Below, one piece after another: positions 1 through 64,000 of a DNA stretch of 64,000 nucleotides; the first letter of the stretch is position 1, and the number at the start of each line of letters is the position of its first letter. The translations under genes were made by a program, and so were the position numbers. The stretch is taken from contig JAMLGT010000002.1 of assembly GCA_023957755.1 (NCBI GenBank), forward strand, positions 62,001 through 126,000, read 5' to 3'. Source of the stretch: Chitinophagaceae bacterium. GTDB lineage: Bacteria > Bacteroidota > Bacteroidia > Chitinophagales > Chitinophagaceae. The notes under the pieces are model-generated. The model was not told the origin of the DNA. It searched no databases and was given only the letters and a program-made list of their open reading frames with translations.

Positions 1-1
1 A

Positions 2-1288
2 CCCAGTGCGGTGCAGTCTGAAATTACAGTTACAAATCTGGTGAACCTGCCCATGTCTTCTCCTGATTTTTTCCCTGTTTTACTGGCCAATCAAATTTTG
101 GGAGGTGGCAGCGGCCGTTTGTATCAAAATCTTAGAGAAAAACACGGATTCACCTACGGATCTTATTCGTCTATAGGGCCCGGGAGATATCAGACTACTT
201 TTTCTGCCACAGCGCAGGTAAGAAATGAAAAAGTGGATAGTGCCGTCGTGGAAATACTGAAGGAGATAAATAGAATCAGAACAGAGAAAGTGTCAGATAA
301 GGAATTGGCGGAGACCAAAGCCCTGTATAGCGGAAATTTTGCGTTAGGTCTGGAAAACCCTGCTGTGCCGGCCACCTTTGCAAGCAACATCCTGATTAAC
401 GGGCTTGATAAGGATTTTTATCGCAACTACCTAAAGAAGATAAGTGAAGTTACGGTAGATGATATTCAAAGAGTGGCTCAGAAATACTTTAGCCATGATA
501 ATGCACGGATAGTAGTTGTGGGTAAGGAGTCTGTAGTGAAACCAGGCCTTGAGAAATTGGGTTACCCCGTAAAATTGTATGATAAATATGCTGATCCTGT
601 AACTGCGCAACCGGCCGCAAGTGCGACGGTGCCCACCGATGTGAGTGCAAAAGATATTATTGAAAAATATTTGAATGCAATTGGAGGAGCCGATGCATTA
701 AAGGCGGTTACATCAGTGTACAGCACAGGTACTATTAATATTCAGGGAATGGATATGGATTTGGAAGAAAAGCAAATGGCACCCAATTTAAGTTATATGG
801 CTATTGTAATGAATGGTCAGCCAATTATCGAAGATGTTTTCGATGGCAAGAGTGGTTGGAAGACTCAGATGGGACAAAAAATGGATTATGCACCTGAAGA
901 ATTGAAACTGAAGAACGAAAAGAAAGGGCTGTTTGATCAGTTGTTTTACCTGAATGGCGATGGTTACACTGTGCAGGTAGCAGGGACTGAAAAAGTAGAT
1001 GGAAAAGATGCTTACAAGCTGGTGGTAAAAAGCCCCTCAGGCCATGAAACTACTGAATGGTACGATAAGGAAACCGGATTTATGCTGAAGTCTATTACCA
1101 CAATGGAAGTGGGTGGACAGAGTGTAAGTCAGACTTCAGAGTATAGTAATTATACAAAGGTTGAAAATATTTTCATCCCTTATACTATAATTATGACTGT
1201 AGATACCCCTATGGGCGAGCAGGAGATGAAAGTGCAGGTAAAGAATGTGCAGGTTAATAAAGGGGTTACGAAGGATGATTTCAAGTAA
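2..1288 (+). CDS. M16 family zinc protease, C-terminal part (5' end outside window)
   Basis: The reading frame is open from the first bases, so the gene starts upstream; a GTG at 11 is not a credible start because it lies inside the conserved domain. Residues of the first ~190 codons match the C-terminal, non-catalytic half of an M16 (insulinase/PqqL-like) peptidase, including a region reading GGGSGRLYQNLREKHGFTY that is typical of this half. From about codon 215 to the end there is a second domain resembling LolA/outer-membrane lipoprotein-sorting folds (IIEKYLNAIGGADALKAV start, then alternating beta strands). That fusion is known in Bacteroidota M16 proteins. The HxxEH zinc motif would lie upstream of the window, so catalysis cannot be judged. 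Probably periplasmic. A hairpin terminator follows. Confidence 0.85.
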   Translation, partial: PSAVQSEITVTNLVNLPMSSPDFFPVLLANQILGGGSGRLYQNLREKHGFTYGSYSSIGPGRYQTTFSATAQVRNEKVDSAVVEILKEINRIRTEKVSDKELAETKALYSGNFALGLENPAVPATFASNILINGLDKDFYRNYLKKISEVTVDDIQRVAQKYFSHDNARIVVVGKESVVKPGLEKLGYPVKLYDKYADPVTAQPAASATVPTDVSAKDIIEKYLNAIGGADALKAVTSVYSTGTINIQGMDMDLEEKQMAPNLSYMAIVMNGQPIIEDVFDGKSGWKTQMGQKMDYAPEELKLKNEKKGLFDQLFYLNGDGYTVQVAGTEKVDGKDAYKLVVKSPSGHETTEWYDKETGFMLKSITTMEVGGQSVSQTSEYSNYTKVENIFIPYTIIMTVDTPMGEQEMKVQVKNVQVNKGVTKDDFK

Positions 1289-1311
1289 TCCACCTAAAGG
1301 ATAAAATGTTT

Positions 1312-1345
1312 GGAGGCTGCCCTGAAAAAGCAGCCTCCTCTTATT
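1312..1345 (+). terminator. Hairpin terminator after the M16 gene
   Basis: A 9-bp perfect stem, GGAGGCTGC (1312-1320) with GCAGCCTCC (1330-1338), encloses a 9-nt A-rich loop. The following TCTTATT is a poor U-tract, so termination efficiency is uncertain. Confidence 0.6.
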
Positions 1346-1379
1346 CGATCAATATGCATCTGTAAATAAGCGAAACAAT

Positions 1380-1387
1380 TATCTTGC
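1380..1387 (+). promoter_or_regulatory. -7 promoter element of rsmA (TATCTTGC)
   Basis: TATCTTGC resembles the Bacteroidota -7 element TAnnTTTG and ends only four bases before the rsmA ATG at 1392. The same octamer precedes pepP (17897) and pssA (19224). Transcription would start at or next to the start codon. Confidence 0.5.
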
Positions 1388-1391
1388 ACCA

Positions 1392-2132
1392 ATGTATCAC
1401 TTGAAAAAGTCACTGGGGCAGCATTTTCTTAAGGATGAGGGAGTGGTGAACAAAATATTGAAAGCCCTGGAAGCAATTGATCACAGTGCTTTGTTGGAAG
1501 TAGGACCTGGAGGCGGTGCATTGACTAAAGGTTTATTGACGAAGCAGGGTGTCAATTTCCTTGCGGTAGAAGTTGATGCCGAAAAGGTAGATTACCTGAA
1601 AAAGCAATTTCCGGAACTGAAGGTTATCCATAAAAGTTTTCTGGAAATGGAGAAACCTTTTGAGGTGCCTTTTACTGTAATTGGAAACTTCCCGTATAAT
1701 ATTTCCTCTCAAATTATTTTTAAGATATTAGGCTGGTATCCGTCGGTAACCCATGTAGTGGGTATGTTTCAAAAGGAAGTAGCTGAGCGGATTGCTGCCA
1801 AACCTGGAACCAAAGACTATGGGATCATCAGTGTATTGACTCAGTATTATTATGATGTAAGCTATTTGTTTTCCGTAAGCCGGCATGCTTTCAATCCACC
1901 TCCGAAGGTAGAGAGTGCTGTGATCAGGCTCGATGCACGCGTGGAATTGCTGCCGGTAAAAAGCGAAAAGGATTTTAAGAAAATAGTGAAGGCATCATTT
2001 GCGCACAGAAGAAAGACCCTTAGAAATAATCTTAAGGGTTTCATTGACGCGGAGAAACTTAAAGCGCCATTGTTTGACCGCCGTGCTGAAGAATTGAGTG
2101 TCGAAGGGTTTGCTGAACTAAGTTACTACTAA
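1392..2132 (+). CDS. rsmA: 16S rRNA (adenine(1518)-N6/adenine(1519)-N6)-dimethyltransferase
   Basis: RsmA (KsgA) dimethylates two adjacent adenines in the 3'-terminal helix of 16S rRNA during 30S maturation, using S-adenosylmethionine. The 246-residue product shows the N-terminal signature LGQHFL (residues 8-13), the SAM-binding motif EVGPGGG (36-42) and the catalytic motif NFPY (99-102), which is the family N-[LIF]-P-Y. The C-terminal part carries the helical domain ending in RRAEELSVEGF. It is somewhat shorter than the usual 260-290 residues but complete. The ATG at 1392 gives the canonical N terminus. The -7-like element sits directly upstream, so this is probably an independent transcript. 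Confidence 0.96.
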   Translation: MYHLKKSLGQHFLKDEGVVNKILKALEAIDHSALLEVGPGGGALTKGLLTKQGVNFLAVEVDAEKVDYLKKQFPELKVIHKSFLEMEKPFEVPFTVIGNFPYNISSQIIFKILGWYPSVTHVVGMFQKEVAERIAAKPGTKDYGIISVLTQYYYDVSYLFSVSRHAFNPPPKVESAVIRLDARVELLPVKSEKDFKKIVKASFAHRRKTLRNNLKGFIDAEKLKAPLFDRRAEELSVEGFAELSYY

Positions 2133-2267
2133 TCACAGCCCCTGTCGCCATGAGGTAAGTAGAAAGTATTAGTATGAAGGCCTTGGTGTGTACAATTGGT
2201 TTCACAGGGGAATTAAAGCCCATAGCGATGAGCAAAAGCCCAATTACATTATAAAACTTCTACATTA

Positions 2268-2300
2268 CAGGGAAAATACCCTGCTCAAATATTACCTTTG
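2268..2300 (+). promoter_or_regulatory. lysS promoter with overlapping inverted repeat
   Basis: TACCTTTG at 2293-2300 matches the Bacteroidota -7 consensus TAnnTTTG exactly, 21 bases before the lysS ATG. Just upstream, CAGGG (2268-2272) and CCCTG (2279-2283) form a short inverted repeat in the position of the -33/-7 spacer, a possible but weak operator. Confidence 0.6.
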
Positions 2301-2321
2301 CACCGCATAAAAAAGCAGAAA

Positions 2322-3884
2322 ATGAGTAATGAGCATTTGTCAGAGCAGGAAGTGATCCGGCGCGAGAAATTGAAGGAACTTGAGAAAGCAGGGATCGATA
2401 GTTATCCTGCCTCACAATTCCATGTGACCCATAATGCGGCAGACATAAAAAAGAATTTTTCAGAAGAGAAGAAAGAGGATTATGCCCACGTGAGCCTTGC
2501 GGGCAGGATTATGGGGTTTCGGGATATGGGAAAGGCTTCTTTTGCTGTATTGCAGGATAGCACCGGAAAGATTCAACTTTATGTCAGAAGAGATGATATT
2601 GCTCCCCATGAAGACAAGAGCCTTTATACCAATGTATGGAAGAAGCTGCTGGATATCGGGGATATTATCGGTGTTACCGGATTTGTGTTTATTACCAAGA
2701 CAGGGGAGACCTCGGTGCACGTCACATCTTTTACAATACTGAGCAAGGCATTGCGCCCACTGCCTGTGGTGAAGGAAAAAGATGGAGAGACATTCGATGA
2801 AGTTACTGATGCAGAGTTCAGGTACAGACAGCGATACGCTGATCTTATCATTAATCCTCAAACAAAGGAAACCTTTGTTAAGCGCACTAAGATGATCAAT
2901 GCTATCCGTGAATTTCTGAATGAGCGCAGTGCGCTGGAGGTAGATACGCCCGTGTTGCAAGCTATCCCCGGAGGAGCAGCGGCGCGTCCCTTCGTGACAC
3001 ATCATAATGCCCTGGATGTTCCTTTTTATCTGCGAATAGCCAATGAGCTTTATCTGAAAAGACTTTTGGTTGGCGGATTCGATTGGGTGTATGAGTTTAG
3101 CCGCAACTTCAGGAATGAAGGGATGGACAGAACCCATAACCCTGAGTTTACCGTACTGGAATTCTATGTAGCCTACAAAGATTATCTCTGGATGATGGAG
3201 ACTACAGAGCAATTGCTGGAACATACAGCAAAGGCCGTAAATGGTACTACCGTGGCAAAGTATGGTGAAAATGAAATTGATTTTAAGGCCCCGTATCGCA
3301 GAGTGACGATGTATGAAGCAATTAAGGAGCATACCGGAGTTGATATTGAAGGGATGGATGAATTGCAACTTCGTGAAGTGTGCAAACAATTAGGTATCCA
3401 CGCTGATGAGACAATGGGGAAGGGAAAACTGATTGATGAGATTTTTTCTGAGAAATGCGAATCGCATTATATCCAGCCAACTTTTATAATTGACTACCCG
3501 GTTGAGATGAGCCCGCTTACCAAGAAGCATCGCAGTAAACCCGGACTGGTAGAGCGTTTTGAATTGATGATAAATGGAAAGGAAGTAGCTAATGCGTATA
3601 GTGAACTCAATGACCCGATTGATCAGCGAAGCCGTTTTGAGGAGCAACTAAAGCTTATGGAACGTGGCGACGATGAAGCAATGTATATTGATTATGACTT
3701 CCTTAGGGCACTTGAGTACGGAATGCCACAGGCGAGTGGTATCGGCTTTGGAATAGACCGTCTGGCGATGTTACTAACTAACAGCCCGTCGATTCAGGAT
3801 GTGCTTTTCTTTCCTCAGATGAGACCGGAGAAAGGATTGCAGCAATCTGCCGAAGGCCTTTCTTCAGACGAGAAGAATGCGTAA
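2322..3884 (+). CDS. lysS: Lysyl-tRNA synthetase, class II
   Basis: LysS charges tRNA-Lys with lysine. The 520-residue protein has an N-terminal OB-fold anticodon-binding domain (about residues 50-150, with AGRIMGFRDMGKASFAVLQD) and a class II catalytic core. Motif 2 reads RNFRNEGMDRTHNPEFT and motif 3 reads GIGFGIDRLAMLLTN. An in-frame TTG at 2298 would add eight residues, but it lies inside the -7 promoter element, so the ATG at 2322 (MSNEHLSEQ) is the start. Length is normal for bacterial LysS. Confidence 0.97.
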   Translation: MSNEHLSEQEVIRREKLKELEKAGIDSYPASQFHVTHNAADIKKNFSEEKKEDYAHVSLAGRIMGFRDMGKASFAVLQDSTGKIQLYVRRDDIAPHEDKSLYTNVWKKLLDIGDIIGVTGFVFITKTGETSVHVTSFTILSKALRPLPVVKEKDGETFDEVTDAEFRYRQRYADLIINPQTKETFVKRTKMINAIREFLNERSALEVDTPVLQAIPGGAAARPFVTHHNALDVPFYLRIANELYLKRLLVGGFDWVYEFSRNFRNEGMDRTHNPEFTVLEFYVAYKDYLWMMETTEQLLEHTAKAVNGTTVAKYGENEIDFKAPYRRVTMYEAIKEHTGVDIEGMDELQLREVCKQLGIHADETMGKGKLIDEIFSEKCESHYIQPTFIIDYPVEMSPLTKKHRSKPGLVERFELMINGKEVANAYSELNDPIDQRSRFEEQLKLMERGDDEAMYIDYDFLRALEYGMPQASGIGFGIDRLAMLLTNSPSIQDVLFFPQMRPEKGLQQSAEGLSSDEKNA

Positions 3885-3919
3885 CTTAGTGGTCTGACTT
3901 TGAATCAATTTTTAATAAG

Positions 3920-4345
3920 ATGACTTCTGAAAAGACAGATTATCTGTTTGTATATAGCTCGCTTCTTAGAGGCTTCGGCACACCCGATTATGAATATATA
4001 TGTCGTTACTTTGATTTTGCAGGCACTGCAAGAGCAAGGGGGATACTGAGCATAATGGGGGATATCATAGTGGGCACGCCTGTGGAAGACGAGCGTTTTA
4101 TAGTGGGAGAATTATATCGTATTCAGCAACCGGAATTGTTTTCTTTTGTGATTGGTCAATTGGATGAGTACGAAGGCCTTCATCCGGAGCCACCTGAGGT
4201 GTCGAAGTATAAAAGAGTGCAATCAGTAGTTTACACGGATGATGGTGAGGAAAAACTTGCCTGGGTTTATTGGTACGCCGGTGGTGTGCATGGATTACCG
4301 GTTATTGAATCAGGGGATGTGCTTGAATATCTCAACAGGAAATAA
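3920..4345 (+). CDS. Gamma-glutamylcyclotransferase-like (AIG2/GGCT fold) protein
   Basis: The 141-residue product begins with YLFVYSSLLRG, the family's substrate-loop motif (usually YGSL), and contains GELYRI and LDEYEG, where the glutamate matches the usual catalytic acid of the GGCT fold. The family includes enzymes that cyclise gamma-glutamyl peptides or cleave glutathione. Here YGSL has become YSSL, so substrate is unknown. It begins 35 nt after lysS and may be co-transcribed. No signal peptide is seen. Confidence 0.8.
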   Translation: MTSEKTDYLFVYSSLLRGFGTPDYEYICRYFDFAGTARARGILSIMGDIIVGTPVEDERFIVGELYRIQQPELFSFVIGQLDEYEGLHPEPPEVSKYKRVQSVVYTDDGEEKLAWVYWYAGGVHGLPVIESGDVLEYLNRK

Positions 4346-4416
4346 TCAGGTAATTTTTTCTAACATTCCACTGCAGTTAAATGCAGTATAGTTTTATTCT
4401 TAATCCGGGATATAAT

Positions 4417-4447
4417 AAAGCCCCGTGAATTCCACAGGGCTTTTGAT
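4417..4447. terminator. Bidirectional terminator between the GGCT-like gene and the TonB-type receptor
   Basis: AAAGCCC (4417-4423) pairs with GGGCTTT (4437-4443); an inner GTG/CAC extends the stem after one mismatch. T-runs or A-runs flank both sides, so the hairpin can serve both convergent genes. Confidence 0.75.
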
Positions 4448-4464
4448 TTATCAAAACATGGTTC

Positions 4465-7104
4465 TTATTGCATTCCCTGCATCCCCTGCATTCCATTTTG
4501 CATCCCTTCCTGATCACCTTTCATATTCTTCCTTTTGAAGAGGGAAGTATCGAATTTACCAAACCTCCAGCTCAGATTCAGTCTGAAAACCTGAGGGTCT
4601 CTGTAGCTCCGGTTGTCCTGGATGGTATAGACATCTTTTGAGAATTCTGAGATTGAATGAGTCCTGTACACACGCGTGGCGAAGATATCGTTTACACTCA
4701 GTGAAATAGAGGCCGACTTGTCTTTCAGGAAATCCTTTTTAATTGCGAGGTCAAATCCGTAGTTGGGATCAGAGTACCCGTTTGCTGTAGCACGCGGGCC
4801 ACCCCACATCATACCACCACCGCTGCCGCCTCTGCCTGGAGGCAAAATTGTCTTACTGGTGTAATCGGCAGTAAGCTGGATAGAAAAGTTTTTCGGTAAA
4901 CTGAAAGTACTGTTCAGTTTTCCAAACCAGCTCACACGGCTGTTAGAGAGTGCTGAACTTGTCTGCACTCCCGAAATCTGGTTATTATATAGGTTTACAT
5001 TGCTTGTAAGATTCCACCAACTGGCAATTTTATTAGTCAGGATTAATTCCAGACCGTATGCTGAACTTTTGTTTGCATTGATGTAGCTGGACACAAAGAT
5101 GCTGTCTGCCAATGGGGAGAGTGGATTAGCATCCCTGTAGGTGTTATTCGCAATCAAATCGTTCGTATTGCGATAATATATTGTAGCCAGCAGGTTGTTG
5201 CCTCTCTTCATGTTTAGCTGATATGACAGTTCGATCAGATTGGTGAATTCGGGTGTCAGACCCGGGTTACCACGTGTGATGTTTAGTGAATCCTGGAAGT
5301 TGTAATAAGGGATTAACTGAAAGAAATTGGGACGGTTGATTTTTCTGGAGTAATTCAACTGTAAGTCCTGCTTATCATCGATCTTCTGTGTCAGGAATAC
5401 ACTTGGGAAAAAGCTAAATGGGAATTGATTTTTAAAAGTCTGATTACTATCTATCAACGTTCCGGAATAGAATGAGCTTTCTACTCTGCCTCCCAACTGG
5501 AAAGAAAAATTATCTATCTTTTGTGAATAAGTCACATATCCCGCATATACCTGATCGTTAAACTTAAAATGACTGTTCAGAAGGGGGATAGGATCGTACT
5601 TGCCGGTACCATCATTGTATAAGAAGTTTAGGCTTTCGCTGGCGTAGTTTCTGACACTTGCGCGAAGCCCGGCCTCTAGTTTACTGTTTTCTGTCAGGGG
5701 GTCTGTGTAATCGGTCTGGGCAATAAAATTCTTGTTGGTGCCACCGGATTTCATCAATTGATTTCCTTCTCCATATTTGGGGTTGCCCAGGTCGTCAAAA
5801 AATTGAGTTTTTGATAATGAATTGCCCGAGTTGTTGCTGGCCGAGTAATTAATGTCGGCAGTGATTGATTTATTAGGCTTTACAAAGTTGTGTTTAAAAC
5901 CAAGCGAACCCCCGGTATTTTTAAAATTGAATGAAGACTGGTTGTTGATTCTACCTGTCTCGCTGGAGAAATAGTTGCCAATGGTAGTATCTCTGGTGAG
6001 AGAAAGCAAACTGTTGTTATCGAAATTACCATTCACAAGATTACCGGAAATGGTGAGTGTATTTCTATTATCAATTAAGTAATCGATACCTGTACGTACG
6101 AATGCGAAGTGGCCGTCGTTGTTGTTTTTGCCTGTCTGGTTGAAGGTGGCAAGGGTGTTATACAGTTTATCTTCACGAAATGTAATTTGAGTGCCTGAAG
6201 ACTTTCTTTGGTTATACATTCCATTTCCAAAGAAATTAATTTTTCCCTGCTTAATGTTGAAGTCGCCGCCAATACCTGAGCTTAATTTAGTATCTGCATT
6301 CGCGCGAACACTTCCGTTATAACCTGCTTTTCTGTTTTTCTTCAATACAATATTGAGGATTCCTGCACCGCCTCCTGAAGCATCGAACTTTGCTGATGGG
6401 TTACTTATAATCTCCACGCTTTCAATTTCGTCTGATGGAATTTGATCTAGTGACAAAGTAGTAGGCCGTCCATCGACAAATATTTGTGGCGTTTTATTTC
6501 TGAGTGAAACGTTGCCGTCAATATCCACATTTACTGATGGCACATTCTTCATGACATCTACGGCAGTACCTCCGGCACTTGTAATACTTTTATCAACATT
6601 AAATACCTTTCTGTCGATATTCATTTGCATCATACTCTTATTACCTGTGATTACCACTCCCTGAAGTTGTTGTACGACCCGGGTCATTTTAAGATTTCCA
6701 AGGTCTTTGTCGAGTGCAGCCATCATTTGGGAAGGATCACCACCGGGTTTCAGGTCAAACTGAAGTTCTTCTACTATTGGAGCGTATCCTACGGCTGTCG
6801 CCAGGAGAGTGTATTTTGTCATTACGGGCAGCTTCTCAATAGTGAATTCTCCTTTCTTATCGGATAATACAATGGCTACCACACTCTCTTCGGTTTCCTT
6901 TGTAGCCGGATCCACCTTATGCTGAGATAATTGTATAGTAACTGCTTCAATCGGTTTTCCGCTTGTGGCATCTATTATTTTGCCGTAAAACCTTCCGGTA
7001 TTCATAGCCTGGCCGCCATTCCCTTGTCTCGCTCCCTGCGGATATTGCGCAAAAGCACCTGTGGTGATAAATAATGCCAGAAAAACTATTAATCTTGATT
7101 TCAT
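4465..7104 (-). CDS. TonB-dependent receptor-like outer membrane protein with carboxypeptidase-regulatory-like domain
   Basis: The 879-residue protein starts with a signal peptide (MKSRLIVFLALFITTGAFAQ). A CarboxypepD_reg-like beta-sandwich follows (about 38-120, GRFYGKIIDATSGKPIEAVTIQL), then a TonB plug-like segment (about 150-255, with TAVDVMKNVPSVNVDIDGNVSLRN and the GGGAGILNIVLKK plug end), then a long barrel of the outer-membrane beta-barrel family 3 type. It ends in an unusual Met/Gln repeat (NGMQGMQGMQ), so the usual terminal aromatic residue is absent. No SusD gene is adjacent, so the ligand is unknown. An inverted repeat in the promoter region suggests regulation. Confidence 0.88.
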   Translation of the reverse strand: MKSRLIVFLALFITTGAFAQYPQGARQGNGGQAMNTGRFYGKIIDATSGKPIEAVTIQLSQHKVDPATKETEESVVAIVLSDKKGEFTIEKLPVMTKYTLLATAVGYAPIVEELQFDLKPGGDPSQMMAALDKDLGNLKMTRVVQQLQGVVITGNKSMMQMNIDRKVFNVDKSITSAGGTAVDVMKNVPSVNVDIDGNVSLRNKTPQIFVDGRPTTLSLDQIPSDEIESVEIISNPSAKFDASGGGAGILNIVLKKNRKAGYNGSVRANADTKLSSGIGGDFNIKQGKINFFGNGMYNQRKSSGTQITFREDKLYNTLATFNQTGKNNNDGHFAFVRTGIDYLIDNRNTLTISGNLVNGNFDNNSLLSLTRDTTIGNYFSSETGRINNQSSFNFKNTGGSLGFKHNFVKPNKSITADINYSASNNSGNSLSKTQFFDDLGNPKYGEGNQLMKSGGTNKNFIAQTDYTDPLTENSKLEAGLRASVRNYASESLNFLYNDGTGKYDPIPLLNSHFKFNDQVYAGYVTYSQKIDNFSFQLGGRVESSFYSGTLIDSNQTFKNQFPFSFFPSVFLTQKIDDKQDLQLNYSRKINRPNFFQLIPYYNFQDSLNITRGNPGLTPEFTNLIELSYQLNMKRGNNLLATIYYRNTNDLIANNTYRDANPLSPLADSIFVSSYINANKSSAYGLELILTNKIASWWNLTSNVNLYNNQISGVQTSSALSNSRVSWFGKLNSTFSLPKNFSIQLTADYTSKTILPPGRGGSGGGMMWGGPRATANGYSDPNYGFDLAIKKDFLKDKSASISLSVNDIFATRVYRTHSISEFSKDVYTIQDNRSYRDPQVFRLNLSWRFGKFDTSLFKRKNMKGDQEGMQNGMQGMQGMQ

Positions 7105-7153
7105 AATTTCCAGAATTTTCTTCTTATTTTTTATTTTTTGAAGTAATTGGACG

Positions 7154-7183
7154 CAAAATTGTTTCGTTATCGTCCTAACGAAA
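7154..7183 (-). promoter_or_regulatory. Candidate operator/promoter of the TonB-type receptor
   Basis: A perfect 8-bp inverted repeat, TTTCGTTA (7162-7169) and TAACGAAA (7176-7183) with a 6-nt spacer, lies directly upstream (on the minus strand) of CAATTTTG (7154-7161), a one-mismatch version of TAnnTTTG. A dyad in the -33/-7 spacer is a classic place for a regulator to bind. The regulator is not identifiable here. Confidence 0.5.
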
Positions 7184-7242
7184 TTTTAAATTGTTATAAA
7201 TGGTAGTTATGAACGAAAGAGCGGTAGGTTTTTATTTAAAAT

Positions 7243-7276
7243 TTTGGCTCTTAACAAAAGTTTTTGACTATTTTTG
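7243..7276 (+). promoter_or_regulatory. Promoter of tRNA-His
   Basis: TTTG at 7243-7246, a 22-nt spacer and TATTTTTG at 7269-7276 match the Bacteroidota -33/-7 promoter (TTTG ... TAnnTTTG). The tRNA begins 15 bases after the -7 element. Confidence 0.7.
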
Positions 7277-7290
7277 CGCTCCTCAATTAC

Positions 7291-7365
7291 GGTGGCTGTA
7301 GCTCAGTTGGTTAGAGCATCAGATTGTGGTTCTGAGGGTCGTGGGTTCGAGACCCATCAGCCACC
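7291..7365 (+). tRNA. tRNA-His (GTG anticodon)
   Basis: The cloverleaf is complete. The acceptor stem pairs 7292-7298 with 7358-7364, and the extra 5' G (G-1, 7291) characteristic of tRNA-His pairs with discriminator C73 (7365). The anticodon stem TCAGA/TCTGA (7319-7323 and following) holds the loop TTGTGGT with anticodon GTG at 7326-7328, and the T-loop contains GTTCGAGAC. The bases after 7365 read CA, so a full CCA is not encoded; the CCA-adding enzyme encoded at 23018 would complete it. Confidence 0.97.
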
Positions 7366-7375
7366 CAGTAAACTT

Positions 7376-7405
7376 AACCGGTGCATACAGTGCCGGTTTT
7401 TTTTG
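7376..7405 (+). terminator. Rho-independent terminator of tRNA-His
   Basis: AACCGG (7376-7381) pairs with CCGGTT (7393-7398), extended by a CA/TG pair past a small bulge, followed by a run of eight T. Confidence 0.85.
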
Positions 7406-7455
7406 TTCGACATTGAATCTTCATCTATTGCTTTTCTTTTTCGGGTGCAGGGAAT

Positions 7456-8292
7456 CTAATTGCCCGTAGCTTCAGTATAAACTTTGAATAATGACACGGC
7501 TTCCCTGGCTTCTTTTACGTCGTGTACACGAAGGATGTGGGCACCATTCATCAGTGCAATTGTATTGAGTACAGTGGTGCCATTCAGTGCTTCTTCAGGA
7601 GTAATCTGAAGTGTTTTGTATATGCTTGATTTACGAGACAAGCCAGCAAGGATGGGCAGGTCAAAGATTTTAAATGCTGCAAGGTTTTTCAGCAGGTAAT
7701 AGTTCTGGTCAATCGTTTTGGCAAATCCAAATCCGGGGTCTATGATGATGTCATGAATACCCGCCTTCCTGCATTTGTCAGTTCGCTCAATAAAGTATTG
7801 TAGTACCTCTCCGAGGATATCTCTATAGTCAGTATGTTGCTGCATGTTTTCCGGAGTTCCTTTAATGTGCATACAGATATAGGGAACTCCCAGTTTGCCT
7901 ACGGTATCTATCATTTGCGGGTCCATTGTGCCTCCGCTTATATCATTCACAATATGGGCACCTGCTTCTACCATTGCCGCTGCGGTAGATGCATGGTAGG
8001 TATCGATGGAAATAATCTTGTCAGTGCTTTTAATGATTTCGGGAATGAGGCCAGCCAGTTTTTCTATTTCCTCATCTGCACTGATCCGGGTGCTTCCGAG
8101 CCGCGTACTTTGTGCGCCGATGTCAATAATATCAACACCAGCTTCAGCCATATGGATTGCGCTTTTGAGCACGGCCTCCTTATCAGGCAAACGGCTTCCC
8201 TGATAAAATGAATCCCTTGTGTAGTTCAGGATACCCATTACCAAGGGTTGCTTCAATGAAAGCAGCCTTCCTTTGCAATTGAGTGTGTACAT
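7456..8292 (-). CDS. folP: Dihydropteroate synthase
   Basis: FolP condenses p-aminobenzoate with 6-hydroxymethyl-dihydropterin pyrophosphate to give dihydropteroate in folate synthesis. The 278-residue TIM barrel shows SIDTYHAS, NDISGG, MHIKGTPENMQ, DPGFGFAKT, GLSRKS and RVHDV. Two usually conserved prolines in the flexible active-site loops are replaced. Loop 1 reads NYTRDSF (residues 23-29) instead of NVTPDSF, and loop 2 reads STRLG (62-66) instead of STRPG. The second position aligns with E. coli Pro64, where substitutions affect sulfonamide binding. All other catalytic motifs look intact. It is divergent from the DUF1599 gene, with only 27 bp between the starts. Confidence 0.95.
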   Translation of the reverse strand: MYTLNCKGRLLSLKQPLVMGILNYTRDSFYQGSRLPDKEAVLKSAIHMAEAGVDIIDIGAQSTRLGSTRISADEEIEKLAGLIPEIIKSTDKIISIDTYHASTAAAMVEAGAHIVNDISGGTMDPQMIDTVGKLGVPYICMHIKGTPENMQQHTDYRDILGEVLQYFIERTDKCRKAGIHDIIIDPGFGFAKTIDQNYYLLKNLAAFKIFDLPILAGLSRKSSIYKTLQITPEEALNGTTVLNTIALMNGAHILRVHDVKEAREAVSLFKVYTEATGN

Positions 8293-8305
8293 AATTTATT
8301 TCAGT

Positions 8306-8313
8306 TAAATTTG
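8306..8313 (+). promoter_or_regulatory. -7 element of the DUF1599 operon (TAAATTTG)
   Basis: TAAATTTG is a perfect TAnnTTTG match and ends six bases before the ATG at 8320. It also argues against the in-frame TTG at 8311 as start, since that codon lies within the element. Confidence 0.65.
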
Positions 8314-8319
8314 ACGCGT

Positions 8320-8865
8320 ATGACGCAAAATACTACTGATAATCAATTTAAAGAGGTGATCGATACCTGTAAGAAGATTTTTTTGAAAAAAACGGCTGAT
8401 TATGGCACTTCCTGGCGCGTGTACCGCATGATTACGGTAGCTGATCAGTTGTATATAAAAGCAAAAAGGATTCGTAATATTCAGGAAAATGTGGTGCAAA
8501 AGATTGGCGATTCGATTGAGGATGAATTTCGGGGAATCGTCAATTATGCTATAATCGGTCTCATACAATTAAAGATCACACATGATAAGTGGGATCTGCC
8601 GGTGGCAGAAGTAGCACAGCTTTATGACGAAAGTGTCAGTGCAGCACTTGACCTGTTGCAAAAGAAGAACAACGATTATGGTGAAGCCTGGCGCGATATG
8701 AATCAGCATGGACTTACAGACCTGATTCTTGCCAAGATACTGCGCATCAGGCAGATACTTAAGAATGATGGCAAGACGCTGGTGAGCGAGGGCGTGGATG
8801 CCAACCTCTATGATATATTGAACTATGCAGTGTTTGCACTGATTCTGATGAATAACCCTGACTGA
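8320..8865 (+). CDS. DUF1599 (Nmad1-type) domain protein, tandem duplicate
   Basis: This is a Bacteroidota family of unknown biochemical function (Pfam DUF1599, also named nucleotide-modification-associated domain 1). The 181-residue protein contains two copies of the same unit. The first reads KKTADYGTSWR...IKAKRIRNIQ...IVNYAIIGLI and the second KKNNDYGEAWRDMN...LAKILRIRQI...ILNYAVFALI, each about 70-80 residues long. It has no signal peptide. It is followed after 14 nt by a DoxX-type membrane protein gene and lies divergently beside folP, a neighbourhood I recall from other Bacteroidota. Start chosen at ATG 8320 because of the promoter position. Confidence 0.88.
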   Translation: MTQNTTDNQFKEVIDTCKKIFLKKTADYGTSWRVYRMITVADQLYIKAKRIRNIQENVVQKIGDSIEDEFRGIVNYAIIGLIQLKITHDKWDLPVAEVAQLYDESVSAALDLLQKKNNDYGEAWRDMNQHGLTDLILAKILRIRQILKNDGKTLVSEGVDANLYDILNYAVFALILMNNPD

Positions 8866-8879
8866 TAAATTAACTTATT

Positions 8880-10001
8880 ATGAAAATGATTGTGAATGCC
8901 GTGCGATGGATTGTCGGCGTGCTTTTTATTTTTAGCGGATTGGTAAAGGCGAATGACCCCAACGGCCTTTCCTACAAGATGCAGGAATTTTTTGAACGGT
9001 GGGCAGCAGATGGGTTTCTGCCCGGGCTGATGAATTGGCTGCATGGATTCTCGCTGGAGTTTTCATTTCTGACCATCACGCTTGAAATTATTGTGGGCGT
9101 AGGGTTGTTGCTGGGAATATGGAAACGGTTTTTTATCTGGCTCACCTTTATCCTGATTGTATTTTTCTCATGGCTTACTGGCTATGCAGCACTTTCCGGA
9201 AAGATAGCTACCTGCGGCTGCTTTGGAGATTGTCTGCCGCTCACTTCCATGCAGTCTTTCATTAAAGATATTGTGCTATTGGTGCTGGTGTTGATACTAA
9301 TTCTTGGGCAGAAGCATATCAAACAGGTATTTACGATGGCCGTGGGTTTTCTGCTATTGGTATTTTCAGTGGTGATTGTAGTAGGTTTCCAGTGGTACGT
9401 AATGCGTTATATGCCTCTGGTGGACTGTCTTCCATTCAAAACCGGAAATGATATTCTGGAATTGCGAAAGATGCCGGCCGATGCAGTCCCCGACAAAAAG
9501 GATTATGTATTTGTGTATGAAAAGGGTGGGGTGAAGGAAGAGTTTTCTGTAAAAGATCTTCCTGATTCATCGTGGACGTTTGTGAGCCGCAGGGATGTGA
9601 TTATCGAGAAGGGATACAACAACGAGCCACCTATTAAGGATTACAATCTGATTACCCCTGAGGGGAATGACACCACAGAAAGTATCCTCATGGTCGATGC
9701 AGATTATTATTTGTTTTACACAACGGATGTGGCGGCCACTTCCGGAATGTGGGCGTCAGCCTTTAAAAAAATATTCGATAAGGCCGGGAGCGAGGGGCGC
9801 AAAATATACGTTGTGACTGCCGATCCTTCGGATGCAGACCGGTTTTTCAATGTGGAACATGCGTACAATATCCCGATATTGTCTCTGGATGCCGTTGCAT
9901 TTAAAACTGCAGCGAGAACAAATCCTGAATTATATTTGATGCATGGACCGGTTGTGAAGAAGAAGTGGGGTAAAGCTTCTCTTTCTGCTGCCGGCAAATA
10001 A
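8880..10001 (+). CDS. DoxX/MauE-type membrane protein (BT_3928 family)
   Basis: The 373-residue protein has an N-terminal membrane domain of about five helices (residues 1-175). It starts with NAVRWIVGVLFIFSGLVKANDPNGLSYKMQEFFE, typical of DoxX-like proteins, and carries a Cys-rich TCGCFGDC loop as in MauE-type quinone/disulfide-linked membrane proteins. The soluble C-terminal half (about 190-373) ends in a segment that could be a degenerate thioredoxin fold, but no CxxC is present there. Function is not established. It lies between the DUF1599 gene and a permease gene, 3 nt from the latter, so all three are probably one operon. Confidence 0.82.
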   Translation: MKMIVNAVRWIVGVLFIFSGLVKANDPNGLSYKMQEFFERWAADGFLPGLMNWLHGFSLEFSFLTITLEIIVGVGLLLGIWKRFFIWLTFILIVFFSWLTGYAALSGKIATCGCFGDCLPLTSMQSFIKDIVLLVLVLILILGQKHIKQVFTMAVGFLLLVFSVVIVVGFQWYVMRYMPLVDCLPFKTGNDILELRKMPADAVPDKKDYVFVYEKGGVKEEFSVKDLPDSSWTFVSRRDVIIEKGYNNEPPIKDYNLITPEGNDTTESILMVDADYYLFYTTDVAATSGMWASAFKKIFDKAGSEGRKIYVVTADPSDADRFFNVEHAYNIPILSLDAVAFKTAARTNPELYLMHGPVVKKKWGKASLSAAGK

Positions 10002-10004
10002 CCA

Positions 10005-11054
10005 ATGTTTCAGATACTCGTCAAAAAGTTATTGTATGGCATCCTCGTACTGGTAGGGGTGGTGATGGTTGTTTTTCTCACTTTCCAGGCGTTTGGCGAT
10101 CCCGCCAGAATGGTGCTCGGGCAGTCGGGCGATGCAAAGACGATTGAAAATATCCGCAGAGAGCTTTATCTGGATCAGCCTAAGTGGAAACAGTTTATCT
10201 TTTATGTCAACGATATTTCGCCTGTCTCCATCCACACAAAAGCAGAGATTGAGCAAAAACAACTAAGAGGATTTTTTCTGGGTGGAGATACTAAACTGGG
10301 TTTGAAAATACCGTATCTCCGTAGGAGTTATCAAACGAAAAAGGAAGTGACCGCCGTGTTGATGGAAGCACTACCCGGCACCGTTATGCTTGCTGTAGCA
10401 GCGATGCTGATTGCAATCATGCTGGGGATTCCCCTGGGAATATTAGCAGCAGTGAAAAAGAATACCTGGATGGATATTTCGGCGGTGGTCACCAGTGTAA
10501 TTGGAATTTCAGCGCCCTCCTTTTATATGGCGATTGTGATCGCATATATATTCGGGCTGGTATTACATCAATATACTGGTTTGCCACTCACAGGAAGCTG
10601 GTTTGATATTAATGAAACGACAGGACAACGCTACATCACCCTTCAGAATATGGTATTGCCTGCAGTGACGTTAGGTATCCGTCCACTTGCTATTGTCACC
10701 CAACTCACGCGTTCTTCCATGCTTGATGTGTTGAACCAGGATTTTATTCGAACAGCCTATGCCAAGGGGTTAAGCAAACAGCGCGTAATATGGGGCCATG
10801 CACTGCGCAATGCGCTGAACCCAGTAGTGACAGCAGTTACCGGATGGTTTGCAGAGTTGTTGGCAGGTTCTTTTTTCGTAGAATATATTTTTGGTTATAA
10901 GGGTATTGGGAAAGTAACCGTAGATGCGTTGGAGAATTTGGATTATCCTGTCGTGATGGGGTCTGTATTGCTGGCTGCCACAATCTTTGTGCTTATCAAT
11001 ATCCTATCGGATATGTTGTATGCCGTGATTGACCCCAGAGTGAAAGTGGAGTAG
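10005..11054 (+). CDS. ABC transporter permease, DppB/OppB type
   Basis: The 349-residue inner-membrane protein matches dipeptide/oligopeptide transporter permeases. It has an N-terminal helix (ILVKKLLYGILVLVGVVMVVFLTFQAF), a long periplasmic loop (about 35-115), and a core with the EAA-like motif RTAYAKGLSKQRVIWGHALRNALNPVVTAVTGW, which contacts the ATPase. The family acts as a DppB-DppC heterodimer with ATPases and a substrate-binding lipoprotein. None of these partners is adjacent, so this gene is an orphan or works with components encoded elsewhere. It follows the DoxX-type gene after 3 nt. Confidence 0.92.
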   Translation: MFQILVKKLLYGILVLVGVVMVVFLTFQAFGDPARMVLGQSGDAKTIENIRRELYLDQPKWKQFIFYVNDISPVSIHTKAEIEQKQLRGFFLGGDTKLGLKIPYLRRSYQTKKEVTAVLMEALPGTVMLAVAAMLIAIMLGIPLGILAAVKKNTWMDISAVVTSVIGISAPSFYMAIVIAYIFGLVLHQYTGLPLTGSWFDINETTGQRYITLQNMVLPAVTLGIRPLAIVTQLTRSSMLDVLNQDFIRTAYAKGLSKQRVIWGHALRNALNPVVTAVTGWFAELLAGSFFVEYIFGYKGIGKVTVDALENLDYPVVMGSVLLAATIFVLINILSDMLYAVIDPRVKVE

Positions 11055-11420
11055 GCCAGATGGATTACGATAATGTTTTCAGAGAACATTATTTGGCGCT
11101 AAAATTTGTACGGGTAAGTTTCCGGGTTTCATTAAACTACTTATTTCGATTCCGAATTAAACATTTCAGAATTATCGATGGCTGGTTTAATTATTCAGGA
11201 GGTGGCTGATGGCCTTACCGAGTGAGGTCCCCACGCTGATTTGAAGGGCGGGGTAATAAATTTAGAGGCCGGGATCAGTGGGCCAAAGCGCCACTTAGCC
11301 GGGCAATAATAATAAGGGATATCTCCTTCCCGGGTATTATTCAAAACGTACTGCCAATTAAATATTGTGGGTATTGGTCGGAGATTGCCTGGAGCGTGTT
11401 GTTTGGAATGGGACTGGGTG
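11055..11420. other. 366-bp intergenic region with an inverted repeat
   Basis: No credible reading frame is seen between the permease and kdsA, which converge here. ATAATGTT (11070-11077) and AACATTAT (11085-11092) form a perfect 8-bp dyad with a 7-nt loop just after the permease stop. It is followed by only a short T-run, so it is a weak terminator or a protein-binding site. The rest shows nothing I can name. Confidence 0.4.
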
Positions 11421-12242
11421 CTAAACGATTGCCTTTCTCACTTTGGTAAGTTGCTTTAGCAGCGCTTCCAATCGGTCGAGTTTCAGCATGTTGGCGCCAT
11501 CGCTTTTTGCTATAGCAGGTTCAGGATGCGTCTCTATAAATAGCCCGTCAGCGCCGGTGGCGATAGCAGCTTTGGCAATGGTGCCAATGAGTTCGGGATT
11601 TCCACCGGTGACACCGGATGTCTGATTAGGTTGCTGCAGGCTATGTGTGCAGTCCATAATTACGGGCACTCCGATTTCGCGCATTACGGTAATATTTCTG
11701 AAGTCAACCACCAGATCGGTATAACCAAAGAAATTGCCACGTTCGGTGAGCATTACTTTGTTGTTGCCGGTAGCAAGGATTTTGTCGACGGCAAACTTCA
11801 TTGAACCACCACTTAGAAACTGCCCTTTTTTAATGTTGACAATCTTGTTAGTCTTTCCGGCCGCATGCAGTAAGTCTGTCTGCCTGCTCAGGAAGGCAGG
11901 GATTTGAAGAATGTCGATGTATTCAGCTGCTATGGCCGCTTCTTCAGCAGTATGGATATCTGAAGTAGTGGGCAGATGAAAGGTGTTGCCGGTTTTCTTT
12001 AGCAGTGTCAGTGCTTCATGATCTCCAATGCCCGTAAAACTTTTTTCGCTGGTACGATTGGCTTTTCGGTACGAGGCTTTGAAGATATAGGGAATACCCA
12101 GGTCACGGCAGATACGGGAAACTTCTGTGGCCACTGAGGTCAAAAGTGCTTCATCTTCTACAACACATGGTCCTGCAATAAGGAAAAACTGATTGGGGTC
12201 ATAGTCCTGTGATTTGAATAGGTCTTTTAAGAAGTCGTTCAT
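11421..12242 (-). CDS. kdsA: 3-deoxy-8-phosphooctulonate synthase (KDO 8-P synthase)
   Basis: KdsA condenses phosphoenolpyruvate with arabinose 5-phosphate to Kdo 8-phosphate, the first committed step towards the Kdo of lipopolysaccharide. The 273-residue TIM-barrel protein shows FLIAGPCVVED near the N terminus, FKASYRKANRTSEKSFTGIG, IVNIKKGQFLSGGSMKFAVDKI, and the terminal GGNPELIG...GADGLFIETHPEPAIAKSDGANML. The Kdo transferase gene waaA is also in this window (62123-63376). It is last in a minus-strand series after gatC, the ABC ATPase and the adenosyltransferase, with a 59-nt gap. Confidence 0.96.
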   Translation of the reverse strand: MNDFLKDLFKSQDYDPNQFFLIAGPCVVEDEALLTSVATEVSRICRDLGIPYIFKASYRKANRTSEKSFTGIGDHEALTLLKKTGNTFHLPTTSDIHTAEEAAIAAEYIDILQIPAFLSRQTDLLHAAGKTNKIVNIKKGQFLSGGSMKFAVDKILATGNNKVMLTERGNFFGYTDLVVDFRNITVMREIGVPVIMDCTHSLQQPNQTSGVTGGNPELIGTIAKAAIATGADGLFIETHPEPAIAKSDGANMLKLDRLEALLKQLTKVRKAIV

Positions 12243-12301
12243 TGTGGCTGTTTTATGAATGCTGCAAATAAGATTAGGGATTGCATGTAGAGAAGTATTT
12301 A

Positions 12302-12862
12302 TTACACTCTGGCTCTCCAGATAATTTCAGGAATATTATTCCTGAAACCTGTATATCTCGCCAGCATGAAGAAGTAATCGCTCAATCTGTTGAGGTACTT
12401 TATAATCAGTGGTGGAACATTATTTTCTTCTGCATCGAGCCTGATGCAATTGCGTTCTGCTCTGCGGCAGACGGTGCGTGCAATATGGGCATACGATACT
12501 ATAGGTGCCCCTCCGGGCAGGATGAAGTTTTTCATTACAGGCAGATCTTCATCCATTCTGTCCATCTCTTTTTCCAAAAACTCTATATCAGACTCGTGTA
12601 AATCGGGCAGTGGCATCTTGAGTTTCTTTTCGGGGTCGGTAGCCAGTTCTGAGCCGATAGTAAATAGCCTGTCCTGGATTTCTTTCAGAGTCGTTTTAAT
12701 GGATTCATCTGTCTGATAGTCTGACAGCAGCCCTACGAATGAGTTGAGTTCATCCACAGTTCCGTACGACTCAATACGCAGGTCTCCTTTAGAGACGCGC
12801 CTGCCTCCAAGCAGGCCTGTAGTACCTTTATCTCCTGTCTTGGTATATATCTTCATTGACAT
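12302..12862 (-). CDS. Cob(I)alamin adenosyltransferase, PduO type
   Basis: The enzyme transfers adenosyl from ATP to cob(I)alamin to give coenzyme B12. The 186-residue protein has the PduO-type N terminus MKIYTKTGDKGTTGLLGGRRVSK and the helical-bundle motifs SYGTVDELNSFVGL, FILPGG, HIARTVCRRAERN and KYLNRLSDYFFMLARY. A second ATG two codons in (12856) is equally likely as start. It lies 19 nt downstream of the ABC ATPase gene. No cobalamin riboswitch is visible upstream. Confidence 0.93.
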   Translation of the reverse strand: MSMKIYTKTGDKGTTGLLGGRRVSKGDLRIESYGTVDELNSFVGLLSDYQTDESIKTTLKEIQDRLFTIGSELATDPEKKLKMPLPDLHESDIEFLEKEMDRMDEDLPVMKNFILPGGAPIVSYAHIARTVCRRAERNCIRLDAEENNVPPLIIKYLNRLSDYFFMLARYTGFRNNIPEIIWRARV

Positions 12863-12881
12863 TACTGAAATATTTTTGGCG

Positions 12882-13583
12882 TTATTTGGAAACCAAAGAA
12901 GCCGTCTTGTGGTCGGTCTCGATGATTCCGTCCTTCAGGCGAATGATGCGGTGTGCAAACTGAGCAATATCCTCTTCGTGTGTTACCAGCACTACTGTAT
13001 TTCCTTCTGATTGTATTTTGTCGAAAATATGCATGATTTCAACCGACGTCTTAGAGTCCAGGTTTCCTGTGGGTTCGTCTGCCAGAATGATAGAGGGGCT
13101 GTTTACCAATGCCCGTGCAATTGCAACCCTTTGGTTTTGTCCACCCGAAAGTTCATTGGGTTTGTGATGGCTTCTGTCGGCAAGGCCTACCCGATCCAGC
13201 ATTTCCAGTGCTCGTTCCATCCTCTCTTTCTTTGATACGCCGCTGTAAATCATTGGGAGGGCCACGTTTTCTGCGGCTGTCATCCTGGGCAGCAGATTAA
13301 ATTGTTGAAATACAAATCCGATTTCTTTGTTTCGGATATCAGCAAGGTCGTTGTCGTCCATCTTGCTTACATCCTGGTTGTTGAGAATGTATCTGCCGGA
13401 GGTGGGAGAGTCGAGGCATCCGAGAATATTCATCAGTGTGGATTTTCCACTACCGCTTGGCCCCATCAATGCCACATATTCATTCTTGAAGATTTCCAGG
13501 GAAATACCCTTTAGTACCTTAAGTTCCTGTTTCCCGAGGTAGTAGCTTTTCCTGATTTCTTCCAGTTTAATGACTGTGGACAT
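12882..13583 (-). CDS. ABC transporter ATP-binding protein (LolD/MacB-like)
   Basis: The 233-residue ATPase has Walker A (GPSGSGKST), a Q-loop ([11 protein letters not shown]), the signature [19 protein letters not shown], Walker B plus the D-loop ([13 protein letters not shown]) and the H-loop (VTHEEDIA). Spacing and the [17 protein letters not shown] start place it in the MacB/LolD/FtsE group that powers export or lipoprotein release. No permease gene is adjacent, so the partner is unknown. It begins 4 nt after gatC, so the two are probably co-transcribed. Confidence 0.93.
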
Positions 13584-13587
13584 AGAT

Positions 13588-13878
13588 TTATTTTTTTATG
13601 ACTTTAGGAACTTTAAAATAGGTGTCATCGTGTGAAGGCGCATTTTTAAAACTCAGGCTGGCCGGAAGTTCGCCTCTTACCTCATCATTTCGTGAGAAGG
13701 GCATACCGCCCGCAATATGCATGGCGGGTTTCACTCCTGTAGTGTCCACCTCCTGTAGTTTGTTGATAAAACCCAGCATCTTTTCCAGTTCGGACTGCAT
13801 CACTAATTTCTCCTCTTCTGTGAAGGATAACATTGAGAGGTGCGCCAATCTGTCTATTAATTCCGGTGTCACTTGCAT
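13588..13878 (-). CDS. gatC: Asp-tRNA(Asn)/Glu-tRNA(Gln) amidotransferase subunit C
   Basis: GatC is the small subunit that holds GatA and GatB together in the amidotransferase that converts mischarged Glu-tRNA(Gln) or Asp-tRNA(Asn). The 96-residue protein shows the family pattern: [22 protein letters not shown] at the N terminus, [16 protein letters not shown] in the middle, and a C-terminal FKVPKVIKK. gatA and gatB are not in this window. The ATG at 13878 is six nt downstream of a perfect -7 element, and the gene heads a likely operon with the ABC ATPase. Confidence 0.93.
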
Positions 13879-13882
13879 TTGG

Positions 13883-13890
13883 CAAATATA
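13883..13890 (-). promoter_or_regulatory. -7 element of the gatC operon (TATATTTG)
   Basis: On the minus strand TATATTTG matches TAnnTTTG exactly, and only four bases separate its last G from the gatC ATG. Confidence 0.65.
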
Positions 13891-14009
13891 ATTCCTTTTG
13901 AAGCAGATAGGGTTTTGAGAACCACTAATTTGGTTTGTTACTCATTTTTCAGAATTTGATAACAAAAAGGCTTCTGTAAGCCAGCATTTACTCAAAGTCC
14001 TTTTATTAT

Positions 14010-14017
14010 TATCTTCG
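14010..14017 (+). promoter_or_regulatory. -7-like element of trpS (TATCTTCG)
   Basis: TATCTTCG is a one-mismatch match to TAnnTTTG and ends seven bases before the trpS ATG at 14025. Confidence 0.45.
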
Positions 14018-14024
14018 CCGCCTG

Positions 14025-15029
14025 ATGGAAAATAAAAAGGAAATTGTCCTAAGCGGGATCAGGCCTACGGGTTCGTTGCATCTCGGAAATTATTTTGGGG
14101 CACTGGCAAATTATGTGAAGATGCAGGATGATTATGACTGCTATTTTTTTGTGGCTGACCTGCATTCACTGACGACACATCCGGACACCTCGACACTAAA
14201 GGAACATGTTAAGAATGTGATAGCCACTATGTTGGCTGCGGGTATCGATCCCCAAAAAGCTACACTTTATAACCAAAGCCACCTCTATACTACATCCGAA
14301 CTTTATCTCTATCTGAATATGCTGGCTTATAAAGGTGAATTGGAGAAAACGGTCACCTTTAAGGAGAAAGTAAGGCAGCATCCTGATAATGTCAATGCCG
14401 GCTTGCTGACCTACCCGGTATTACAGGCTGCTGATATCCTTATTCATTTGGCAAAGTATGTGCCTGTGGGTAAAGATCAGGAGCAGCATCTGGAGATGAC
14501 AAGAAATTTTGCAAATAGATTTAACCATCGATATGGAGAGGTTTTTCCCGAGCCGGTGGCATTCAATTTTAATCATAACCTGGTAAAAATTCCATCACTT
14601 GATGGAGAAGGAAAAATGAGTAAGAGTGTCAATGAAAATGCAACCATTTATCTGACAGATGAAGATGAGGTTATCCGTAAAAAGGTGATGAAGGCAAAGA
14701 CCGATAGTGGCCCTACAGCACCTGACTCAGCTATGCCCGACTATATTGAAAATCTGTATGCACTGATGAGGTTGGTGAGTACTTCTGATACAGTGAGCCA
14801 TTTTGAAAAAGCTTATAAAAACTGCACTGTGCGTTATGGTGACCTGAAGAAGCAGTTGGCAGAGGATATGGTAGCCTTTGTGGCTCCTATCCGGAGGCGG
14901 ATTTATGAAATTATGGAAGATGAGCCTTATATCAATAAGATCATGACTGAGGGAGCAGAAAAAGCCAATGAGCATGCCAATAAAACCATGGTACTGGTAA
15001 GAAATGCAATGGGGCTTAATTATTTTTAA
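14025..15029 (+). CDS. trpS: Tryptophanyl-tRNA synthetase
   Basis: TrpS charges tRNA-Trp. The 334-residue class I enzyme has the TIGN/HIGH region as GIRPTGSLHLGNYFG near the N terminus, LLTYPVLQAADIL and GKDQEQHLEMTRNFANRFN in the catalytic core, and the KMSKS loop as GEGKMSKSVNEN. Length is typical. No T-box or Trp-rich leader is visible upstream. Confidence 0.97.
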   Translation: MENKKEIVLSGIRPTGSLHLGNYFGALANYVKMQDDYDCYFFVADLHSLTTHPDTSTLKEHVKNVIATMLAAGIDPQKATLYNQSHLYTTSELYLYLNMLAYKGELEKTVTFKEKVRQHPDNVNAGLLTYPVLQAADILIHLAKYVPVGKDQEQHLEMTRNFANRFNHRYGEVFPEPVAFNFNHNLVKIPSLDGEGKMSKSVNENATIYLTDEDEVIRKKVMKAKTDSGPTAPDSAMPDYIENLYALMRLVSTSDTVSHFEKAYKNCTVRYGDLKKQLAEDMVAFVAPIRRRIYEIMEDEPYINKIMTEGAEKANEHANKTMVLVRNAMGLNYF

Positions 15030-15114
15030 TTTTTCCGCAGCGACTTTTTACATTCCAATACGTTTTTTCGGTAATTTGTGGGAGCGCGATAACGAATAAA
15101 AGAAATATAAATAG

Positions 15115-15750
15115 ATGGCGAAATCGACGAAACCCAAGCACATTGCTGTGGCTGGAAATATCGGAGCCGGGAAGACAACACTTACCCAACTGCTTAGTAA
15201 ACATTACAAGTGGATTCCTCAGTTTGAAGATGTGGATCACAACCCTTACCTCTATGATTTTTATGAAGATATGCCACGATGGAGCTTCAATCTTCAGATT
15301 TATTTTTTGAACAGCAGGCTGGCTCAGCTTCTCGAAATCCAACAGGGTACGGAGACTATTATTCAGGACAGGACTATCTATGAAGATGCTCATATTTTCG
15401 CTCCAAACCTGCATGAAATGGGGTTGATGAATAAACGTGATTTTGAGAATTATTTTACTTTTTTCGAAACGCTCAAGCGAATGGTAAAGCCTCCGGATTT
15501 ACTGATTTATCTGAATGCCTCTGTGCCCACACTCGTGTCCCAGATTCAAAAGCGCGGCAGGGAGTATGAGGAGAATATCCGTTTGGATTATCTTAAGAAG
15601 CTCAATGATTTCTATAATAAATGGATTGCTTCCTATAAAGAAGGCCCGTTACTTATCATCGATGCAGATAAAAACAAGTTTGCTGAAAAGGACGAAGATC
15701 TCGGTGAGATTATCTCACAGATAGATGCGCAGTTGTTTGGCCTGTTTTAA
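15115..15750 (+). CDS. Deoxynucleoside kinase (dNK/dGK family)
   Basis: The 211-residue enzyme phosphorylates deoxynucleosides in nucleotide salvage. It shows the P-loop GNIGAGKTT (residues 14-22), FEDVDHNPYLYDFYEDM for substrate binding, QDRTIYEDAHIF (the family DRS/ERS-type motif) and a LID-like region near RGREYEENIRLDYLKKLN. Family members prefer deoxyadenosine, deoxyguanosine or thymidine, and the specificity cannot be read here. It follows trpS after 85 nt. Confidence 0.93.
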   Translation: MAKSTKPKHIAVAGNIGAGKTTLTQLLSKHYKWIPQFEDVDHNPYLYDFYEDMPRWSFNLQIYFLNSRLAQLLEIQQGTETIIQDRTIYEDAHIFAPNLHEMGLMNKRDFENYFTFFETLKRMVKPPDLLIYLNASVPTLVSQIQKRGREYEENIRLDYLKKLNDFYNKWIASYKEGPLLIIDADKNKFAEKDEDLGEIISQIDAQLFGLF

Positions 15751-15776
15751 TTCAGTATGCCGCAAAGACAGAGTGT

Positions 15777-15824
15777 TGTCATCCCGTGCTCCGATAAGGG
15801 ATCTCATCATGCTGCCAAATGAGA
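15777..15824. repeat. REP-like palindromic sequence
   Basis: The stretch begins TGTCATCCCGTGCTCC and contains two adjacent dyads, ATCCC (15781-15785)/GGGAT (15798-15802) and TCTCAT (15802-15807)/ATGAGA (15819-15824). This resembles the short dispersed GTCATCCCG...GGGATCTC palindromes common in intergenic regions of many bacteria. There is only one copy in the window, so repeat status is inferred. Confidence 0.35.
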
Positions 15825-15910
15825 TTGCGGATCGGTACCCTCAATGCCCTTCCCTTATTAGCATCCAATGCGGATTCTACACAGAAATATTAGCCGGTCT
15901 GACTATAGAA

Positions 15911-15951
15911 AAACAAAAGCCCCATGAAAATCTTTGTTTTCTCATGGGGCT
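15911..15951 (-). terminator. Rho-independent terminator of pckA
   Basis: A perfect 10-bp stem, AGCCCCATGA (15918-15927) with TCATGGGGCT (15942-15951), is followed on the minus strand by a TTTTGTTT tract (15911-15917). It lies just past the pckA stop codon. Confidence 0.9.
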
Positions 15952-15969
15952 CCACATCAATATTGGTGA

Positions 15970-17577
15970 TTACTCAGCTTTTGGAGCAGCAGCTAAAATA
16001 GCTGCTGAAGTAAGCAATTCGAACTTTTTAAAATTCTTTACAAAAGCTGCTGCGAGGTCTTTTGCTTTTTTAGTGTATTCATCCCTGTCAGACCATGTGT
16101 TCTGCGGATTCAATACTTCTGAAGGTACTCCCGGGCATTCCCTGGGCATCATCATGCCAAACACTTCGTGTGGTTCATATTCCACGTTATCGAGTTTGCC
16201 TTCCAGTGCCGCAGTAATGATGGCACGTGTGTAAGCCAGTTTGATACGGCTCCCAATTCCGTAAGGCCCCCCGGTCCAGCCTGTATTCACCATCCACACA
16301 TTTACCTGGTGTTTTCTTATTTTCTCACCAAGCATTTCTGCATACCTTGCCGGATGTAGTGGCAGGAATGGCGCACCGAAACAAGCGCTGAATGCAGGTT
16401 TCGGCTCTTTCACGCCTTCCTCTGTGCCGGCAACTTTTGCAGTGTATCCTGAAATAAATTGATACATAGCCTGCTCCGGAGTAAGCTTGCTTACCGGTGG
16501 CAGGATGCCATACGCATCAGCTGTGAGTAAGAAAATATTCTTTGGTACAGGGCCTATAGAGGGATGAATAGCGTGATCTATAAAACTGATAGGATAGCTC
16601 ACACGGGTGTTCTCCGTAATCGCTTTACTTGCAAAATCTATTTTATTGGTTCCTGCAAAGAAAGTCACATTTTCAACCAGCGCACCCGGGCGAATAGCAT
16701 TAAAAATATCAGGTTCTTTTTCTGCATCCAGGTCAATGGTCTTCGCATAGCAGCCACCTTCAAAGTTGAATACAGTATTGTCGGTCCATCCATGCTCATC
16801 ATCACCTATGAGTTTGCGCGAAGGGTCAGCACTCAGTGTGGTCTTACCGGTACCACTGAGTCCAAAAAATATGGCAGTATCCCCATCCTTGCCTACGTTG
16901 GCGGAGCAGTGCATGCTCAGCACATTCTTTTCGTGAGGTAAAACGTAGTTGAGGATTGAGAAAATCCCCTTCTTGATTTCGCCTGTGTATGCTGAGCCGC
17001 CAATCAATATAGTTTTGTGCCTGAAGCTAACCAATGTAAAGTTACCCTGCCGGGTACCGTCTTCTGCCGGGTCTGCATTAAACGAGGGCAGATGCAGAAT
17101 ATGCCATTCAGGGACAAAATTTTCAAGTTCGTTCTTCTCGGGCCTTAAGAACATGTTGTAGGCAAATAGGTTTGAAGCAGGATCTTCATTAGCTACTCTG
17201 ATGTTTAGGCGATAGGCAGGGTCGGCACATGCATACGAATCCCGAATCCACAATTCTTTTCCCTCAGTATGTGCCAGCATTTTTTTATAGAGTCCTGCGA
17301 AATATTTTTCTTCAATGGGTTGATTGATATCATTCCAATCGATGGTGTTCTCGGTTATTTCGTCTTTTACAATGAATTTGTCTTTAGGGCTTCTTCCGGT
17401 AAATTTCCCGGTAGAAATTACCAGTGCTCCCTTCTCGCTTAAATGGCCTTCGCCTCTTTCGACAGACTGCCTTGAAAGTTCATCCGGTGATAACTGATAG
17501 TGCAATTGCCCGACTGACCCAATATTCATTGCGTGCAGCAGGTTCTTAGGTGCAAACAAAATTGTTGGTACTGACAT
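15970..17577 (-). CDS. pckA: Phosphoenolpyruvate carboxykinase (ATP)
   Basis: PckA converts oxaloacetate and ATP to phosphoenolpyruvate, the entry to gluconeogenesis. The 535-residue protein contains TGRSPKDKFIV, the kinase-1a P-loop GLSGTGKTTLSADP, the metal-binding kinase-2 region KLIGDDEHGW, and NTGWTGGPYGIGSRIKLAYTRAII. Length is typical of the ATP-dependent type. It is monocistronic, with its own -7 element at 17601-17608 and a strong terminator at its 3' end. Confidence 0.97.
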   Translation of the reverse strand: MSVPTILFAPKNLLHAMNIGSVGQLHYQLSPDELSRQSVERGEGHLSEKGALVISTGKFTGRSPKDKFIVKDEITENTIDWNDINQPIEEKYFAGLYKKMLAHTEGKELWIRDSYACADPAYRLNIRVANEDPASNLFAYNMFLRPEKNELENFVPEWHILHLPSFNADPAEDGTRQGNFTLVSFRHKTILIGGSAYTGEIKKGIFSILNYVLPHEKNVLSMHCSANVGKDGDTAIFFGLSGTGKTTLSADPSRKLIGDDEHGWTDNTVFNFEGGCYAKTIDLDAEKEPDIFNAIRPGALVENVTFFAGTNKIDFASKAITENTRVSYPISFIDHAIHPSIGPVPKNIFLLTADAYGILPPVSKLTPEQAMYQFISGYTAKVAGTEEGVKEPKPAFSACFGAPFLPLHPARYAEMLGEKIRKHQVNVWMVNTGWTGGPYGIGSRIKLAYTRAIITAALEGKLDNVEYEPHEVFGMMMPRECPGVPSEVLNPQNTWSDRDEYTKKAKDLAAAFVKNFKKFELLTSAAILAAAPKAE

Positions 17578-17600
17578 GAAAAGTAGATTTTGGTAGGAGG

Positions 17601-17608
17601 CAAAGGTA
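17601..17608 (-). promoter_or_regulatory. -7 element of pckA (TACCTTTG)
   Basis: A perfect TAnnTTTG match on the minus strand, 23 bases upstream of the pckA ATG. Confidence 0.65.
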
Positions 17609-17896
17609 GGGATACCCTCTTTTCAGAATTTCCTTTTGAAACTCAAATATTGAATATAACCTTTGCAAAACTCATAAAGTAAAAGAGGTTCTCTAACTAT
17701 TTTTCGAAATAGATAAATATTATTTTGGGGTGTCAGGAATTGGTTAAACAGAAATTAAAAATATCATTCTGAAATACTGATCACGGAGGGGAAAAGTAGA
17801 AAAGAGGAATAATCTTTGAGGTGAAATTCATTCAGAAACCAGAACAGACGAGGTTCTTTTTTAGAATTCCTCAAAAAAAACTGGGTATTTTTCGTG

Positions 17897-17904
17897 TATC
17901 TTGC
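17897..17904 (+). promoter_or_regulatory. -7-like element of the Xaa-Pro peptidase gene (TATCTTGC)
   Basis: It is identical to the octamers before rsmA and pssA and lies 21 bases upstream of the ATG at 17926. Confidence 0.45.
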
Positions 17905-17925
17905 AACAAGTAAAATCAATATATC

Positions 17926-19215
17926 ATGCGTAATCTTCCTTTAAATCCTCAACTATTTATTGAAAACAGAAAGCGTTTTACAGCGCGTATGGATAAGAAT
18001 GCTATAGCCATATTTAACAGCAACGACGAGATGCCACTTAATGGTGATGCGATTTACCCGTTTGTACAGAATGCTGATCTTTACTGGCTTTGTGGTATTA
18101 CACAGGAAGACACTATGGTAGTGTTATTCCCGGATAATCCGGATGCTTCTTTCAGGGAAGTGCTGGTGCTTACCCGGCCGAATGAGCTGAAGGAAAAATG
18201 GAATGGCTACCGCCTTCGGAAGGAGCAGGCGAGGGAGTTGTCGGGTATGCAGACAATAATATGGTTAGATGAATTGGATGCATTGTTACAAACCTGGATT
18301 CATCTCGCAGATACTATTTATCTGAACACAAATGAGAATGACAGAAAGGCAACTGAAATTCCTACCCGGGATTACAGATATGTGAAGTATATGAAGAAGC
18401 GTTACCCTCTGCATAATTACAAGAGGAGTGCACGTATTATGCGCGATCTGAGGGCTGTCAAGACGGCTTATGAAGTAGAGGTGATGAGTAAGGCAATTGA
18501 AATCACTGAAAATACATTTAGAAGATTATTGAAATTTATTCGTCCGGGAGTGATGGAATATGAAATAGAAGGGGAGATTTGGCATTCATTTATTTCCCAG
18601 AGATCCGATGGGCCTGCTTATGGAAGCATCATTGCCAGTGGGGATAATGCACGGATTCTGCACTATGTGGAAAATAATAAAGAGTGCAAGGACGGCGATC
18701 TGATTCTGATGGATTTTGGAGCCAGCTATGGCCATTATGCGGCAGACCTTACACGTACTATACCTGTGAACGGCAAATTTACCAGAAGGCAAAAGACAGT
18801 GTATAATGCATGTCTTGATCTGCATCGTTATTGCGCTTCTATTCTGAAGCCGGGTATCACTGTCGTGAAATATCATGAAATGGTAGGGGATAAGGCTACC
18901 GAACTATTCCTCAAAATAGGATTGCTGAAGAAATCTGACGTGAAAAACGAAGATCCTTCTAACAGGGCCTATCGCAAGTATCTGTATCATGGTATTTCGC
19001 ATCATCTGGGTGTGGATGTGCATGATCTGGGTACAAAGACAGAGCCTGTGAAAGCAGGGATGGTCTTTACGATTGAACCGGGAATTTACATTGAGGAAGA
19101 GCACATGGGAATCAGGATCGAGAACAACTACTGGATGACCCGAAATGGCAATAAAGACCTGATGAAGAATATCCCCATTACAGTAGAAGAGATAGAAGCT
19201 TTGATGAAAAGATAA
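17926..19215 (+). CDS. pepP: Xaa-Pro aminopeptidase (M24B family)
   Basis: The 429-residue enzyme removes an N-terminal residue that precedes proline. An N-terminal creatinase-like domain (about 1-165) is followed by the pita-bread metallopeptidase fold. The metal-ligand regions are visible: MDFGASYGHYAADLTRTI (two Asp), HGISHHLGVDVHD (His), FTIEPGIYIEE (Glu) and GIRIENNY (Glu). No signal peptide is present, so it is cytoplasmic. A TATCTTGC -7-like element lies upstream, and pssA follows after 24 nt with its own promoter. Confidence 0.94.
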   Translation: MRNLPLNPQLFIENRKRFTARMDKNAIAIFNSNDEMPLNGDAIYPFVQNADLYWLCGITQEDTMVVLFPDNPDASFREVLVLTRPNELKEKWNGYRLRKEQARELSGMQTIIWLDELDALLQTWIHLADTIYLNTNENDRKATEIPTRDYRYVKYMKKRYPLHNYKRSARIMRDLRAVKTAYEVEVMSKAIEITENTFRRLLKFIRPGVMEYEIEGEIWHSFISQRSDGPAYGSIIASGDNARILHYVENNKECKDGDLILMDFGASYGHYAADLTRTIPVNGKFTRRQKTVYNACLDLHRYCASILKPGITVVKYHEMVGDKATELFLKIGLLKKSDVKNEDPSNRAYRKYLYHGISHHLGVDVHDLGTKTEPVKAGMVFTIEPGIYIEEEHMGIRIENNYWMTRNGNKDLMKNIPITVEEIEALMKR

Positions 19216-19223
19216 TTTGCTGT

Positions 19224-19231
19224 TATCTTGC
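19224..19231 (+). promoter_or_regulatory. -7-like element of pssA (TATCTTGC)
   Basis: The octamer TATCTTGC ends eight bases before the pssA ATG at 19240, which predicts a leader of only a few bases. Confidence 0.45.
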
Positions 19232-19239
19232 ACCCATAG

Positions 19240-20010
19240 ATGAAACAGATTCCCAACATTTTTACACTGCTCAATCTGGTTGCAGGCGTTATCGCAATCA
19301 TATTTGCATTACAGACCGATGCAGTTTTTCTGTCGCAGAATGAAAATCTGATTACAAGCTTCAATATTCCGGAAAAACTCACATGGGCTTCAGTTTGTAT
19401 TCTCATTGCTGCAGGTATAGATTTTCTGGATGGTTTTGTCGCACGGCTTTTAAATGCTACCAGTGAATTGGGCAAGCAACTGGATTCGCTGAGCGATGTG
19501 GTGAGTTTTGGAGTTGCTCCTTCAGTGATTATGTATCAACTGCTTAGAATGTCGTATGCTACTCAGCCCGACGGATTATATATTTCTATTGTTTATCTGC
19601 TGCCGGCAGTTTTAATAGCCTGCGCAGGAGCTTACAGATTGGGCAGGTTTAATATTGCTACGGATCAGCAATACTCATTCAGAGGGGTTCCCATTCCTGC
19701 TGCAGGATTATTTGTGGCTTCATTGCCCTTAATTCTGCATTTTAGCAATAACAGTGCATTGAACCAGTTCATCATTGATAAATGGGTATTGTATGGTGTA
19801 GTGTTGGTGCTCAGCTACCTGATGATCAGTAATCTCAGAATGATCGCATTGAAGTTTTCAGGCAAAGCGGGTAAAGAAGGCAAGTGGCTGATTGCGCTGG
19901 CTGTGATTGCCATAGTTTCTGCCGTCTTCCTTCAGTGGCTGGCAATTCCTGTCGTGTTTATTTTTTATGTTATATTTTCAATTCTGAATTCAAAAAGTAA
20001 TCATCAATGA
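19240..20010 (+). CDS. pssA: CDP-diacylglycerol--serine O-phosphatidyltransferase
   Basis: PssA makes phosphatidylserine, the precursor of phosphatidylethanolamine. The 256-residue membrane protein has the CDP-alcohol phosphatidyltransferase motif DG-x2-AR-x8-G-x3-D-x3-D as DGFVARLLNATSELGKQLD plus SLSD (about residues 64-86), with six to seven hydrophobic helices. The next gene, purS, overlaps by 4 nt (ATGA), so they are translationally coupled although functionally unrelated. Confidence 0.94.
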   Translation: MKQIPNIFTLLNLVAGVIAIIFALQTDAVFLSQNENLITSFNIPEKLTWASVCILIAAGIDFLDGFVARLLNATSELGKQLDSLSDVVSFGVAPSVIMYQLLRMSYATQPDGLYISIVYLLPAVLIACAGAYRLGRFNIATDQQYSFRGVPIPAAGLFVASLPLILHFSNNSALNQFIIDKWVLYGVVLVLSYLMISNLRMIALKFSGKAGKEGKWLIALAVIAIVSAVFLQWLAIPVVFIFYVIFSILNSKSNHQ

Positions 20011-20258
20011 GTTTTATCGCAGAAATAGATATCATGCCTCTTAAGGAACTATTAGATCCTGCCGGCAAGGCGGTGATAGGTGGTTTAGATAAACTGGGTA
20101 TCACGGGTATAGATGATGTAAGGATAGGGAAACACGTGCGCCTTACTATCAATGCAGCAGATGAAGCAAGTGCTAAAGCAATTGCAGAAGATGCTGTGAA
20201 GAAACTGTTGGCCAATGCAGTAATGGAGCAGGCCACTATCCGGATGGTAAAACCGTAG
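20007..20258 (+). CDS. purS: Phosphoribosylformylglycinamidine synthase subunit PurS
   Basis: PurS is the small subunit of the three-part FGAM synthase (PurS-PurQ-PurL), where it bridges the glutaminase and synthetase during purine synthesis. The 83-residue protein shows EIDIMPLKELLDPAGKAVIGGLDKLGI and VRIGKHVRLTI, the standard PurS core. purL and purQ are not in the window. It overlaps pssA by the ATGA junction. Confidence 0.9.
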   Translation: MSFIAEIDIMPLKELLDPAGKAVIGGLDKLGITGIDDVRIGKHVRLTINAADEASAKAIAEDAVKKLLANAVMEQATIRMVKP

Positions 20259-20364
20259 TCATCAAACTGCGTTTACCCACCGGGGACAATCCCGAATTCA
20301 TGGGTGTTGATCGGGCGTTAAGAAAGAGCGGTTTGCAGGTATCCATTTCAAGTTTCAAAGTATC

Positions 20365-21036
20365 ATGCTATATATAGTACCTACTCCAATTGGTAACCTT
20401 GGTGATATTACCCTTAGGGCATTAGAAGTGCTCAAGACGGTAAACCTGATTCTTGCCGAGGATACACGCACTTCGGGGAGGCTACTCAAGCACTTTGAGA
20501 TTACGACTGAGATGATATCGTATCATCAGCACAACGAGCACCATATTGTAAACAGGTTAGCAGATCGGATGCGAAATGGAGAAACAATGGCTCTTATCAC
20601 CGATGCGGGTACGCCAGCCATAAGTGATCCGGGATTTTTATTGGTAAGAGAATGTATCCGTAACGGTGTCAGAGTAGAAACACTTCCCGGAGCCACTGCT
20701 TTTGTGCCTGCATTAGTCAATAGTGGCTTACCCGTAAACAAGTTTTGTTTCGAAGGCTTTCTGCCGTTGAAGAAGGGAAGGCAGACCTATTTACAGTCGT
20801 TGATGGAGGAAGGCAGGACGATGGTTTTTTATGAGAGCCCTAACCGATTGCTGAAAACATTGCAGGATTTCATCAATGTATTTGGAGCCGATCGGCAATG
20901 TAGTGTAAGCAGGGAACTGAGTAAACTCCATGAAGAGAATGCCAGAGGCACTTTACAGGAAGTATATAATCATTTTTCAGAAAAAAATATTAAAGGAGAA
21001 ATTGTAATAGTGATAGCAGGGAAAGATGCAAAGTAA
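20365..21036 (+). CDS. rsmI: 16S rRNA (cytidine(1402)-2'-O)-methyltransferase
   Basis: RsmI methylates the 2'-hydroxyl of C1402 in the 16S decoding centre. The 223-residue tetrapyrrole-methylase fold protein begins LYIVPTPIGNLGDITLRALEVL and continues with AEDTRTSGRLLKHF, LITDAGTPAISDPGFLLVREC, LPGATAFVPALVNSGLP and FYESPNRLLKTLQD, all standard for RsmI. It is at the short end of the family. It follows purS after 106 nt, a gap in which I see no other gene. Confidence 0.95.
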   Translation: MLYIVPTPIGNLGDITLRALEVLKTVNLILAEDTRTSGRLLKHFEITTEMISYHQHNEHHIVNRLADRMRNGETMALITDAGTPAISDPGFLLVRECIRNGVRVETLPGATAFVPALVNSGLPVNKFCFEGFLPLKKGRQTYLQSLMEEGRTMVFYESPNRLLKTLQDFINVFGADRQCSVSRELSKLHEENARGTLQEVYNHFSEKNIKGEIVIVIAGKDAK

Positions 21037-21113
21037 TTAGCTGCTTATCATTATTTTCATTTTTATAACTCGAAATTCAAGATATTGCGAAATCATAAAA
21101 TCCTATACAAACA

Positions 21114-22982
21114 ATGCGAAAAATAATTTGTGTGCTGTTCGTTCTGGCTTTTCCGTTTGCTCTTTCTGCTCAGTATGGCTATTGGCAGCAAAGGGTATCC
21201 TATAAGATGGATGTAGATGTGAATGTAGAGACTAACATTATTAAGGGAACTCAAAATCTGGTATATTCCAATAATTCGCCTGATCAACTGAAGAAAGTTT
21301 ATTACCATCTTTTCTGGAATGCTTTTCAGCCGGGTAGCGAGATGGATGTGCGTAGCCGGGAACTTGGAAAGGTGTTGGTTGGCAATCGTCCGGACTGGGA
21401 TTCCAGGGTGAAGGATCGTATTTCGAAGCTTTCGCCCACAGAGATTGGGTATCAGAAGATTATTTCTCTTAAAATGAATGGAGTGGAGCAACCTGTGAAA
21501 GTGTATGGGACTATCCTGGAAGTAAACCTGACAAAACCTATTGCGCCGGGTGCAAAGGTTACGTTTGATATGGTGTTTGAGGCACAGGTACCTGTGCAGA
21601 TACGCCGTAGCGGTAGGGATAATGCGGAGGGAGTGCGATATAGCATGTCTCAGTGGTATCCCAAGATGTGCGAGTATGATAATACCGGATGGCATACACC
21701 ACAGTATGTTGCCAGAGAATTTTATGGGGTGTGGGGCGATTACGATGTGACCATCCATATCGATAAAAACTATAAGATTGGTGGTACAGGCGTATTGAAA
21801 AATGCCGCTGCAATAGGGTGGGGTTACGACAAACCCGGAACGCCTCTGAAAAATATCTCCACAGCCAGGCGTACGTGGAATTTCGTAGCTCAAAATGTAC
21901 ATGACTTTGTGTGGGCGGCTGATCCTGATTTTGAACATATAATCAGGAACCGTGAGGGAGTGGTGTTAAATGTGATTTACAAAGCAAAAGATTCTGCAAC
22001 TACTGCAGCATGGGAGAATGTGGCAGAAGCAGCTTATATAGTATTACCCTATATGAACAAACGTTTTGGTAAGTATCCTTACCCTCAATACTCGTTTATT
22101 CAGGGAGGCGATGGAGGTATGGAATATCCTATGGCTACCTTGCTGAAAGGGCCTGGTCTGGGTACCGTATTTCATGAGTGGATGCATAGCTGGTATCAGA
22201 TGATGCTGGGGTCAAATGAAATCGAACACCCGTGGATGGATGAAGGATTCACAAGCTGGGGCGAGGGTGAAGTCAATGCATACTATAGAGGCCAGAAAGG
22301 ATTTGCCCCATCTGCCAGAGTAATGTTGCCTCTCAATCATGCAGGAGCCTACAGAGGGTATTTTAGTCTTGTGAAGTCTGGCCTTGCAGAACCCATGACT
22401 ACATTTTCAGACCATTACAACACCAATTATGCTTATAGTGTCAATGCGTATTCTAAAGGTGAAATGTACCTTACCCAGCTTGGATATATCGTGAGTGATT
22501 CTGTACGCGATGCGATTATGCTTGCATATTATGAAAAGTGGAGGTTTAAACATCCTGCGCCCTCTGATTTTCTGAAGGTGGCTAAGGATGTGAGCGGACT
22601 GCAACTGAATTGGTATAACGAATATTGGATAAATACTACAAAGACTATTGACTATGGAATTGACAGTCTCTGGGAAGAAAACGGTAAGTCCATACTCCGT
22701 CTGAGAAGGATTGGGGATATGCCTATGCCAATAGACCTGAAGCTTACTTTCAAAGACAGCACAACAGAGACGCATTATATTCCCTTAGACCTTACGCTGG
22801 GAACAAAGCCGGCTGAGGGCAGTGAGCAGAGAATAGTACATCCTGACTGGAACTGGACTAATCCCACATACGAAATGGTGTTTGATAAAAAACTTTTTGA
22901 CCTTAAAGCAGTCGAGATCGATCCCTCCAGAAGGATGGCAGATGTGGATCCTAACAATAATCTACTTGAACTGAAGTGGTAG
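21114..22982 (+). CDS. M1 family metallopeptidase, secreted
   Basis: The 622-residue protein begins with a signal peptide (MRKIICVLFVLAFPFALSAQ) and is therefore periplasmic or exported. The aminopeptidase-N core is evident: an exopeptidase motif GGMEYPM (in place of GAMEN), then the zinc site HEWMH (His354, Glu355, His358) with the third ligand Glu377 in WMDEGFTSWGEGE, at the 18-residue spacing expected. The C-terminal region (from ~500) looks like the beta-sandwich and short helical tail of Bacteroidota M1 peptidases. Monocistronic as far as visible. Confidence 0.93.
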   Translation: MRKIICVLFVLAFPFALSAQYGYWQQRVSYKMDVDVNVETNIIKGTQNLVYSNNSPDQLKKVYYHLFWNAFQPGSEMDVRSRELGKVLVGNRPDWDSRVKDRISKLSPTEIGYQKIISLKMNGVEQPVKVYGTILEVNLTKPIAPGAKVTFDMVFEAQVPVQIRRSGRDNAEGVRYSMSQWYPKMCEYDNTGWHTPQYVAREFYGVWGDYDVTIHIDKNYKIGGTGVLKNAAAIGWGYDKPGTPLKNISTARRTWNFVAQNVHDFVWAADPDFEHIIRNREGVVLNVIYKAKDSATTAAWENVAEAAYIVLPYMNKRFGKYPYPQYSFIQGGDGGMEYPMATLLKGPGLGTVFHEWMHSWYQMMLGSNEIEHPWMDEGFTSWGEGEVNAYYRGQKGFAPSARVMLPLNHAGAYRGYFSLVKSGLAEPMTTFSDHYNTNYAYSVNAYSKGEMYLTQLGYIVSDSVRDAIMLAYYEKWRFKHPAPSDFLKVAKDVSGLQLNWYNEYWINTTKTIDYGIDSLWEENGKSILRLRRIGDMPMPIDLKLTFKDSTTETHYIPLDLTLGTKPAEGSEQRIVHPDWNWTNPTYEMVFDKKLFDLKAVEIDPSRRMADVDPNNNLLELKW

Positions 22983-23005
22983 GCGTTCGCTGTATTAAAT
23001 GATGG

Positions 23006-23013
23006 TAATTTTG
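23006..23013 (+). promoter_or_regulatory. -7 element of the CCA-adding enzyme gene (TAATTTTG)
   Basis: A perfect TAnnTTTG match that ends four bases before the ATG at 23018, so the mRNA should be nearly leaderless. Confidence 0.65.
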
Positions 23014-23017
23014 CCCA

Positions 23018-24466
23018 ATGATTGAGCTAACGGAAGAAGAATCAGGATTGTGTAAAAAGATTTCTGAGGCAGCTTTAGAATTGGGCATGCCCGCAAGAGT
23101 GATTGGCGGATATGTCAGAGATAAACTTTTAGGCAGGGCCAACAAGGATCTGGATATCGTTTGCGTAGGCGATGGTATTAAGTTGGCAGAAAGGGTGGCG
23201 TCAAAATTTGCCTCAAGGCCTAAGGTGAATTTTTTCAAGAATTTCGGGACGGCACAAATCAGAATCATTTCAGAAGATGGATATCCATACGAAGTAGAGT
23301 TTGTAGGAGCCAGGCGGGAAAGCTATCATCCGGAAAGCAGGAAGCCTGATGTAGCACCCGCCGGATTTGAAGAGGATATGATGCGCAGGGACTTTACAAT
23401 TAATACACTTGCGCTTGACCTTACCGGGGATAATTTCGGACAACTAATCGATGTATTGGGAGGGGTAGCAGACCTGAATGAAGGAATTATCCGGACGCCT
23501 CTGCCCCCAGACCAGACCTTTATTGACGACCCATTGCGGATGATGCGCGCCATACGTTTTGCATCTCAGTTGCAATTCAAAATTCATCATGATACGTGGC
23601 ACTCAATTAAAAGAACCGCCGGCCGTATAAAGATTATAAGCCAGGAGCGCATTATTGATGAGATTAATAAAATAGTGTTATCCCCCCGGCCGTCTGTAGG
23701 GTTTAAACTGCTTTTTGATTGTGGTTTATTACATATCATTTTTCCGCAGATGTCAGCGCTGGCAGGAACAGAATATATTGACGGTAAAGGGCACAAGGAC
23801 AATTTTTACCACACATTGGAAGTACTAGATAATGTGAGTGGAAAATCCGATAATCTTTGGCTTAGATGGGCTGCTATCCTGCATGATATTGCTAAGCCCG
23901 TGACCAAGCGATTTGAACCCGGAAATGGCTGGACCTTTCATGGGCATGAGGTGGTAGGCGGCAGGATGGTACCAAAGATTTTTGCTCAGTTGAAGTTGCC
24001 GCAGAATGAGAATATGAGGTTTGTGCGTAAAATGGTAGAGCTCCATCTCAGGCCCATCAGCCTGACTAAAGAAAACATCACTGATTCTGCTATCAGGCGG
24101 TTGCTGGTAGATGCCGGCGATGATATTGAAAGCCTGATGCAACTGTGCAAGGCGGATATCACCACAAAGAATAGGCAGAAGATGCAACAATATCTTGCCA
24201 ACTTTGAATGGGTGGAGCAACGCCTGAAGGAGGTGGAAGCATCAGACCACCTGAGGAATTGGCAACCACCTATTACCGGCCAGATAATTATGGAAGAATT
24301 TGGCCTGTCTCCATCGCGCGAAGTTGGCCATATCAAGACAGCGGTGAGGGAAGCGATACTGGACGGAGTGATACCCAATCAGTATGAAGAAGCGTTCCGG
24401 TTTATGCTGAAAGTAGCTGAGGAGATGGGTATTAAGCATCCTAATCCGCCTTCCGGTAATTCGTAA
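23018..24466 (+). CDS. cca: CCA tRNA nucleotidyltransferase / poly(A) polymerase family with HD domain
   Basis: The 482-residue enzyme adds or repairs the 3' CCA of tRNAs. Its class II nucleotidyltransferase head contains RVIGGYVRDKLLGRANKDLDIV (the catalytic DxD as DLD) and RRDFTINTLALDL, followed by FIDDPLRMMRAIRFASQLQF. The C-terminal half carries an HD phosphohydrolase domain (DNFYHTLEVLDN, AAILHDIAKP, FHGHEVVGGRM). The tRNA-His gene here does not encode a complete CCA end, consistent with a need for this enzyme. Confidence 0.93.
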   Translation: MIELTEEESGLCKKISEAALELGMPARVIGGYVRDKLLGRANKDLDIVCVGDGIKLAERVASKFASRPKVNFFKNFGTAQIRIISEDGYPYEVEFVGARRESYHPESRKPDVAPAGFEEDMMRRDFTINTLALDLTGDNFGQLIDVLGGVADLNEGIIRTPLPPDQTFIDDPLRMMRAIRFASQLQFKIHHDTWHSIKRTAGRIKIISQERIIDEINKIVLSPRPSVGFKLLFDCGLLHIIFPQMSALAGTEYIDGKGHKDNFYHTLEVLDNVSGKSDNLWLRWAAILHDIAKPVTKRFEPGNGWTFHGHEVVGGRMVPKIFAQLKLPQNENMRFVRKMVELHLRPISLTKENITDSAIRRLLVDAGDDIESLMQLCKADITTKNRQKMQQYLANFEWVEQRLKEVEASDHLRNWQPPITGQIIMEEFGLSPSREVGHIKTAVREAILDGVIPNQYEEAFRFMLKVAEEMGIKHPNPPSGNS

Positions 24467-24522
24467 TCACAGTGGCACAAAGTGAGCCACTATTAATAAA
24501 ATCCAGAGTAAAAAGTAATCCC

Positions 24523-24530
24523 TAAATTTG
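24523..24530 (+). promoter_or_regulatory. -7 element of the pRiA4b ORF-3-like gene (TAAATTTG)
   Basis: A perfect TAnnTTTG match that ends four bases before the ATG at 24535. A weak hairpin (AGTGGC 24470-24475 / GCCACT 24486-24491) upstream may end the cca transcript but has no U-tract. Confidence 0.6.
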
Positions 24531-24534
24531 CTAT

Positions 24535-25098
24535 ATGGCAATTCTTAAATTCAGAGTTTATTGGGAGGATGATGACAGTGTTTATAGAGACATTGCTATC
24601 CGTCATACACAGACTTTTCTCGACTTGCACCAGGCTATTTTAGCAAGTTTTGAATTTGACAATAAGCATCAGGCTACTTTTTACAGAAGTAATGATCAGT
24701 GGAAACGGGGACGACAGATTTCGCTGGAGAAGTATGATATAGAATATAAAGCGGAGCCACTGATTATGTCAGAGACTACGATTGGTTCAGAGTTGCGCGA
24801 CCCTAATCAGAAGTTTATTTACGTGTATGACTTTCATAAGTTCTGGACTTTTAATGTGGAGTTGATTAATGTAAATAAAAAAGAGGAACATCTTGACTAT
24901 CCTGTTCGTGTAAGGTCTGAAGGTATCGGCCCCAGCCAGTACGGTACTAAAGGGCTGGTGAATGAAAAGCTGGCTGAGATCGAAGAAAAATATGACCTTA
25001 ATACCGCAGTGCTTCCTGATGGGTACGAGAGTGAAGGTGAGCAGGAGACAGAAGGAGAAGAAACAGACGATATGATGTCAGGCGACGAAGACGAGTAG
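24535..25098 (+). CDS. pRiA4b ORF-3-like protein with acidic C-terminal tail
   Basis: The 187-residue protein matches the PRiA4_ORF3-like family (FRVYWEDDDSVYRDIAIRHTQTFLDLHQAILASFEFDNKHQATFY...YVYDFHKFWTFNVELI). The family is named after a plasmid ORF but is common on chromosomes, and its function is unknown. The last ~30 residues are almost entirely acidic (EGEQETEGEETDD...GDEDE). No transposase or repeat is nearby, so I do not read it as a mobile-element gene. It has its own promoter. Confidence 0.85.
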   Translation: MAILKFRVYWEDDDSVYRDIAIRHTQTFLDLHQAILASFEFDNKHQATFYRSNDQWKRGRQISLEKYDIEYKAEPLIMSETTIGSELRDPNQKFIYVYDFHKFWTFNVELINVNKKEEHLDYPVRVRSEGIGPSQYGTKGLVNEKLAEIEEKYDLNTAVLPDGYESEGEQETEGEETDDMMSGDEDE

Positions 25099-25199
25099 TG
25101 TCTCCCTGTAAATAATCAACGGGCGTTTTCTTTTATATCTTTTTGACCCAAATAGAATTTCATCTCCTTGCATTTGAAAAGTTCTGTACAAACTTTAGA

Positions 25200-26078
25200 A
25201 TGTCAGACAAAAAAACAGCTATTATAATTTGCGGACCTACTGCTGTCGGGAAGACGGATTACGCCTTCAGACTGGCAGAGAAGTATCATACGCAAATTCT
25301 TTCTGCGGATAGCCGTCAGTGTTATAGGGAGCTCGATATAGGAGTTGCTAAACCTGAAGCAGAAAAACTCCAGGCTGTCAGGCACTACTTTATTAATTCC
25401 CATTCTATAGCTGATGAGGTAACCGCAGCCGGGTTTGAGAGATATGGCCTGAAGGCACTTGAAGAGATATTCTCACAAAGTGATGTGGCAATTGTAGCCG
25501 GAGGTACCGGGCTTTATGTAAAAGTGTTGATTGAAGGCCTTGATGAGATACCACAGACTGACCCTTTGGTGGAGAAGAGCCTGCGCGAGAAATGGTTGGA
25601 GGGAGGAATGCCGTGGTTAACTGCAGAATTGGGAAGCAGGGATGCACGATTTGCTACCTCAGGCGAAATGAGGAATCCCCAAAGAATGCTGAGAGCACTG
25701 GCGGTTAAGATTACGACGGGGAAGTCCATCCTGGATTTTCACACCGCTGCCCGTAAAGAGCGGCCATTCAACGTACAAAAAATTTTATTGGAAGCTCCCA
25801 GAGATCTGCTCTATAACCGCATTAACCAACGTGTGGACAGGATGGTGGAAGATGGTCTCATAGAAGAAGCCCAAAAATTGTTCCCGCAGCGGTCATTGAA
25901 TGCACTGCAAACTATTGGTTACAGAGAATTGTTCGATTCTTTTGAGGGAAAGATTACACTTGAAAGGGCTATTGAACTTATCAGGCAAAACACAAGGCAT
26001 TATGCGAAGAGGCAGATTACGTGGCTCAATAAATATTTCAGAGATGATCAGACTCGAATTATTACCTCTTTAGATTGA
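25200..26078 (+). CDS. miaA: tRNA dimethylallyltransferase
   Basis: MiaA transfers a dimethylallyl group to A37 of tRNAs that read UNN codons. Motifs are GPTAVGKTD (P-loop), LSADSRQCYRELDIGVAKP, VAGGTGLYVKVLIEG, DGLIEEAQKLFP and LQTIGYRELFD...QNTRHYAKRQITWL. The frame extends upstream to a TTG at 25143, but the ATG at 25200 gives MSDKKTAIIICGPTAVGKT, the normal distance from start to P-loop, and a 292-residue protein of normal size. It converges with fmt, with 8 bp between the stop codons. Confidence 0.95.
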   Translation: MSDKKTAIIICGPTAVGKTDYAFRLAEKYHTQILSADSRQCYRELDIGVAKPEAEKLQAVRHYFINSHSIADEVTAAGFERYGLKALEEIFSQSDVAIVAGGTGLYVKVLIEGLDEIPQTDPLVEKSLREKWLEGGMPWLTAELGSRDARFATSGEMRNPQRMLRALAVKITTGKSILDFHTAARKERPFNVQKILLEAPRDLLYNRINQRVDRMVEDGLIEEAQKLFPQRSLNALQTIGYRELFDSFEGKITLERAIELIRQNTRHYAKRQITWLNKYFRDDQTRIITSLD

Positions 26079-26086
26079 ATGAGTGG

Positions 26087-27004
26087 CTATTCTCTCCATC
26101 CTCTGAGGAAGTCTTCTGTCTTCATTTCACCTTTGCCTTCAGGTTTCAGTTTCAATACGTGGATATACCCGTCCGGAGTGGCAAATTTTAGAAATGTTTT
26201 CCCATCAGTTATATAGGCACCCGGGGCAGCTGTGGGTTTCGTGATTTCTGGTTTTGATTCTAATATTTTTATTCTCCTGGATTTTAGATAGGAGAATGCT
26301 CCCGGAAAGGGAGAAAGTCCTCTGATGAGGTTATGAATTTTTACAGTGGGCTCATTCCATTTTATCTCACAGTCTTCCGTAAATATCTTGGGTGCATGGC
26401 GAATATCATGGCCATTAGTGAGCGTTTCCTGGTGTACTTCTTCGATCGTTCCCGATCTTATTCCCTGTAGCGTTGTTACTAACAGGGAGGCACCCGCGTG
26501 CATAAGTTTATCATGGACGGATCCTGCGTTATCTGATGCTGTGATAGTAACTTTTTCCTGCAATAAAATATTTCCGGTATCAATCTCGTGTTTCAACTTA
26601 AAAGTGGTTACGCCGGTTTCTGTTTCTCCGTTGATCACCGCCCAGTTGATGGGGGCGGCTCCTCTGTATTGCGGCAGTAAGGAAGCATGGAGATTGATGG
26701 TACCCAAAGGCGGCATGTTCCATACGACTTCCGGCAACATTCTGAAAGCGACAACTACCTGTATGTCCGGATTTATTTGCCGGAGTTGGTTGTGAAAGTC
26801 GGGCGATTTTAAGTTCGGAGGTTGTAGTATGTGCAGGTGGTGTGCCAATGCATATTTCTTTACCTCGCTTTGCTGTAACCTCATACCTCTGCCGCCGGGT
26901 TTATCAGGTGAGGTGACCACAGCTGCCACCTCAAAACCAGCATTAAGTATTGCATCAAGCGATGCCACGGCAAAGGCAGGTGTTCCCATAAATACAATCT
27001 TCAT
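26087..27004 (-). CDS. fmt: Methionyl-tRNA formyltransferase
   Basis: Fmt formylates initiator Met-tRNA with 10-formyl-tetrahydrofolate. The protein begins MKIVFMGTPAFAVASLDAIL, the canonical start, and carries the catalytic LHASLLPQYRGAAPINWAVINGETETGVT (HxSLLPxxRG) and the C-terminal RNA-binding domain (IHNLIRGLSPFPGAFSYL). An in-frame ATG five codons upstream (27019) is possible. It lies 18 nt downstream of the DUF1343 gene and is probably co-transcribed. Confidence 0.95.
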   Translation of the reverse strand: MKIVFMGTPAFAVASLDAILNAGFEVAAVVTSPDKPGGRGMRLQQSEVKKYALAHHLHILQPPNLKSPDFHNQLRQINPDIQVVVAFRMLPEVVWNMPPLGTINLHASLLPQYRGAAPINWAVINGETETGVTTFKLKHEIDTGNILLQEKVTITASDNAGSVHDKLMHAGASLLVTTLQGIRSGTIEEVHQETLTNGHDIRHAPKIFTEDCEIKWNEPTVKIHNLIRGLSPFPGAFSYLKSRRIKILESKPEITKPTAAPGAYITDGKTFLKFATPDGYIHVLKLKPEGKGEMKTEDFLRGWRE

Positions 27005-27022
27005 CACAGGTAGGTTCATTCG

Positions 27023-28285
27023 TTATTCAAAATCTTTGTAGAGCAGATATTTCTTTCTGATTTGTTTGAAGTGGCTGAGTGCAGGCTGCCAGGAGTCTCT
27101 GATTTCCTGTTCAGATTTGCCATCTTTGATTTGCTGCCATAATTCATTATTACCGGCCAGTTTGCTGAAGAAAGAAGCCTTCATATCTCCTGACTTTGGC
27201 ACCAGGAAAAACTTGTCTTTATCAGGGAATAATTTATATGCTTCAAGAATCCACTTAAGTTGAATCTTATGATCCACCGCTTTCAGCACTTCCTCAGGGG
27301 TGCCCGAAAGGTTCCAGCCGTAACAGACTTCGTCGTAGTGTTTACTGCTGACTGCCCCTGGCCTAGAGGTAGGAGTAAATGCAAATAAGGTTTTAGGCAG
27401 TGTGGGAGCACCGAAGATTTGGAAAGGTTTATCTGTGCCACGTCCCTCGCTGAGCGAAGTGCCTTCGAAAAGGCAGGTGGATGGGTACCAGTAGATGGAT
27501 TGAATCTCAGGCAGGTTTGGAGAGGGTTTCTCTGGTAGAATGTATTTTGAATTATGATCGTAATTGGCATTGTGGATAATGAGAAAATTGAAGTTGCCCG
27601 GTTTTTGGATTTTTGAGAAGGCTGCATATTTTTCATTAGCCTTTGGCGTAAGCCATTTTTCACCGGCTAACATAGATGCATATTCGCCAATCGTCATACC
27701 ATATACAATGGGAACGGGCTGCTTGCCGATAAATGAAGTGAACTCTTTTTCAAGTACCGGCCCATCCACATAAAATCCATTTGGATTAGGCCTATCCAGA
27801 ATAATCAGCGGTTTGCCATATTCGAATGCAGCTTCCATGAATTCCTGCATGGAGGAGATATATGTATAAAACCTGACACCTACATCCTGGATATCGTAGA
27901 GCATGATGTCCACATCCTTTACATCTTCTTCAGAAGGCCGGCGTTTACTGCCGTAGAGTGAAACCACAGGTATTCCGGTCGCTTCGTCAATGTAGTTGCC
28001 GACTTTTTCTCCTGCACTCGCAGTGCCTCTGAAACCGTGCTCAGGCCCGAAGATGACAGCTACTTTTACACCGAGCCTGGTCAGCGAATCTACCAGGTGG
28101 CTTTTCCCAATCATGGATGTATTATTGACAAGTACTCCGATGCGCTTGCCTTTGATAAAGGGTAAATATTCGCTCACCCGTTCAGCTCCCGGTATTATCC
28201 CGGTGGCCTTTGCTTCTGTTGTTGCCTGGCTCTTACAGGAGGCTGAGGCGAGGGCAATAGTTATTATCAATAATAGTTTTCGCAT
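27023..28285 (-). CDS. DUF1343 lipoprotein, NamZ-like exo-beta-N-acetylmuramidase
   Basis: The 420-residue protein has a lipoprotein signal peptide with the lipidated Cys at residue 17 (LASASC). The DUF1343 fold is recognisable from GKRIGVLVNNTSMIG, VIFGPEHGFRGTASAGEKV, DIMLYDIQDVGVRFYTYI, ILDRPNPNGFYVDGPVLE and FEGTSLSEGRGTDKPFQIFGAP. Members of this family characterised in Bacillus (NamZ, glycoside hydrolase family 171) release N-acetylmuramic acid from the non-reducing ends of peptidoglycan fragments. A cell-wall recycling role is likely here but inferred from family only. Confidence 0.9.
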   Translation of the reverse strand: MRKLLLIITIALASASCKSQATTEAKATGIIPGAERVSEYLPFIKGKRIGVLVNNTSMIGKSHLVDSLTRLGVKVAVIFGPEHGFRGTASAGEKVGNYIDEATGIPVVSLYGSKRRPSEEDVKDVDIMLYDIQDVGVRFYTYISSMQEFMEAAFEYGKPLIILDRPNPNGFYVDGPVLEKEFTSFIGKQPVPIVYGMTIGEYASMLAGEKWLTPKANEKYAAFSKIQKPGNFNFLIIHNANYDHNSKYILPEKPSPNLPEIQSIYWYPSTCLFEGTSLSEGRGTDKPFQIFGAPTLPKTLFAFTPTSRPGAVSSKHYDEVCYGWNLSGTPEEVLKAVDHKIQLKWILEAYKLFPDKDKFFLVPKSGDMKASFFSKLAGNNELWQQIKDGKSEQEIRDSWQPALSHFKQIRKKYLLYKDFE

Positions 28286-28370
28286 AGTAGTTTCATTCTG
28301 ATTTTGAAGTAATTATAATTGAGTAAAATTATCCAAAAATTATTTTTCCAATGCTCCGGGGAAATAAGGT

Positions 28371-28378
28371 TACTTTTG
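28371..28378 (+). promoter_or_regulatory. -7 element of the FKBP isomerase gene (TACTTTTG)
   Basis: A perfect TAnnTTTG match, 44 bases before the ATG at 28423. Confidence 0.6.
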
Positions 28379-28422
28379 CGCCCTTAATCAGGTTGGAAAA
28401 ATAAATAAAAAAACAAAGAATA

Positions 28423-28851
28423 ATGGCAAAAGCAAAGAATGGCGACAAAGTGAAAGTACATTATACTGGCAGATTAACAAGTGGCGAACAGTTCGATTCA
28501 AGTGCAGGCAGAGAGCCTCTGGCATTCACGGTGGGTGCAGGACAAATGATTAAAGGATTTGACAGCGCTATTCCTGGTATGGAGCCGGGTGAGAAGAAGA
28601 CAATCACCATAGCACCGGAAGAGGCTTACGGCCCGGTAGTGGAAGAAGCAATCATCGAGTTCCCCAAACGGAATATCCCTGACAGCCTGCCGATAGAAGT
28701 GGGGATGCAATTGCAATTACAGTCGGCCACCGGACAGCCCGTCCCTGTCGTAGTGAAGGAAATCAAAGAAGACGTAGTGATATTGGATGCAAACCATCAT
28801 CTTGCAGGAAAGGAATTGGTTTTTGATATTGAATTAGTTGAAATATCCTGA
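28423..28851 (+). CDS. FKBP-type peptidyl-prolyl isomerase, SlyD-like
   Basis: The 142-residue protein begins with a complete FKBP half-barrel (KNGDKVKVHYTGRLTSGEQFDSSAGREPLAFTVGAGQMIKGFDSAIPGMEPGEKKTITI). An inserted IF-like flap follows (about 68-125), then the closing strand ANHHLAGKELVFDIELVEI, which is the SlyD arrangement. SlyD proteins are cytoplasmic folding helpers, some of which bind nickel through a His-rich tail; that tail is missing here. Confidence 0.92.
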   Translation: MAKAKNGDKVKVHYTGRLTSGEQFDSSAGREPLAFTVGAGQMIKGFDSAIPGMEPGEKKTITIAPEEAYGPVVEEAIIEFPKRNIPDSLPIEVGMQLQLQSATGQPVPVVVKEIKEDVVILDANHHLAGKELVFDIELVEIS

Positions 28852-28907
28852 TCTGCCAGATAGTTCATATTTACAGAACATTCATTTCATTATAAAATCT
28901 CTGAATC

Positions 28908-29522
28908 ATGAAAAGACTTCTCAGCATTGTATTATTAATTGTAGTAATTGTTGCGGGTTTTTGGCTTTACTTCGAAAAGGCGCATAAAGAAGTGTCTGGC
29001 GAGGCCGAAGCTACCGGACCGGTACCTGTGATGAAGCATTCTCAGGCATTTAATCAGCAGATTGATGATGCCATTAATGCGTATATGCAATTGAAAGATG
29101 CATTTGTGGAGGCCGATTCATTACGTGCTAAAGAACTTGCTGCAAGTTTTAATAATGCCGTAGCGAAGATTGATATGGCTGGATTGGAGAAGGATGATGA
29201 GGCTATTAAGCTGAGTGCCCAACAGACCAAAGACCAGATTCAACAGTTTGCTTCCAATATCAGTAGCAGGGAAGATATCCAGAGCATGAGGCGTGATTTC
29301 AAGGATATTTCTGAAAATATGTATCCTCTGCTGAAAACCATTGGTTATGAAGGGCAGAAACTGTATTGGGACAATTGCCCAATGGCATTTGGTGATGAAC
29401 AGGCCAACTGGCTGAGTCTCACAAGCAATATTGTGAATCCCTATCTGGGTAAGAAGCACCCTGTTTATAAGGGCGGGATGCTGAATTGTGGCGAAGTAGT
29501 AGATTCCCTTTATCTGAAGTAA
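28908..29522 (+). CDS. DUF3347 domain protein, membrane-anchored or exported
   Basis: The 204-residue protein has an N-terminal hydrophobic segment (LLSIVLLIVVIVAGFWLYF) followed by a helical DUF3347 domain. Its C-terminal signature reads YWDNCPMAFGDEQANWLSLTSNIVNPYLGKK...GGMLNCGEVVDSL, with two Cys and several Met. This domain is often found at the end of CusB-type metal-efflux adaptors or alone beside copper genes, and its CPMAF...NCG signature is thought to bind metal. No other copper gene is nearby. Its stop codon abuts that of the next, convergent gene. Confidence 0.82.
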   Translation: MKRLLSIVLLIVVIVAGFWLYFEKAHKEVSGEAEATGPVPVMKHSQAFNQQIDDAINAYMQLKDAFVEADSLRAKELAASFNNAVAKIDMAGLEKDDEAIKLSAQQTKDQIQQFASNISSREDIQSMRRDFKDISENMYPLLKTIGYEGQKLYWDNCPMAFGDEQANWLSLTSNIVNPYLGKKHPVYKGGMLNCGEVVDSLYLK

Positions 29523-30416
29523 CTAAAAGGCGAGCAGGTTAGCAGGCAGGGAATCATTGCCCTGTAGCCCCCCGGTGTGTATCGCAAGGATGTGTGATCC
29601 CGGAGGGAAAAAGCCTTTTCGAATTAAGTCGGTAATACCAAACATCATTTTTGCATTATAAACAAAGTCAAGAGGGATGTTATTTACTTTATAAAATCTG
29701 TTCATATAGGATATCAGATCCATATTCCATTTACCAAATCCTCCAAAAGAGTAGTCCTGCATGACCTCTGGTTGTATGGTATTCTGTACGGTTAATTTTC
29801 TCAGTCTTTCAGGAATATCAGTCATACCCTTCAGCGCCGGGAAGGCGATAATTTTTTCTTTTCTGCCGGCCATCAGTAATCCGGCAAGGGTGGTGGCGGT
29901 TCCTACTGCCACACATATATGGCTAAAAGAGTTTTCGGGGATGAAATCAGCGATATCCCGTGCACCTCTGGCCCCCATCACCCCGAATCCTCCGGATGGA
30001 ATAGTAATGTGCGGGCCAAAGCGGGATGTAAGAAAATCTTCGTGGGGCGTTTCTGAAATTTGTCTGTATAATTCCCTTTCCATAAAGTGTATCTCCATCT
30101 GCTGTGATCTGCAAAAATCGAGTGTATGTGATGGCTTTCTGCCTTCTTCCCCACGGACACATGCTATGGATCTCAAACCGGCTTCTCGTGCGGCATAGGC
30201 AGTAGCCGCCAGATGGTTACTGTAAGCACCTCCGAAAGTGAGCAGTGTCCGGTGTGTGCTTTGGAGTGCCTGCTCGAGATAGTATTTAAGTTTGAATAAT
30301 TTGTTGCCTGAAACGATGGGATGTAAGGCATCCAGCCTGAGCATATACAGGTGAAGATCACTTCGTTGCGGAAGGATAGGACTGATTTTTTTTATTACTA
30401 CCTCATTAAGTTCCAT
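29523..30416 (-). CDS. PLP-dependent enzyme, ACC deaminase / D-cysteine desulfhydrase family
   Basis: The roughly 297-residue fold-type II PLP enzyme shows LYMLRLDALHPIVSGNKLFKLKYYLEQA, whose lysine would carry the cofactor, FGGAYSNHLAATAYAAREAGLRSIACVRGEE, a glycine-rich phosphate loop (VAVGTATTLAGLLM), and a C-terminal HTGGLQGN. The family includes 1-aminocyclopropane-1-carboxylate deaminases and D-cysteine desulfhydrases; the substrate here cannot be told. ATG 30416 (MELNEVV) is preferred over an in-frame start at 30440. Confidence 0.88.
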   Translation of the reverse strand: MELNEVVIKKISPILPQRSDLHLYMLRLDALHPIVSGNKLFKLKYYLEQALQSTHRTLLTFGGAYSNHLAATAYAAREAGLRSIACVRGEEGRKPSHTLDFCRSQQMEIHFMERELYRQISETPHEDFLTSRFGPHITIPSGGFGVMGARGARDIADFIPENSFSHICVAVGTATTLAGLLMAGRKEKIIAFPALKGMTDIPERLRKLTVQNTIQPEVMQDYSFGGFGKWNMDLISYMNRFYKVNNIPLDFVYNAKMMFGITDLIRKGFFPPGSHILAIHTGGLQGNDSLPANLLAF

Positions 30417-30493
30417 ATTCACGAAGTCGGTTTCCTGCATAATTCTTTCTTTCTTATTTTCGTGGCCTGAGTTAAACTGAAAAATTAAAATTA

Positions 30494-31390
30494 ATGAAAC
30501 CTGCGTTATTGGTATTGGCTGCCGGCATGGGGAGCAGATATGGTGGTATCAAACAAATGGACTCCTTCGGGCCTTCCGGAGAGACCATCATAGATTACTC
30601 AATTTTTGATGCGATAGAAAGCGGATTCGGAAAGATCGTATTTATTGTCCGTGAATCTTTCAGGGAAGAGTTCCAGAAAATGTTTGACGCCAAGATTAAG
30701 GGACGTGTAGAAACAGTGTATGTAAATCAGGAGATGGATATGTTTCTGGGATCATACCAGATGCCACCTGAGCGTACGAAGCCCTGGGGTACCGCGCATG
30801 CAGTATTGTGTGCGAGAGATGTAATCAAAGAACCGTTTGCGGTGATTAATGCAGATGACTTCTATGGGAAGGATGCCTTCAGGAAGTGTGTGGATTTTCT
30901 GAACAGAGAGGTGTCTCCTCAAAAATATTGCATCATTGGTTATGAACTGGGGAATACTATTTCACCTAATGGAACTGTTAGCCGAGGTGTATGCGAAGTG
31001 GATAGCCAGAATAATCTGGTAGAAATTGTAGAGCGCACCAAAGTGTATCCTGATCATGGAAAGATATTTTTTATGGATGAGGACCGGCCAGTAGAGGTGG
31101 GAGCGCATACCCCTGTGAGCATGAACTTCTGGGGTTTTGATTCCACAGTCTTTGACTTTATTGAGAAGCAGTTTGGAGAGTTTCTTGTTCAACAGGGACA
31201 AGATCCGAAAGCTGAATTTTTCATCCCACTGGCAGCAGATAACTTCATACACAGCAAAAAAGGGACTATCAAAGTGATACCCACATCTGCCAAATGGTTT
31301 GGAGTAACTTATCGCGAGGATGCTCCCTTTGTGCAGGAAAGTATTAAGGCACTGATAGATGAAGGAGTTTATAGCAAGGCACTCTGGTGA
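30494..31390 (+). CDS. Sugar-phosphate nucleotidyltransferase-like protein
   Basis: The 298-residue protein begins KPALLVLAAGMGSRYGGIKQMDSFGPSGETIIDYSIFDA, the nucleotide-binding GxGxR...K signature of NTP-transferases, and contains GTAHAVLCARDVIKEPFAVINADDFYG, where the Asp pair would bind metal. It lacks a left-handed beta-helix, so it is a single-domain enzyme. The family usually activates hexose phosphates; the sugar is unknown. It converges with the protease gene, leaving only 9 bp. Confidence 0.87.
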   Translation: MKPALLVLAAGMGSRYGGIKQMDSFGPSGETIIDYSIFDAIESGFGKIVFIVRESFREEFQKMFDAKIKGRVETVYVNQEMDMFLGSYQMPPERTKPWGTAHAVLCARDVIKEPFAVINADDFYGKDAFRKCVDFLNREVSPQKYCIIGYELGNTISPNGTVSRGVCEVDSQNNLVEIVERTKVYPDHGKIFFMDEDRPVEVGAHTPVSMNFWGFDSTVFDFIEKQFGEFLVQQGQDPKAEFFIPLAADNFIHSKKGTIKVIPTSAKWFGVTYREDAPFVQESIKALIDEGVYSKALW

Positions 31391-31399
31391 GGCCGTGTT

Positions 31400-32494
31400 T
31401 TAGTTACCCTTCACTTTAAAAACATAGTTGCTGAGAGACTTTATTTGTTGAACTCTGTCGTGGCCTTTTAATGAATTGTCATTGACAATTTTTATGGTAT
31501 CCTGTTCTCTTTCTTTAATTTCTTTCACAGCCTGATAGATACTTTCAGCCTTGATAGCAAACACCACCCCATCGGCATTAGTCTCCTTGCTGGTGATGAC
31601 GCCTATAACTTCGCCATTCTTATTGAGTACGGGGCCACCGCTATTACCCGGGTTTACAGAAATGCCTATCTGATACGAAGTAGTGTCTCCATAGTACCCT
31701 GAGAGCGCACTCAGATAACCCTGATTATATACGATTTCTTCACGTGGGTATCCAAGGGTGAATATCTGCTCAGCAAGATCAGCATCCTCTTCACGGAATG
31801 TATAGGGGAGTGGGCCGGTTCTTTTAAAGTTACTGTCGGTAATTTTTAGGATAGCAATATCTGTGAGGGTATTAGAATAAATAGATTCGGCCGTGAATTG
31901 TACACCCTTCGCATTTTCCACGATTAAATTCCTGGCCAGGTTGGCTACATGTGCATTAGTAATAATGTATCCGTTTCTATTCAGCAGAAAGCCTGTGGCT
32001 CTGAAATTCGCTTCAAATGGAGTAGTCTGAGGTGTGGCCACATCTTTGAGTTTATTTTCCATCTGGTTGAGCTTGTGCTCCATCTGGTTGAGTTTACGAT
32101 CTACCAGTGGGGTTAGCGCAGCTTTCTTATTTTGTGAGAAGATAGAAACGCCTGATGCCGTAAAGACAGATACCACCACTGCAGCAGCAGCGGCAACTGA
32201 TATTGTGCGCTTATATCTTTTCCAGATATGGATGACCTTAGCCTTAAATTTATTGTTTTTGAGTTGGATGGCACCTTCCACTTCCAGCTTGTCTTCCACA
32301 GTGTTCATTACCTGCCTTAACTTCTGAATCCTGCTCAGTCTATCCAGTTGCTCAAGGAAAAACAGGTGTTCTACTACGATCTGGTCTGCTTCAGGGTTGT
32401 CATTTCTTAATTTTTCAAAATAAACCCTTTCTTCAGGTGTCATTTCGTTGTGGTAGTATCTTTCCGCTGCGTCTGTCAAAAATTGCTTTTCCAT
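31400..32494 (-). CDS. Membrane-anchored trypsin-like serine protease with anti-sigma-like N terminus
   Basis: The 364-residue protein combines three parts. Residues 1-95 are cytoplasmic and resemble the N terminus of Bacteroidota anti-sigma factors (AERYYHNEMTPEERVYFEKLRNDNPEAD). Residues 98-119 are a transmembrane helix, followed by a heptad coiled coil with two KLNQMEx copies (134-149). Residues 160-340 are a trypsin-like protease with the full triad: His182 (TNAHVAN), Asp212 (TDIAIL) and Ser285 (GNSGGPV). No PDZ domain is seen. The gene directly follows a sigma-70 family gene (TAGTGATG junction). A GTG at 32497 is an alternative start. It may both hold the sigma factor and sense the envelope; this is inference. 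Confidence 0.85.
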   Translation of the reverse strand: MEKQFLTDAAERYYHNEMTPEERVYFEKLRNDNPEADQIVVEHLFFLEQLDRLSRIQKLRQVMNTVEDKLEVEGAIQLKNNKFKAKVIHIWKRYKRTISVAAAAAVVVSVFTASGVSIFSQNKKAALTPLVDRKLNQMEHKLNQMENKLKDVATPQTTPFEANFRATGFLLNRNGYIITNAHVANLARNLIVENAKGVQFTAESIYSNTLTDIAILKITDSNFKRTGPLPYTFREEDADLAEQIFTLGYPREEIVYNQGYLSALSGYYGDTTSYQIGISVNPGNSGGPVLNKNGEVIGVITSKETNADGVVFAIKAESIYQAVKEIKEREQDTIKIVNDNSLKGHDRVQQIKSLSNYVFKVKGN

Positions 32495-32496
32495 CA

Positions 32497-33066
32497 CTAT
32501 TCTTCTGTTTTATATTGCGAAAAAAATATCTTTTTCAATCTGTTCAGGCACTTATACTTCTGCGTCTTAGCGTTATCTGCATTAGTATATCCAAATTGAT
32601 CTGCAATTTCAGGCATTGACTTTTTTTGCAGATAGAAGGCTTCAAGTAACGACTTGCATGGCTCTCCTATCTTGTTCATCGCTGCCTCCATTAAATCAAG
32701 ATCTTCGTTTCGTTTCAGGTGCGTTTCCAGGTCTTCTTCTACCGGAATGGTCTCTTCGAGAATATCCATCTCGGGCAGATAAGTCTTTTTGTTTTTCTGT
32801 ACCCTTTTCAGCCAGATTCGTCTGCTAACTGAGAAAAGGTAGGTTTTAATCAGGCAGTTCAGTTCAAAAGAGTCAGATTGTGCCTTTTCAAAAAGAATTA
32901 CCATGGCTTCCTGAAACACATCTCTTGCATCCTCTGCAAATCCATTATTTTTAATGATGAAACCCTCAATCACCCCATAGTTCTGTCTGTAAATCAGTTC
33001 AATAGCATGCGGATCGTGGCTAGCCAGACCTTTCAGCAGTGCTCTTTCATCATTAAAATTGTCCAC
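32497..33066 (-). CDS. Sigma-70 family (ECF-type) RNA polymerase sigma factor
   Basis: The product has region 2 (AIELIYRQNYGVIEGFIIKNNGFAEDARDVFQEAMVILFEKA) and region 4 (CKSLLEAFYLQKKSMPEIADQFGYTNADNAKTQKYKCLNRLKKIFF) and lacks region 3, as in ECF factors. The frame is open up to a TTG at 33120, but that lies upstream of the probable promoter (33078-33109). GTG at 33066 (VDNFNDERALLKGL, 189 residues) is the first start downstream of it and is preferred, with doubt. The gene is tightly linked to the anti-sigma/protease gene. Confidence 0.82.
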   Translation of the reverse strand: MDNFNDERALLKGLASHDPHAIELIYRQNYGVIEGFIIKNNGFAEDARDVFQEAMVILFEKAQSDSFELNCLIKTYLFSVSRRIWLKRVQKNKKTYLPEMDILEETIPVEEDLETHLKRNEDLDLMEAAMNKIGEPCKSLLEAFYLQKKSMPEIADQFGYTNADNAKTQKYKCLNRLKKIFFSQYKTEE

Positions 33067-33077
33067 TTGCCTATCTG

Positions 33078-33109
33078 TTAATACGGTTAGGGAGGAAAAG
33101 TAACCCAAA
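33078..33109 (-). promoter_or_regulatory. Candidate autoregulated promoter of the sigma operon
   Basis: On the minus strand TTTGGGTTAC (33109-33100), a 13-nt spacer and CCGTATTAA (33086-33078) form a bipartite element. The same bipartite element with the same spacing occurs on the plus strand at 33135-33166. An alternative reading is that TACTTTTC within it is a degenerate housekeeping -7 element. Confidence 0.55.
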
Positions 33110-33134
33110 TTCTTTTTCAAAAAAATTTATTTCG

Positions 33135-33166
33135 TTTGGGTTACCTTTTTGAAAATACGGTATAAA
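33135..33166 (+). promoter_or_regulatory. Candidate sigma-dependent promoter of the small lipoprotein gene
   Basis: TTTGGGTTAC (33135-33144), a 13-nt spacer and CGGTATAAA (33158-33166) mirror the element in front of the sigma operon. The predicted transcript starts about 30 bases before the ATG at 33203. Confidence 0.55.
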
Positions 33167-33202
33167 GGTGAAACAAATCAAAAAAATTAAATCTTAAGAA
33201 AC

Positions 33203-33415
33203 ATGAAAAAAGTATTCGCAGTATTAGCAGTTTCTGCTTTCCTGTTCGCTTGCAACAGCGGCGCTGAATCAACTGAATCAACTGAAGCTCCTGCTACAGA
33301 ACAGGCTGCTCCTGAAGCTCCTGCAGCACCTGCTACAGATTCTGCTGCTACAGCTGCTCCTGCAGACTCTGCTGCTACCGCAGCTCCTGCTGCAGCTCCT
33401 GAAGCTGGAAAATAA
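33203..33415 (+). CDS. Small Ala/Pro-rich lipoprotein
   Basis: The 70-residue precursor has a lipoprotein signal peptide with Cys17 as the lipidation site (FLFAC). The mature 54 residues are low-complexity: 22 alanines with many Pro, Thr, Ser and Glu, no aromatic residues and a terminal Lys. A 27-nt tandem repeat (33338-33364, 33365-33391) encodes DSAATAAPA twice. It is probably a disordered outer-membrane- or envelope-tethered peptide of unknown function. It is divergent from the sigma operon, shares its candidate promoter motif, and has its own terminator. Confidence 0.8.
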   Translation: MKKVFAVLAVSAFLFACNSGAESTESTEAPATEQAAPEAPAAPATDSAATAAPADSAATAAPAAAPEAGK

Positions 33416-33473
33416 GAGATTATTTATTTCTTATAGTCTTTCAGATTATTTTTTGAAAGGCAATCTAAAAAGG

Positions 33474-33503
33474 CCACTTCACATTGAGGAAGTGGTTTTT
33501 TTT
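33474..33503 (+). terminator. Rho-independent terminator of the small lipoprotein gene
   Basis: CCACTTC (33474-33480) pairs with GAAGTGG (33489-33495), followed by eight T. Confidence 0.88.
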
Positions 33504-33610
33504 ATGCCCCTGCCTTTCAGGAGACGGCTGCAGGTATTCCGGCAGTTGTGGTATGCTGAGCATCGCGGGATTACTTTGGAGAGAAATAATGAGGTTTCAC
33601 AAAAAAAAAT

Positions 33611-33640
33611 TTTGTAATTAAAATTTGTCTATTACTTTTG
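33611..33640 (+). promoter_or_regulatory. Promoter of the aromatic amino-acid operon
   Basis: TTTG (33611-33614), an 18-nt spacer and TACTTTTG (33633-33640) match both elements of the Bacteroidota promoter. It places the transcript start within a few bases of the leader-peptide ATG at 33649. Confidence 0.75.
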
Positions 33641-33648
33641 ACCCCGAA

Positions 33649-33741
33649 ATGAACAAGACAAAGGCGCATAACTGGTTTTACTTTAGCTACTTTTTTAGCT
33701 TTTACTTTAGTAACAGCCGGGATCGTCTTGTTGTAAGATAA
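33649..33741 (+). CDS. Aromatic leader peptide (Phe/Tyr/Trp attenuator)
   Basis: This 30-codon frame starts with ATG 8 bases after the -7 element and ends with TAA at 33739-33741. Residues 9-20 read WFYFSYFFSFYF: six Phe, three Tyr, one Trp and two Ser. The operon that follows makes Phe and Tyr and supplies chorismate. The arrangement is that of leader peptides which sense charged tRNA by ribosome stalling. If the ribosome stalls within codons 9-18, the segment 33716-33723 stays free. If it reaches the stop codon it covers that segment. The peptide itself probably has no other function. Too short for ordinary gene finders. Confidence 0.85.
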   Translation: MNKTKAHNWFYFSYFFSFYFSNSRDRLVVR

Positions 33742-33775
33742 ACTGAAATTAGAAACAAGTAATATGAATCCCGGC
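33716..33775 (+). promoter_or_regulatory. Antiterminator hairpin of the aromatic attenuator
   Basis: GCCGGGAT (33716-33723, inside the end of the leader frame) is complementary over 8 bp to ATCCCGGC (33768-33775). CTTGTT (33727-33732) pairs with AACAAG (33754-33759) as a second, inner stem. Forming this structure uses the 5' arm of the downstream terminator, so the two are mutually exclusive. Confidence 0.78.
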
Positions 33776-33796
33776 ACAAAAAGCCGGGATTTTTTT
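33767..33796 (+). terminator. Attenuator terminator in front of pheA
   Basis: AATCCCGGC (33767-33775) and GCCGGGATT (33783-33791) form a perfect 9-bp stem with a 7-nt loop, ending in six T (33791-33796). The pheA ATG follows at 33802, so the terminator serves the leader transcript and not an upstream gene. Confidence 0.9.
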
Positions 33797-33801
33797 GTAT
33801 T

Positions 33802-34650
33802 ATGAAAAAGAAAATAGCCATTCAGGGATACGAAGGATCCTTTCACCAACTTGCAGGAATTGAATATTTCGGAGAAGACTTTGAGCCCATCTGTTGTGCT
33901 TCGTTCAAGGAAGTGGTGAATCAGGTAAAGAATAATCCTGATTGCTATGGGGGAGTGATGGCTATAGAAAACTCCATTGCCGGTAGTATTTTACCAAACT
34001 ATAATCTCATATCCAGGTCAGGATTGCAGATACCCGGCGAAATCTATTTGCAAATAGACCAGAACCTTCTGGTGAATCCGGGTGTGAGGCTGGAGGATAT
34101 TCACGAAGTACACTCACACCACATGGCATTGTTGCAGTGTGCTGACTTTTTGGAGACCAGGCCCTGGCGATTGATCGAGACTGAAGATACCGCGCTGAGT
34201 GCCTATCACGTACACAAGACCAAGACCGGGTGTATTGCTGCCATAGCCGGAGCCTTTGCAGCAGAGAAATTTAACCTGGAGATTTTGAAAGGTAATATCC
34301 AGACCGAGAAAAATAATTATACCCGCTTCTGGATACTTCAGAAAGAGTTACATCTGAATAAAGATGCGGACAAAGCAAGTATGGTATTTCAGACCGACCA
34401 CTCTAAAGGAAGCCTTGCGCGGGTACTTACCAAAATATCTGATTGTGGAGTGAATCTGAGCAAACTTCAATCAATGCCCATACCGGGAAGCGACTGGCTT
34501 TATGCATTCCATGCCGACTGTGAATTTGCTGATCTAGCTCAGTGGGAAAGCCTGCTTGAAGCTATAAAGCCATTTATTGCAGATGTATTGGTATATGGTG
34601 TTTATAGAAATGGAAAACTTCATAAAAACTGCGATTTAAATAATGCCTGA
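33802..34650 (+). CDS. pheA: Prephenate dehydratase
   Basis: The enzyme converts prephenate to phenylpyruvate. The 282-residue monofunctional protein has a dehydratase domain (about 3-185: IAIQGYEGSFHQLAG, GGVMAIENSIAGSI, ETEDTALSAYHV, and NYTRFWIL, whose Thr-Arg-Phe is catalytic). A C-terminal ACT domain (about 195-275) is expected to bind Phe for feedback control. In the ACT domain the usual ESRP is replaced by QSMP (LSKLQSMPIP). The chorismate mutase needed upstream is fused to the DAHP synthase in the same operon. It overlaps the aminotransferase gene by 8 nt. Confidence 0.95.
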   Translation: MKKKIAIQGYEGSFHQLAGIEYFGEDFEPICCASFKEVVNQVKNNPDCYGGVMAIENSIAGSILPNYNLISRSGLQIPGEIYLQIDQNLLVNPGVRLEDIHEVHSHHMALLQCADFLETRPWRLIETEDTALSAYHVHKTKTGCIAAIAGAFAAEKFNLEILKGNIQTEKNNYTRFWILQKELHLNKDADKASMVFQTDHSKGSLARVLTKISDCGVNLSKLQSMPIPGSDWLYAFHADCEFADLAQWESLLEAIKPFIADVLVYGVYRNGKLHKNCDLNNA

Positions 34651-35842
34651 AACAATAAAATTGAAAATGGAAATGGATATTAGAGTAGCGGACCGGCTAG
34701 GCACAGTAGAAGAATACTATTTTGCGCGTAAACTCCGCCAGATAGATCAGATGAATAAAGAAGGAAGGCAGGTTATCAATCTGGGGATTGGCAGTCCTGA
34801 CCAGCCCCCACATCCTGAGGTGGTACGCACACTTAGCGTGGAAGCATTAAAGCCTAATACGCACGGATATCAAAATTATAAGGGGCACCCTGCATTGCGG
34901 CAGGCAGCAGCAGCATGGTACCAGAAATATTATGGAGTGGAATTAAATCCGGATACGGAAATATTGCCTTTGATTGGAAGTAAAGAAGGTATCATGCATG
35001 TTTGCATGACCTATATCAATCCGGGCGATAGGGTTTTGATACCCAATCCCGGCTATCCTACTTATAGGAGTGCAGCCACTATCGCAGGAGCAGAGGTGCT
35101 GGCCTATTCTCTGAAAAAGGAGCACAATTGGGAACCTGATTTTGATGAGTTGGCTATGTGGGCAGCAAGGGGAGTGAAACTCATGTTTGTCAATTATCCT
35201 CAGATGCCTACAGGCAAAGTGCCCGACAGGCAATTGTTTGAGCGATTAATTGCCTTTGCGAAGGAGCACCATATCCTCATTTGCCATGACAACCCATACA
35301 GCTTCATTCTCAATGATAACCCTATGAGTATGCTCTCGATTGAAGGGGCTAAGGAGGTGGTGATAGAACTTAATTCACTCAGCAAGAGCCATAATATGGC
35401 AGGATGGAGGGTAGGGTTTGCAATGGCATCAGCCACACGCATCGGTGAGGTGATGCGGTTTAAGAGTAATATGGATAGCGGTATGTTTTTGCCGTTGCAA
35501 CTTGCAGCAGCTAAGGCGCTTTCGCTTGGTGATGAATGGTACAGTCATGTGAATGAGGTGTATAGGAAAAGGCGAGAACTGGTATGCCAGCTCCTCGATG
35601 TGATAGGAGCAAAATATGAAAGAAAACAGGCGGGATTATTTGTGTGGGCAGCGATTCCGGAAGTGTATGAATCGGGATATGAATTAAGTGATAAGATTTT
35701 GGATAGCAGTAATGTATTCATCACCCCCGGTGGTATTTTCGGAGATGCAGGTAACCAATTCATACGTGTAAGCCTCTGTGTAAGTGAAGAAAAGATCAGA
35801 GAGGCAATTGAAAGAATCAGGAACAACTTTATTGACAGATGA
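34643..35842 (+). CDS. Class I/II pyridoxal-phosphate aminotransferase (probable aromatic)
   Basis: The 399-residue fold-type I enzyme has INLGIGSPDQPPHPEV near the N terminus, PNPGYPTYRSA, VNYPQMPTGKV, HDNPYSFI, the PLP lysine Lys248 in LNSLSKSHNMAGWRVGF, and RVSLCVSEEKI with the carboxylate-binding Arg. Its place between prephenate dehydratase and prephenate dehydrogenase points to the last step of Phe and Tyr synthesis, transamination of phenylpyruvate and 4-hydroxyphenylpyruvate. Sequence alone does not exclude an LL-diaminopimelate-like activity. It overlaps both neighbours. Confidence 0.88.
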   Translation: MPETIKLKMEMDIRVADRLGTVEEYYFARKLRQIDQMNKEGRQVINLGIGSPDQPPHPEVVRTLSVEALKPNTHGYQNYKGHPALRQAAAAWYQKYYGVELNPDTEILPLIGSKEGIMHVCMTYINPGDRVLIPNPGYPTYRSAATIAGAEVLAYSLKKEHNWEPDFDELAMWAARGVKLMFVNYPQMPTGKVPDRQLFERLIAFAKEHHILICHDNPYSFILNDNPMSMLSIEGAKEVVIELNSLSKSHNMAGWRVGFAMASATRIGEVMRFKSNMDSGMFLPLQLAAAKALSLGDEWYSHVNEVYRKRRELVCQLLDVIGAKYERKQAGLFVWAAIPEVYESGYELSDKILDSSNVFITPGGIFGDAGNQFIRVSLCVSEEKIREAIERIRNNFIDR

Positions 35843-36681
35843 GGACAATTGGAATTATAGGTACAGGGTTAATAGGAGGTTCAATGGCATTGAAGCTTCG
35901 GGAGAAGGGGTTTGCTGACAAGTTTATTGGCGCGGACACCGACGAGCATCATGCACACAGGGCTGTAGAACTGGGTTTGGTCGACAAGACGGGGTCTGTA
36001 GATGAATTAATTGCGCAGTCAGACATCATCGTCATTGCAATCCCTGTGGTGGCCACCGAAAAAATGTTGAGTAAGGTGTTGGACAGTGCCGAAGGGAAGG
36101 TGGTGCTGGATGTGGGATCTACAAAAATGTCATTGTGTGAGTCAGTGAAGAACCATTCTAACCGGCAAGCTTTTGTGGCCACGCACCCTATGTGGGGTAC
36201 CGAATACAGTGGGCCTGATGCGGCTACCCGTATGAGTTTTGAAGGTAATGTGGTGGTGATATGCGATAGAAACCTATCGGGGAAGCAAGCCCTTGGCCTG
36301 ACTGAAGAAGTTTATGATGCACTGGGGATGAAGATAGTGTATATGGATTCTGAAGCCCATGATTTGCATGCTGCCTATGTGAGCCACATTTCGCACATCA
36401 CTTCATTCGCATTAGCTAATACAGTATTAGAGAAGGAGAAGGAGGACAGCGCTATTTTTCAGATGGCGAGTGCAGGTTTTGAGAGCACGGTCCGACTGGC
36501 AAAAAGCAACCCTGATATGTGGCTGGCTATTTTTAAGCAAAACCGGGAAAATGTACTGGACGTATTGAATGAACATATCACCCAGCTAAAGAAGTTTAGA
36601 AGTTGCTTTGAGAAAGACAACTATGAATACATGCATGAGCTTATGGAGAATGCCAATAAAATTAAACGAATTATTAAATAG
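35839..36681 (+). CDS. tyrA: Prephenate dehydrogenase
   Basis: TyrA oxidises prephenate to 4-hydroxyphenylpyruvate with NAD(P)+. The 280-residue protein has the Rossmann motif GIIGTGLIGGSMALKLRE at the N terminus, VLDVGSTKMSL, the catalytic-histidine region ATHPMWGTEYSGPDAA, and HDLHAAYVSHISHITSFALA. No ACT domain is present. Its ATG overlaps the aminotransferase stop (ATGA), and the next gene begins 7 nt after its stop. Confidence 0.95.
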   Translation: MRTIGIIGTGLIGGSMALKLREKGFADKFIGADTDEHHAHRAVELGLVDKTGSVDELIAQSDIIVIAIPVVATEKMLSKVLDSAEGKVVLDVGSTKMSLCESVKNHSNRQAFVATHPMWGTEYSGPDAATRMSFEGNVVVICDRNLSGKQALGLTEEVYDALGMKIVYMDSEAHDLHAAYVSHISHITSFALANTVLEKEKEDSAIFQMASAGFESTVRLAKSNPDMWLAIFKQNRENVLDVLNEHITQLKKFRSCFEKDNYEYMHELMENANKIKRIIK

Positions 36682-36688
36682 CATACTA

Positions 36689-37777
36689 ATGACACAACAA
36701 ACCGAGACAATGACGAAGAACCTTACCGATATCTGGGCTAAACGTCCCCTGATTATCAGCGGCCCATGCAGTGCCGAAAGCGAAGAACAAGTACTCACTA
36801 CAGCCCGTGCACTTGCATCTACAGGAAAAGTAGATGTGTTGCGGGCAGGAATTTGGAAACCTCGTACCAAACCCGGGATGTTTGAGGGTATTGGCGTGAA
36901 AGGGTTGCCCTGGCTTGTGAAGGCAAAGCAGGAAACCGGTTTGCCCATTGCCGTCGAAGTGGCCACAGCCAGACACGTGGAAAATGCGTTGCAGTTTGAT
37001 GTGGATATACTCTGGATAGGTGCACGCACTACAGTGAATCCGTTCAGCGTACAGGAAGTGTGTGATGCATTGAAGGGAACCAATGTGCCGGTGCTTATTA
37101 AGAATCCGGTAAATCCTGATCTTGAACTGTGGAGTGGAGGAATTGAAAGACTCATCAAAGCAGGTGTAAAGGAAATCGGAATGATACATCGTGGGTTTTC
37201 AAATTTTGGGAATACCGAATTCAGGAATGCGCCCATGTGGCAACTGCCTATCGAAATGAAAAGAAGATATCCTGACATGTTATTGGTATGTGATCCTTCC
37301 CATATCTGTGGTAACCGTACGGGACTGGCTTCTATTTCGCAGAAGAGTATTGACCTCGGTTTCGGAGGTTTGATGATAGAGTCGCATGTGGATCCGGACA
37401 ATGCATGGAGTGATGCCAAGCAGCAAATTACTCCGCAAGTGCTTCTGGAAATGCTGGATCATTTGGTATGGCGCGAAGAGAGTAGCGATGAAAAAGAATT
37501 CCTGAATGCGCTGGCTAAATTAAGAGAGCAAATCAATCAGATCGATGATGAACTTCTTTCACTCATCGGTCAGCGAATGAAAGTAGCAGATAAGATTGGG
37601 CAATACAAAAAAGAAAATAAGATAACTATCTTGCAGACCAACCGTTGGAATGAAATTCTGGCCAAAGCCTTTGAGAAAGGAGAAAAGTTTGGGCTCAGCA
37701 AAGATTTTGTTACCAGGTATTTTGATGCGATCCACATGGAAAGTATCAATCACCAAAATAAAATAATGAATGACTAA
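36689..37777 (+). CDS. Bifunctional 3-deoxy-7-phosphoheptulonate synthase / chorismate mutase
   Basis: The 362-residue protein performs the first step of the shikimate pathway and the chorismate-to-prephenate step. The DAHP synthase domain (about 15-260) shows RPLIISGPCSAESEEQV, RAGIWKPRTKPGMFEGIG, GARTTVNPFSVQE and CDPSHICGNR. The C-terminal AroQ-type mutase (about 270-355) shows LREQINQIDDELLSLIGQRMKVADKIGQYKKENK. The frame continues upstream into tyrA (to 36608), but ATG 36689 is the sensible start. The mutase domain may also provide feedback control, as known in related DAHP synthases. Confidence 0.94.
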   Translation: MTQQTETMTKNLTDIWAKRPLIISGPCSAESEEQVLTTARALASTGKVDVLRAGIWKPRTKPGMFEGIGVKGLPWLVKAKQETGLPIAVEVATARHVENALQFDVDILWIGARTTVNPFSVQEVCDALKGTNVPVLIKNPVNPDLELWSGGIERLIKAGVKEIGMIHRGFSNFGNTEFRNAPMWQLPIEMKRRYPDMLLVCDPSHICGNRTGLASISQKSIDLGFGGLMIESHVDPDNAWSDAKQQITPQVLLEMLDHLVWREESSDEKEFLNALAKLREQINQIDDELLSLIGQRMKVADKIGQYKKENKITILQTNRWNEILAKAFEKGEKFGLSKDFVTRYFDAIHMESINHQNKIMND

Positions 37778-38804
37778 GAAGGAAGTGGTGCCATTCAGAT
37801 TTTCTGACAAAGAGGTGCAGTGTCTGTTTGGAGTAACCTTTGATGATATTAGAGAGAGGCTCTCAGACAAGAGAGTAGTCTGGATTACTGATGAACACTT
37901 TTATACAAAATATCCGCAGGACTTTCCCGCAGGCCAGTGTATTATATTACCTGCCGGAGAAGCGCATAAGACGCAGGAAACGGTGGGAAGAGCCATAGAC
38001 GAACTTTTGAATATGGAAGCCGACCGCGAAGTATTTCTAATGGGAGTAGGAGGGGGTGTGGTGACTGATATGGTGGGCTATATCGCTTCCATTTATTTGC
38101 GTGGTGTGAAGTTTGCTTTTGCACCTTCCTCTGTGCTGGCAATGGTGGATGCCGCAGTAGGTGGCAAGAATGGGGTTAATGTGGGATTGTTTAAAAATCA
38201 GGTAGGGGTGATCAGGCAGCCTGAATATTTATTCTATAATTTCTCATTTCTTCATACGTTGCCTGAACTGGAATGGATTAGCGGGTTTGCAGAAATCATA
38301 AAGCATGCCTGTATCCATGATGCGGAGATGTTCCGGTTTTTGTGGAACAACAGTCTGGAAGATTTCAGAAAAGATCTATCGGTAACGGGGGAGCTGATAC
38401 GTAAGAATGCAGAATTGAAATTCAGTGTAGCTTCAGGCGATGAGCGGGAGAGCGGACAGCGCAGGTTGCTCAACTTTGGGCATACTCTCGGGCACGCCAT
38501 TGAGAATATCACAACGATGCCACACGGATTTGCCATCAGCATAGGGATGGTGTTTGCATGCAGATTGTCAGAGAAGCTGGAAGGCTTTGATCCTGAAAAG
38601 ACAGAGTGGTTGATCCAATTGTTGAAGAAATATCATCTTCCTGTAGAGGCAGATTATAGTAAGGAAAAAGCATGGGATATACTCGTGCATGACAAAAAGA
38701 AGTCGGGCGACTCGATTCATTTCATTTTACTGAAAGATATCGGGGAGGGGGTAGTACATTCCCTTTCGCTGAGCGAGTTGAAAAAATTATTCTTTGAAAT
38801 GTAA
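37770..38804 (+). CDS. aroB: 3-dehydroquinate synthase
   Basis: AroB cyclises DAHP to 3-dehydroquinate, the second step of the shikimate pathway. The 344-residue protein contains GGGVVTDMVGYIASIYLRGVKFAFAPSSVLAMVDAAVGGKNGVN (NAD-binding and metal/substrate site), GFAEIIKHACIHD, and LLNFGHTLGHAIE with zinc-ligand histidines. Its start overlaps the end of the upstream gene by 8 nt. Confidence 0.95.
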   Translation: MTKKEVVPFRFSDKEVQCLFGVTFDDIRERLSDKRVVWITDEHFYTKYPQDFPAGQCIILPAGEAHKTQETVGRAIDELLNMEADREVFLMGVGGGVVTDMVGYIASIYLRGVKFAFAPSSVLAMVDAAVGGKNGVNVGLFKNQVGVIRQPEYLFYNFSFLHTLPELEWISGFAEIIKHACIHDAEMFRFLWNNSLEDFRKDLSVTGELIRKNAELKFSVASGDERESGQRRLLNFGHTLGHAIENITTMPHGFAISIGMVFACRLSEKLEGFDPEKTEWLIQLLKKYHLPVEADYSKEKAWDILVHDKKKSGDSIHFILLKDIGEGVVHSLSLSELKKLFFEM

Positions 38805-38813
38805 CTGTTTATA

Positions 38814-40100
38814 ATGCAGGTTAAGATTCATCCATCCTCATTAATGGGGAGTATTCAGGCCCCGCCATCGAAGAGTTGTACGCAACGTGCCTGCGCAGCG
38901 GCTTTAATAAGTGAGGGTAAGACTATTGTTGAAAATATTGGAAACAGTAACGATGAGATGGCTGCTGTAGATATTATACGCCGGTTGGGGGCTGAGGTAA
39001 CGGTGAAGGGTAATCGGTTAGCTGTGGTGTCAGGCAGCAATATTTTCAAGTGTGGAAATCCTAATGAGAGCCGGATAGTGGATCCCGGTGAAAGTGGCCT
39101 GAGCATGCGGATGTTTGCCCCTATAGCAGCGTTATTCAACTTTGATATCACCTTCACAGGTAAAGGAAGCCTGGTACAACGCCCGATGGATTTTCTGAAT
39201 ACCTATCTCCCCAAACTGGGCGTCACAGTCTTTTCTAACAATGGTAAATTGCCTATCACGATCCGCGGCCCCTTAAAACCTCAGGAGATTACTGTGGCAG
39301 GTGGCCTGAGCTCTCAATTCCTTACCGGGATGTTATTTGCGTATGCCCGTGCAGTGACGAGCCCTATTATCCTGAGAGTGGATAACCTCATGAGCAAACC
39401 TTACATCGATCTTACCCTTGATGTATTGAGAAAATTTGGCTTTAGGGTAACCCATCAGGATTACAAACGGTTCGAACTGCTTCCCTATAAACCAGTAGCA
39501 GGAAGTGTTATTAAATACAAGGTGGAAGGCGACTGGAGCAATGCGGCTTTTCTATTAGTCGCCGGCGCTATAGCAGGGCCGGTAGCAGTGCGGGGAATGG
39601 AGATGGATTCGGTTCAGGGCGACCGTGAAGTGATGAATGCCCTATATCAGTGTGGTGCTGAAGTAAAGATTGGCCGGGGGGGAATCATAGTGAATCCCGG
39701 AGAACTGAAGGCATTTGAATTTGATGCCACGCACTGTCCTGATCTCTTTCCTCCGTTAGTGGCCCTTGCCTCCTACTGTAAAGGACGTACTATTATTCGC
39801 GGAGTGACGAGGCTGCTTCATAAAGAAAGTAACAGGGCACTGGCACTCAGAGAGGAGTTCCGAAAGATGAATGTAAATATTATCCTTGACGGAGATATTA
39901 TGAAGGTTGATGGGGCTGACCAGGTAATGGGGGCCAGAGTGTCATCACATAATGACCACAGAATGGCTATGGCTTGTGCGGTAGCGGCTCTGAAGGCAAA
40001 AGGTATTACACAGATAGCAGGTGCTGAAGCAGTAGATAAATCCTACCCTGAATTCTTCGAAGACATGATGAAACTTAAGATGCAGGTTTCAAAAATATAG
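38814..40100 (+). CDS. aroA: 3-phosphoshikimate 1-carboxyvinyltransferase (EPSP synthase)
   Basis: AroA joins shikimate 3-phosphate and phosphoenolpyruvate. The 428-residue protein has PPSKSCTQRACAAALI at the N terminus, DPGESGLSMRMFAP in the PEP-binding loop, GLSSQFLTGMLFAYA, EGDWSNAAFLLVAGAI and DHRMAMACAVAALKAKG near the C terminus. The PEP-loop sequence differs from the enterobacterial NAGTAMRPL type. It is the last gene of the aromatic operon. The other shikimate genes (aroE, aroK, aroC and dehydroquinase) are not in the window. Confidence 0.94.
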   Translation: MQVKIHPSSLMGSIQAPPSKSCTQRACAAALISEGKTIVENIGNSNDEMAAVDIIRRLGAEVTVKGNRLAVVSGSNIFKCGNPNESRIVDPGESGLSMRMFAPIAALFNFDITFTGKGSLVQRPMDFLNTYLPKLGVTVFSNNGKLPITIRGPLKPQEITVAGGLSSQFLTGMLFAYARAVTSPIILRVDNLMSKPYIDLTLDVLRKFGFRVTHQDYKRFELLPYKPVAGSVIKYKVEGDWSNAAFLLVAGAIAGPVAVRGMEMDSVQGDREVMNALYQCGAEVKIGRGGIIVNPGELKAFEFDATHCPDLFPPLVALASYCKGRTIIRGVTRLLHKESNRALALREEFRKMNVNIILDGDIMKVDGADQVMGARVSSHNDHRMAMACAVAALKAKGITQIAGAEAVDKSYPEFFEDMMKLKMQVSKI

Positions 40101-40134
40101 GCGCTGATTGTAACGGCAGTGGCAATAGTGATTC

Positions 40135-40392
40135 CTAGCTTGGCTGTACCGGGTTGGTGTTCTGTTCGGTAGTGGCAGGTTTGGTATCTTTTTCGTTCAT
40201 GCCAGCCTCCAATTCTTTTTTTACGTTCTCCTTAGCGTCGTTAAATTCGCGGATACCCTTACCAACTCCTCTCATCAGTTCCGGAATTTTTTTGCCTCCG
40301 AAGAATAGCAGTACGACCAGAAGGATAAGCATCCATTCAGGAAATCCGGGGGCTGAAATCAGAAAAAAGTTTTTCATCAGAATCGTAAGCAT
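40135..40392 (-). CDS. tatA: Sec-independent protein translocase subunit TatA/E
   Basis: TatA forms the pore of the twin-arginine export system with TatC, whose gene is at 57108-57989. The 85-residue protein has one transmembrane helix ([13 protein letters not shown]), the hinge GGKKIPEL, an amphipathic helix ([26 protein letters not shown]) and a polar tail. ATG 40392 is preferred over an in-frame GTG at 40398, with ATG 40377 also possible. Confidence 0.92.
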
Positions 40393-40395
40393 GTT

Positions 40396-40409
40396 CACTT
40401 ATTTAAGTG
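40396..40409. promoter_or_regulatory. Palindrome between the tatA promoter and start
   Basis: CACTTA-TT-TAAGTG is a perfect 6-bp dyad located between the predicted transcript start and the tatA ATG, a possible repressor site. Confidence 0.35.
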
Positions 40410-40738
40410 TGATTTGATTAAGCAAAAATAAAGGATTTAAAGTATAGCTGCGTTTATTTAAAAAAGTTTAAGACATTACTTTAAGCCCCTTTTTATCAGC
40501 CCTTTATCCTTGTTATATTCAGAGGAGTGGCACTGGTAGTTGTTAATTGTCAGATATTTAGATAATTAATGCCTGGTTCATCATTTTGCGGGAACATGTT
40601 TTTCATTAAATAGGATATATTTTTTTATTCATCCATTTTTTTGGGGAACTTTCACCGGTGTTTTTTCTGCATAAGGGAAGTGAGGCAGGCCCATCGGTAA
40701 CCGGCATTTTCCTGCAGAGAAAAATAATACTATTCATT
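40399..40738. other. 340-bp divergent intergenic region between tatA and the VOC gene
   Basis: It contains the tatA promoter and most of its palindrome at one end. Towards the VOC gene I see no clear TAnnTTTG element and no small reading frame I would support. Confidence 0.4.
40423..40430 (-). promoter_or_regulatory. -7 element of tatA (TATTTTTG)
   Basis: A perfect TAnnTTTG match on the minus strand, 30 bases upstream of ATG 40392. Confidence 0.6.
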
Positions 40739-41266
40739 ATGAAGCGTACCATAATATTGATTATTGGATTTGTGGCAACTTTTTGTCTTGGATTTATATT
40801 CAGATCGCTTACAGCCGATGCACCAAACAACAATCATAATATGAAAAAGGTAACAGGAATTGGAGGTATATTTTTTAAATGCAAGGATCCGGAAAAGATG
40901 AGAGCATGGTATCAGGCTCATCTGGGACTGCATACAAATCAATATGGAGCCGTATTCGAGTGGTATCAGGGAGCTGACAGCACCAGGAAAGGATTTACCC
41001 AATGGAGTCCGTTCGGTGAGGGTACAAAATATTTTGAACCTTCCGAAAAAGACTTCATGATAAATTACAGGGTTGAGAATCTTGAATTGCTGGTGGAGGC
41101 ACTTAAGAAAGAAGGTGTTACTGTGTTGGATAAAATTGAATCGTACGATTATGGTAAATTCGTACATGTACTGGATGCGGAAGGAAATAAAATTGAATTG
41201 TGGGAGCCTAATGATTCTGAATATGAAAAGTTGGGCAAACAAATGGGAGCAGAGACTACAAAATAA
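40739..41266 (+). CDS. VOC (glyoxalase-like) family protein with N-terminal membrane anchor
   Basis: The core (KKVTGIGGIFFKCKDPEKMRAWYQAHLGLHTNQYGAVFEW...VHVLDAEGNKIELWEP) is a single vicinal-oxygen-chelate domain, with the metal-ligand glutamate in IELWEP. Unusually, about 35 residues precede it, comprising a hydrophobic helix (TIILIIGFVATFCLGFIF) and an Asn-rich linker. If translation starts at the ATG of MKKVTG (near 40841), the protein would be a standard cytoplasmic VOC protein. The substrate is unknown. It may be exported or anchored if the longer form is made. Confidence 0.8.
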   Translation: MKRTIILIIGFVATFCLGFIFRSLTADAPNNNHNMKKVTGIGGIFFKCKDPEKMRAWYQAHLGLHTNQYGAVFEWYQGADSTRKGFTQWSPFGEGTKYFEPSEKDFMINYRVENLELLVEALKKEGVTVLDKIESYDYGKFVHVLDAEGNKIELWEPNDSEYEKLGKQMGAETTK

Positions 41267-41430
41267 CTTTATAGTATTATTTACAGCAGGGATATCTTGC
41301 TGTGGGCTGAATAAACTTCAATAGAATAATGTGGCTATTGATACCGGCCTACCAGATTCTCAACAATATCATTTAGTAAACCATCAGGCACTATCGGGAG
41401 CAGAAGATAGAAACTCAATAATTTAAAAAC

Positions 41431-41817
41431 ATGGAGAAGGAAAATAAAGAGTTTGAACTTATCATAAGCAGCTATTCTGAGGAAGTGAAGCATTTAGCCC
41501 GTGAAGTACGGAAACTGATTTATTCTATCTATCCCGGGGTGGTGGAGGTAGTGTGGGTAAGACAGCAAAATGTGGGTTTTGGGACGGGGAAGAAGAAAAA
41601 CTCCGAGCACTTTTGCTGGCTAATGCCGGCAGGTAAACATGTGACTTTAGGTTTCAATTATGGGGCAGAGCTACCTGATCCTCATGGGCTTCTGGAGGGG
41701 ACGGGCAAACTTTTCAGGCATGTGAAAGTGAAGTCGTTAGCCCAACTTCAGAATAAAGACTTAATAGACCTATTGACTTATGCCACAACCTATAGAGTAC
41801 CGCCGCCCAAAGGGTAG
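41431..41817 (+). CDS. DUF1801 domain-containing protein
   Basis: The 128-residue protein belongs to the YdhG/DUF1801 group (YSEEVKHLAREVRKLIYSIYPGVVEVVWVRQQNVGFGTG...WLMPAGKHVTLGFNYGAELPDPHGLLEGTGKLFRHVKV). Such proteins are small, cytoplasmic and of unknown biochemical function. No promoter or operon partner is obvious. A hairpin (ACAGCA 41283-41288 / TGCTGT 41298-41303) lies between it and the VOC gene. Confidence 0.83.
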   Translation: MEKENKEFELIISSYSEEVKHLAREVRKLIYSIYPGVVEVVWVRQQNVGFGTGKKKNSEHFCWLMPAGKHVTLGFNYGAELPDPHGLLEGTGKLFRHVKVKSLAQLQNKDLIDLLTYATTYRVPPPKG

Positions 41818-41943
41818 GGGGTACACTTTCAAAGCGTACAAGGTGGCATCAATTACAGTGTGGTCATTGTTTGGAATCAGGAATTATTAATAAAGGCCCG
41901 GAGGAAGGATATTTTGTTAGGCTGCAGTATGGCAGAATTCAAA

Positions 41944-43257
41944 TCAAAATGGTTTCATCCCTTTTCTTGAAAAGTTTTTTGCAGGAGTAGAGTTTCTTAT
42001 AAAGATCAGTCCATCATAATCCGTTAGTTTCTCAGGGTACACCTGAGGCCAGGATGCGGAGTACATAGATCCAACACTGTGCATTGGGTAGGATTTTGAG
42101 AACGCTTTTAGGTTTTCGATTCCTGTAAATCTAAAGTCTATAAAGAAATTTTCGTGTCCTGCTTTATTTAGGTACCACGGTAATGATTTTGCCGGCGGTG
42201 CTCCCAGTGGGATAATATCCCAATTGTGAGAAGTGTTATTTATATCCTTGTTTCTCGATTGAAAGCTACCGGAAAAAAAATCAAAACCAATAGCATAATA
42301 TTTCTTTCCCATAATTTCGGCAAGGAAACTTCCCATGGTAGTCCATCCCTTGGAGATATGTCCGTTATGAGCCCAGACTACACCTTTAGTATCATCACCT
42401 CCCTGATTCTGCAAATGCAAAACATTCTGAGCCATATAATAATCTCTGAAATTCACCATGAGATTTTTGTATGACTCTGCTTGCTGGGCTATCAGTTTAA
42501 TATTCATCAGGTTACGTTGATAATTCTCTTTTCCAACCTTATATTCATATTCTCCCTGATTCATTACAATATCATCTACAATTCCCATTATTTCCTTGTG
42601 AATTGCTCCGAACAAAATTGCGCCTTTCGATTGGCTGTTAAGATTATTTGATTGTATTGCAGCACTATCGGCCTTTTGCTGTAAGTTGGCCAGTTCTGTT
42701 ACTTTTTTTTCTTTTACGATTTTGTAAAATTCTTTTAATTGCTCCCATGCCAGATCATTTATCTGCAAATCAATTCCGTAGAAACTGACTTTCTTTTCTT
42801 CAGTAGCAGATTTGTTATAGGTGCGAATCCATTCAATCATATCCCTCACCTCCTCCACACGCCAGGGAACAAAACCCTGAATAAGTGTAGCCGAATCCGC
42901 ATTACCCTTGCCGTAAAGCACATAATCGTTTATATATCGGCAGCGCGACATGCTGGCTTCCAGATAAAACCGGGTGTAGTTCATCTCCTGTACTAAAAAG
43001 CGGAGAAGCCTGTGTTTCATTTTGAAAAATTCACTCGTTCCGTGCGTTGATTCACCCAGGCCTACCACTTTTACGTCCCTTAATACAGCTTTCAAATGGC
43101 GAAGATCCTCAAAGCCCTCATCTGGGTTTACTGTCTTGATTTCACGGGCATTTCGAACGATCCATTCCACAAACTGATTTTCATCAGAATCTTCCTGAGC
43201 TATTAGCTTAGTCCCCGGAATTGTCAAATATAGAAGGAGAAAGACGAAATATTTCAT
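41944..43257 (-). CDS. Erythromycin esterase family protein, secreted
   Basis: The 437-residue protein has a signal peptide (YFVFLLLYLTIPGTKLIAQ) followed by the Ere-family hydrolase core: VVGLGESTHGTSEFFKMKHRLLRFLVQEM, with the active-site Glu and His, FYGIDLQ, and VWAHNGHIS. The family contains macrolide esterases but also many hydrolases of unknown substrate. The signal peptide and single-gene context give no reason to call this a resistance determinant. Confidence 0.87.
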   Translation of the reverse strand: MKYFVFLLLYLTIPGTKLIAQEDSDENQFVEWIVRNAREIKTVNPDEGFEDLRHLKAVLRDVKVVGLGESTHGTSEFFKMKHRLLRFLVQEMNYTRFYLEASMSRCRYINDYVLYGKGNADSATLIQGFVPWRVEEVRDMIEWIRTYNKSATEEKKVSFYGIDLQINDLAWEQLKEFYKIVKEKKVTELANLQQKADSAAIQSNNLNSQSKGAILFGAIHKEIMGIVDDIVMNQGEYEYKVGKENYQRNLMNIKLIAQQAESYKNLMVNFRDYYMAQNVLHLQNQGGDDTKGVVWAHNGHISKGWTTMGSFLAEIMGKKYYAIGFDFFSGSFQSRNKDINNTSHNWDIIPLGAPPAKSLPWYLNKAGHENFFIDFRFTGIENLKAFSKSYPMHSVGSMYSASWPQVYPEKLTDYDGLIFIRNSTPAKNFSRKGMKPF

Positions 43258-43473
43258 TGGCAGTTAGGGTAATTTTTTGTAGTGAAATACAATGAAAATA
43301 AAGGTAGGGATAAAAAACGTGAATATGTAATATGAGGATTATTATAGGCTGCATAGTGGGTGTATTCCGGCGATTGTTGACCATGAGATAAGAGCCTCTT
43401 CCCGGGTTGTCGCCCTATCCTTCTCCTCCTTTCCGCTCTGGCAGAATAATTGTAGTGACTCGGGTACAGCTCA

Positions 43474-43494
43474 GATTTTCAATCGCTGAAAATC
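43474..43494. promoter_or_regulatory. Inverted repeat upstream of the AhpD-like gene
   Basis: GATTTTC (43474-43480) and GAAAATC (43488-43494) form a perfect 7-bp dyad with a 7-nt spacer, 34 bases upstream of the ATG. A possible operator. The surrounding 270-bp intergenic region shows nothing else I can name. Confidence 0.35.
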
Positions 43495-43527
43495 CGGTTA
43501 TTAATTAATACGTCAAATACTCTAATT

Positions 43528-43965
43528 ATGTCAGAAAGAATAAACGTGTACAAGACAGACCCTAAAGCCTACGAACCGCTGGTTGCACTTGAAAAATACG
43601 TGGCCGGTACCGGTCTGGATATGAAATTGTATCATCTTATAAAGATGCGTGCCTCCCAAATGAATGGATGTCACTACTGCATTAATATGCACTCCAGGGA
43701 TGCGATGAAACTGGGTGAAACCGCGCAAAGGCTTTTTCTTTTGGATGCCTGGCGCGAGACAGCATTATACACTGAAAAGGAGAGGGCTGTGCTGGCGCTC
43801 ACGGAAGCAATGACAGCCATCGCCGGTACTCATGTGCCGGATGACGTTTATAACGAAGCTGCTAAATACCTGACGGAAAAGGAATTAGTAGCAGTGATTA
43901 TGGGCATCTGTGCCATTAACTCCTGGAACCGGATTGCAATTGCCACGCATACCCCATTGGATTAA
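43528..43965 (+). CDS. Carboxymuconolactone decarboxylase / AhpD-like protein
   Basis: The 145-residue all-helical protein has the AhpD motif CHYCINMHS (Cys48, Cys51, His55), which gives disulfide-reductase or alkylhydroperoxidase-like activity in the family. The C-terminal half (LTEKELVAVIMGICAINSWNRIAIATH) matches the second helix bundle. No peroxiredoxin is adjacent, so the electron partner is unknown. It lies immediately upstream of the ribosomal operon but has independent signals. Confidence 0.9.
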   Translation: MSERINVYKTDPKAYEPLVALEKYVAGTGLDMKLYHLIKMRASQMNGCHYCINMHSRDAMKLGETAQRLFLLDAWRETALYTEKERAVLALTEAMTAIAGTHVPDDVYNEAAKYLTEKELVAVIMGICAINSWNRIAIATHTPLD

Positions 43966-44048
43966 TAGAGCGATTGTTGACTTTCATTACATTTTTGAGG
44001 GAAGATTTCTGATTTTTAGAAAAAATTAGGGATATCAGGGATTATTTT

Positions 44049-44080
44049 TTTGTCGGTTAACGATAAAGCCACTACATTTG
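44049..44080 (+). promoter_or_regulatory. Promoter of the S10 ribosomal protein operon
   Basis: TTTG (44049-44052), a 20-nt spacer and TACATTTG (44073-44080) match the Bacteroidota promoter at both elements. The rpsJ ATG follows 40 bases after the -7 element. Confidence 0.78.
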
Positions 44081-44119
44081 CACTCCCAAAAATAAAATTG
44101 GTATAAAAAGTTCTTTAAA

Positions 44120-44425
44120 ATGGCTCAGAGAATCAGAATCAAACTTCAGTCTTACGACCATAATCTGGTGGACAAATCTGCTGAAAAGATTGTCAAGACC
44201 GTTCGTAGTACAGGTGCAGTAGTAACGGGGCCCGTGCCTTTACCCACGCACAAGAAAATCTTCACTGTATTGCGTTCTCCTCACGTGAACAAAAAAGCTC
44301 GTGAGCAGTTTCAGCTTTGCACACACAAGCGCCTGTTGGATATATATACCAGCAGTTCGCGGACAGTGGATGCCCTGTCTAAACTGGATTTACCGTCAGG
44401 AGTTGATGTAGAGATCAAAGCCTAA
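44120..44425 (+). CDS. rpsJ: 30S ribosomal protein S10
   Basis: The 101-residue protein ([25 protein letters not shown]...[28 protein letters not shown]) is a complete S10, which binds the 30S head and also acts as NusE in antitermination. It is first in this operon. The genes that often precede it (rpsL, rpsG, fusA) are absent. A 98-nt gap with two hairpins separates it from rplC. Confidence 0.98.
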
Positions 44426-44432
44426 CAATTGA

Positions 44433-44508
44433 GGTAGTTGCTCCGGCAACTCCTTTTAGTTCTTAAACAAGTAAGCAACATCCATCTCCGCCTTGTCGGA
44501 GCGCTGGA
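44433..44508 (+). promoter_or_regulatory. Two tandem hairpins between rpsJ and rplC
   Basis: The first is AGTTGC (44436-44441) with GCAACT (44446-44451) around a TCCG tetraloop, flanked by GG/CC and followed by TTTT (terminator-like). The second is CTCCG (44486-44490) with CGGAG (44497-44501), extended by TCCA/TGGA (44481-44484, 44505-44508), ending 15 bases before the rplC ATG. They could attenuate, process or autoregulate expression of rplC and the genes behind it. Confidence 0.5.
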
Positions 44509-44523
44509 TATAATAAATAAGAG

Positions 44524-45141
44524 ATGAAAAGTATTATTGGAAGAAAGCTTGGCATGACCAGCATTTTCAATGCAAATGGCAGCCAGACAGCGGTAACCAT
44601 TATAGAGGCGGGGCCTTGTGTGGTTACTCAGAAGAAAACAATTGAAACTGACGGCTATAATGCTCTTCAGATTGCCTTTGGCGACAAGAAGGAAAAACGT
44701 ACCCTTCTTTCTGAAAAGAATCACTTTGCCAAAGCAAATACTACTGCTAAAAAATACATTAAAGAAATACGCGATTGCGAATTGGATAAAAACGTGGGTG
44801 ATACCATCAACGTGGAAATCTTCACCGAAGGTGATAAAGTGTCTGTGGTGGGCACCACCAAAGGGAAAGGATTCCAGGGGGTGGTAAAGCGCCATGGTTT
44901 TGCCGGTGTGGGTGAAAGCTCTCATGGCCAGCACGACCGCCAGCGCGCTCCGGGTTCAGTAGGTGGTTCATCTACTCCCAGCCGTGTGTTCAAAGGTATG
45001 AGAATGGCAGGCCACATGGGTACTGACAGAGTAAAAGTGAAGGGCCTGAAAATTGTAAAAATATTCCCTGAAAAGAATTACTTATTAATAAGCGGTTCGG
45101 TTCCCGGACACATTGGTTCCATCGTTTTAATTGAGAAATAA
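44524..45141 (+). CDS. rplC: 50S ribosomal protein L3
   Basis: The 205-residue protein begins IIGRKLGMTSIFNANGSQ and has the central loop GVVKRHGFAGVGESSHGQHDRQRAPGSVGGSSTPSRVFKGMRMAGHMG, which reaches towards the peptidyl-transferase centre. Normal length. rplD follows after 2 nt. Confidence 0.98.
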   Translation: MKSIIGRKLGMTSIFNANGSQTAVTIIEAGPCVVTQKKTIETDGYNALQIAFGDKKEKRTLLSEKNHFAKANTTAKKYIKEIRDCELDKNVGDTINVEIFTEGDKVSVVGTTKGKGFQGVVKRHGFAGVGESSHGQHDRQRAPGSVGGSSTPSRVFKGMRMAGHMGTDRVKVKGLKIVKIFPEKNYLLISGSVPGHIGSIVLIEK

Positions 45142-45143
45142 TT

Positions 45144-45800
45144 ATGCAACTAGATATCATTAATATTGAAGGAAAGAAGACCGGAAGGACGATAGAACTG
45201 CCGGACGAAATATTTGCCGCATCACCTAATAACCATGCTATCTGGCTGGCTGTGAAGCAGTATCTGGCAGCTCAGCGCCAGGGTACGCACAAGGTGAAAA
45301 CCAGGTCGGAAGTACAGGGTAGCTCCCGTAAGCTTCACAAGCAGAAGGGTACAGGCGGAAGCCGTAAAGGAAACATCCGCAATCCGTTGTACAAGGGTGG
45401 TGGTACCATCTTTGGTCCTAAGCCTCACAAGTATGCCATCAAACTAAACCGCAAGGTGAAAGATCTGGCAAAGATTGGTGCGCTGAGTGGCAAAGCTTCT
45501 GAAAATCAGATTTGGATATTGGAAGATGCCTGCATGGAAATGGAAGCTCCAAAGACTAAAACAATCCTTGGCATTCTCAACAATCTGAACAGCGGCTCCA
45601 GAAGTTTTCTTTTTGTAATGCCTGAATACAATGAGATTGTTTGCAAGAGCATCCGCAATATTCCGAATGTAAGAGGTACCGTGTTAAGTGATATCAATAC
45701 CTATGATATCCTGAATGCAGGCGCCCTGGTAATGACAGAAGCAGCAGCAAAGATTTTTTCTGAAGAACCGGCTCCGGCTGATGAACCCGTGGAAGCATAA
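45144..45800 (+). CDS. rplD: 50S ribosomal protein L4
   Basis: The 218-residue protein has the L4 extended loop (RSEVQGSSRKLHKQKGTGGSRKGNIRNPLYKGGGTIFGPKPHKY) that lines the exit tunnel, and an acidic C-terminal tail (EEPAPADEPVEA). In some bacteria L4 represses its own operon by binding the leader RNA. Here the hairpins at 44433-44508 would be the nearest candidate site. Confidence 0.98.
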   Translation: MQLDIINIEGKKTGRTIELPDEIFAASPNNHAIWLAVKQYLAAQRQGTHKVKTRSEVQGSSRKLHKQKGTGGSRKGNIRNPLYKGGGTIFGPKPHKYAIKLNRKVKDLAKIGALSGKASENQIWILEDACMEMEAPKTKTILGILNNLNSGSRSFLFVMPEYNEIVCKSIRNIPNVRGTVLSDINTYDILNAGALVMTEAAAKIFSEEPAPADEPVEA

Positions 45801-45826
45801 ATTATTAACGGTAAAACTCGTAAGAA

Positions 45827-46126
45827 ATGAAATTATCAGAAGTATTAATCAAACCGGTGCTCTCAGAAAAGGTGAATGCACAGTCTGAAAAGCAGAACCG
45901 TTATACATTTATTGTAAGCAGAAAGGCTAATAAACTGGAAATAAAAAAAGCTGTAGAAGATTTTTATGGGGTGACTGTGAAGGATGTAAATACCCACACA
46001 CTTCCATCTAAACAAAAGCAGCGGTTTACCACCTCCGGATTGCTGGTAGGCCGTAAGCCGGCACGCAAGAAAGCCGTAGTTACTGTAGCTGATGGCGAAA
46101 CAATTGATCTGTACAGTAACATTTAA
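45827..46126 (+). CDS. rplW: 50S ribosomal protein L23
   Basis: The 99-residue protein (LSEVLIKPVLSEKVNAQSEKQNRYTFIVSRKANKLEIKKAVEDFYGVTVKDVNT) is a complete L23, the docking site for trigger factor and SRP at the tunnel exit. Confidence 0.97.
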   Translation: MKLSEVLIKPVLSEKVNAQSEKQNRYTFIVSRKANKLEIKKAVEDFYGVTVKDVNTHTLPSKQKQRFTTSGLLVGRKPARKKAVVTVADGETIDLYSNI

Positions 46127-46154
46127 TTAATCAAGAAGTAGAAAAATTATAATC

Positions 46155-46997
46155 ATGGCATTAAAAAAATATAAACCAACTACCAGTGGCACCAGATGGA
46201 GGACAGGTAATGCCTACGCCGAGGTGACAACCGATAAGCCTGAAAAGAGCCTTCTGGAAAAGGTTCACGGTACAGCCGGACGCAACAGGCAGGGGCACAG
46301 AAGCATGCGCTATATGGGTGGTGGCCACAAGAAGATGTATCGTGTAGTTGATTTTAAGAGAGATAAGAAAGGGATTGCTGCAACTGTAAAGTCTATTGAA
46401 TACGATCCGTACAGAACTGCATTTATTGCGCTGCTCTCTTATGCCGATGGGGAAAAGCGTTATATCGTAGCACCTCATGGATTGCAGGTAGGCGCTAAGA
46501 TTGTAAGTGGTGATGATGTGGCTCCTGAATTGGGTAATGCGCTGATGTTGAAGAATATGCCCCTGGGTACTGTAATTCATAATATTGAAATGCAACCCGG
46601 CCAGGGTGGAAAGTTGGTTAGGAGTGCGGGTTCTTCTGCCCAGTTGGCTAACAAAGAAGAGAAATACGCCGTACTGAAGATGCCGAGTGGGGAGTTGAGA
46701 AAAGTATTGATCAACTGTTATGCTACTGTAGGTGTAGTGAGCAATAGCGATCACCAGCTACAAAGCAAGGGTAAGGCGGGAGCTAACCGCTGGTTAGGCA
46801 AAAGGCCAAGAGTGAGAGGGGTAGCGATGAACCCTGTAGATCACCCGATGGGTGGTGGTGAAGGTAGGGCTTCAGGTGGGCATCCACGCAGCAGGACAGG
46901 TAAGTATGCAAAAGGACAGATCACCAGAACAAGAGGTAAGGGTTCTGATAAGCTGATCATCCAGAGGAAAAACGGAAAGAAGTTATCTACTAAATAA
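46155..46997 (+). CDS. rplB: 50S ribosomal protein L2
   Basis: The 280-residue protein has [33 protein letters not shown] in the OB-fold half and [20 protein letters not shown] near the C terminus. It corresponds to the universally conserved L2, required for subunit joining and peptidyl transfer. The histidine-containing loop reads [13 protein letters not shown], as expected. Confidence 0.98.
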
Positions 46998-47029
46998 ACA
47001 AATTAGTTAATCAACGATAAAAATTAAAA

Positions 47030-47302
47030 ATGGCTCGTTCAATTAAAAAAGGTCCTTATGTGCAGGCGAAGCTGGAAGAGAAAGTGCTCGCGATGAACGA
47101 AGGAAAGAGTAAGAAGAATGTTATTAAGACCTGGTCGCGCAGATCTACAATAACTCCTGATTTTGTAGGCCACACTTTTACAGTACATAATGGAAATAAA
47201 TTTATTCCTGTTTATGTAACAGAATTTATGGTAGGCCATAAGCTGGGAGAGTTTGCTCCGACCCGCAACTTCAAAGGTCACTCCAGCAAGAAAATAGGAT
47301 AA
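47030..47302 (+). CDS. rpsS: 30S ribosomal protein S19
   Basis: The 90-residue protein ([21 protein letters not shown]...[48 protein letters not shown]) is a complete S19 of the 30S head. Confidence 0.98.
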
Positions 47303-47346
47303 CAGGGCTCAAAAATTAATTTTTAACGTAAAACGAATTAGAAATA

Positions 47347-47850
47347 ATGGAAGCAGTAGCAAAACTAAATAACTATCCTACTTCGCCCCGGAAGATGAGG
47401 CTGTTGGCTGACTTGATCAGAGGTATGGAGGTAGAAAAGGCATTAGGTGTTCTGCAATTTAACCCAAAGCATCCTGCCACCCCTTTGTACAAGTTGTTGA
47501 AGAGCGCGATTAATAACTGGGAGCAGAAGAATGCAAGTGAGCGTGTGGAAGATGCCGGCCTTATTGTGAAGACTGTAATGGTTGATGGTGGAAGGGTCAT
47601 CAAAAGATTGCGTCCGGCTCCGCAGGGTCGTGGGTATCGCGTGCGCAAGAGAAGTAATCATGTGACTATCGTGGTAGATAGTGCTGCAGCATCTGCAAAG
47701 CCCGGGAAAGTGGAAGAGGTGAAAGAGGTAGTGGCAGAAGCACCTGTTGCAGAAGCACCGGCAAAAGAAAAGAAGGCACCTGCTAAGAAAGCTGCTGCAA
47801 AGAAAACAGCAACAAAAGCTGCTGCAAAGAAATCAACTGACAAAAAATAA
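47347..47850 (+). CDS. rplV: 50S ribosomal protein L22 with Lys/Ala-rich C-terminal extension
   Basis: Residues 1-115 are a standard L22 ([31 protein letters not shown]...[32 protein letters not shown]), including the tunnel hairpin. About 50 further residues first run Glu/Val/Ala and then alternate Lys and Ala ([12 protein letters not shown] repeats), reminiscent of histone-H1-like tails. L22 is normally ~110-135 residues, so the tail is an addition that should protrude from or coat the ribosome surface. Confidence 0.96.
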
Positions 47851-47865
47851 AAATTAAACCAAATA

Positions 47866-48633
47866 ATGGGTCAAAAAACAAATCCGATAGGAGCCAGATT
47901 AGGAATCATCAGAGGATGGGACAGTAATTGGTATGCCAGTCCGAAAGAGTATGGCAAGAAGTTGATCGAAGATGATAAGATCAGAAACTACCTGAATGCT
48001 CGTATCAACAAGGGTGGAATCGCGAAGATTGTTATCGAAAGAACACTCAATAAACTGATCGTGACTATTCATACTTCCAAGCCGGGGATCATCATCGGAA
48101 AGGGTGGAAGTGAAGTTGACCTGATTAAGGAAGAGTTAAAGAAGCTCACAGGAAAGGAAGACGTTCAGATCAATATCCTGGAAATCCGCCGTCCGGAATT
48201 GAATGCAGCGATCGTAGCAGATACAATTGCCCGTCAGATTGAGAATCGTATCAATTATAAGAGAGCAATCAAGATGTCTATAGCATCTGCACTCAGGATG
48301 GGGGCAGAAGGTATCAAGGTAAGAGTAGGAGGCAGATTGGGTGGAGCGGAAATTGCGCGTAGCGAAGAGATCAAGCAGGGGCGTACTCCCTTACATACTT
48401 TCAGAATGGATATCGACTATGCAAGTGTATTTGCACAGACAGTCTATGGAAAGATCGGAATCAAAGTATGGATTTGTAAAGGAGAAGTATTGGCAAAGCG
48501 CGATCTGAACCCTAACATCATTGCAGGTGGTGGTAAGATGGAAGAAGCAGGCGGCAGAAGAGGTGGTTTCAGTGACAGAAGAGGTGGTGGAGACAGAAGA
48601 GGCGGTGGAAATCGTGGTGGTCAGAGAAGATAA
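47866..48633 (+). CDS. rpsC: 30S ribosomal protein S3 with RGG-rich tail
   Basis: The 255-residue protein starts [28 protein letters not shown], has the KH domain [27 protein letters not shown], and the C-terminal S3 domain ([33 protein letters not shown]). The last ~30 residues are a Gly/Arg-rich tail with repeated RRGGG units, extra to the standard S3 core and RNA-binding in character. Confidence 0.97.
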
Positions 48634-48671
48634 TAATAATTAGATAATCAGAGAATAAAAATATAAGCATC

Positions 48672-49094
48672 ATGTTACAACCAAAGAGGGCCAAGCACAG
48701 GAAAATGCAGAAGGGCCGCATGAAAGGTGATACAAAGAGAGGAGCTACTCTGGCTTTTGGTACTTATGGATTGAAGGCGCTGGATTCTGTATGGCTTACC
48801 AACAGACAAATAGAATCTGCTCGTCAGGCAATGACCAGAGCGATGAAGAGAGAAGGTAATGTGTGGATCAGAGTATTTCCTGATAAGCCTGTAACCAAGA
48901 AGCCTGCTGAGGTGCGTATGGGTAAAGGTAAAGGTAACCCTGAGTATTGGGCAGCTGTAGTGCAGCCGGGACGTATCATCTTCGAAGCAGATGGTGTATC
49001 TCTGGAAGTAGCAAAAGAGGCTTTTGCACTTGCAGCTCAGAAGTTGCCGATCCTGACAAAATTCGTCATCAGAAGAGATGTGGTAAACCAATAG
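48672..49094 (+). CDS. rplP: 50S ribosomal protein L16
   Basis: The 140-residue protein ([61 protein letters not shown]) is a complete L16, which organises the A-site region of the large subunit. Confidence 0.98.
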
Positions 49095-49121
49095 TGCTGT
49101 AACCTTATAAATTAAAGTGTC

Positions 49122-49346
49122 ATGTCAAACAGAAATGATTTTGTAAACAGCCTGAAGAACCTTACAGTGCAGGATTTGGAGAATAAAATTCTCGACGATG
49201 AGATGCGTCTCAAGAAACTGAAGTTTGCACATACAGTATCTCCGCTGGAGAATCCGATGAGTATTCGTGACCTCAGAAAGGATCTGGCTCGTGCAAAGAC
49301 TGAATTGCAGAAAAGAAAGTTGGGTGTTCAAACTGAAAATAATTAA
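49122..49346 (+). CDS. rpmC: 50S ribosomal protein L29
   Basis: The 74-residue helical-hairpin protein ([56 protein letters not shown]) is L29, next to L23 at the tunnel exit. rpsQ follows after 2 nt. Confidence 0.96.
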
Positions 49347-49348
49347 AA

Positions 49349-49606
49349 ATGCCGCAAAGAAATTTAAGAAAAGTAAGAACCGGTGTAGTATCCAGCAATA
49401 AGATGGATAAAACCATTACCGTTTTGATCGAAAGAAAGGTGAAGCACCCTCTCTACGGTAAGTTCGTGAAAAAATCAAAGGGCTTTCACGCTCATGACGA
49501 AAAGAATGAGTGCAATGTGGGAGATGTAGTAAGAATCATGGAGACCAGGCCGCTGAGCAAAACAAAGCGCTGGAGACTGCTTGATATTGTAGAGCGCGCT
49601 AAATAA
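49349..49606 (+). CDS. rpsQ: 30S ribosomal protein S17
   Basis: The 85-residue OB-fold protein ([75 protein letters not shown]) is a complete S17. Confidence 0.98.
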
Positions 49607-49665
49607 TATTGAAAGGTCTGAAACCATAAACAATATCGCCCGGCGAGGGCTAAAATTGAAAGAAA

Positions 49666-50034
49666 ATGATACAGCAAGAAAGCAGATTAAATGTAGCTGA
49701 CAATAGTGGTGCTAAAGAAGTACTCTGCATCAGAGTATTAGGTAACTCGGGTCAGGATTATGCACACGTAGGCGATAAGATAGTGGTAACGGTAAAGGAT
49801 GCTATACCACAGGGAGGTATTAAGAAAGGTACAGTAAGCAAGGCGGTAATTGTGCGTACGAAGAATAAACTTCGTCGGAAAGACGGCTCTTACATCCGTT
49901 TTGATGATAACGCAGTGGTATTGCTGAACAATGCGGACGAGCCTCGTGGTACCCGTATTTTCGGGCCTGTTGCAAGGGAATTGAGGGATAAAGGATATAT
50001 GAAAATTATATCCCTGGCTCCGGAAGTGTTATAA
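49666..50034 (+). CDS. rplN: 50S ribosomal protein L14
   Basis: The 122-residue protein ([26 protein letters not shown]...[31 protein letters not shown]) is a complete L14 at the subunit interface. A perfect -7 promoter element lies just past its stop codon. Confidence 0.98.
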
Positions 50035-50042
50035 TGAAAATG

Positions 50043-50050
50043 TATCTTTG
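50043..50050 (+). promoter_or_regulatory. Candidate internal promoter between rplN and rplX (TATCTTTG)
   Basis: TATCTTTG matches TAnnTTTG exactly, 8 bases after the rplN stop and 57 bases before the rplX ATG. I see no clear -33 TTTG at the right distance. Confidence 0.45.
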
Positions 50051-50107
50051 CAACCCTTTTGAAAACAGGAATTTTAAGTATAAAAACAGGACAAACAGTT
50101 TGTCGTT

Positions 50108-50446
50108 ATGAAAAATAGATTTAAACCAAAGTTTAGCATTAAGAAAGGCGATTCTGTGGTAGTGATTACAGGAGAGTATAAGGATTTGAAGAAGCCGCGT
50201 ACCGTGCTGAAAGTGATTCCCGAAAAGAGCCGTGTGTTGGTAGAGGGTGTCAATATCGTTACTAAGCACACAAAGCCTACAGCGCAAAATACAAAGGGTG
50301 GGATTGTCAAAATGGAAGCGCCCATCTCTATTTCCAATGTGATGCTTTGGGATGCTAAATCTCACGGACCGAGCAAGGTCAGCCATTCGAGAGTGGATGG
50401 TAAATCAGTTAGAACCGCTAAAAAATCAGGGGAGGTAATTAAGTAA
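50108..50446 (+). CDS. rplX: 50S ribosomal protein L24
   Basis: The 112-residue KOW-domain protein ([72 protein letters not shown]) is L24, an assembly initiator of the large subunit. Its stop codon overlaps the rplE start by one base (TAATG). Confidence 0.97.
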
Positions 50447-51018
50447 TGAGCGAAACAAAGTACATACCAAGAGTAGCCACTAAATATAAGAACGAAGTGG
50501 TACCGGCACTGATGAAACAATTTTCATACAAGACCGTGATGCAAGTGCCCAAACTGGAAAAAATCTGTATCAACCGTGGTGTGAATGGAGCCGTAGCAGA
50601 TAAGAAACTAGTGGATATTGCCGTGGAGGAGCTGACAGCAATCACCGGTCAAAAAGCCGTACCTACATACTCCAAAAAAGATATTTCAAACTTCAAACTC
50701 CGTAAGAACATGCCGATAGGTGCCAGAGTGACACTGCGCGGAGTGAAGATGTATGAATTTATTGACAGGCTGATATCTGTTTCGCTGCCAAGGGTGCGTG
50801 ACTTTAAGGGTATCAACGAAAAGGCTTTTGATGGCAGAGGTAACTATACACTGGGTGTAACCGAACAGATTATCTTTCCGGAAATTGATATTGATAAAGT
50901 GAATAAGATCACGGGAATGGATATCACCTTTGTAACCTCAGCTGATACCAATGAAGAGGCGTATGCACTGCTGAAAGAATTAGGGATGCCTTTTAAAAAT
51001 ATTAAAAAGGGAGCATAA
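50446..51018 (+). CDS. rplE: 50S ribosomal protein L5
   Basis: The 190-residue protein (VPRLEKI-type core as [91 protein letters not shown]) is a complete L5, which binds 5S rRNA. Translationally coupled to rplX. Confidence 0.98.
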
Positions 51019-51039
51019 GCTCGCAGACAATAAAATACT

Positions 51040-51309
51040 ATGGCAAAACAGTCAGTAAAAGCAAGACAAGCAAAAAGGGAAAAATTAGCAGCTAAATATG
51101 CTGAGAAGCGTAAAGCGCTGAAAGAAGCAGGCGACTATCGCGGCCTGGATTTGTTACCTCGTAACAGTTCTACCGTGAGGTTGAAGAATCGTTGTCAACT
51201 CACCGGACGCCCCCGTGGATATATCAGGCATTTTGGTATCTGCCGCGTGGTGTTCAGGGAAATGGCACTGGATGGTAAAATTCCGGGAGTAAAGAAAGCA
51301 AGCTGGTAA
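51040..51309 (+). CDS. rpsN: 30S ribosomal protein S14
   Basis: The 89-residue protein is the long, zinc-free type of S14. [49 protein letters not shown] lacks the paired CxxC motifs of the short zinc form. Confidence 0.97.
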
Positions 51310-51345
51310 TTAAATAATTCAAACGAAAGTAAATCACAGATAACA

Positions 51346-51744
51346 ATGGTAACAGATCCGATAGCAGATTATCTAACCCGCATCAGGAATGCACAGATGG
51401 CCAATCACCGTATTGTGGAAGTGCCTGCAAGCAATCTGAAGAAGAGGATTACAGAAATACTGTATGATAAAGGTTATATCCTGAAGTACAAGTTTGAAGA
51501 TGATAACAAACAGGGAATCATCAAAATCGCCCTGAAGTATGATCCTCAGACCAAAGTGCCGGCAATTCAAAGCCTGGAAAGAGTAAGCCGTCCGGGATTA
51601 AGAACCTATTCCAAGCCTGCTGATTTCAGGAGAGTAAAGAATGGTTTGGGTATAGCTATCATTTCTACGTCAAAGGGGGTAATGACCGATAAAGAGGCAA
51701 TAGCACAGAATGTAGGTGGTGAAGTCCTTTGCAATATTTACTAA
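51346..51744 (+). CDS. rpsH: 30S ribosomal protein S8
   Basis: The 132-residue protein (VTDPIADYLTRIRNAQMANHRIVEVPASNLKKRITEILYDKGYI; C-terminal GLGIAIISTSKGVMTDKEAIAQNVGGEVLCNIY) is a complete S8, a central 16S rRNA binder that in E. coli represses the spc operon. Confidence 0.98.
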   Translation: MVTDPIADYLTRIRNAQMANHRIVEVPASNLKKRITEILYDKGYILKYKFEDDNKQGIIKIALKYDPQTKVPAIQSLERVSRPGLRTYSKPADFRRVKNGLGIAIISTSKGVMTDKEAIAQNVGGEVLCNIY

Positions 51745-51796
51745 GAGAAGAAGGATACAAAAAAAGATATTTAAACAGACTTTAAAAAGCATAACA

Positions 51797-52351
51797 ATGT
51801 CAAGAATAGGTAGAGCTCCGATACATTTGGAAAAAGGCGTAGAGGTAAAGGTAGGAGCAGACAATGTCGTTATTGTTAAAGGCCCCAAGGGCGAATTGCA
51901 TCAGCCGATCGACAGGGATATTGCAGTGGAAGTGAAGGATGGAGTAGTAGAACTGAAGCGTCCTACCGATCAGATCAGGCATAGGGCACTTCATGGATTG
52001 TCTCGCGCACTGGTACAAAACATGGTGACCGGTGTTACCAAGGGGTACTCCACTACCCTGGAGCTTGTGGGTGTTGGTTTTAAAGCATCAAACCAGGGCA
52101 ACCTGCTTGATCTGAGCCTCGGATACTCTCACAATATTATCGTGGAAATTCCCGGCGAACTGAAGGTGACTACTGCCCAGGAAAAAGGTAAGAACCCTAA
52201 AGTGACCCTGACAGGAAGTGATAAACAATTGATAGGACAGGTAGCTGCTAAAATTAGAAGCCTGCGCAAGCCTGAACCATACAAGGGTAAGGGTGTGAAG
52301 TTTGAAGGTGAAGTACTTCGCAGAAAAGCAGGTAAGTCAGCAGGTAAATAA
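51797..52351 (+). CDS. rplF: 50S ribosomal protein L6
   Basis: The 184-residue protein (SRIGRAPIHLEKGVEVKVGADNVVIVKGPKGELHQPIDRDIAVEV; GYSTTLELVGVGFKASNQGNLLDLSLGYSHNIIVEIP; EPYKGKGVKFEGEVLRRKAGKSAGK) is a complete L6. The frame is open upstream into rpsH, but ATG 51797 gives the canonical MSRIGRAPI start. Confidence 0.97.
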   Translation: MSRIGRAPIHLEKGVEVKVGADNVVIVKGPKGELHQPIDRDIAVEVKDGVVELKRPTDQIRHRALHGLSRALVQNMVTGVTKGYSTTLELVGVGFKASNQGNLLDLSLGYSHNIIVEIPGELKVTTAQEKGKNPKVTLTGSDKQLIGQVAAKIRSLRKPEPYKGKGVKFEGEVLRRKAGKSAGK

Positions 52352-52400
52352 TTGGAGATAAAATAATTCCGGCAAAATCCGGAGTGAAAACCAGAATAAA

Positions 52401-52754
52401 ATGAGTTCAAAAATTAGTGCAAGAACAAAGATACACTACCGTATCAGGAAGAATGTAAGCGGTACAGCCCAGAAACCACGCTTGAGTGTGTTCAGAAGCA
52501 ATAAAGATATCTACGCTCAGTTGGTGGATGATCAGAATCATCAAACGCTGGCCTCAGCATCGAGCCGTGAAAAGGATATTGCTGCCCAGAAAGTTACAAA
52601 AGTAGAAAGCAGCAAACTAGTGGGTGAAGCCATTGCGCGGAAGTCTGCAGAGTTAGGCATCACTAGTGTAGTGTTTGACAGGGGCGGATATCTGTATCAT
52701 GGTCGTGTAAAGGCTTTGGCAGAAGGTGCCCGTGAAGGAGGATTGAAATTTTAA
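52401..52754 (+). CDS. rplR: 50S ribosomal protein L18
   Basis: The 117-residue protein ([76 protein letters not shown]) is a complete L18 that binds 5S rRNA. Confidence 0.98.
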
Positions 52755-52795
52755 TAAAAACAATTGTCGGCAAGACAGCTTAGAAATACAGTCAA

Positions 52796-53311
52796 ATGGT
52801 AAAATCTAATCAAAGAGTAAAAGGCTCAGACCTGGAATTAAAGGAAAAAGTTGTAGCCATCAACCGTGTGGTAAAGACCACAAAAGGAGGAAGGGCATTT
52901 AGCTTTTCAGCACTTGTAGTCGTTGGTGACGAAAAGGGTGTAGTAGGCCAGGGAATGGGAAAGGCCAAAGAAGTACAGGAGGCCATTACTAAAGGAATCG
53001 AGGATGCGAAAAAGAACCTTATCCGCGTACCGGTTTCAAAAGGTACTATCCCTCACGAGCAATGGAGCAAGTCCGGAGCTGCAAGAATCATGATTAAGCC
53101 TGCTGCACACGGTACCGGCGTAATCGCTGGAGGTAGTATGCGTGCAGTATTGGAAAGTGCCGGAATTACTGACGTACTTGCCAAGTCAATGGGATCTGCT
53201 AATCCACAGAATGTGGTGAAGGCTACAGTGAAAGCACTCTCCATGTTGAGAGAACCTTCAGAAGTGGCTAAAACCAGAAACCTCTCACTTAAAAAAGTTT
53301 TTAACGGTTAA
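52796..53311 (+). CDS. rpsE: 30S ribosomal protein S5
   Basis: The 171-residue protein ([122 protein letters not shown]) is a complete S5, involved in decoding fidelity and mRNA unwinding. Confidence 0.98.
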
Positions 53312-53325
53312 CTGAATTGTCAATT

Positions 53326-53508
53326 ATGAAAAAGATTAAAATTACTCAGGTAAAAAGTGGTATTGACCGTCCGGAAAGGCAAAAGAAAACCCTGGTAGCT
53401 TTGGGCCTGAACAAAGTAAATGCCGTTAAAGAGGTCGAAGCCACACCTCAGATACTGGGTATGGTAAGAAAAGTGGAACATCTTGTAAAAGTAGAAGAAC
53501 TGGGCTAA
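53326..53508 (+). CDS. rpmD: 50S ribosomal protein L30
   Basis: The 60-residue protein (KKIKITQVKSGIDRPERQKKTLVALGLNKVNAVKEVEATPQILGMVRKVEHLVKVEEL) is L30. An in-frame TTG at 53317 would add three residues, but the ATG at 53326 is the normal start. Confidence 0.97.
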   Translation: MKKIKITQVKSGIDRPERQKKTLVALGLNKVNAVKEVEATPQILGMVRKVEHLVKVEELG

Positions 53509-53578
53509 CCGGTTCTTTCTTTTGTATATATTTTTTTAAAGCGAGCCTGGTACAAGGCGTTAAGTAAAACAAAGTACA

Positions 53579-54028
53579 ATGAAATTACACAGTTTAAGAC
53601 CTGCAAAAGGTGCGACCCACAGTCAGAAGAGGCTGGGTCGTGGAGAAGCATCCGGAAAAGGTGGCACTTCTACAAAAGGTAATAAAGGAGCACAAAGCCG
53701 TGCCGGATACAAAATAAAAATGGCTCACGAAGGTGGCCAGATGCCTATTCAGAGAAGGTTGCCAAAACGTGGTTTTAAGAATAACAACCGCGTTGAATAC
53801 AAAATATTTAATCTGGGACAGATCGACCAATTGGTAGAGAAGTACGACATTAAAGAATTTTCTCCGGAGAATCTTTATATCAATAGTCTTATCGGACAGT
53901 TTGATAATGTAAAGATTTTGGGTAGCGGTGAGTTGAAAAGCAAGTTGACATTCAAAGTAAATGCCATCAGTAAAAAGGCTCAGGAAGCTATCGAGGCTAC
54001 AGGAGGCAGTGTAGAACTAATTAAATAA
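53579..54028 (+). CDS. rplO: 50S ribosomal protein L15
   Basis: The 149-residue protein (KLHSLRPAKGATHSQKRLGRGEASGKGGTSTKGNKGAQSRAGYKIKMAHEGGQMPIQRRLPKRGFKN) has the flexible Gly/Lys-rich N-terminal arm of L15. Normal length. Confidence 0.98.
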   Translation: MKLHSLRPAKGATHSQKRLGRGEASGKGGTSTKGNKGAQSRAGYKIKMAHEGGQMPIQRRLPKRGFKNNNRVEYKIFNLGQIDQLVEKYDIKEFSPENLYINSLIGQFDNVKILGSGELKSKLTFKVNAISKKAQEAIEATGGSVELIK

Positions 54029-54073
54029 TTTCAACGACATTTGTAAACTTTACAAATTAAATCTGATTCTTCC

Positions 54074-55423
54074 GTGAAGAAATTCATCAAAACACTCAAG
54101 AATATCTGGACAATTGAGGAGCTGCGAAATAAGATTGTATATACGCTGCTTTTGATTTTTGTATATCGTATTGGTTCTTTTATTGTGCTGCCGGGTATCG
54201 ATCCTAATCAACTTTCAAACCTGGAAGCAAGTACCCGTACAGGGATGCTGGGTTTGCTGGATGCTTTTGTGGGTGGTGCGTTTTCTAAAGCCTCCATTTT
54301 TGCATTGGGTATCATGCCTTATATCTCTGCGAGTATCTTCATTCAGCTGGTAACTATTTTGGTTCCAAGCATTACAAAGATTCAGAAAGAAGGAGAGAGC
54401 GGACAACGTAAGATCAATCAGTGGACAAGGTACCTGACTATTATCGTAACCGCTTTTCAGGCTGCTGCATATATCGGATTCCTGAAATCAACCAACAGAG
54501 AAGCAATGCTTCCTGCATACGAAGGGTTCTTTTGGGTATCCACTGTGATAATACTTACCGTGGGCACACTCTTCGTAATGTGGCTGGGTGAGAAGATTAC
54601 AGATAAGGGAATCGGAAATGGTATTTCTCTTATCATTATGATTGGTATCCTTGCCCGTTTACCTCAATCCTTCGCACAGGAATTTGCAGCCAAGCAGACT
54701 CAGGGCGGTCTGGGACTCTTAAAGTTCACTTTGGAAATTGCCGCTTTCATTGCTGTAATTCTGGGCCTGATTGTGCTGGTACAGGGTGTCAGAAAAGTAC
54801 CTGTAAATTATGCAAAGCAGATCGTGGGTAACAGGCAGTTTGGCGGTGCTCGTCAGTTCCTGCCACTGAAGGTAAATGCGGCAGGTGTAATGCCTATCAT
54901 CTTTGCACAGGCAATTATGTTCCTTCCTACTATCTTCGTTGGGTTTCAGACTTCAGGAAAAAATTGGGCAAAATATTTTACGGATCCTAAGAATGGGGTA
55001 TATATGCTGGTGTATGGGCTTATGACAGTTGCTTTTACCTTTATCTATACTGCTTTGATATTTAATCCGAAGCAGATGAGTGAAGACCTCAAGCGGAGTA
55101 ATGGATTTATTCCCGGTGTAAAGCCTGGTAAGCCTACAACTGATTATATTGGTACTATCATGGATCGTATCACGCTGCCTGGGTCTATTCTTCTGGGTGT
55201 GGTAGGTATCCTTCCGGGTTTGGTGGAATTGTTTGGGGTGACTCAGGGTTTTGCTACATTCTATGGGGGTACGTCCCTGTTGATTATGGTGGCAGTGGTG
55301 TTGGATACTTTGCAGCAGATTGAAACTCAACTCTTGATGCGTCAGTACGATGGTCTGATGTCGTCGGGCCGTATTCAGGGACGCCAGGGTACCGCAGCTC
55401 CGGGGGTTACAGGAGGTATTTAA
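54074..55423 (+). CDS. secY: Protein translocase subunit SecY
   Basis: SecY is the ten-helix channel of the Sec translocon. The 449-residue protein starts with GTG (KKFIKTLKNIWTIEELRNKIVYTLLLIFVYRIGSFIVLPGI) and contains GGAFSKASIFALGIMPYISASIFIQL, QRKINQWTRYLT, IGNGISLIIMIGILARLP, the loop region KQIVGNRQFGGARQFLPLKVNAAGVMPIIFAQAIM, and FIYTALIFNPKQMSEDLKRSNGFIPGVKPGKPT. The C-terminal tail is Gly-rich. A terminator follows, so this is probably the end of the main ribosomal transcript. Confidence 0.97.
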   Translation: MKKFIKTLKNIWTIEELRNKIVYTLLLIFVYRIGSFIVLPGIDPNQLSNLEASTRTGMLGLLDAFVGGAFSKASIFALGIMPYISASIFIQLVTILVPSITKIQKEGESGQRKINQWTRYLTIIVTAFQAAAYIGFLKSTNREAMLPAYEGFFWVSTVIILTVGTLFVMWLGEKITDKGIGNGISLIIMIGILARLPQSFAQEFAAKQTQGGLGLLKFTLEIAAFIAVILGLIVLVQGVRKVPVNYAKQIVGNRQFGGARQFLPLKVNAAGVMPIIFAQAIMFLPTIFVGFQTSGKNWAKYFTDPKNGVYMLVYGLMTVAFTFIYTALIFNPKQMSEDLKRSNGFIPGVKPGKPTTDYIGTIMDRITLPGSILLGVVGILPGLVELFGVTQGFATFYGGTSLLIMVAVVLDTLQQIETQLLMRQYDGLMSSGRIQGRQGTAAPGVTGGI

Positions 55424-55454
55424 CGGTTGTATTACGCGAATAATTAAACTTCAT

Positions 55455-55478
55455 AAACCCCGCATAGACGGGGTTTTT
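55455..55478 (+). terminator. Rho-independent terminator after secY
   Basis: AAACCCCG (55455-55462) and CGGGGTTT (55469-55476) form a perfect 8-bp stem around CATAGA, followed by TTTTT overlapping the 3' arm. It separates the ribosomal operon from map. Confidence 0.85.
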
Positions 55479-55499
55479 ATATATTAAAGCTTTTCGGAA

Positions 55500-56306
55500 A
55501 TGATTATTTATAAAACAAGAGCACAGGCTGAACTAATAAGAGAAAGTTGCAAAATAGTCAATGATGCAATTGCAGAAGCGGCAAAGATGCTTAAGCCCGG
55601 GATTACCACTATGCAACTTGACAGGAGGATTGAAGAGTATATTCGAGATTGTGGTGCCCTGCCTTCATTCAAAGGTTATAATGGATACCCTTATGCCAGT
55701 TGTATCTCAGTGAATGATGCGGTTGTACACGGCTTTCCTAATGAGGAGGTTTTAAAAGAGGGCGATGTGGTTTCGGTGGATGTAGGAGCATTTAAGAACA
55801 ATTTTCACGGAGATAGTGCCTATACTTTTATTCTGGGCAACACTGCAGACGAAAAGGTGGCCCGGCTGGTCAGGACTACCAAAGAGTCGTTGTATTTGGG
55901 AATTGAAAAAGCGGTAGCAGGTAACAGAATCGGCGATATCTCACATGCGATACAACAGCATACAGAGAGGCTGTTTGGCTATGGGGTAGTTCGTGAATTG
56001 GTAGGGCATGGACTTGGAAATAATCTTCACGAAGACCCCCAGGTGCCCAATTATGGGAAGAGGGGGAGTGGCACTATTTTAAAAGAGGGCCTTGTAATTG
56101 CCATTGAGCCAATGATAAATCTGGGGCGAAAAGATGTGACCACGGCCTCTGATGGATGGACGATCCTTACAAGGGATGGGAAACCATCAGCCCATTTTGA
56201 GCATACCGTTTTTGTGCAGAAAGAAAAAGCAGATATTTTGTCTTCTTTTGACACAATTGAAAAGGCTGAAAAAGAGAATTCCTTTCTTTTTTCAGATTAC
56301 GTATAA
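55500..56306 (+). CDS. map: Methionine aminopeptidase, type I
   Basis: Map removes the initiator methionine from nascent proteins. The 268-residue enzyme shows the pita-bread metal ligands in VVSVDVGAFKNNFHGDSAYTF (two Asp), GHGLGNNLHEDPQVPNYG (His), LVIAIEPMINLG (Glu) and SAHFEHTVFVQKE (final Glu region), plus VHGFPNEEVL. infA, rpmJ and the alpha-operon genes that commonly follow map are not here. Confidence 0.97.
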   Translation: MIIYKTRAQAELIRESCKIVNDAIAEAAKMLKPGITTMQLDRRIEEYIRDCGALPSFKGYNGYPYASCISVNDAVVHGFPNEEVLKEGDVVSVDVGAFKNNFHGDSAYTFILGNTADEKVARLVRTTKESLYLGIEKAVAGNRIGDISHAIQQHTERLFGYGVVRELVGHGLGNNLHEDPQVPNYGKRGSGTILKEGLVIAIEPMINLGRKDVTTASDGWTILTRDGKPSAHFEHTVFVQKEKADILSSFDTIEKAEKENSFLFSDYV

Positions 56307-56562
56307 CTTGTTGATTGTGAAAGCCTCTCTTTGCCAGCGTTTCAATGTGCCGGATTTAGTCCATGGCTGGTAGCTATTTCTATGTAAAATTTTTGTTTAA
56401 AGTGCTATACTATTGAGGAAAGCCCTATCTTTATTTTTTATTAATGGGTTTAGTCGGTCTTCTATTGTCTGATGGATACTTTACCAATAGGTTACTTCAG
56501 TTCATTGTTGCTTCTAATTTCATTAATTCAGTATTTTTTTTATTTAAAAGTAATTTTTTGCA

Positions 56563-56931
56563 ATGAACATTTATGTTGGTAATCTGAGTTGGTCAATGAC
56601 CGATCAGGATCTCAGTGATTTATTCACCCAGTTTGGTGAGGTATCAAGTGCTAAAATTCTTCGTGAGAAGAATACAGGCAGGAGCAAAGGTTTTGGCTTT
56701 GTGGAAATGGCCGATGATGAGGCTGCCCGAAATGCAATCTCTACACTTCATGAAACTGAAGTTCAGGGAAGAAAGATCGTGGTTAACGAAAGTCAACCTC
56801 GACCTGAAGGAAGTGGCGGATTTAAGAAGTCTTATGGCGGCGGTGGTCGTAGCGGTGGCTATGGCGGAGGCCGTAGCGGTGGAGGCTACAAGAAGTCCGG
56901 AGGTTATGGCGGTGGCTATAACAGAGACTAG
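56563..56931 (+). CDS. RRM RNA-binding protein with Gly-rich tail
   Basis: The 122-residue protein carries one RNA-recognition motif (residues 1-80) with RNP2 IYVGNL (3-8) and RNP1 KGFGFVEM (42-49). A low-complexity tail of Gly, Tyr, Ser and Arg follows (about 88-122, GGGG/GGYGGG units), like cold-inducible glycine-rich RNA-binding proteins of cyanobacteria and plants. It probably binds single-stranded RNA. A TAATTTTTTG sequence lies directly before the ATG, suggesting a very short leader. It has its own terminator. The 256-bp region upstream shows no gene. Confidence 0.93.
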   Translation: MNIYVGNLSWSMTDQDLSDLFTQFGEVSSAKILREKNTGRSKGFGFVEMADDEAARNAISTLHETEVQGRKIVVNESQPRPEGSGGFKKSYGGGGRSGGYGGGRSGGGYKKSGGYGGGYNRD

Positions 56932-56958
56932 TCAGTAACTCACTTCGATAAAATCATT

Positions 56959-57006
56959 AAGTGTCTTGCAGAGACCCGGATATGGGGAACTGTAAGACAC
57001 TTTTTT
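56959..57006 (+). terminator. Rho-independent terminator of the RRM protein gene
   Basis: AAGTGTCTT (56959-56967) pairs with AAGACACTT (56994-57002), extended by GCAG/CTGT with one G-U pair and an inner CCC/GGG, followed by six T. Confidence 0.88.
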
Positions 57007-57107
57007 ATTCGGGTATCTGACTGCAGAATGATTTGATCAGCTATTAAGCAAATCTAAATCGTATGATTATTCGTAACTTGAGAGATAATGCTTTGCGTTG
57101 AAAGGAT

Positions 57108-57989
57108 TTATTCCCATTGTTTGTCGGCAGCTTCTTTCTCCTTTGCTACTCTCTTGCTTAAGACGATACTGATCTCATAAAGAAGGATCAGAGGCGTGGC
57201 CACAATAGCCTGGCTTGTCCAGTCTGGCGAAGGTGTGATGATGGCCGCTAGAACGAGGATGCCAACATAGGCGTATTTTCTATAGTTTTTCAGGAATGTA
57301 GGCGTGACGATACCAATTTTGCTTAGCACATATACTATGATAGGCATTTCAAATGCAAGTCCACACCCCAGGGTAAGGGAGGTAAGCGTATCTATGTAGT
57401 CTCCCAGTTTGGGCCGGTAATCGTAAACCCCAAGTGTACCCAGCTGAAAATTGGCAAGGAAGTTAAAAGTGAATGGGGCTAATAAAAAATAGCCAAAAGC
57501 TGCTCCGAGGAAAAAACAAAGTGACACCCACCAGATGCTTCCCTTCACATATTTTGTTTCTTTCTGGGTGAGTGCCGGCTTGATAAATCTCCAAATCTCC
57601 CAGAGCAGGTAAGGAAATGCAAGGATGATAGCTCCCATAAATGAAATGCTAATGGCTGACATAAAGGGGCCACTCACTGTATCACCAAGCAGATGAATCT
57701 CAATTGGAGGCATGCACAGCGCATCTCCAATATGCAGGAAATGGCTAAGATTGCATAGCATCTTATAAGAATAAAAGTCTTTATTAGCCGGAGCAAAAAT
57801 GATATTATCAAATACCCAGTCCACATTGATAAACACCACAATTGCGATGATGACAAGCACTATTGCTGAACGCACCAGATGCCAGCGCAGCTCCTCGAGG
57901 TGCTCAATAAATGTCATCTCGGCACCATCAGCCTTTCCGCCACGAATTTTTTGAAAAAAAGACTTGCGCTCGTCTGCTTTATTTGACAA
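57108..57989 (-). CDS. tatC: Sec-independent protein translocase TatC
   Basis: TatC recognises twin-arginine signal peptides. The 293-residue protein has a cytoplasmic N terminus with FIEHLEELRWHLVRSAIV (family SHLxELRxR), six transmembrane helices, and LGCGLAFEMPIIVYVLSKIGIVTP, where the conserved Glu sits. The periplasmic first loop is longer than in E. coli and holds two Cys. tatA is encoded separately at 40135-40392. It is divergent from the DUF1648 gene. Confidence 0.95.
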   Translation of the reverse strand: MSNKADERKSFFQKIRGGKADGAEMTFIEHLEELRWHLVRSAIVLVIIAIVVFINVDWVFDNIIFAPANKDFYSYKMLCNLSHFLHIGDALCMPPIEIHLLGDTVSGPFMSAISISFMGAIILAFPYLLWEIWRFIKPALTQKETKYVKGSIWWVSLCFFLGAAFGYFLLAPFTFNFLANFQLGTLGVYDYRPKLGDYIDTLTSLTLGCGLAFEMPIIVYVLSKIGIVTPTFLKNYRKYAYVGILVLAAIITPSPDWTSQAIVATPLILLYEISIVLSKRVAKEKEAADKQWE

Positions 57990-58011
57990 GGGTTAATTTG
58001 ATTATTTTGTG

Positions 58012-58019
58012 CAAATATA
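58012..58019 (-). promoter_or_regulatory. -7 element of tatC (TATATTTG)
   Basis: A perfect TAnnTTTG match on the minus strand, 22 bases upstream of the tatC ATG. Confidence 0.62.
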
Positions 58020-58082
58020 ATTTAAGTAGTAAGGAATCTAAGTTTTACCTGTTAATTAAATATTTGGAAAACAATCGCAAAG

Positions 58083-58592
58083 ATGGAAGCGCGCCCGAAG
58101 ATAAAGATCAGATGGAATGGTACAGACAGGTTTTGGGAGGTTTCCGGCTGGTTATTGCTATTATTTTTGTGGGTTCTCATTTTGGTGAACTATACAAAGC
58201 TTCCCGAAACAATTCCTTCGCATTTTGACTTATCAGGTATGCCGGATGATTATAGCTCTAAATGGACTATTTTTCTGTTGCCGGCACTTGCGTCCGTTAT
58301 TTATATTGGACTTACGATTCTCAACCGTTTCCCGCACAAGTTCAATTATATTTCCGCAATCACCACGGCAAACGCAAAGCGGCAATACACATTTGCTACA
58401 AGAATGATACGATTTCTGAAATGGGGTATTGTACTGTTGTGCTGCTTTATCTCATATCGAACTGTGCAGATTGCTTTGGGGAAAGAAACCGGAGTCGGAG
58501 GATGGATTGTGCCTTTTCTCATTGCAGGTTCCTTGATTTTTGTGGTGATAACCGTGTTGCACTCGGTAAGGAAGGTGCCGTCAGACAATTGA
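58083..58592 (+). CDS. DUF1648 domain membrane protein
   Basis: The 169-residue protein has four predicted transmembrane helices and the DUF1648 signature LPETIPSHFDLSGMPDDYSSKWTIFLLP. The domain occurs in SdpI-type immunity proteins and in many small membrane proteins of unknown role; the SdpI C-terminal part is not evident. The start at ATG 58083 fits the N-terminal basic stretch before the first helix. Confidence 0.83.
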   Translation: MEARPKIKIRWNGTDRFWEVSGWLLLLFLWVLILVNYTKLPETIPSHFDLSGMPDDYSSKWTIFLLPALASVIYIGLTILNRFPHKFNYISAITTANAKRQYTFATRMIRFLKWGIVLLCCFISYRTVQIALGKETGVGGWIVPFLIAGSLIFVVITVLHSVRKVPSDN

Positions 58593-58648
58593 GTTGTGGC
58601 TGAGGAATGATATGCTGCCGCCAGGTATTATTTGTAGAAAGGCTTTTC

Positions 58649-59338
58649 TTACTGGTAGGATATGGACTGGATTCCCTCTTTTATTTTTATCTCATCTGCC
58701 AGGTGCAGAAGTTTCTCTCCCTTACCCATGATATTAATTTCGAGAAGATAGTCATGATCGGGTGTGGTGTCTGAGATTCTGTTGATTTTCATTTCAATCA
58801 CCTCTATTCCGGCTGCATTCATAGTATCCTCCAGATTTCTTAGAGAGAATTTAGTAGGAATCATTCTGATGGTAAGGGAATGCCTTTGGATTTCTGAGCT
58901 CTTAAAGAGTTTTCGCTCCAGTGGTTTCATCAGTGCGAGAATGATCAAAATTAGGATAGTAGCGGCTGTGCCTGCAAAGTACATCCCGCCTCCGATTGCA
59001 AGTCCTACACCTGCTACAGCCCAGAGAGCGGCTGCCGTAGTAAGTCCGCGAAGTACTTCCTTCCTCCAGAAAAAAATAGTACCTGCACCCAGAAACCCGA
59101 TTCCACTTACAACCTGTGCAGCGACCCTTGACGGATCGAGGACGACATCTTTATATTTCAAAACTTCTGCGAATCCGTAAGCAGAAACCATCATAATCAG
59201 TGCCGAACCTACACATACAAGCATGTGGGTTCTTAGTCCGGCTACCCAGTTGAGCCGCTCTCTTTCCAGGCCGACAGCGCTTCCCATGAGTGCTGCCAGG
59301 AGTAGCCTGAGTATGATTTCCTGAAATGATAATGCCAT
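58649..59338 (-). CDS. MgtC/SapB family membrane protein
   Basis: The 229-residue protein has the MgtC N-terminal membrane domain (ILRLLLAALMGSAVGLERERLNWVAGLRTHMLVCVGSALIMM...SGIGFLGAGTIFFWRKEVLRGLTTAAALWAVAGVGLAIGGGMYFAG) and a soluble C-terminal ACT-like domain (about 150-229). Family members are linked to magnesium homeostasis and modulation of ATP synthase in pathogens. The role in this organism is unknown. It is 33 nt downstream of the LytTR regulator and may share its transcript. Confidence 0.9.
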   Translation of the reverse strand: MALSFQEIILRLLLAALMGSAVGLERERLNWVAGLRTHMLVCVGSALIMMVSAYGFAEVLKYKDVVLDPSRVAAQVVSGIGFLGAGTIFFWRKEVLRGLTTAAALWAVAGVGLAIGGGMYFAGTAATILILIILALMKPLERKLFKSSEIQRHSLTIRMIPTKFSLRNLEDTMNAAGIEVIEMKINRISDTTPDHDYLLEINIMGKGEKLLHLADEIKIKEGIQSISYQ

Positions 59339-59371
59339 GATTTATTGATTTAGGAACAATGGCCAACAACC

Positions 59372-60115
59372 TTAGTTCAAAGCTTTGATGAACTCATCTT
59401 TTCTTCTTCTTGACACATCAAGCGTATCTCCATTTGAGAGAACCACCTGGCCTCCGTCTCCCTTTATATATTTTTTTAAGTGATTCAGATTTATCAAATA
59501 GGAGTGATGCACTCTGAAAAAGCTATAGGGTGTAAGTAATTCATCAAACTCCTTTAATAGTCTTGTTACCAGCAACACTTTGCCATTTTCGAGATGGAGT
59601 TTGCTGTAGTTAGAGCTGGACTCAATATATACAATTTCCTTTATCTGGTAGAACTCTATGCCTTCAGTGGTATTGATAGATATTCTGTCTTCCTGAGATA
59701 AGTTGCCAGACAGGGATTTTCTTAAAACGTCTAGGCGTTGTTGTGTAGATCCACTTTTGTTTTCTATTAACCTGTTGATGGTGGCCTGCAATTCGGATAC
59801 GCCAATGGGTTTCAGCAGATAGTCAAAGGCGCTGATACGGATGGCATCGATTGCATAGTGGTTATATGCTGTGGTAAATACAATATCGAATTGCCTGTCC
59901 GTAATTAGCTCCAATAGCTTGAAACCGTTAATTCTGGGCATTTCTATGTCGAGAAAAAGCAGGTCAAATTTTTGTGAGTTGATAATCTGTGCAGCAAGTT
60001 CAGGTTTTTGAATAGTAGCGATTATTTCAAGGTCAGGGCAAAACTCTCTAATCTTTTGCTCAAGGTTCTGCAGGCTTGGAAGTTCATCATCAACTATTAT
60101 AGTCTTTAGCTTCAT
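59372..60115 (-). CDS. LytTR family response regulator
   Basis: The 247-residue protein has a receiver domain (1-120) with acidic pocket Asp9/Asp10, phosphoacceptor Asp56 (LLFLDIEMPRINGF) and Lys102-type lysine in DYLLKPIG. A LytTR DNA-binding domain follows (about 145-245: INTTEGIEFYQIKEIVYIESSSNYSKLHL...FRVHHSYLINLNHLKKYIKGDGGQVVLSNGDTLDVSRRRKDEF). It overlaps the 3' end of the histidine kinase gene by 26 nt, so the two form a cognate pair. Targets are unknown. Confidence 0.95.
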   Translation of the reverse strand: MKLKTIIVDDELPSLQNLEQKIREFCPDLEIIATIQKPELAAQIINSQKFDLLFLDIEMPRINGFKLLELITDRQFDIVFTTAYNHYAIDAIRISAFDYLLKPIGVSELQATINRLIENKSGSTQQRLDVLRKSLSGNLSQEDRISINTTEGIEFYQIKEIVYIESSSNYSKLHLENGKVLLVTRLLKEFDELLTPYSFFRVHHSYLINLNHLKKYIKGDGGQVVLSNGDTLDVSRRRKDEFIKALN

Positions 60116-61970
60116 AAAGGGTTCCTTTTAATATTTCTCCCAATTGTATCTTTAAAACGACTTTGGTTCCGGAAGGGAGATCATCATGGTAAAGGTCGTT
60201 AATTACGATTTCAGATTTTGTTTTGAGTCGCTGACTGTAAATATCCAGTTTTTCTTCTGTCAATCGAAGCCCCATGCTCTTGTGGTCGTGATTCTTGTTT
60301 CTTTGGTAGCTCGCTGATTTTTTTCTGCCCACACCATTATCTTCCACTTCGAAGTGGATATAGTCGTCTTTGATGAAAGCTCTGATAGATAATACCAGGT
60401 TCTCATTTTCGCTTGGCCCCATGCCATGAAGAATGGCATTTTCAACATAAGGTTGTAGAAATAATGGTGGTACCTGGAATTCAGGGTCTAATAATACGGG
60501 ATCAATTTCAGTAACAAATTTGAACTTATTGTTGAACCTAAGCCTTTCCAGTTCGACATAAATTTTTGTGGCTGCAAAATCTTTTTCAAATGGAATGGTA
60601 TCTGAGTTACTACTTTCCAATATCATTCTGATGAGTGCAGAGAACTTGTTGAGATATCGGCTGGCTGACACCCGGTCATTTTTTATTACGAAGTTTTCTA
60701 TACTGTTGAGACAATTGAAAATGAAGTGAGGGTTCATTTGTGCTTTCAAGGACTCCATCTGTACCTGAAGAATTTTTTTCTCATATTCAGAAACCTGTCT
60801 TTTTCTGGAGGCCTTTTGGTTCTTATAGAAAAAGAAAGCTGAGGTGGCAAGGAGGCCAAACAAAATCCAGCCACTTACCAGTAAAAGGTTCTTGGAAGTA
60901 ATTTCTGATTTCTGAATAGCAGCGATCTGTTTTAGTTTTTCGTTCTCGATCTCCTGCCTGCGAAGCATCCAGTCTGACTCCCGAATAATCACATTCCGTT
61001 TGTTATTCTCAGAGAATACAGAGTCATAACTGTCTTTGTAATACTTAAAAAACTTTATGGCCTGTTCGGGGTTTTTCTCTGCCTGGTAATAGTCCATTAG
61101 TAACTTGGATGCCTGTCCGATGCCTTTGGTGTTTTTTAATTGAGTGGCCAGTAGGAAGGCGCTGTCCAGATACTGTTTCTTCAGGGCTTTAGGAAGGTCT
61201 GTGATGTATTGGGCTTTTGCCATATAAATTTTCTGCATATTGCCCAGGCCTTTGTCGGCTACCGCTCCTGCCATTGCTTTGTCCAGGTAGAATTTAGCCT
61301 GTGAGATATTTCCCTGGCTTGACTCGACCTTGCCATAGTCGATATAGAAAAGGGTAAGTACATAGGTTTCCCCTGTGATAAGTGCATATTTATATCCGCT
61401 GTCCAGCTTTTCTTTACTTTGTTTGAACTTCTTTTCTTTAATGTCGCAACTGGCGAGCAGTTCGTAGTTAATAGCGACACCTCTCCAGGCTTTAAGCTCT
61501 TTGTTAATCTTAATAGCCTGATACGTAAATTCTCTGCACTTTTCGAAGTCGTTCAGACTCGCAAAATTGTCTCCAATGTTATTAAGGCAAATCGCCTTAA
61601 GCCTGGGGGCATTACACGAGTCAGCATATTGTATAGCATTGAAGTAAGCTCTGTTGCTTGCATCGTAGCTGGCAGAACTTGAAAGTAGAATGCCCAGATT
61701 AATCTGCGCCAGCGCCTTGCCATACGTGAAATTGCGCTCTTCGCTCAGGTTATTCACTTTTTCATAGTACTTGAATGAGGTGGCAATATCACTCTCGCTT
61801 GTGCGGTAGCTGATACGATGGAGTGTAAGTATGTACTCTGAGTCAATTACGGGATGCTTATCGAGCCAGCTAATCAGGCTGTCCACCTTGCTCCATTGGG
61901 AAAAGCTTTTCCGGGAAGTCATGACCAGGAGGAAAACTATGAGTAGCCTGATGGATATTTTGAGAGTCAT
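60090..61970 (-). CDS. Sensor histidine kinase, LytS/His_kinase type with TPR region
   Basis: The 626-residue protein has a signal sequence (LLIVFLLVMTSRKSFS), a long periplasmic region of TPR-like helical repeats (about 40-330), a transmembrane helix (LLLVSGWILFGLLATSAFFFY), a short coiled coil, and a His_kinase core. The phosphoacceptor motif is LKAQMNPHFIFNCLNSIENFVIKND, and the ATP site has VPPLFLQPYVENAILHGM and FEVEDNGVGRKK. It is the probable partner of the LytTR regulator. Confidence 0.94.
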   Translation of the reverse strand: MTLKISIRLLIVFLLVMTSRKSFSQWSKVDSLISWLDKHPVIDSEYILTLHRISYRTSESDIATSFKYYEKVNNLSEERNFTYGKALAQINLGILLSSSASYDASNRAYFNAIQYADSCNAPRLKAICLNNIGDNFASLNDFEKCREFTYQAIKINKELKAWRGVAINYELLASCDIKEKKFKQSKEKLDSGYKYALITGETYVLTLFYIDYGKVESSQGNISQAKFYLDKAMAGAVADKGLGNMQKIYMAKAQYITDLPKALKKQYLDSAFLLATQLKNTKGIGQASKLLMDYYQAEKNPEQAIKFFKYYKDSYDSVFSENNKRNVIIRESDWMLRRQEIENEKLKQIAAIQKSEITSKNLLLVSGWILFGLLATSAFFFYKNQKASRKRQVSEYEKKILQVQMESLKAQMNPHFIFNCLNSIENFVIKNDRVSASRYLNKFSALIRMILESSNSDTIPFEKDFAATKIYVELERLRFNNKFKFVTEIDPVLLDPEFQVPPLFLQPYVENAILHGMGPSENENLVLSIRAFIKDDYIHFEVEDNGVGRKKSASYQRNKNHDHKSMGLRLTEEKLDIYSQRLKTKSEIVINDLYHDDLPSGTKVVLKIQLGEILKGTLYEAKDYNS

Positions 61971-62122
61971 TGAAATAAAATTACCGTATTTCTGTCAATT
62001 CTACTGAACAATGATTTTTTATATCTGTATTGAATCAGGTAGGGAAGAATGGTTTTTGCAAGCCTGTGAAGAGGTGATTTCAGGGTAAAATGAAGACGGT
62101 TGGTTAGTTGAATATGAATCGT

Positions 62123-63376
62123 TTACCTAAGATAGTTTTCCTTGCGGATGAAGTTGATAATTTTTTCGGAAGCTCCTGCATTTTTATAAATGTATTCCCT
62201 GGCCGATATACCTTTTTGAGAAAGCAGCCCTTCATTTTCAAGCAGGTTATCTACGGTTTGTTCCAGTTCCAGAGCCGTATTGATACTGATGGCGCCTCCG
62301 CACTCAATCATTTCCTCCGCTTCGAAGTTCCTATAGAATACCGGGCCAAAAATCACTGGTTTTCCATACACTGCGGCCTCCAGGATGTTATGTAGTCCGG
62401 AGTCGCCAAATCCTCCGCCAACGTAAGTGATGTCGGCATAATGATAAAGTCTGGAGAGCATTCCGATATTGTCAACGATAAGGCAATTGCGGTTGCCCGG
62501 ATTGTTTCCGGCAGTCTGATACTCTGTGTATGTGATGGCGTTGGTAAATCTTGCTTTTACTGCCTGAATATTAGATGGGTCAATTTCGTGCGGAGCAATT
62601 ATGAATCGCAGTTGTTGCATCTTGTTAATGTAGTGTATCCACACTTCTTCGTCTTCTTCCCAGGTGCTGCCACAAACGATAACGCGATGCTCTTTACAGA
62701 AATCTTCAATCAGGCTGATGGGTGTGAATCCTTCTGCAATTTCGATCACTCTGTCGCAACGGGTATCTCCCGACATGGTTATTTTGTCTTTTTCTATCAG
62801 AGTAGATAAGTATCGTTTTGATGGTTCATTCTGTACGAAGAAGTGAGAAAAAGCGCGGAGCATGTCTCTGTAAAGTCCTCCATACCATTTGAAGAAGGGC
62901 TGGTTTCTTCTGTAAATTCCTGAAACCATTATCAGGGGAATGTTACGACGCCGGATGGCTCTCAGATAAAAGTACCAGTATTCATATTTTACCCACACTA
63001 CCAATGATGGATTTACGATACTCATCCATTGCTGTACATTGATGACCGAATCCATGGGGAGGTAATAGGTATGTGGAAACTCATTTTTCTTTTTGATGAC
63101 TTCGTAACCTGAGGGAGAGAAGAAAGATATTACCGGAGTGATGTCAGGGTATTCGGCAAGTAAACGTTTCAGCACTGGCTTCCCCTGCTCATATTCACCC
63201 AGGCTGGCTGCATGCATCCACACGACTTTGCCCTGGATACCTTTAAGGTCCTTCCTTATTTTTGGGAAGATAAGTACCCTGCCCTTAATCCAGAGTCTTG
63301 CCTTAGCATTGAAGAATGAGGCCAGATAAATTCCAACCCGGTAGAGCCATAGAAAGATATTGTAAAATATAATCAA
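62123..63376 (-). CDS. waaA: 3-deoxy-D-manno-octulosonic acid transferase
   Basis: WaaA (KdtA) attaches Kdo to lipid A precursor in the inner membrane. The 417-residue GT-B enzyme has an N-terminal membrane-associated segment (YNIFLWLYRVGIYLASFFNAKARLWIKGR), the catalytic-base region WMHAASLGEYEQGKPVL, and ADITYVGGGFGDSGLHNILEAAVYGKPVIFGP for CMP-Kdo. No ATG exists in frame after the preceding stop (63401-63403), so TTG 63376 is the start. A perfect -7 element lies 19 bases upstream of it. Confidence 0.93.
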   Translation of the reverse strand: MIIFYNIFLWLYRVGIYLASFFNAKARLWIKGRVLIFPKIRKDLKGIQGKVVWMHAASLGEYEQGKPVLKRLLAEYPDITPVISFFSPSGYEVIKKKNEFPHTYYLPMDSVINVQQWMSIVNPSLVVWVKYEYWYFYLRAIRRRNIPLIMVSGIYRRNQPFFKWYGGLYRDMLRAFSHFFVQNEPSKRYLSTLIEKDKITMSGDTRCDRVIEIAEGFTPISLIEDFCKEHRVIVCGSTWEEDEEVWIHYINKMQQLRFIIAPHEIDPSNIQAVKARFTNAITYTEYQTAGNNPGNRNCLIVDNIGMLSRLYHYADITYVGGGFGDSGLHNILEAAVYGKPVIFGPVFYRNFEAEEMIECGGAISINTALELEQTVDNLLENEGLLSQKGISAREYIYKNAGASEKIINFIRKENYLR

Positions 63377-63395
63377 GAAGCCGTACGATTTACAA

Positions 63396-63403
63396 CAAAT
63401 CTA
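63396..63403 (-). promoter_or_regulatory. -7 element of waaA (TAGATTTG)
   Basis: A perfect TAnnTTTG match on the minus strand, upstream of the TTG start, which supports that unusual start codon. Confidence 0.6.
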
Positions 63404-63483
63404 ATGGGTTTCAGGCAATTGGGTAGTAAAGTTTCCTTTGTGAATAGTGGAAAGCCCGACAGTCTCATTTCGTGTCAGTCTTG

Positions 63484-63491
63484 TATCTTTG
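63484..63491 (+). promoter_or_regulatory. -7 element of the DegT-family aminotransferase gene (TATCTTTG)
   Basis: A perfect TAnnTTTG match, 21 bases before the ATG at 63513. Confidence 0.6.
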
Positions 63492-63512
63492 CACCCCAAA
63501 AAATACAACCTT

Positions 63513-64000
63513 ATGTACCCGATTCAAATGGTTGATCTACAGCGCCAGTATCAGCGCATCAAAGAGCAGATTAATACATCCCTGTCAGATATTATGGAGA
63601 AGGCCACCTTCATTGGTGGAAAGTATGTGGAAGACTTTGCCAGGCAACTGGCGGAGTATCATCGGGCAAAACATGCAGTTACCTGCGCAAACGGAACAGA
63701 TGCCTTACAGATTTCTATGATGGCGCTGGGACTTAAGCCGGGAGATGAGGTAATCACTCCTTCGTTCACCTATGTGGCTACTACCGAGGTTATTGCCTTG
63801 TTGAGACTACAGCCTGTTTTTGTGGATGTGGATCCCAAAACATTTTGCCTGAATCCTGAGGAAGTGAGGAAAGCGATCACCCCTAAGACGAAAGCTATTG
63901 TACCCGTACATCTTTACGGACATGCTGCTCCGATGGATGAGATATTAGAAATCGCACGTGCACATAACTTATTCGTAATTGAGGATAATGCGCAGGGCAT
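63513..64000 (+). CDS. DegT/DnrJ/EryC1/StrS family aminotransferase, N-terminal part (3' end outside window)
   Basis: The frame starts at ATG 63513 and runs off the end of the window, giving 162 residues. It reads [19 protein letters not shown], then [67 protein letters not shown] and FVIEDNAQG. This is the usual pattern of PLP-dependent sugar aminotransferases that make amino sugars for surface polysaccharides. The PLP lysine would lie beyond the end. It is divergent from waaA, fitting a surface-glycan theme. Confidence 0.9.

Follow-up and report, generated by a model that had tools for sequence, protein, structure and literature searches.

The window, a 64,000-nt stretch of a Chitinophagaceae genome (positions 62,001 to 126,000 of contig JAMLGT010000002.1), carries a series of six genes on the forward strand that runs from pheA to aroA (Table 1). 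The fourth of these encodes a fusion protein with DAHP synthase at residues 14-267 and chorismate mutase at residues 283-364, both matches falling below the curated cut-offs. Upstream of pheA, a 30-codon leader is preceded by a Bacteroidota promoter and followed by a terminator whose end lies just 5' of the gene. A small lipoprotein-like frame rich in Ala, Pro and Glu (33203-33415, 70 aa) lies just 5' of the leader, with a terminator-like hairpin behind it (about 33470-33500).

Table 1. Features of the pheA leader and the genes behind it (window coordinates)
Feature	Position	Strand	Details
Bacteroidota-type promoter	33611..33640	+	TTTG 33611-33614, TACTTTTG (TAnnTTTG) 33633-33640; predicted from sequence
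Leader peptide ORF	33649..33741	+	30 codons, MNKTKAHNWFYFSYFFSFYFSNSRDRLVVR; ATG start, TAA stop 33739-33741
Strand 1	33652..33682	+	inside leader codons 2-12; leader ORF alone folds at -20.5 kcal/mol
Regulatory run, leader codons 9-20	33673..33708	+	WFYFSYFFSFYF = W-F-Y-F-S-Y-F-F-S-F-Y-F
Strand 2	33709..33732	+	core GCCGGGAT 33716-33723 plus CUUGUU 33727-33732; within last leader codons
Strand 3	33754..33775	+	AACAAG 33754-33759 plus AUCCCGGC 33768-33775; partners strand 2 or strand 4
Intrinsic terminator, strands 3:4	33766..33796	+	GAAUCCCGGC / GCCGGGAUUU; T-run 33790-33796
Strand 4	33783-33792	+	pairs with strand 3
pheA, prephenate dehydratase, first controlled gene	33802..34650	+	NCBIfam PRK11898.1 1.4e-49, below curated cut-off
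PLP-dependent aminotransferase	34643..35842	+	overlaps pheA; aminotransferase class assigned, not substrate
tyrA, prephenate dehydrogenase	35839..36681	+	PRK08507.1 4.7e-109, above cut-off
DAHP synthase / chorismate mutase fusion	36665..37777	+	start codon not settled
aroB, 3-dehydroquinate synthase	37770..38804	+	TIGR01357.1 2.1e-93, above cut-off
aroA, 3-phosphoshikimate 1-carboxyvinyltransferase	38814..40100	+	TIGR01356.1 1e-99, above cut-off

The original prediction for this region described a promoter with both Bacteroidota elements, a 30-codon frame with aromatic residues at positions 9 to 20, and an antiterminator formed by GCCGGGAT with ATCCCGGC together with CTTGTT and AACAAG, and the sequence bears out all three. 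The two promoter boxes are spaced 18 nt apart and the leader ATG lies 8 nt past the -7 box; transcription is predicted to start at about 33642-33646, leaving a 5' UTR of only a few nucleotides. ATCCCGGC is found at 33768-33775 and GCCGGGATT at 33783-33791. The predicted 9-bp terminator stem is also present, with a T-run of seven instead of the six first counted, two of the T lying inside the stem; the pheA ATG follows five nucleotides beyond this T-run. What the prediction, which recognized the competing antiterminator and terminator, had overlooked is that the design has four strands: a further strand within the leader codons pairs with strand 2. It does so in either of two registers, the first joining AACAAGAC at 33652-33659 to GUCUUGUU at 33725-33732 by 8 bp, and the minimum-energy one joining 33657-33682 to 33709-33732. 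Taken in isolation, the 1:2, 2:3 (antiterminator) and 3:4 helices of the window have energies of -20.5, -20.5 and -16.9 kcal/mol, and the medians across 143 relatives are -17.1, -18.4 and -18.3, respectively. Only 1 of 200 dinucleotide shuffles of the window leader folds equally well (z -2.8). The triple repeat CCGGGA..TCCCGG..CCGGGA occurs a single time in the 3.67-Mb source genome, at the pheA leader.

We scanned the region upstream of pheA in related genomes for a short frame with at least 6 Phe, Tyr or Trp per 12 residues, some start codons being preferred. A PheA match was present in 24 of the 39 relatives searched and in 137 of the 194 family genomes (the other 15 and 57, respectively, gave none), and 150 upstream regions were scanned, 147 from the family and 3 from other families of the order. 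The family set excludes G165, G142, G074 and G102, the fragments G211 and G207:C118, and the loci L024 and L025, which are fragments of the same gene as L026. The scan reached about 500 nt upstream of PheA (590 nt in the 40-locus spread set described below), such that a leader placed before an earlier operon gene would escape it. A Phe/Tyr-rich leader was found at 143 of the 150 loci, compared to 13 of 150 in each of two controls, reverse complements and dinucleotide shuffles, and at a stricter threshold of at least 9 aromatics in 12 residues the counts were 104, 0 and 0 (n = 150 each). Of the seven loci missed by the scan (L021-L023, L026, L041, L087 and L117), one has a leader with a GTG start that is recognizable by eye (L041) and one has a leader interrupted by N (L026). 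Neither scan nor eye revealed a leader at L087, whose genome has a second copy, at L117, or at L021-L023, which represent one genome each of three other families of the same order (f2, f3 and f14). All 143 leaders are followed by a terminator after the leader stop, which was the case for only 1 of 143 shuffled spans; the same search was positive in 55 of 143 stretches 5' of the leader promoter, a region that holds the end of the preceding gene. This comparison had been proposed along with the original prediction, with a lack of conservation in relatives to count against it; the frame is conserved in nearly all loci, and the alternative stems co-vary (see below).

The promoter recurs in relatives as well. 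In 125 of 143 relatives, the 45 nt that precede the leader start contain an exact TAnnTTTG box (consensus taken from PMC7366714), compared to 8 of 510 control stretches, and the commonest gap to the leader ATG is 7 nt. When a -33 TTG was also demanded, a promoter was retained at 102 of 143 leaders, within 10 nt of the start in 83 of the 102, as against 43 of 999 control ORFs, with 1 within 10 nt. In 31 of these 43 control ORFs the promoter lies about 140-169 nt off, and these are probably pheA genes behind their own leaders. In other families the exact box was found at 6 of 24 loci, at a gap of 17-24 nt. Judging by the promoter motif, the near-leaderless start thus looks like a Chitinophagaceae trait. 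Short 5' UTRs are uncommon elsewhere: those of less than 10 nt make up about 3.7% in Bacteroides thetaiotaomicron (PMC7366714), and 5.5% are reported as leaderless in Flavobacterium psychrophilum (PMC9723704).

We evaluated the pairings with a swap test in which the helix of each locus was compared to a helix with one strand exchanged between loci (90 representatives, 2,000 permutations). The native combination outscored the swapped one for 1:2 (15.98 versus 13.45), for 2:3 (19.37 versus 16.84) and for 3:4 (26.37 versus 20.44), with 0 of 2,000 permutations as good in each case. These tests remove relatedness only partly, a limit to which the two strand combinations expected to be unpaired speak: as many as 1,792 (1:3) and 1,595 (1:4) of 2,000 permutations were as good as the native state. 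With duplex energies that allow bulges (83 representatives), 0 of 2,000 permutations were as good for 1:2 or for the distal part of 2:3 (CTTGTT/AACAAG), compared to 908 of 2,000 for a control. When only ungapped helices were considered, 1:2 surpassed the 95% shuffle level in 66 of 143 loci and the distal 2:3 pairing did so in 2 of 143 relatives; the distal signal therefore appears only with bulges allowed, and the two tests address one question. The terminator core differs from CCCGG in 17 loci, and strand 2 usually changes alongside, with strands 2, 3 and 4 altered jointly to GATCGGGT in L120 and to AGGCGGGA in L150 and L151, for example. No convincing 2:3 helix was seen in 4 of these 17 (L108, L125, L128 and L138), and L136 and L143 are borderline. 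In 9 of the 143 loci the best 2:3 partner lies outside the leader body, starting past the stop codon or at most 8 nt from its last base. The 1:2 pairing is present in unlike versions, as AACAAGAC/GTCTTGTT in the window and as ACAAAAGC/GCTTTTGT, GCAAATACA/TGTATTTGC and TTACAAATACT/AGTATTTGTAA elsewhere, and the conservation of the peptide's ends (TKAY..., ...GMLLL, ...VVFAKA) may therefore largely reflect pairing. Together, the shuffle folds, the swap tests, the genome-wide repeat count and the scan controls reject a chance origin of the leader element.

The core pattern CCGGGA..TCCCGG..CCGGGA was also found more widely, with 74 matches in 44 of 117 family genomes compared to 3 for the reversed control pattern. 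By position, 30 of the 74 correspond to the pheA leader; the remaining 44 map to other places, and a single tandem array accounts for 14 of them. Some of the 44 resemble a terminator preceded by a repeat and may represent additional switches. We note that three contigs of one genome (G077 contigs C29, C44 and C136) carry a 42-base tandem array with a unit containing TCCCGGACGTCCGGGA.

The leader codons themselves indicate what is sensed. Tyr is present in 142 of the 143 leaders and Trp in 24, with means of 5.8 Phe and 3.54 Tyr per leader. We compared codons across 36 disjoint close pairs of leaders that are 70-99% identical. Among 99 differing Phe/Tyr codons, 36 changes are synonymous, 34 exchange Phe and Tyr, and 29 are other, whereas only about 2 of 9 random single-base changes in TTY or TAY would be synonymous or exchange Phe and Tyr; the run therefore appears to be kept as "Phe or Tyr". 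The remaining leader codons show 56 synonymous and 192 non-synonymous changes. Since Phe and Tyr codons interchange freely, a shortage of either probably suffices. It is unlikely, in our view, that the leader senses Phe only, or general translation stress, with the Tyr codons being mere neighbors of Phe codons in sequence space. Phe does outnumber Tyr, TTY and TAY are one base apart, and ribosome halts of other cause would act through the same pairings; however, the near-universal presence of Tyr, the Phe-Tyr exchanges being as frequent as synonymous changes, and the membership of tyrA in the operon all argue against this explanation. So does the only Tyr-less leader, L108, which apparently represents the same locus as L257; the 2.3 kb that separate pheA from the contig end there yielded no aminotransferase and no tyrA. 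Here missing Tyr codons accompany a pheA without tyrA close behind, which is weak evidence from a single case, in a leader that also has no clear antiterminator. Another locus without a leader and without a detected tyrA (L220) points the same way.

All six genes occur in the order of the window in 47 of 80 named loci, tyrA and the DAHP synthase gene being separated by extra DNA in some of them, and in about 23 of the remaining 33 the locus or contig ends first. Gene order is apparently different in L188, L218, L220, L224, L249, L257 and L260. In L249 the aminotransferase and tyrA are absent and a leader with two Tyr is kept, which argues against a strict link between Tyr codons and tyrA.

We consider it very probable, on comparative grounds, that the element is a ribosome-mediated, four-strand transcription attenuator of the pheA-aminotransferase-tyrA-DAHPS/CM-aroB-aroA operon, with charged tRNA-Phe and tRNA-Tyr as the signals that it senses. 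It combines a short leader ORF with regulatory codons for the operon's product, the translation of which is suggested by codon-level conservation, an intrinsic terminator between leader and first gene, an antiterminator and a terminator that are mutually exclusive, and a 1:2 pairing that overlaps the leader codons. The attenuation logic of the original prediction is thus supported comparatively, its frame and alternative pairings being conserved and the pairings co-varying. We hypothesize that RNA polymerase starts a few nucleotides 5' of the ATG and that a ribosome loads at once. When Phe-tRNA or Tyr-tRNA is short, the ribosome would stall in the run from codon 9 on and separate strand 1 from strand 2, allowing strand 2 to take strand 3 before strand 4 is made; with 2:3 formed there would be no terminator and the operon would be read. 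When both tRNAs are plentiful, the ribosome would reach the stop codon and mask part of strand 2, and once it leaves, strand 1 would take strand 2 and the 3:4 terminator could form. An untranslated leader would form 1:2 and 3:4, keeping the operon off.

Two aspects of this mechanism deserve comment. The original prediction had 33716-33723 covered by a ribosome that has reached the stop codon, which is doubtful. Given the size of the ribosome footprint, a ribosome with the stop codon 33739-33741 in its A site has its trailing edge at about 33722 and would therefore mask CTTGTT and hardly the core, the missing step being supplied by re-formation of 1:2. The distance from the start of the core to the last base of the stop codon is 26 nt in the window and 17-35 nt in 129 of 143 relatives, and as it varies, a stop-codon ribosome would mask the core fully in some relatives and hardly in others. 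Further, the equilibrium fold of the window RNA 3' of the stall point still prefers the terminator, so that antitermination must be kinetic, the antiterminator being made first. An antiterminator that wins by being made first is classical attenuator behavior.

An aromatic frame with this composition might instead encode a functional small membrane-type protein, with the terminator merely ending its transcript. The peptide is indeed hydrophobic and aromatic and has its own promoter and terminator. We regard this as highly improbable given how freely the codons other than Phe and Tyr change, that the two ends of the peptide are linked by base pairing, and that the element has been duplicated in tandem in two lineages with a terminator-like hairpin behind each copy. 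The position of the frame carries no weight here, as it was sought only upstream of pheA. Less probable still is a T-box or riboswitch with direct binding of uncharged tRNA or a ligand and an incidental ORF, as a long structured leader 5' of an amino-acid operon might suggest, given that conservation follows the codons and that no such family reached its gathering score in the window or appeared among the 27 matches with E <= 10 around the leader, of which the cis-regulatory ones (Phe_leader, leu-phe_leader, Trp_leader, PyrR, rimP, S15, rnk_pseudo and a plant-virus IRES) were all far below threshold.

The leader is not confined to the family. In a phylum-wide search, PheA was found in 172 of 198 genomes, and of the 24 best loci from elsewhere than the family, 22 belonging to the class and 2 to other classes, all 24 have a leader. 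Among the named loci, the scan found a leader in 78 of 80, or 79 with L210, found by eye; the named loci overlap the family set (L198 and L015, for example), such that this count is not independent of that for the family and the 294 loci examined for tandem leaders (see below) are not all distinct. In 40 further loci chosen for spread, a leader was present in 5 of 5 (f17), 2 of 2 (f20) and 0 of 3 (f23) loci of the class and in 2 of 30 loci of other classes; a 70-aa TTG frame at L286 passed the filter and was not counted. Overall, 6 of 9 sampled families of the class have the leader (f1, f17, f18, f20, f23 and f24), the single genomes of f2, f3 and f14 being without it. The element is therefore widespread in the class, and the suggestion of the original prediction that it is unusual in its group does not hold. 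In L269, L271 and L282 (f23), pheA seems to lie directly behind aroA without a leader, judging by eye from the translated end of the upstream frame, and the operon head, and perhaps the leader too, should be further upstream.

The carriers in other classes (L159, L161, L272 and L273) have PheA scores like those in this class, with E 2.2e-94 or better, compared to 7.7e-77 for the best leaderless other-class locus. The other genomes read from the families of three carriers (f48, f33 and f30; loci L276, L296, L277 and L287) were without a leader. The carriers may reflect either transfer of the operon together with its switch or contaminated assemblies. Two aromatic leaders follow each other in 6 of 294 loci (L111, L133, L149, L160, L164 and L255, the last being Chitinophaga japonensis) from two lineages. 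A terminator-like hairpin stands behind each, weak after the first leader in L164 and middling after the second in L160 and L164, and the first leader in L111, L133, L149 and L255 ends F-W-Y-Q-K, adding Trp. The emerging picture, of an old, class-wide Phe-or-Tyr attenuator that became near-leaderless in Chitinophagaceae, with strand 1 at the mRNA start, that acts as two serial copies in Chitinophaga-like genomes and one other lineage, and that travels with its operon into other classes, is one that we favor only slightly.

The source genome also encodes a His leader (MYLITLHHHHHHSCIQAS) upstream of hisG (L303, contig C12), with a hairpin and T-run behind it, and a Trp leader (MKVQNTYNSWWWQTMKTIVP) upstream of trpE (L304, contig C34), followed by a CCCCGG/GCCGGGG terminator-like hairpin and T-run, both recognized by eye. 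Neither has an Rfam match at E up to 0.1, including Bacteroid-trp (RF01692) for the Trp leader. With His, Trp and Phe/Tyr leaders in one genome, attenuation seems to be a habit of this genome. No obvious leader was seen upstream of one homoserine-dehydrogenase gene (L306), a second (L305) having no upstream DNA in its locus, or directly upstream of two ILVD_EDD genes (L307 and L308), the search being made at these genes themselves.

Leader-peptide attenuation is of a textbook kind, and a precedent in Bacteroidota exists. In 2010 it was described as shown only in Proteobacteria and Actinobacteria, to which Firmicutes were then added (PMC2965389). A 2021 transcriptome study of F. psychrophilum reported strong clues of leader-peptide attenuation at amino-acid operons, together with a conserved structured element 5' of pheA in this species and other Flavobacteriaceae that had no Rfam hit (PMC9723704), and the claim of the original prediction that nothing of the sort had been described in the group is thus not quite right. 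That element shares phylum and gene with ours, a likeness drawn from its published description. Short ORFs reminiscent of leader peptides in Bacteroidota are also mentioned in PMC7366714. In the literature searched, which excluded supplements and most subscription journals, no description of a Phe and Tyr leader in Bacteroidota was found. We consider the novelty moderate; as far as this literature shows, the new points are that four strands co-vary, that Phe and Tyr replace each other, that the start looks near-leaderless in one family, that copies occur in tandem and that the element is spread across the class. Bacteroidota genes lack Shine-Dalgarno sequences (PMC9723704), and a widespread attenuator in this phylum would offer an example of a ribosome that starts almost at the 5' end of the mRNA and still stays in step with RNA polymerase. 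Such an attenuator also yields a prediction for the way a large bacterial group adjusts its aromatic amino acid supply.

Rfam returned no family above threshold for the leader region, which makes the pheA leader a candidate RNA family missing from Rfam 15. Bacteroid-trp (RF01692), a probable cis-regulatory RNA of Bacteroidetes in Table 1 of PMC2864571 with a name that points to trp genes, is absent among the 27 matches with E <= 10 around the leader. The uORFC-13-1 motif before aroF (PMC8632094) is similar in placing, ahead of a DAHP synthase gene, a terminator and an upstream ORF that contains one or more Phe codons. It differs in comprising 24 sequences with an RBS and a possible -10/-35 promoter, and the main text of that paper nowhere contains the words Bacteroid, Flavobacteri or Chitinophaga. 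Membership in the enterobacterial Phe_leader family (RF01859) was rejected, at 25.4 bits and E 0.14 against a gathering score of 55. Compared to the enterobacterial pheA leader, the Chitinophagaceae element mixes Phe and Tyr codons, precedes an operon that adds tyrA and shikimate genes, and has a near-leaderless start. In the enterobacterial thr and ilv leaders, one attenuator senses two or three amino acids. From general knowledge of these systems, the pheA leader described here resembles them in that several products of one pathway are sensed by one leader, while the amino acids and the operon are different.
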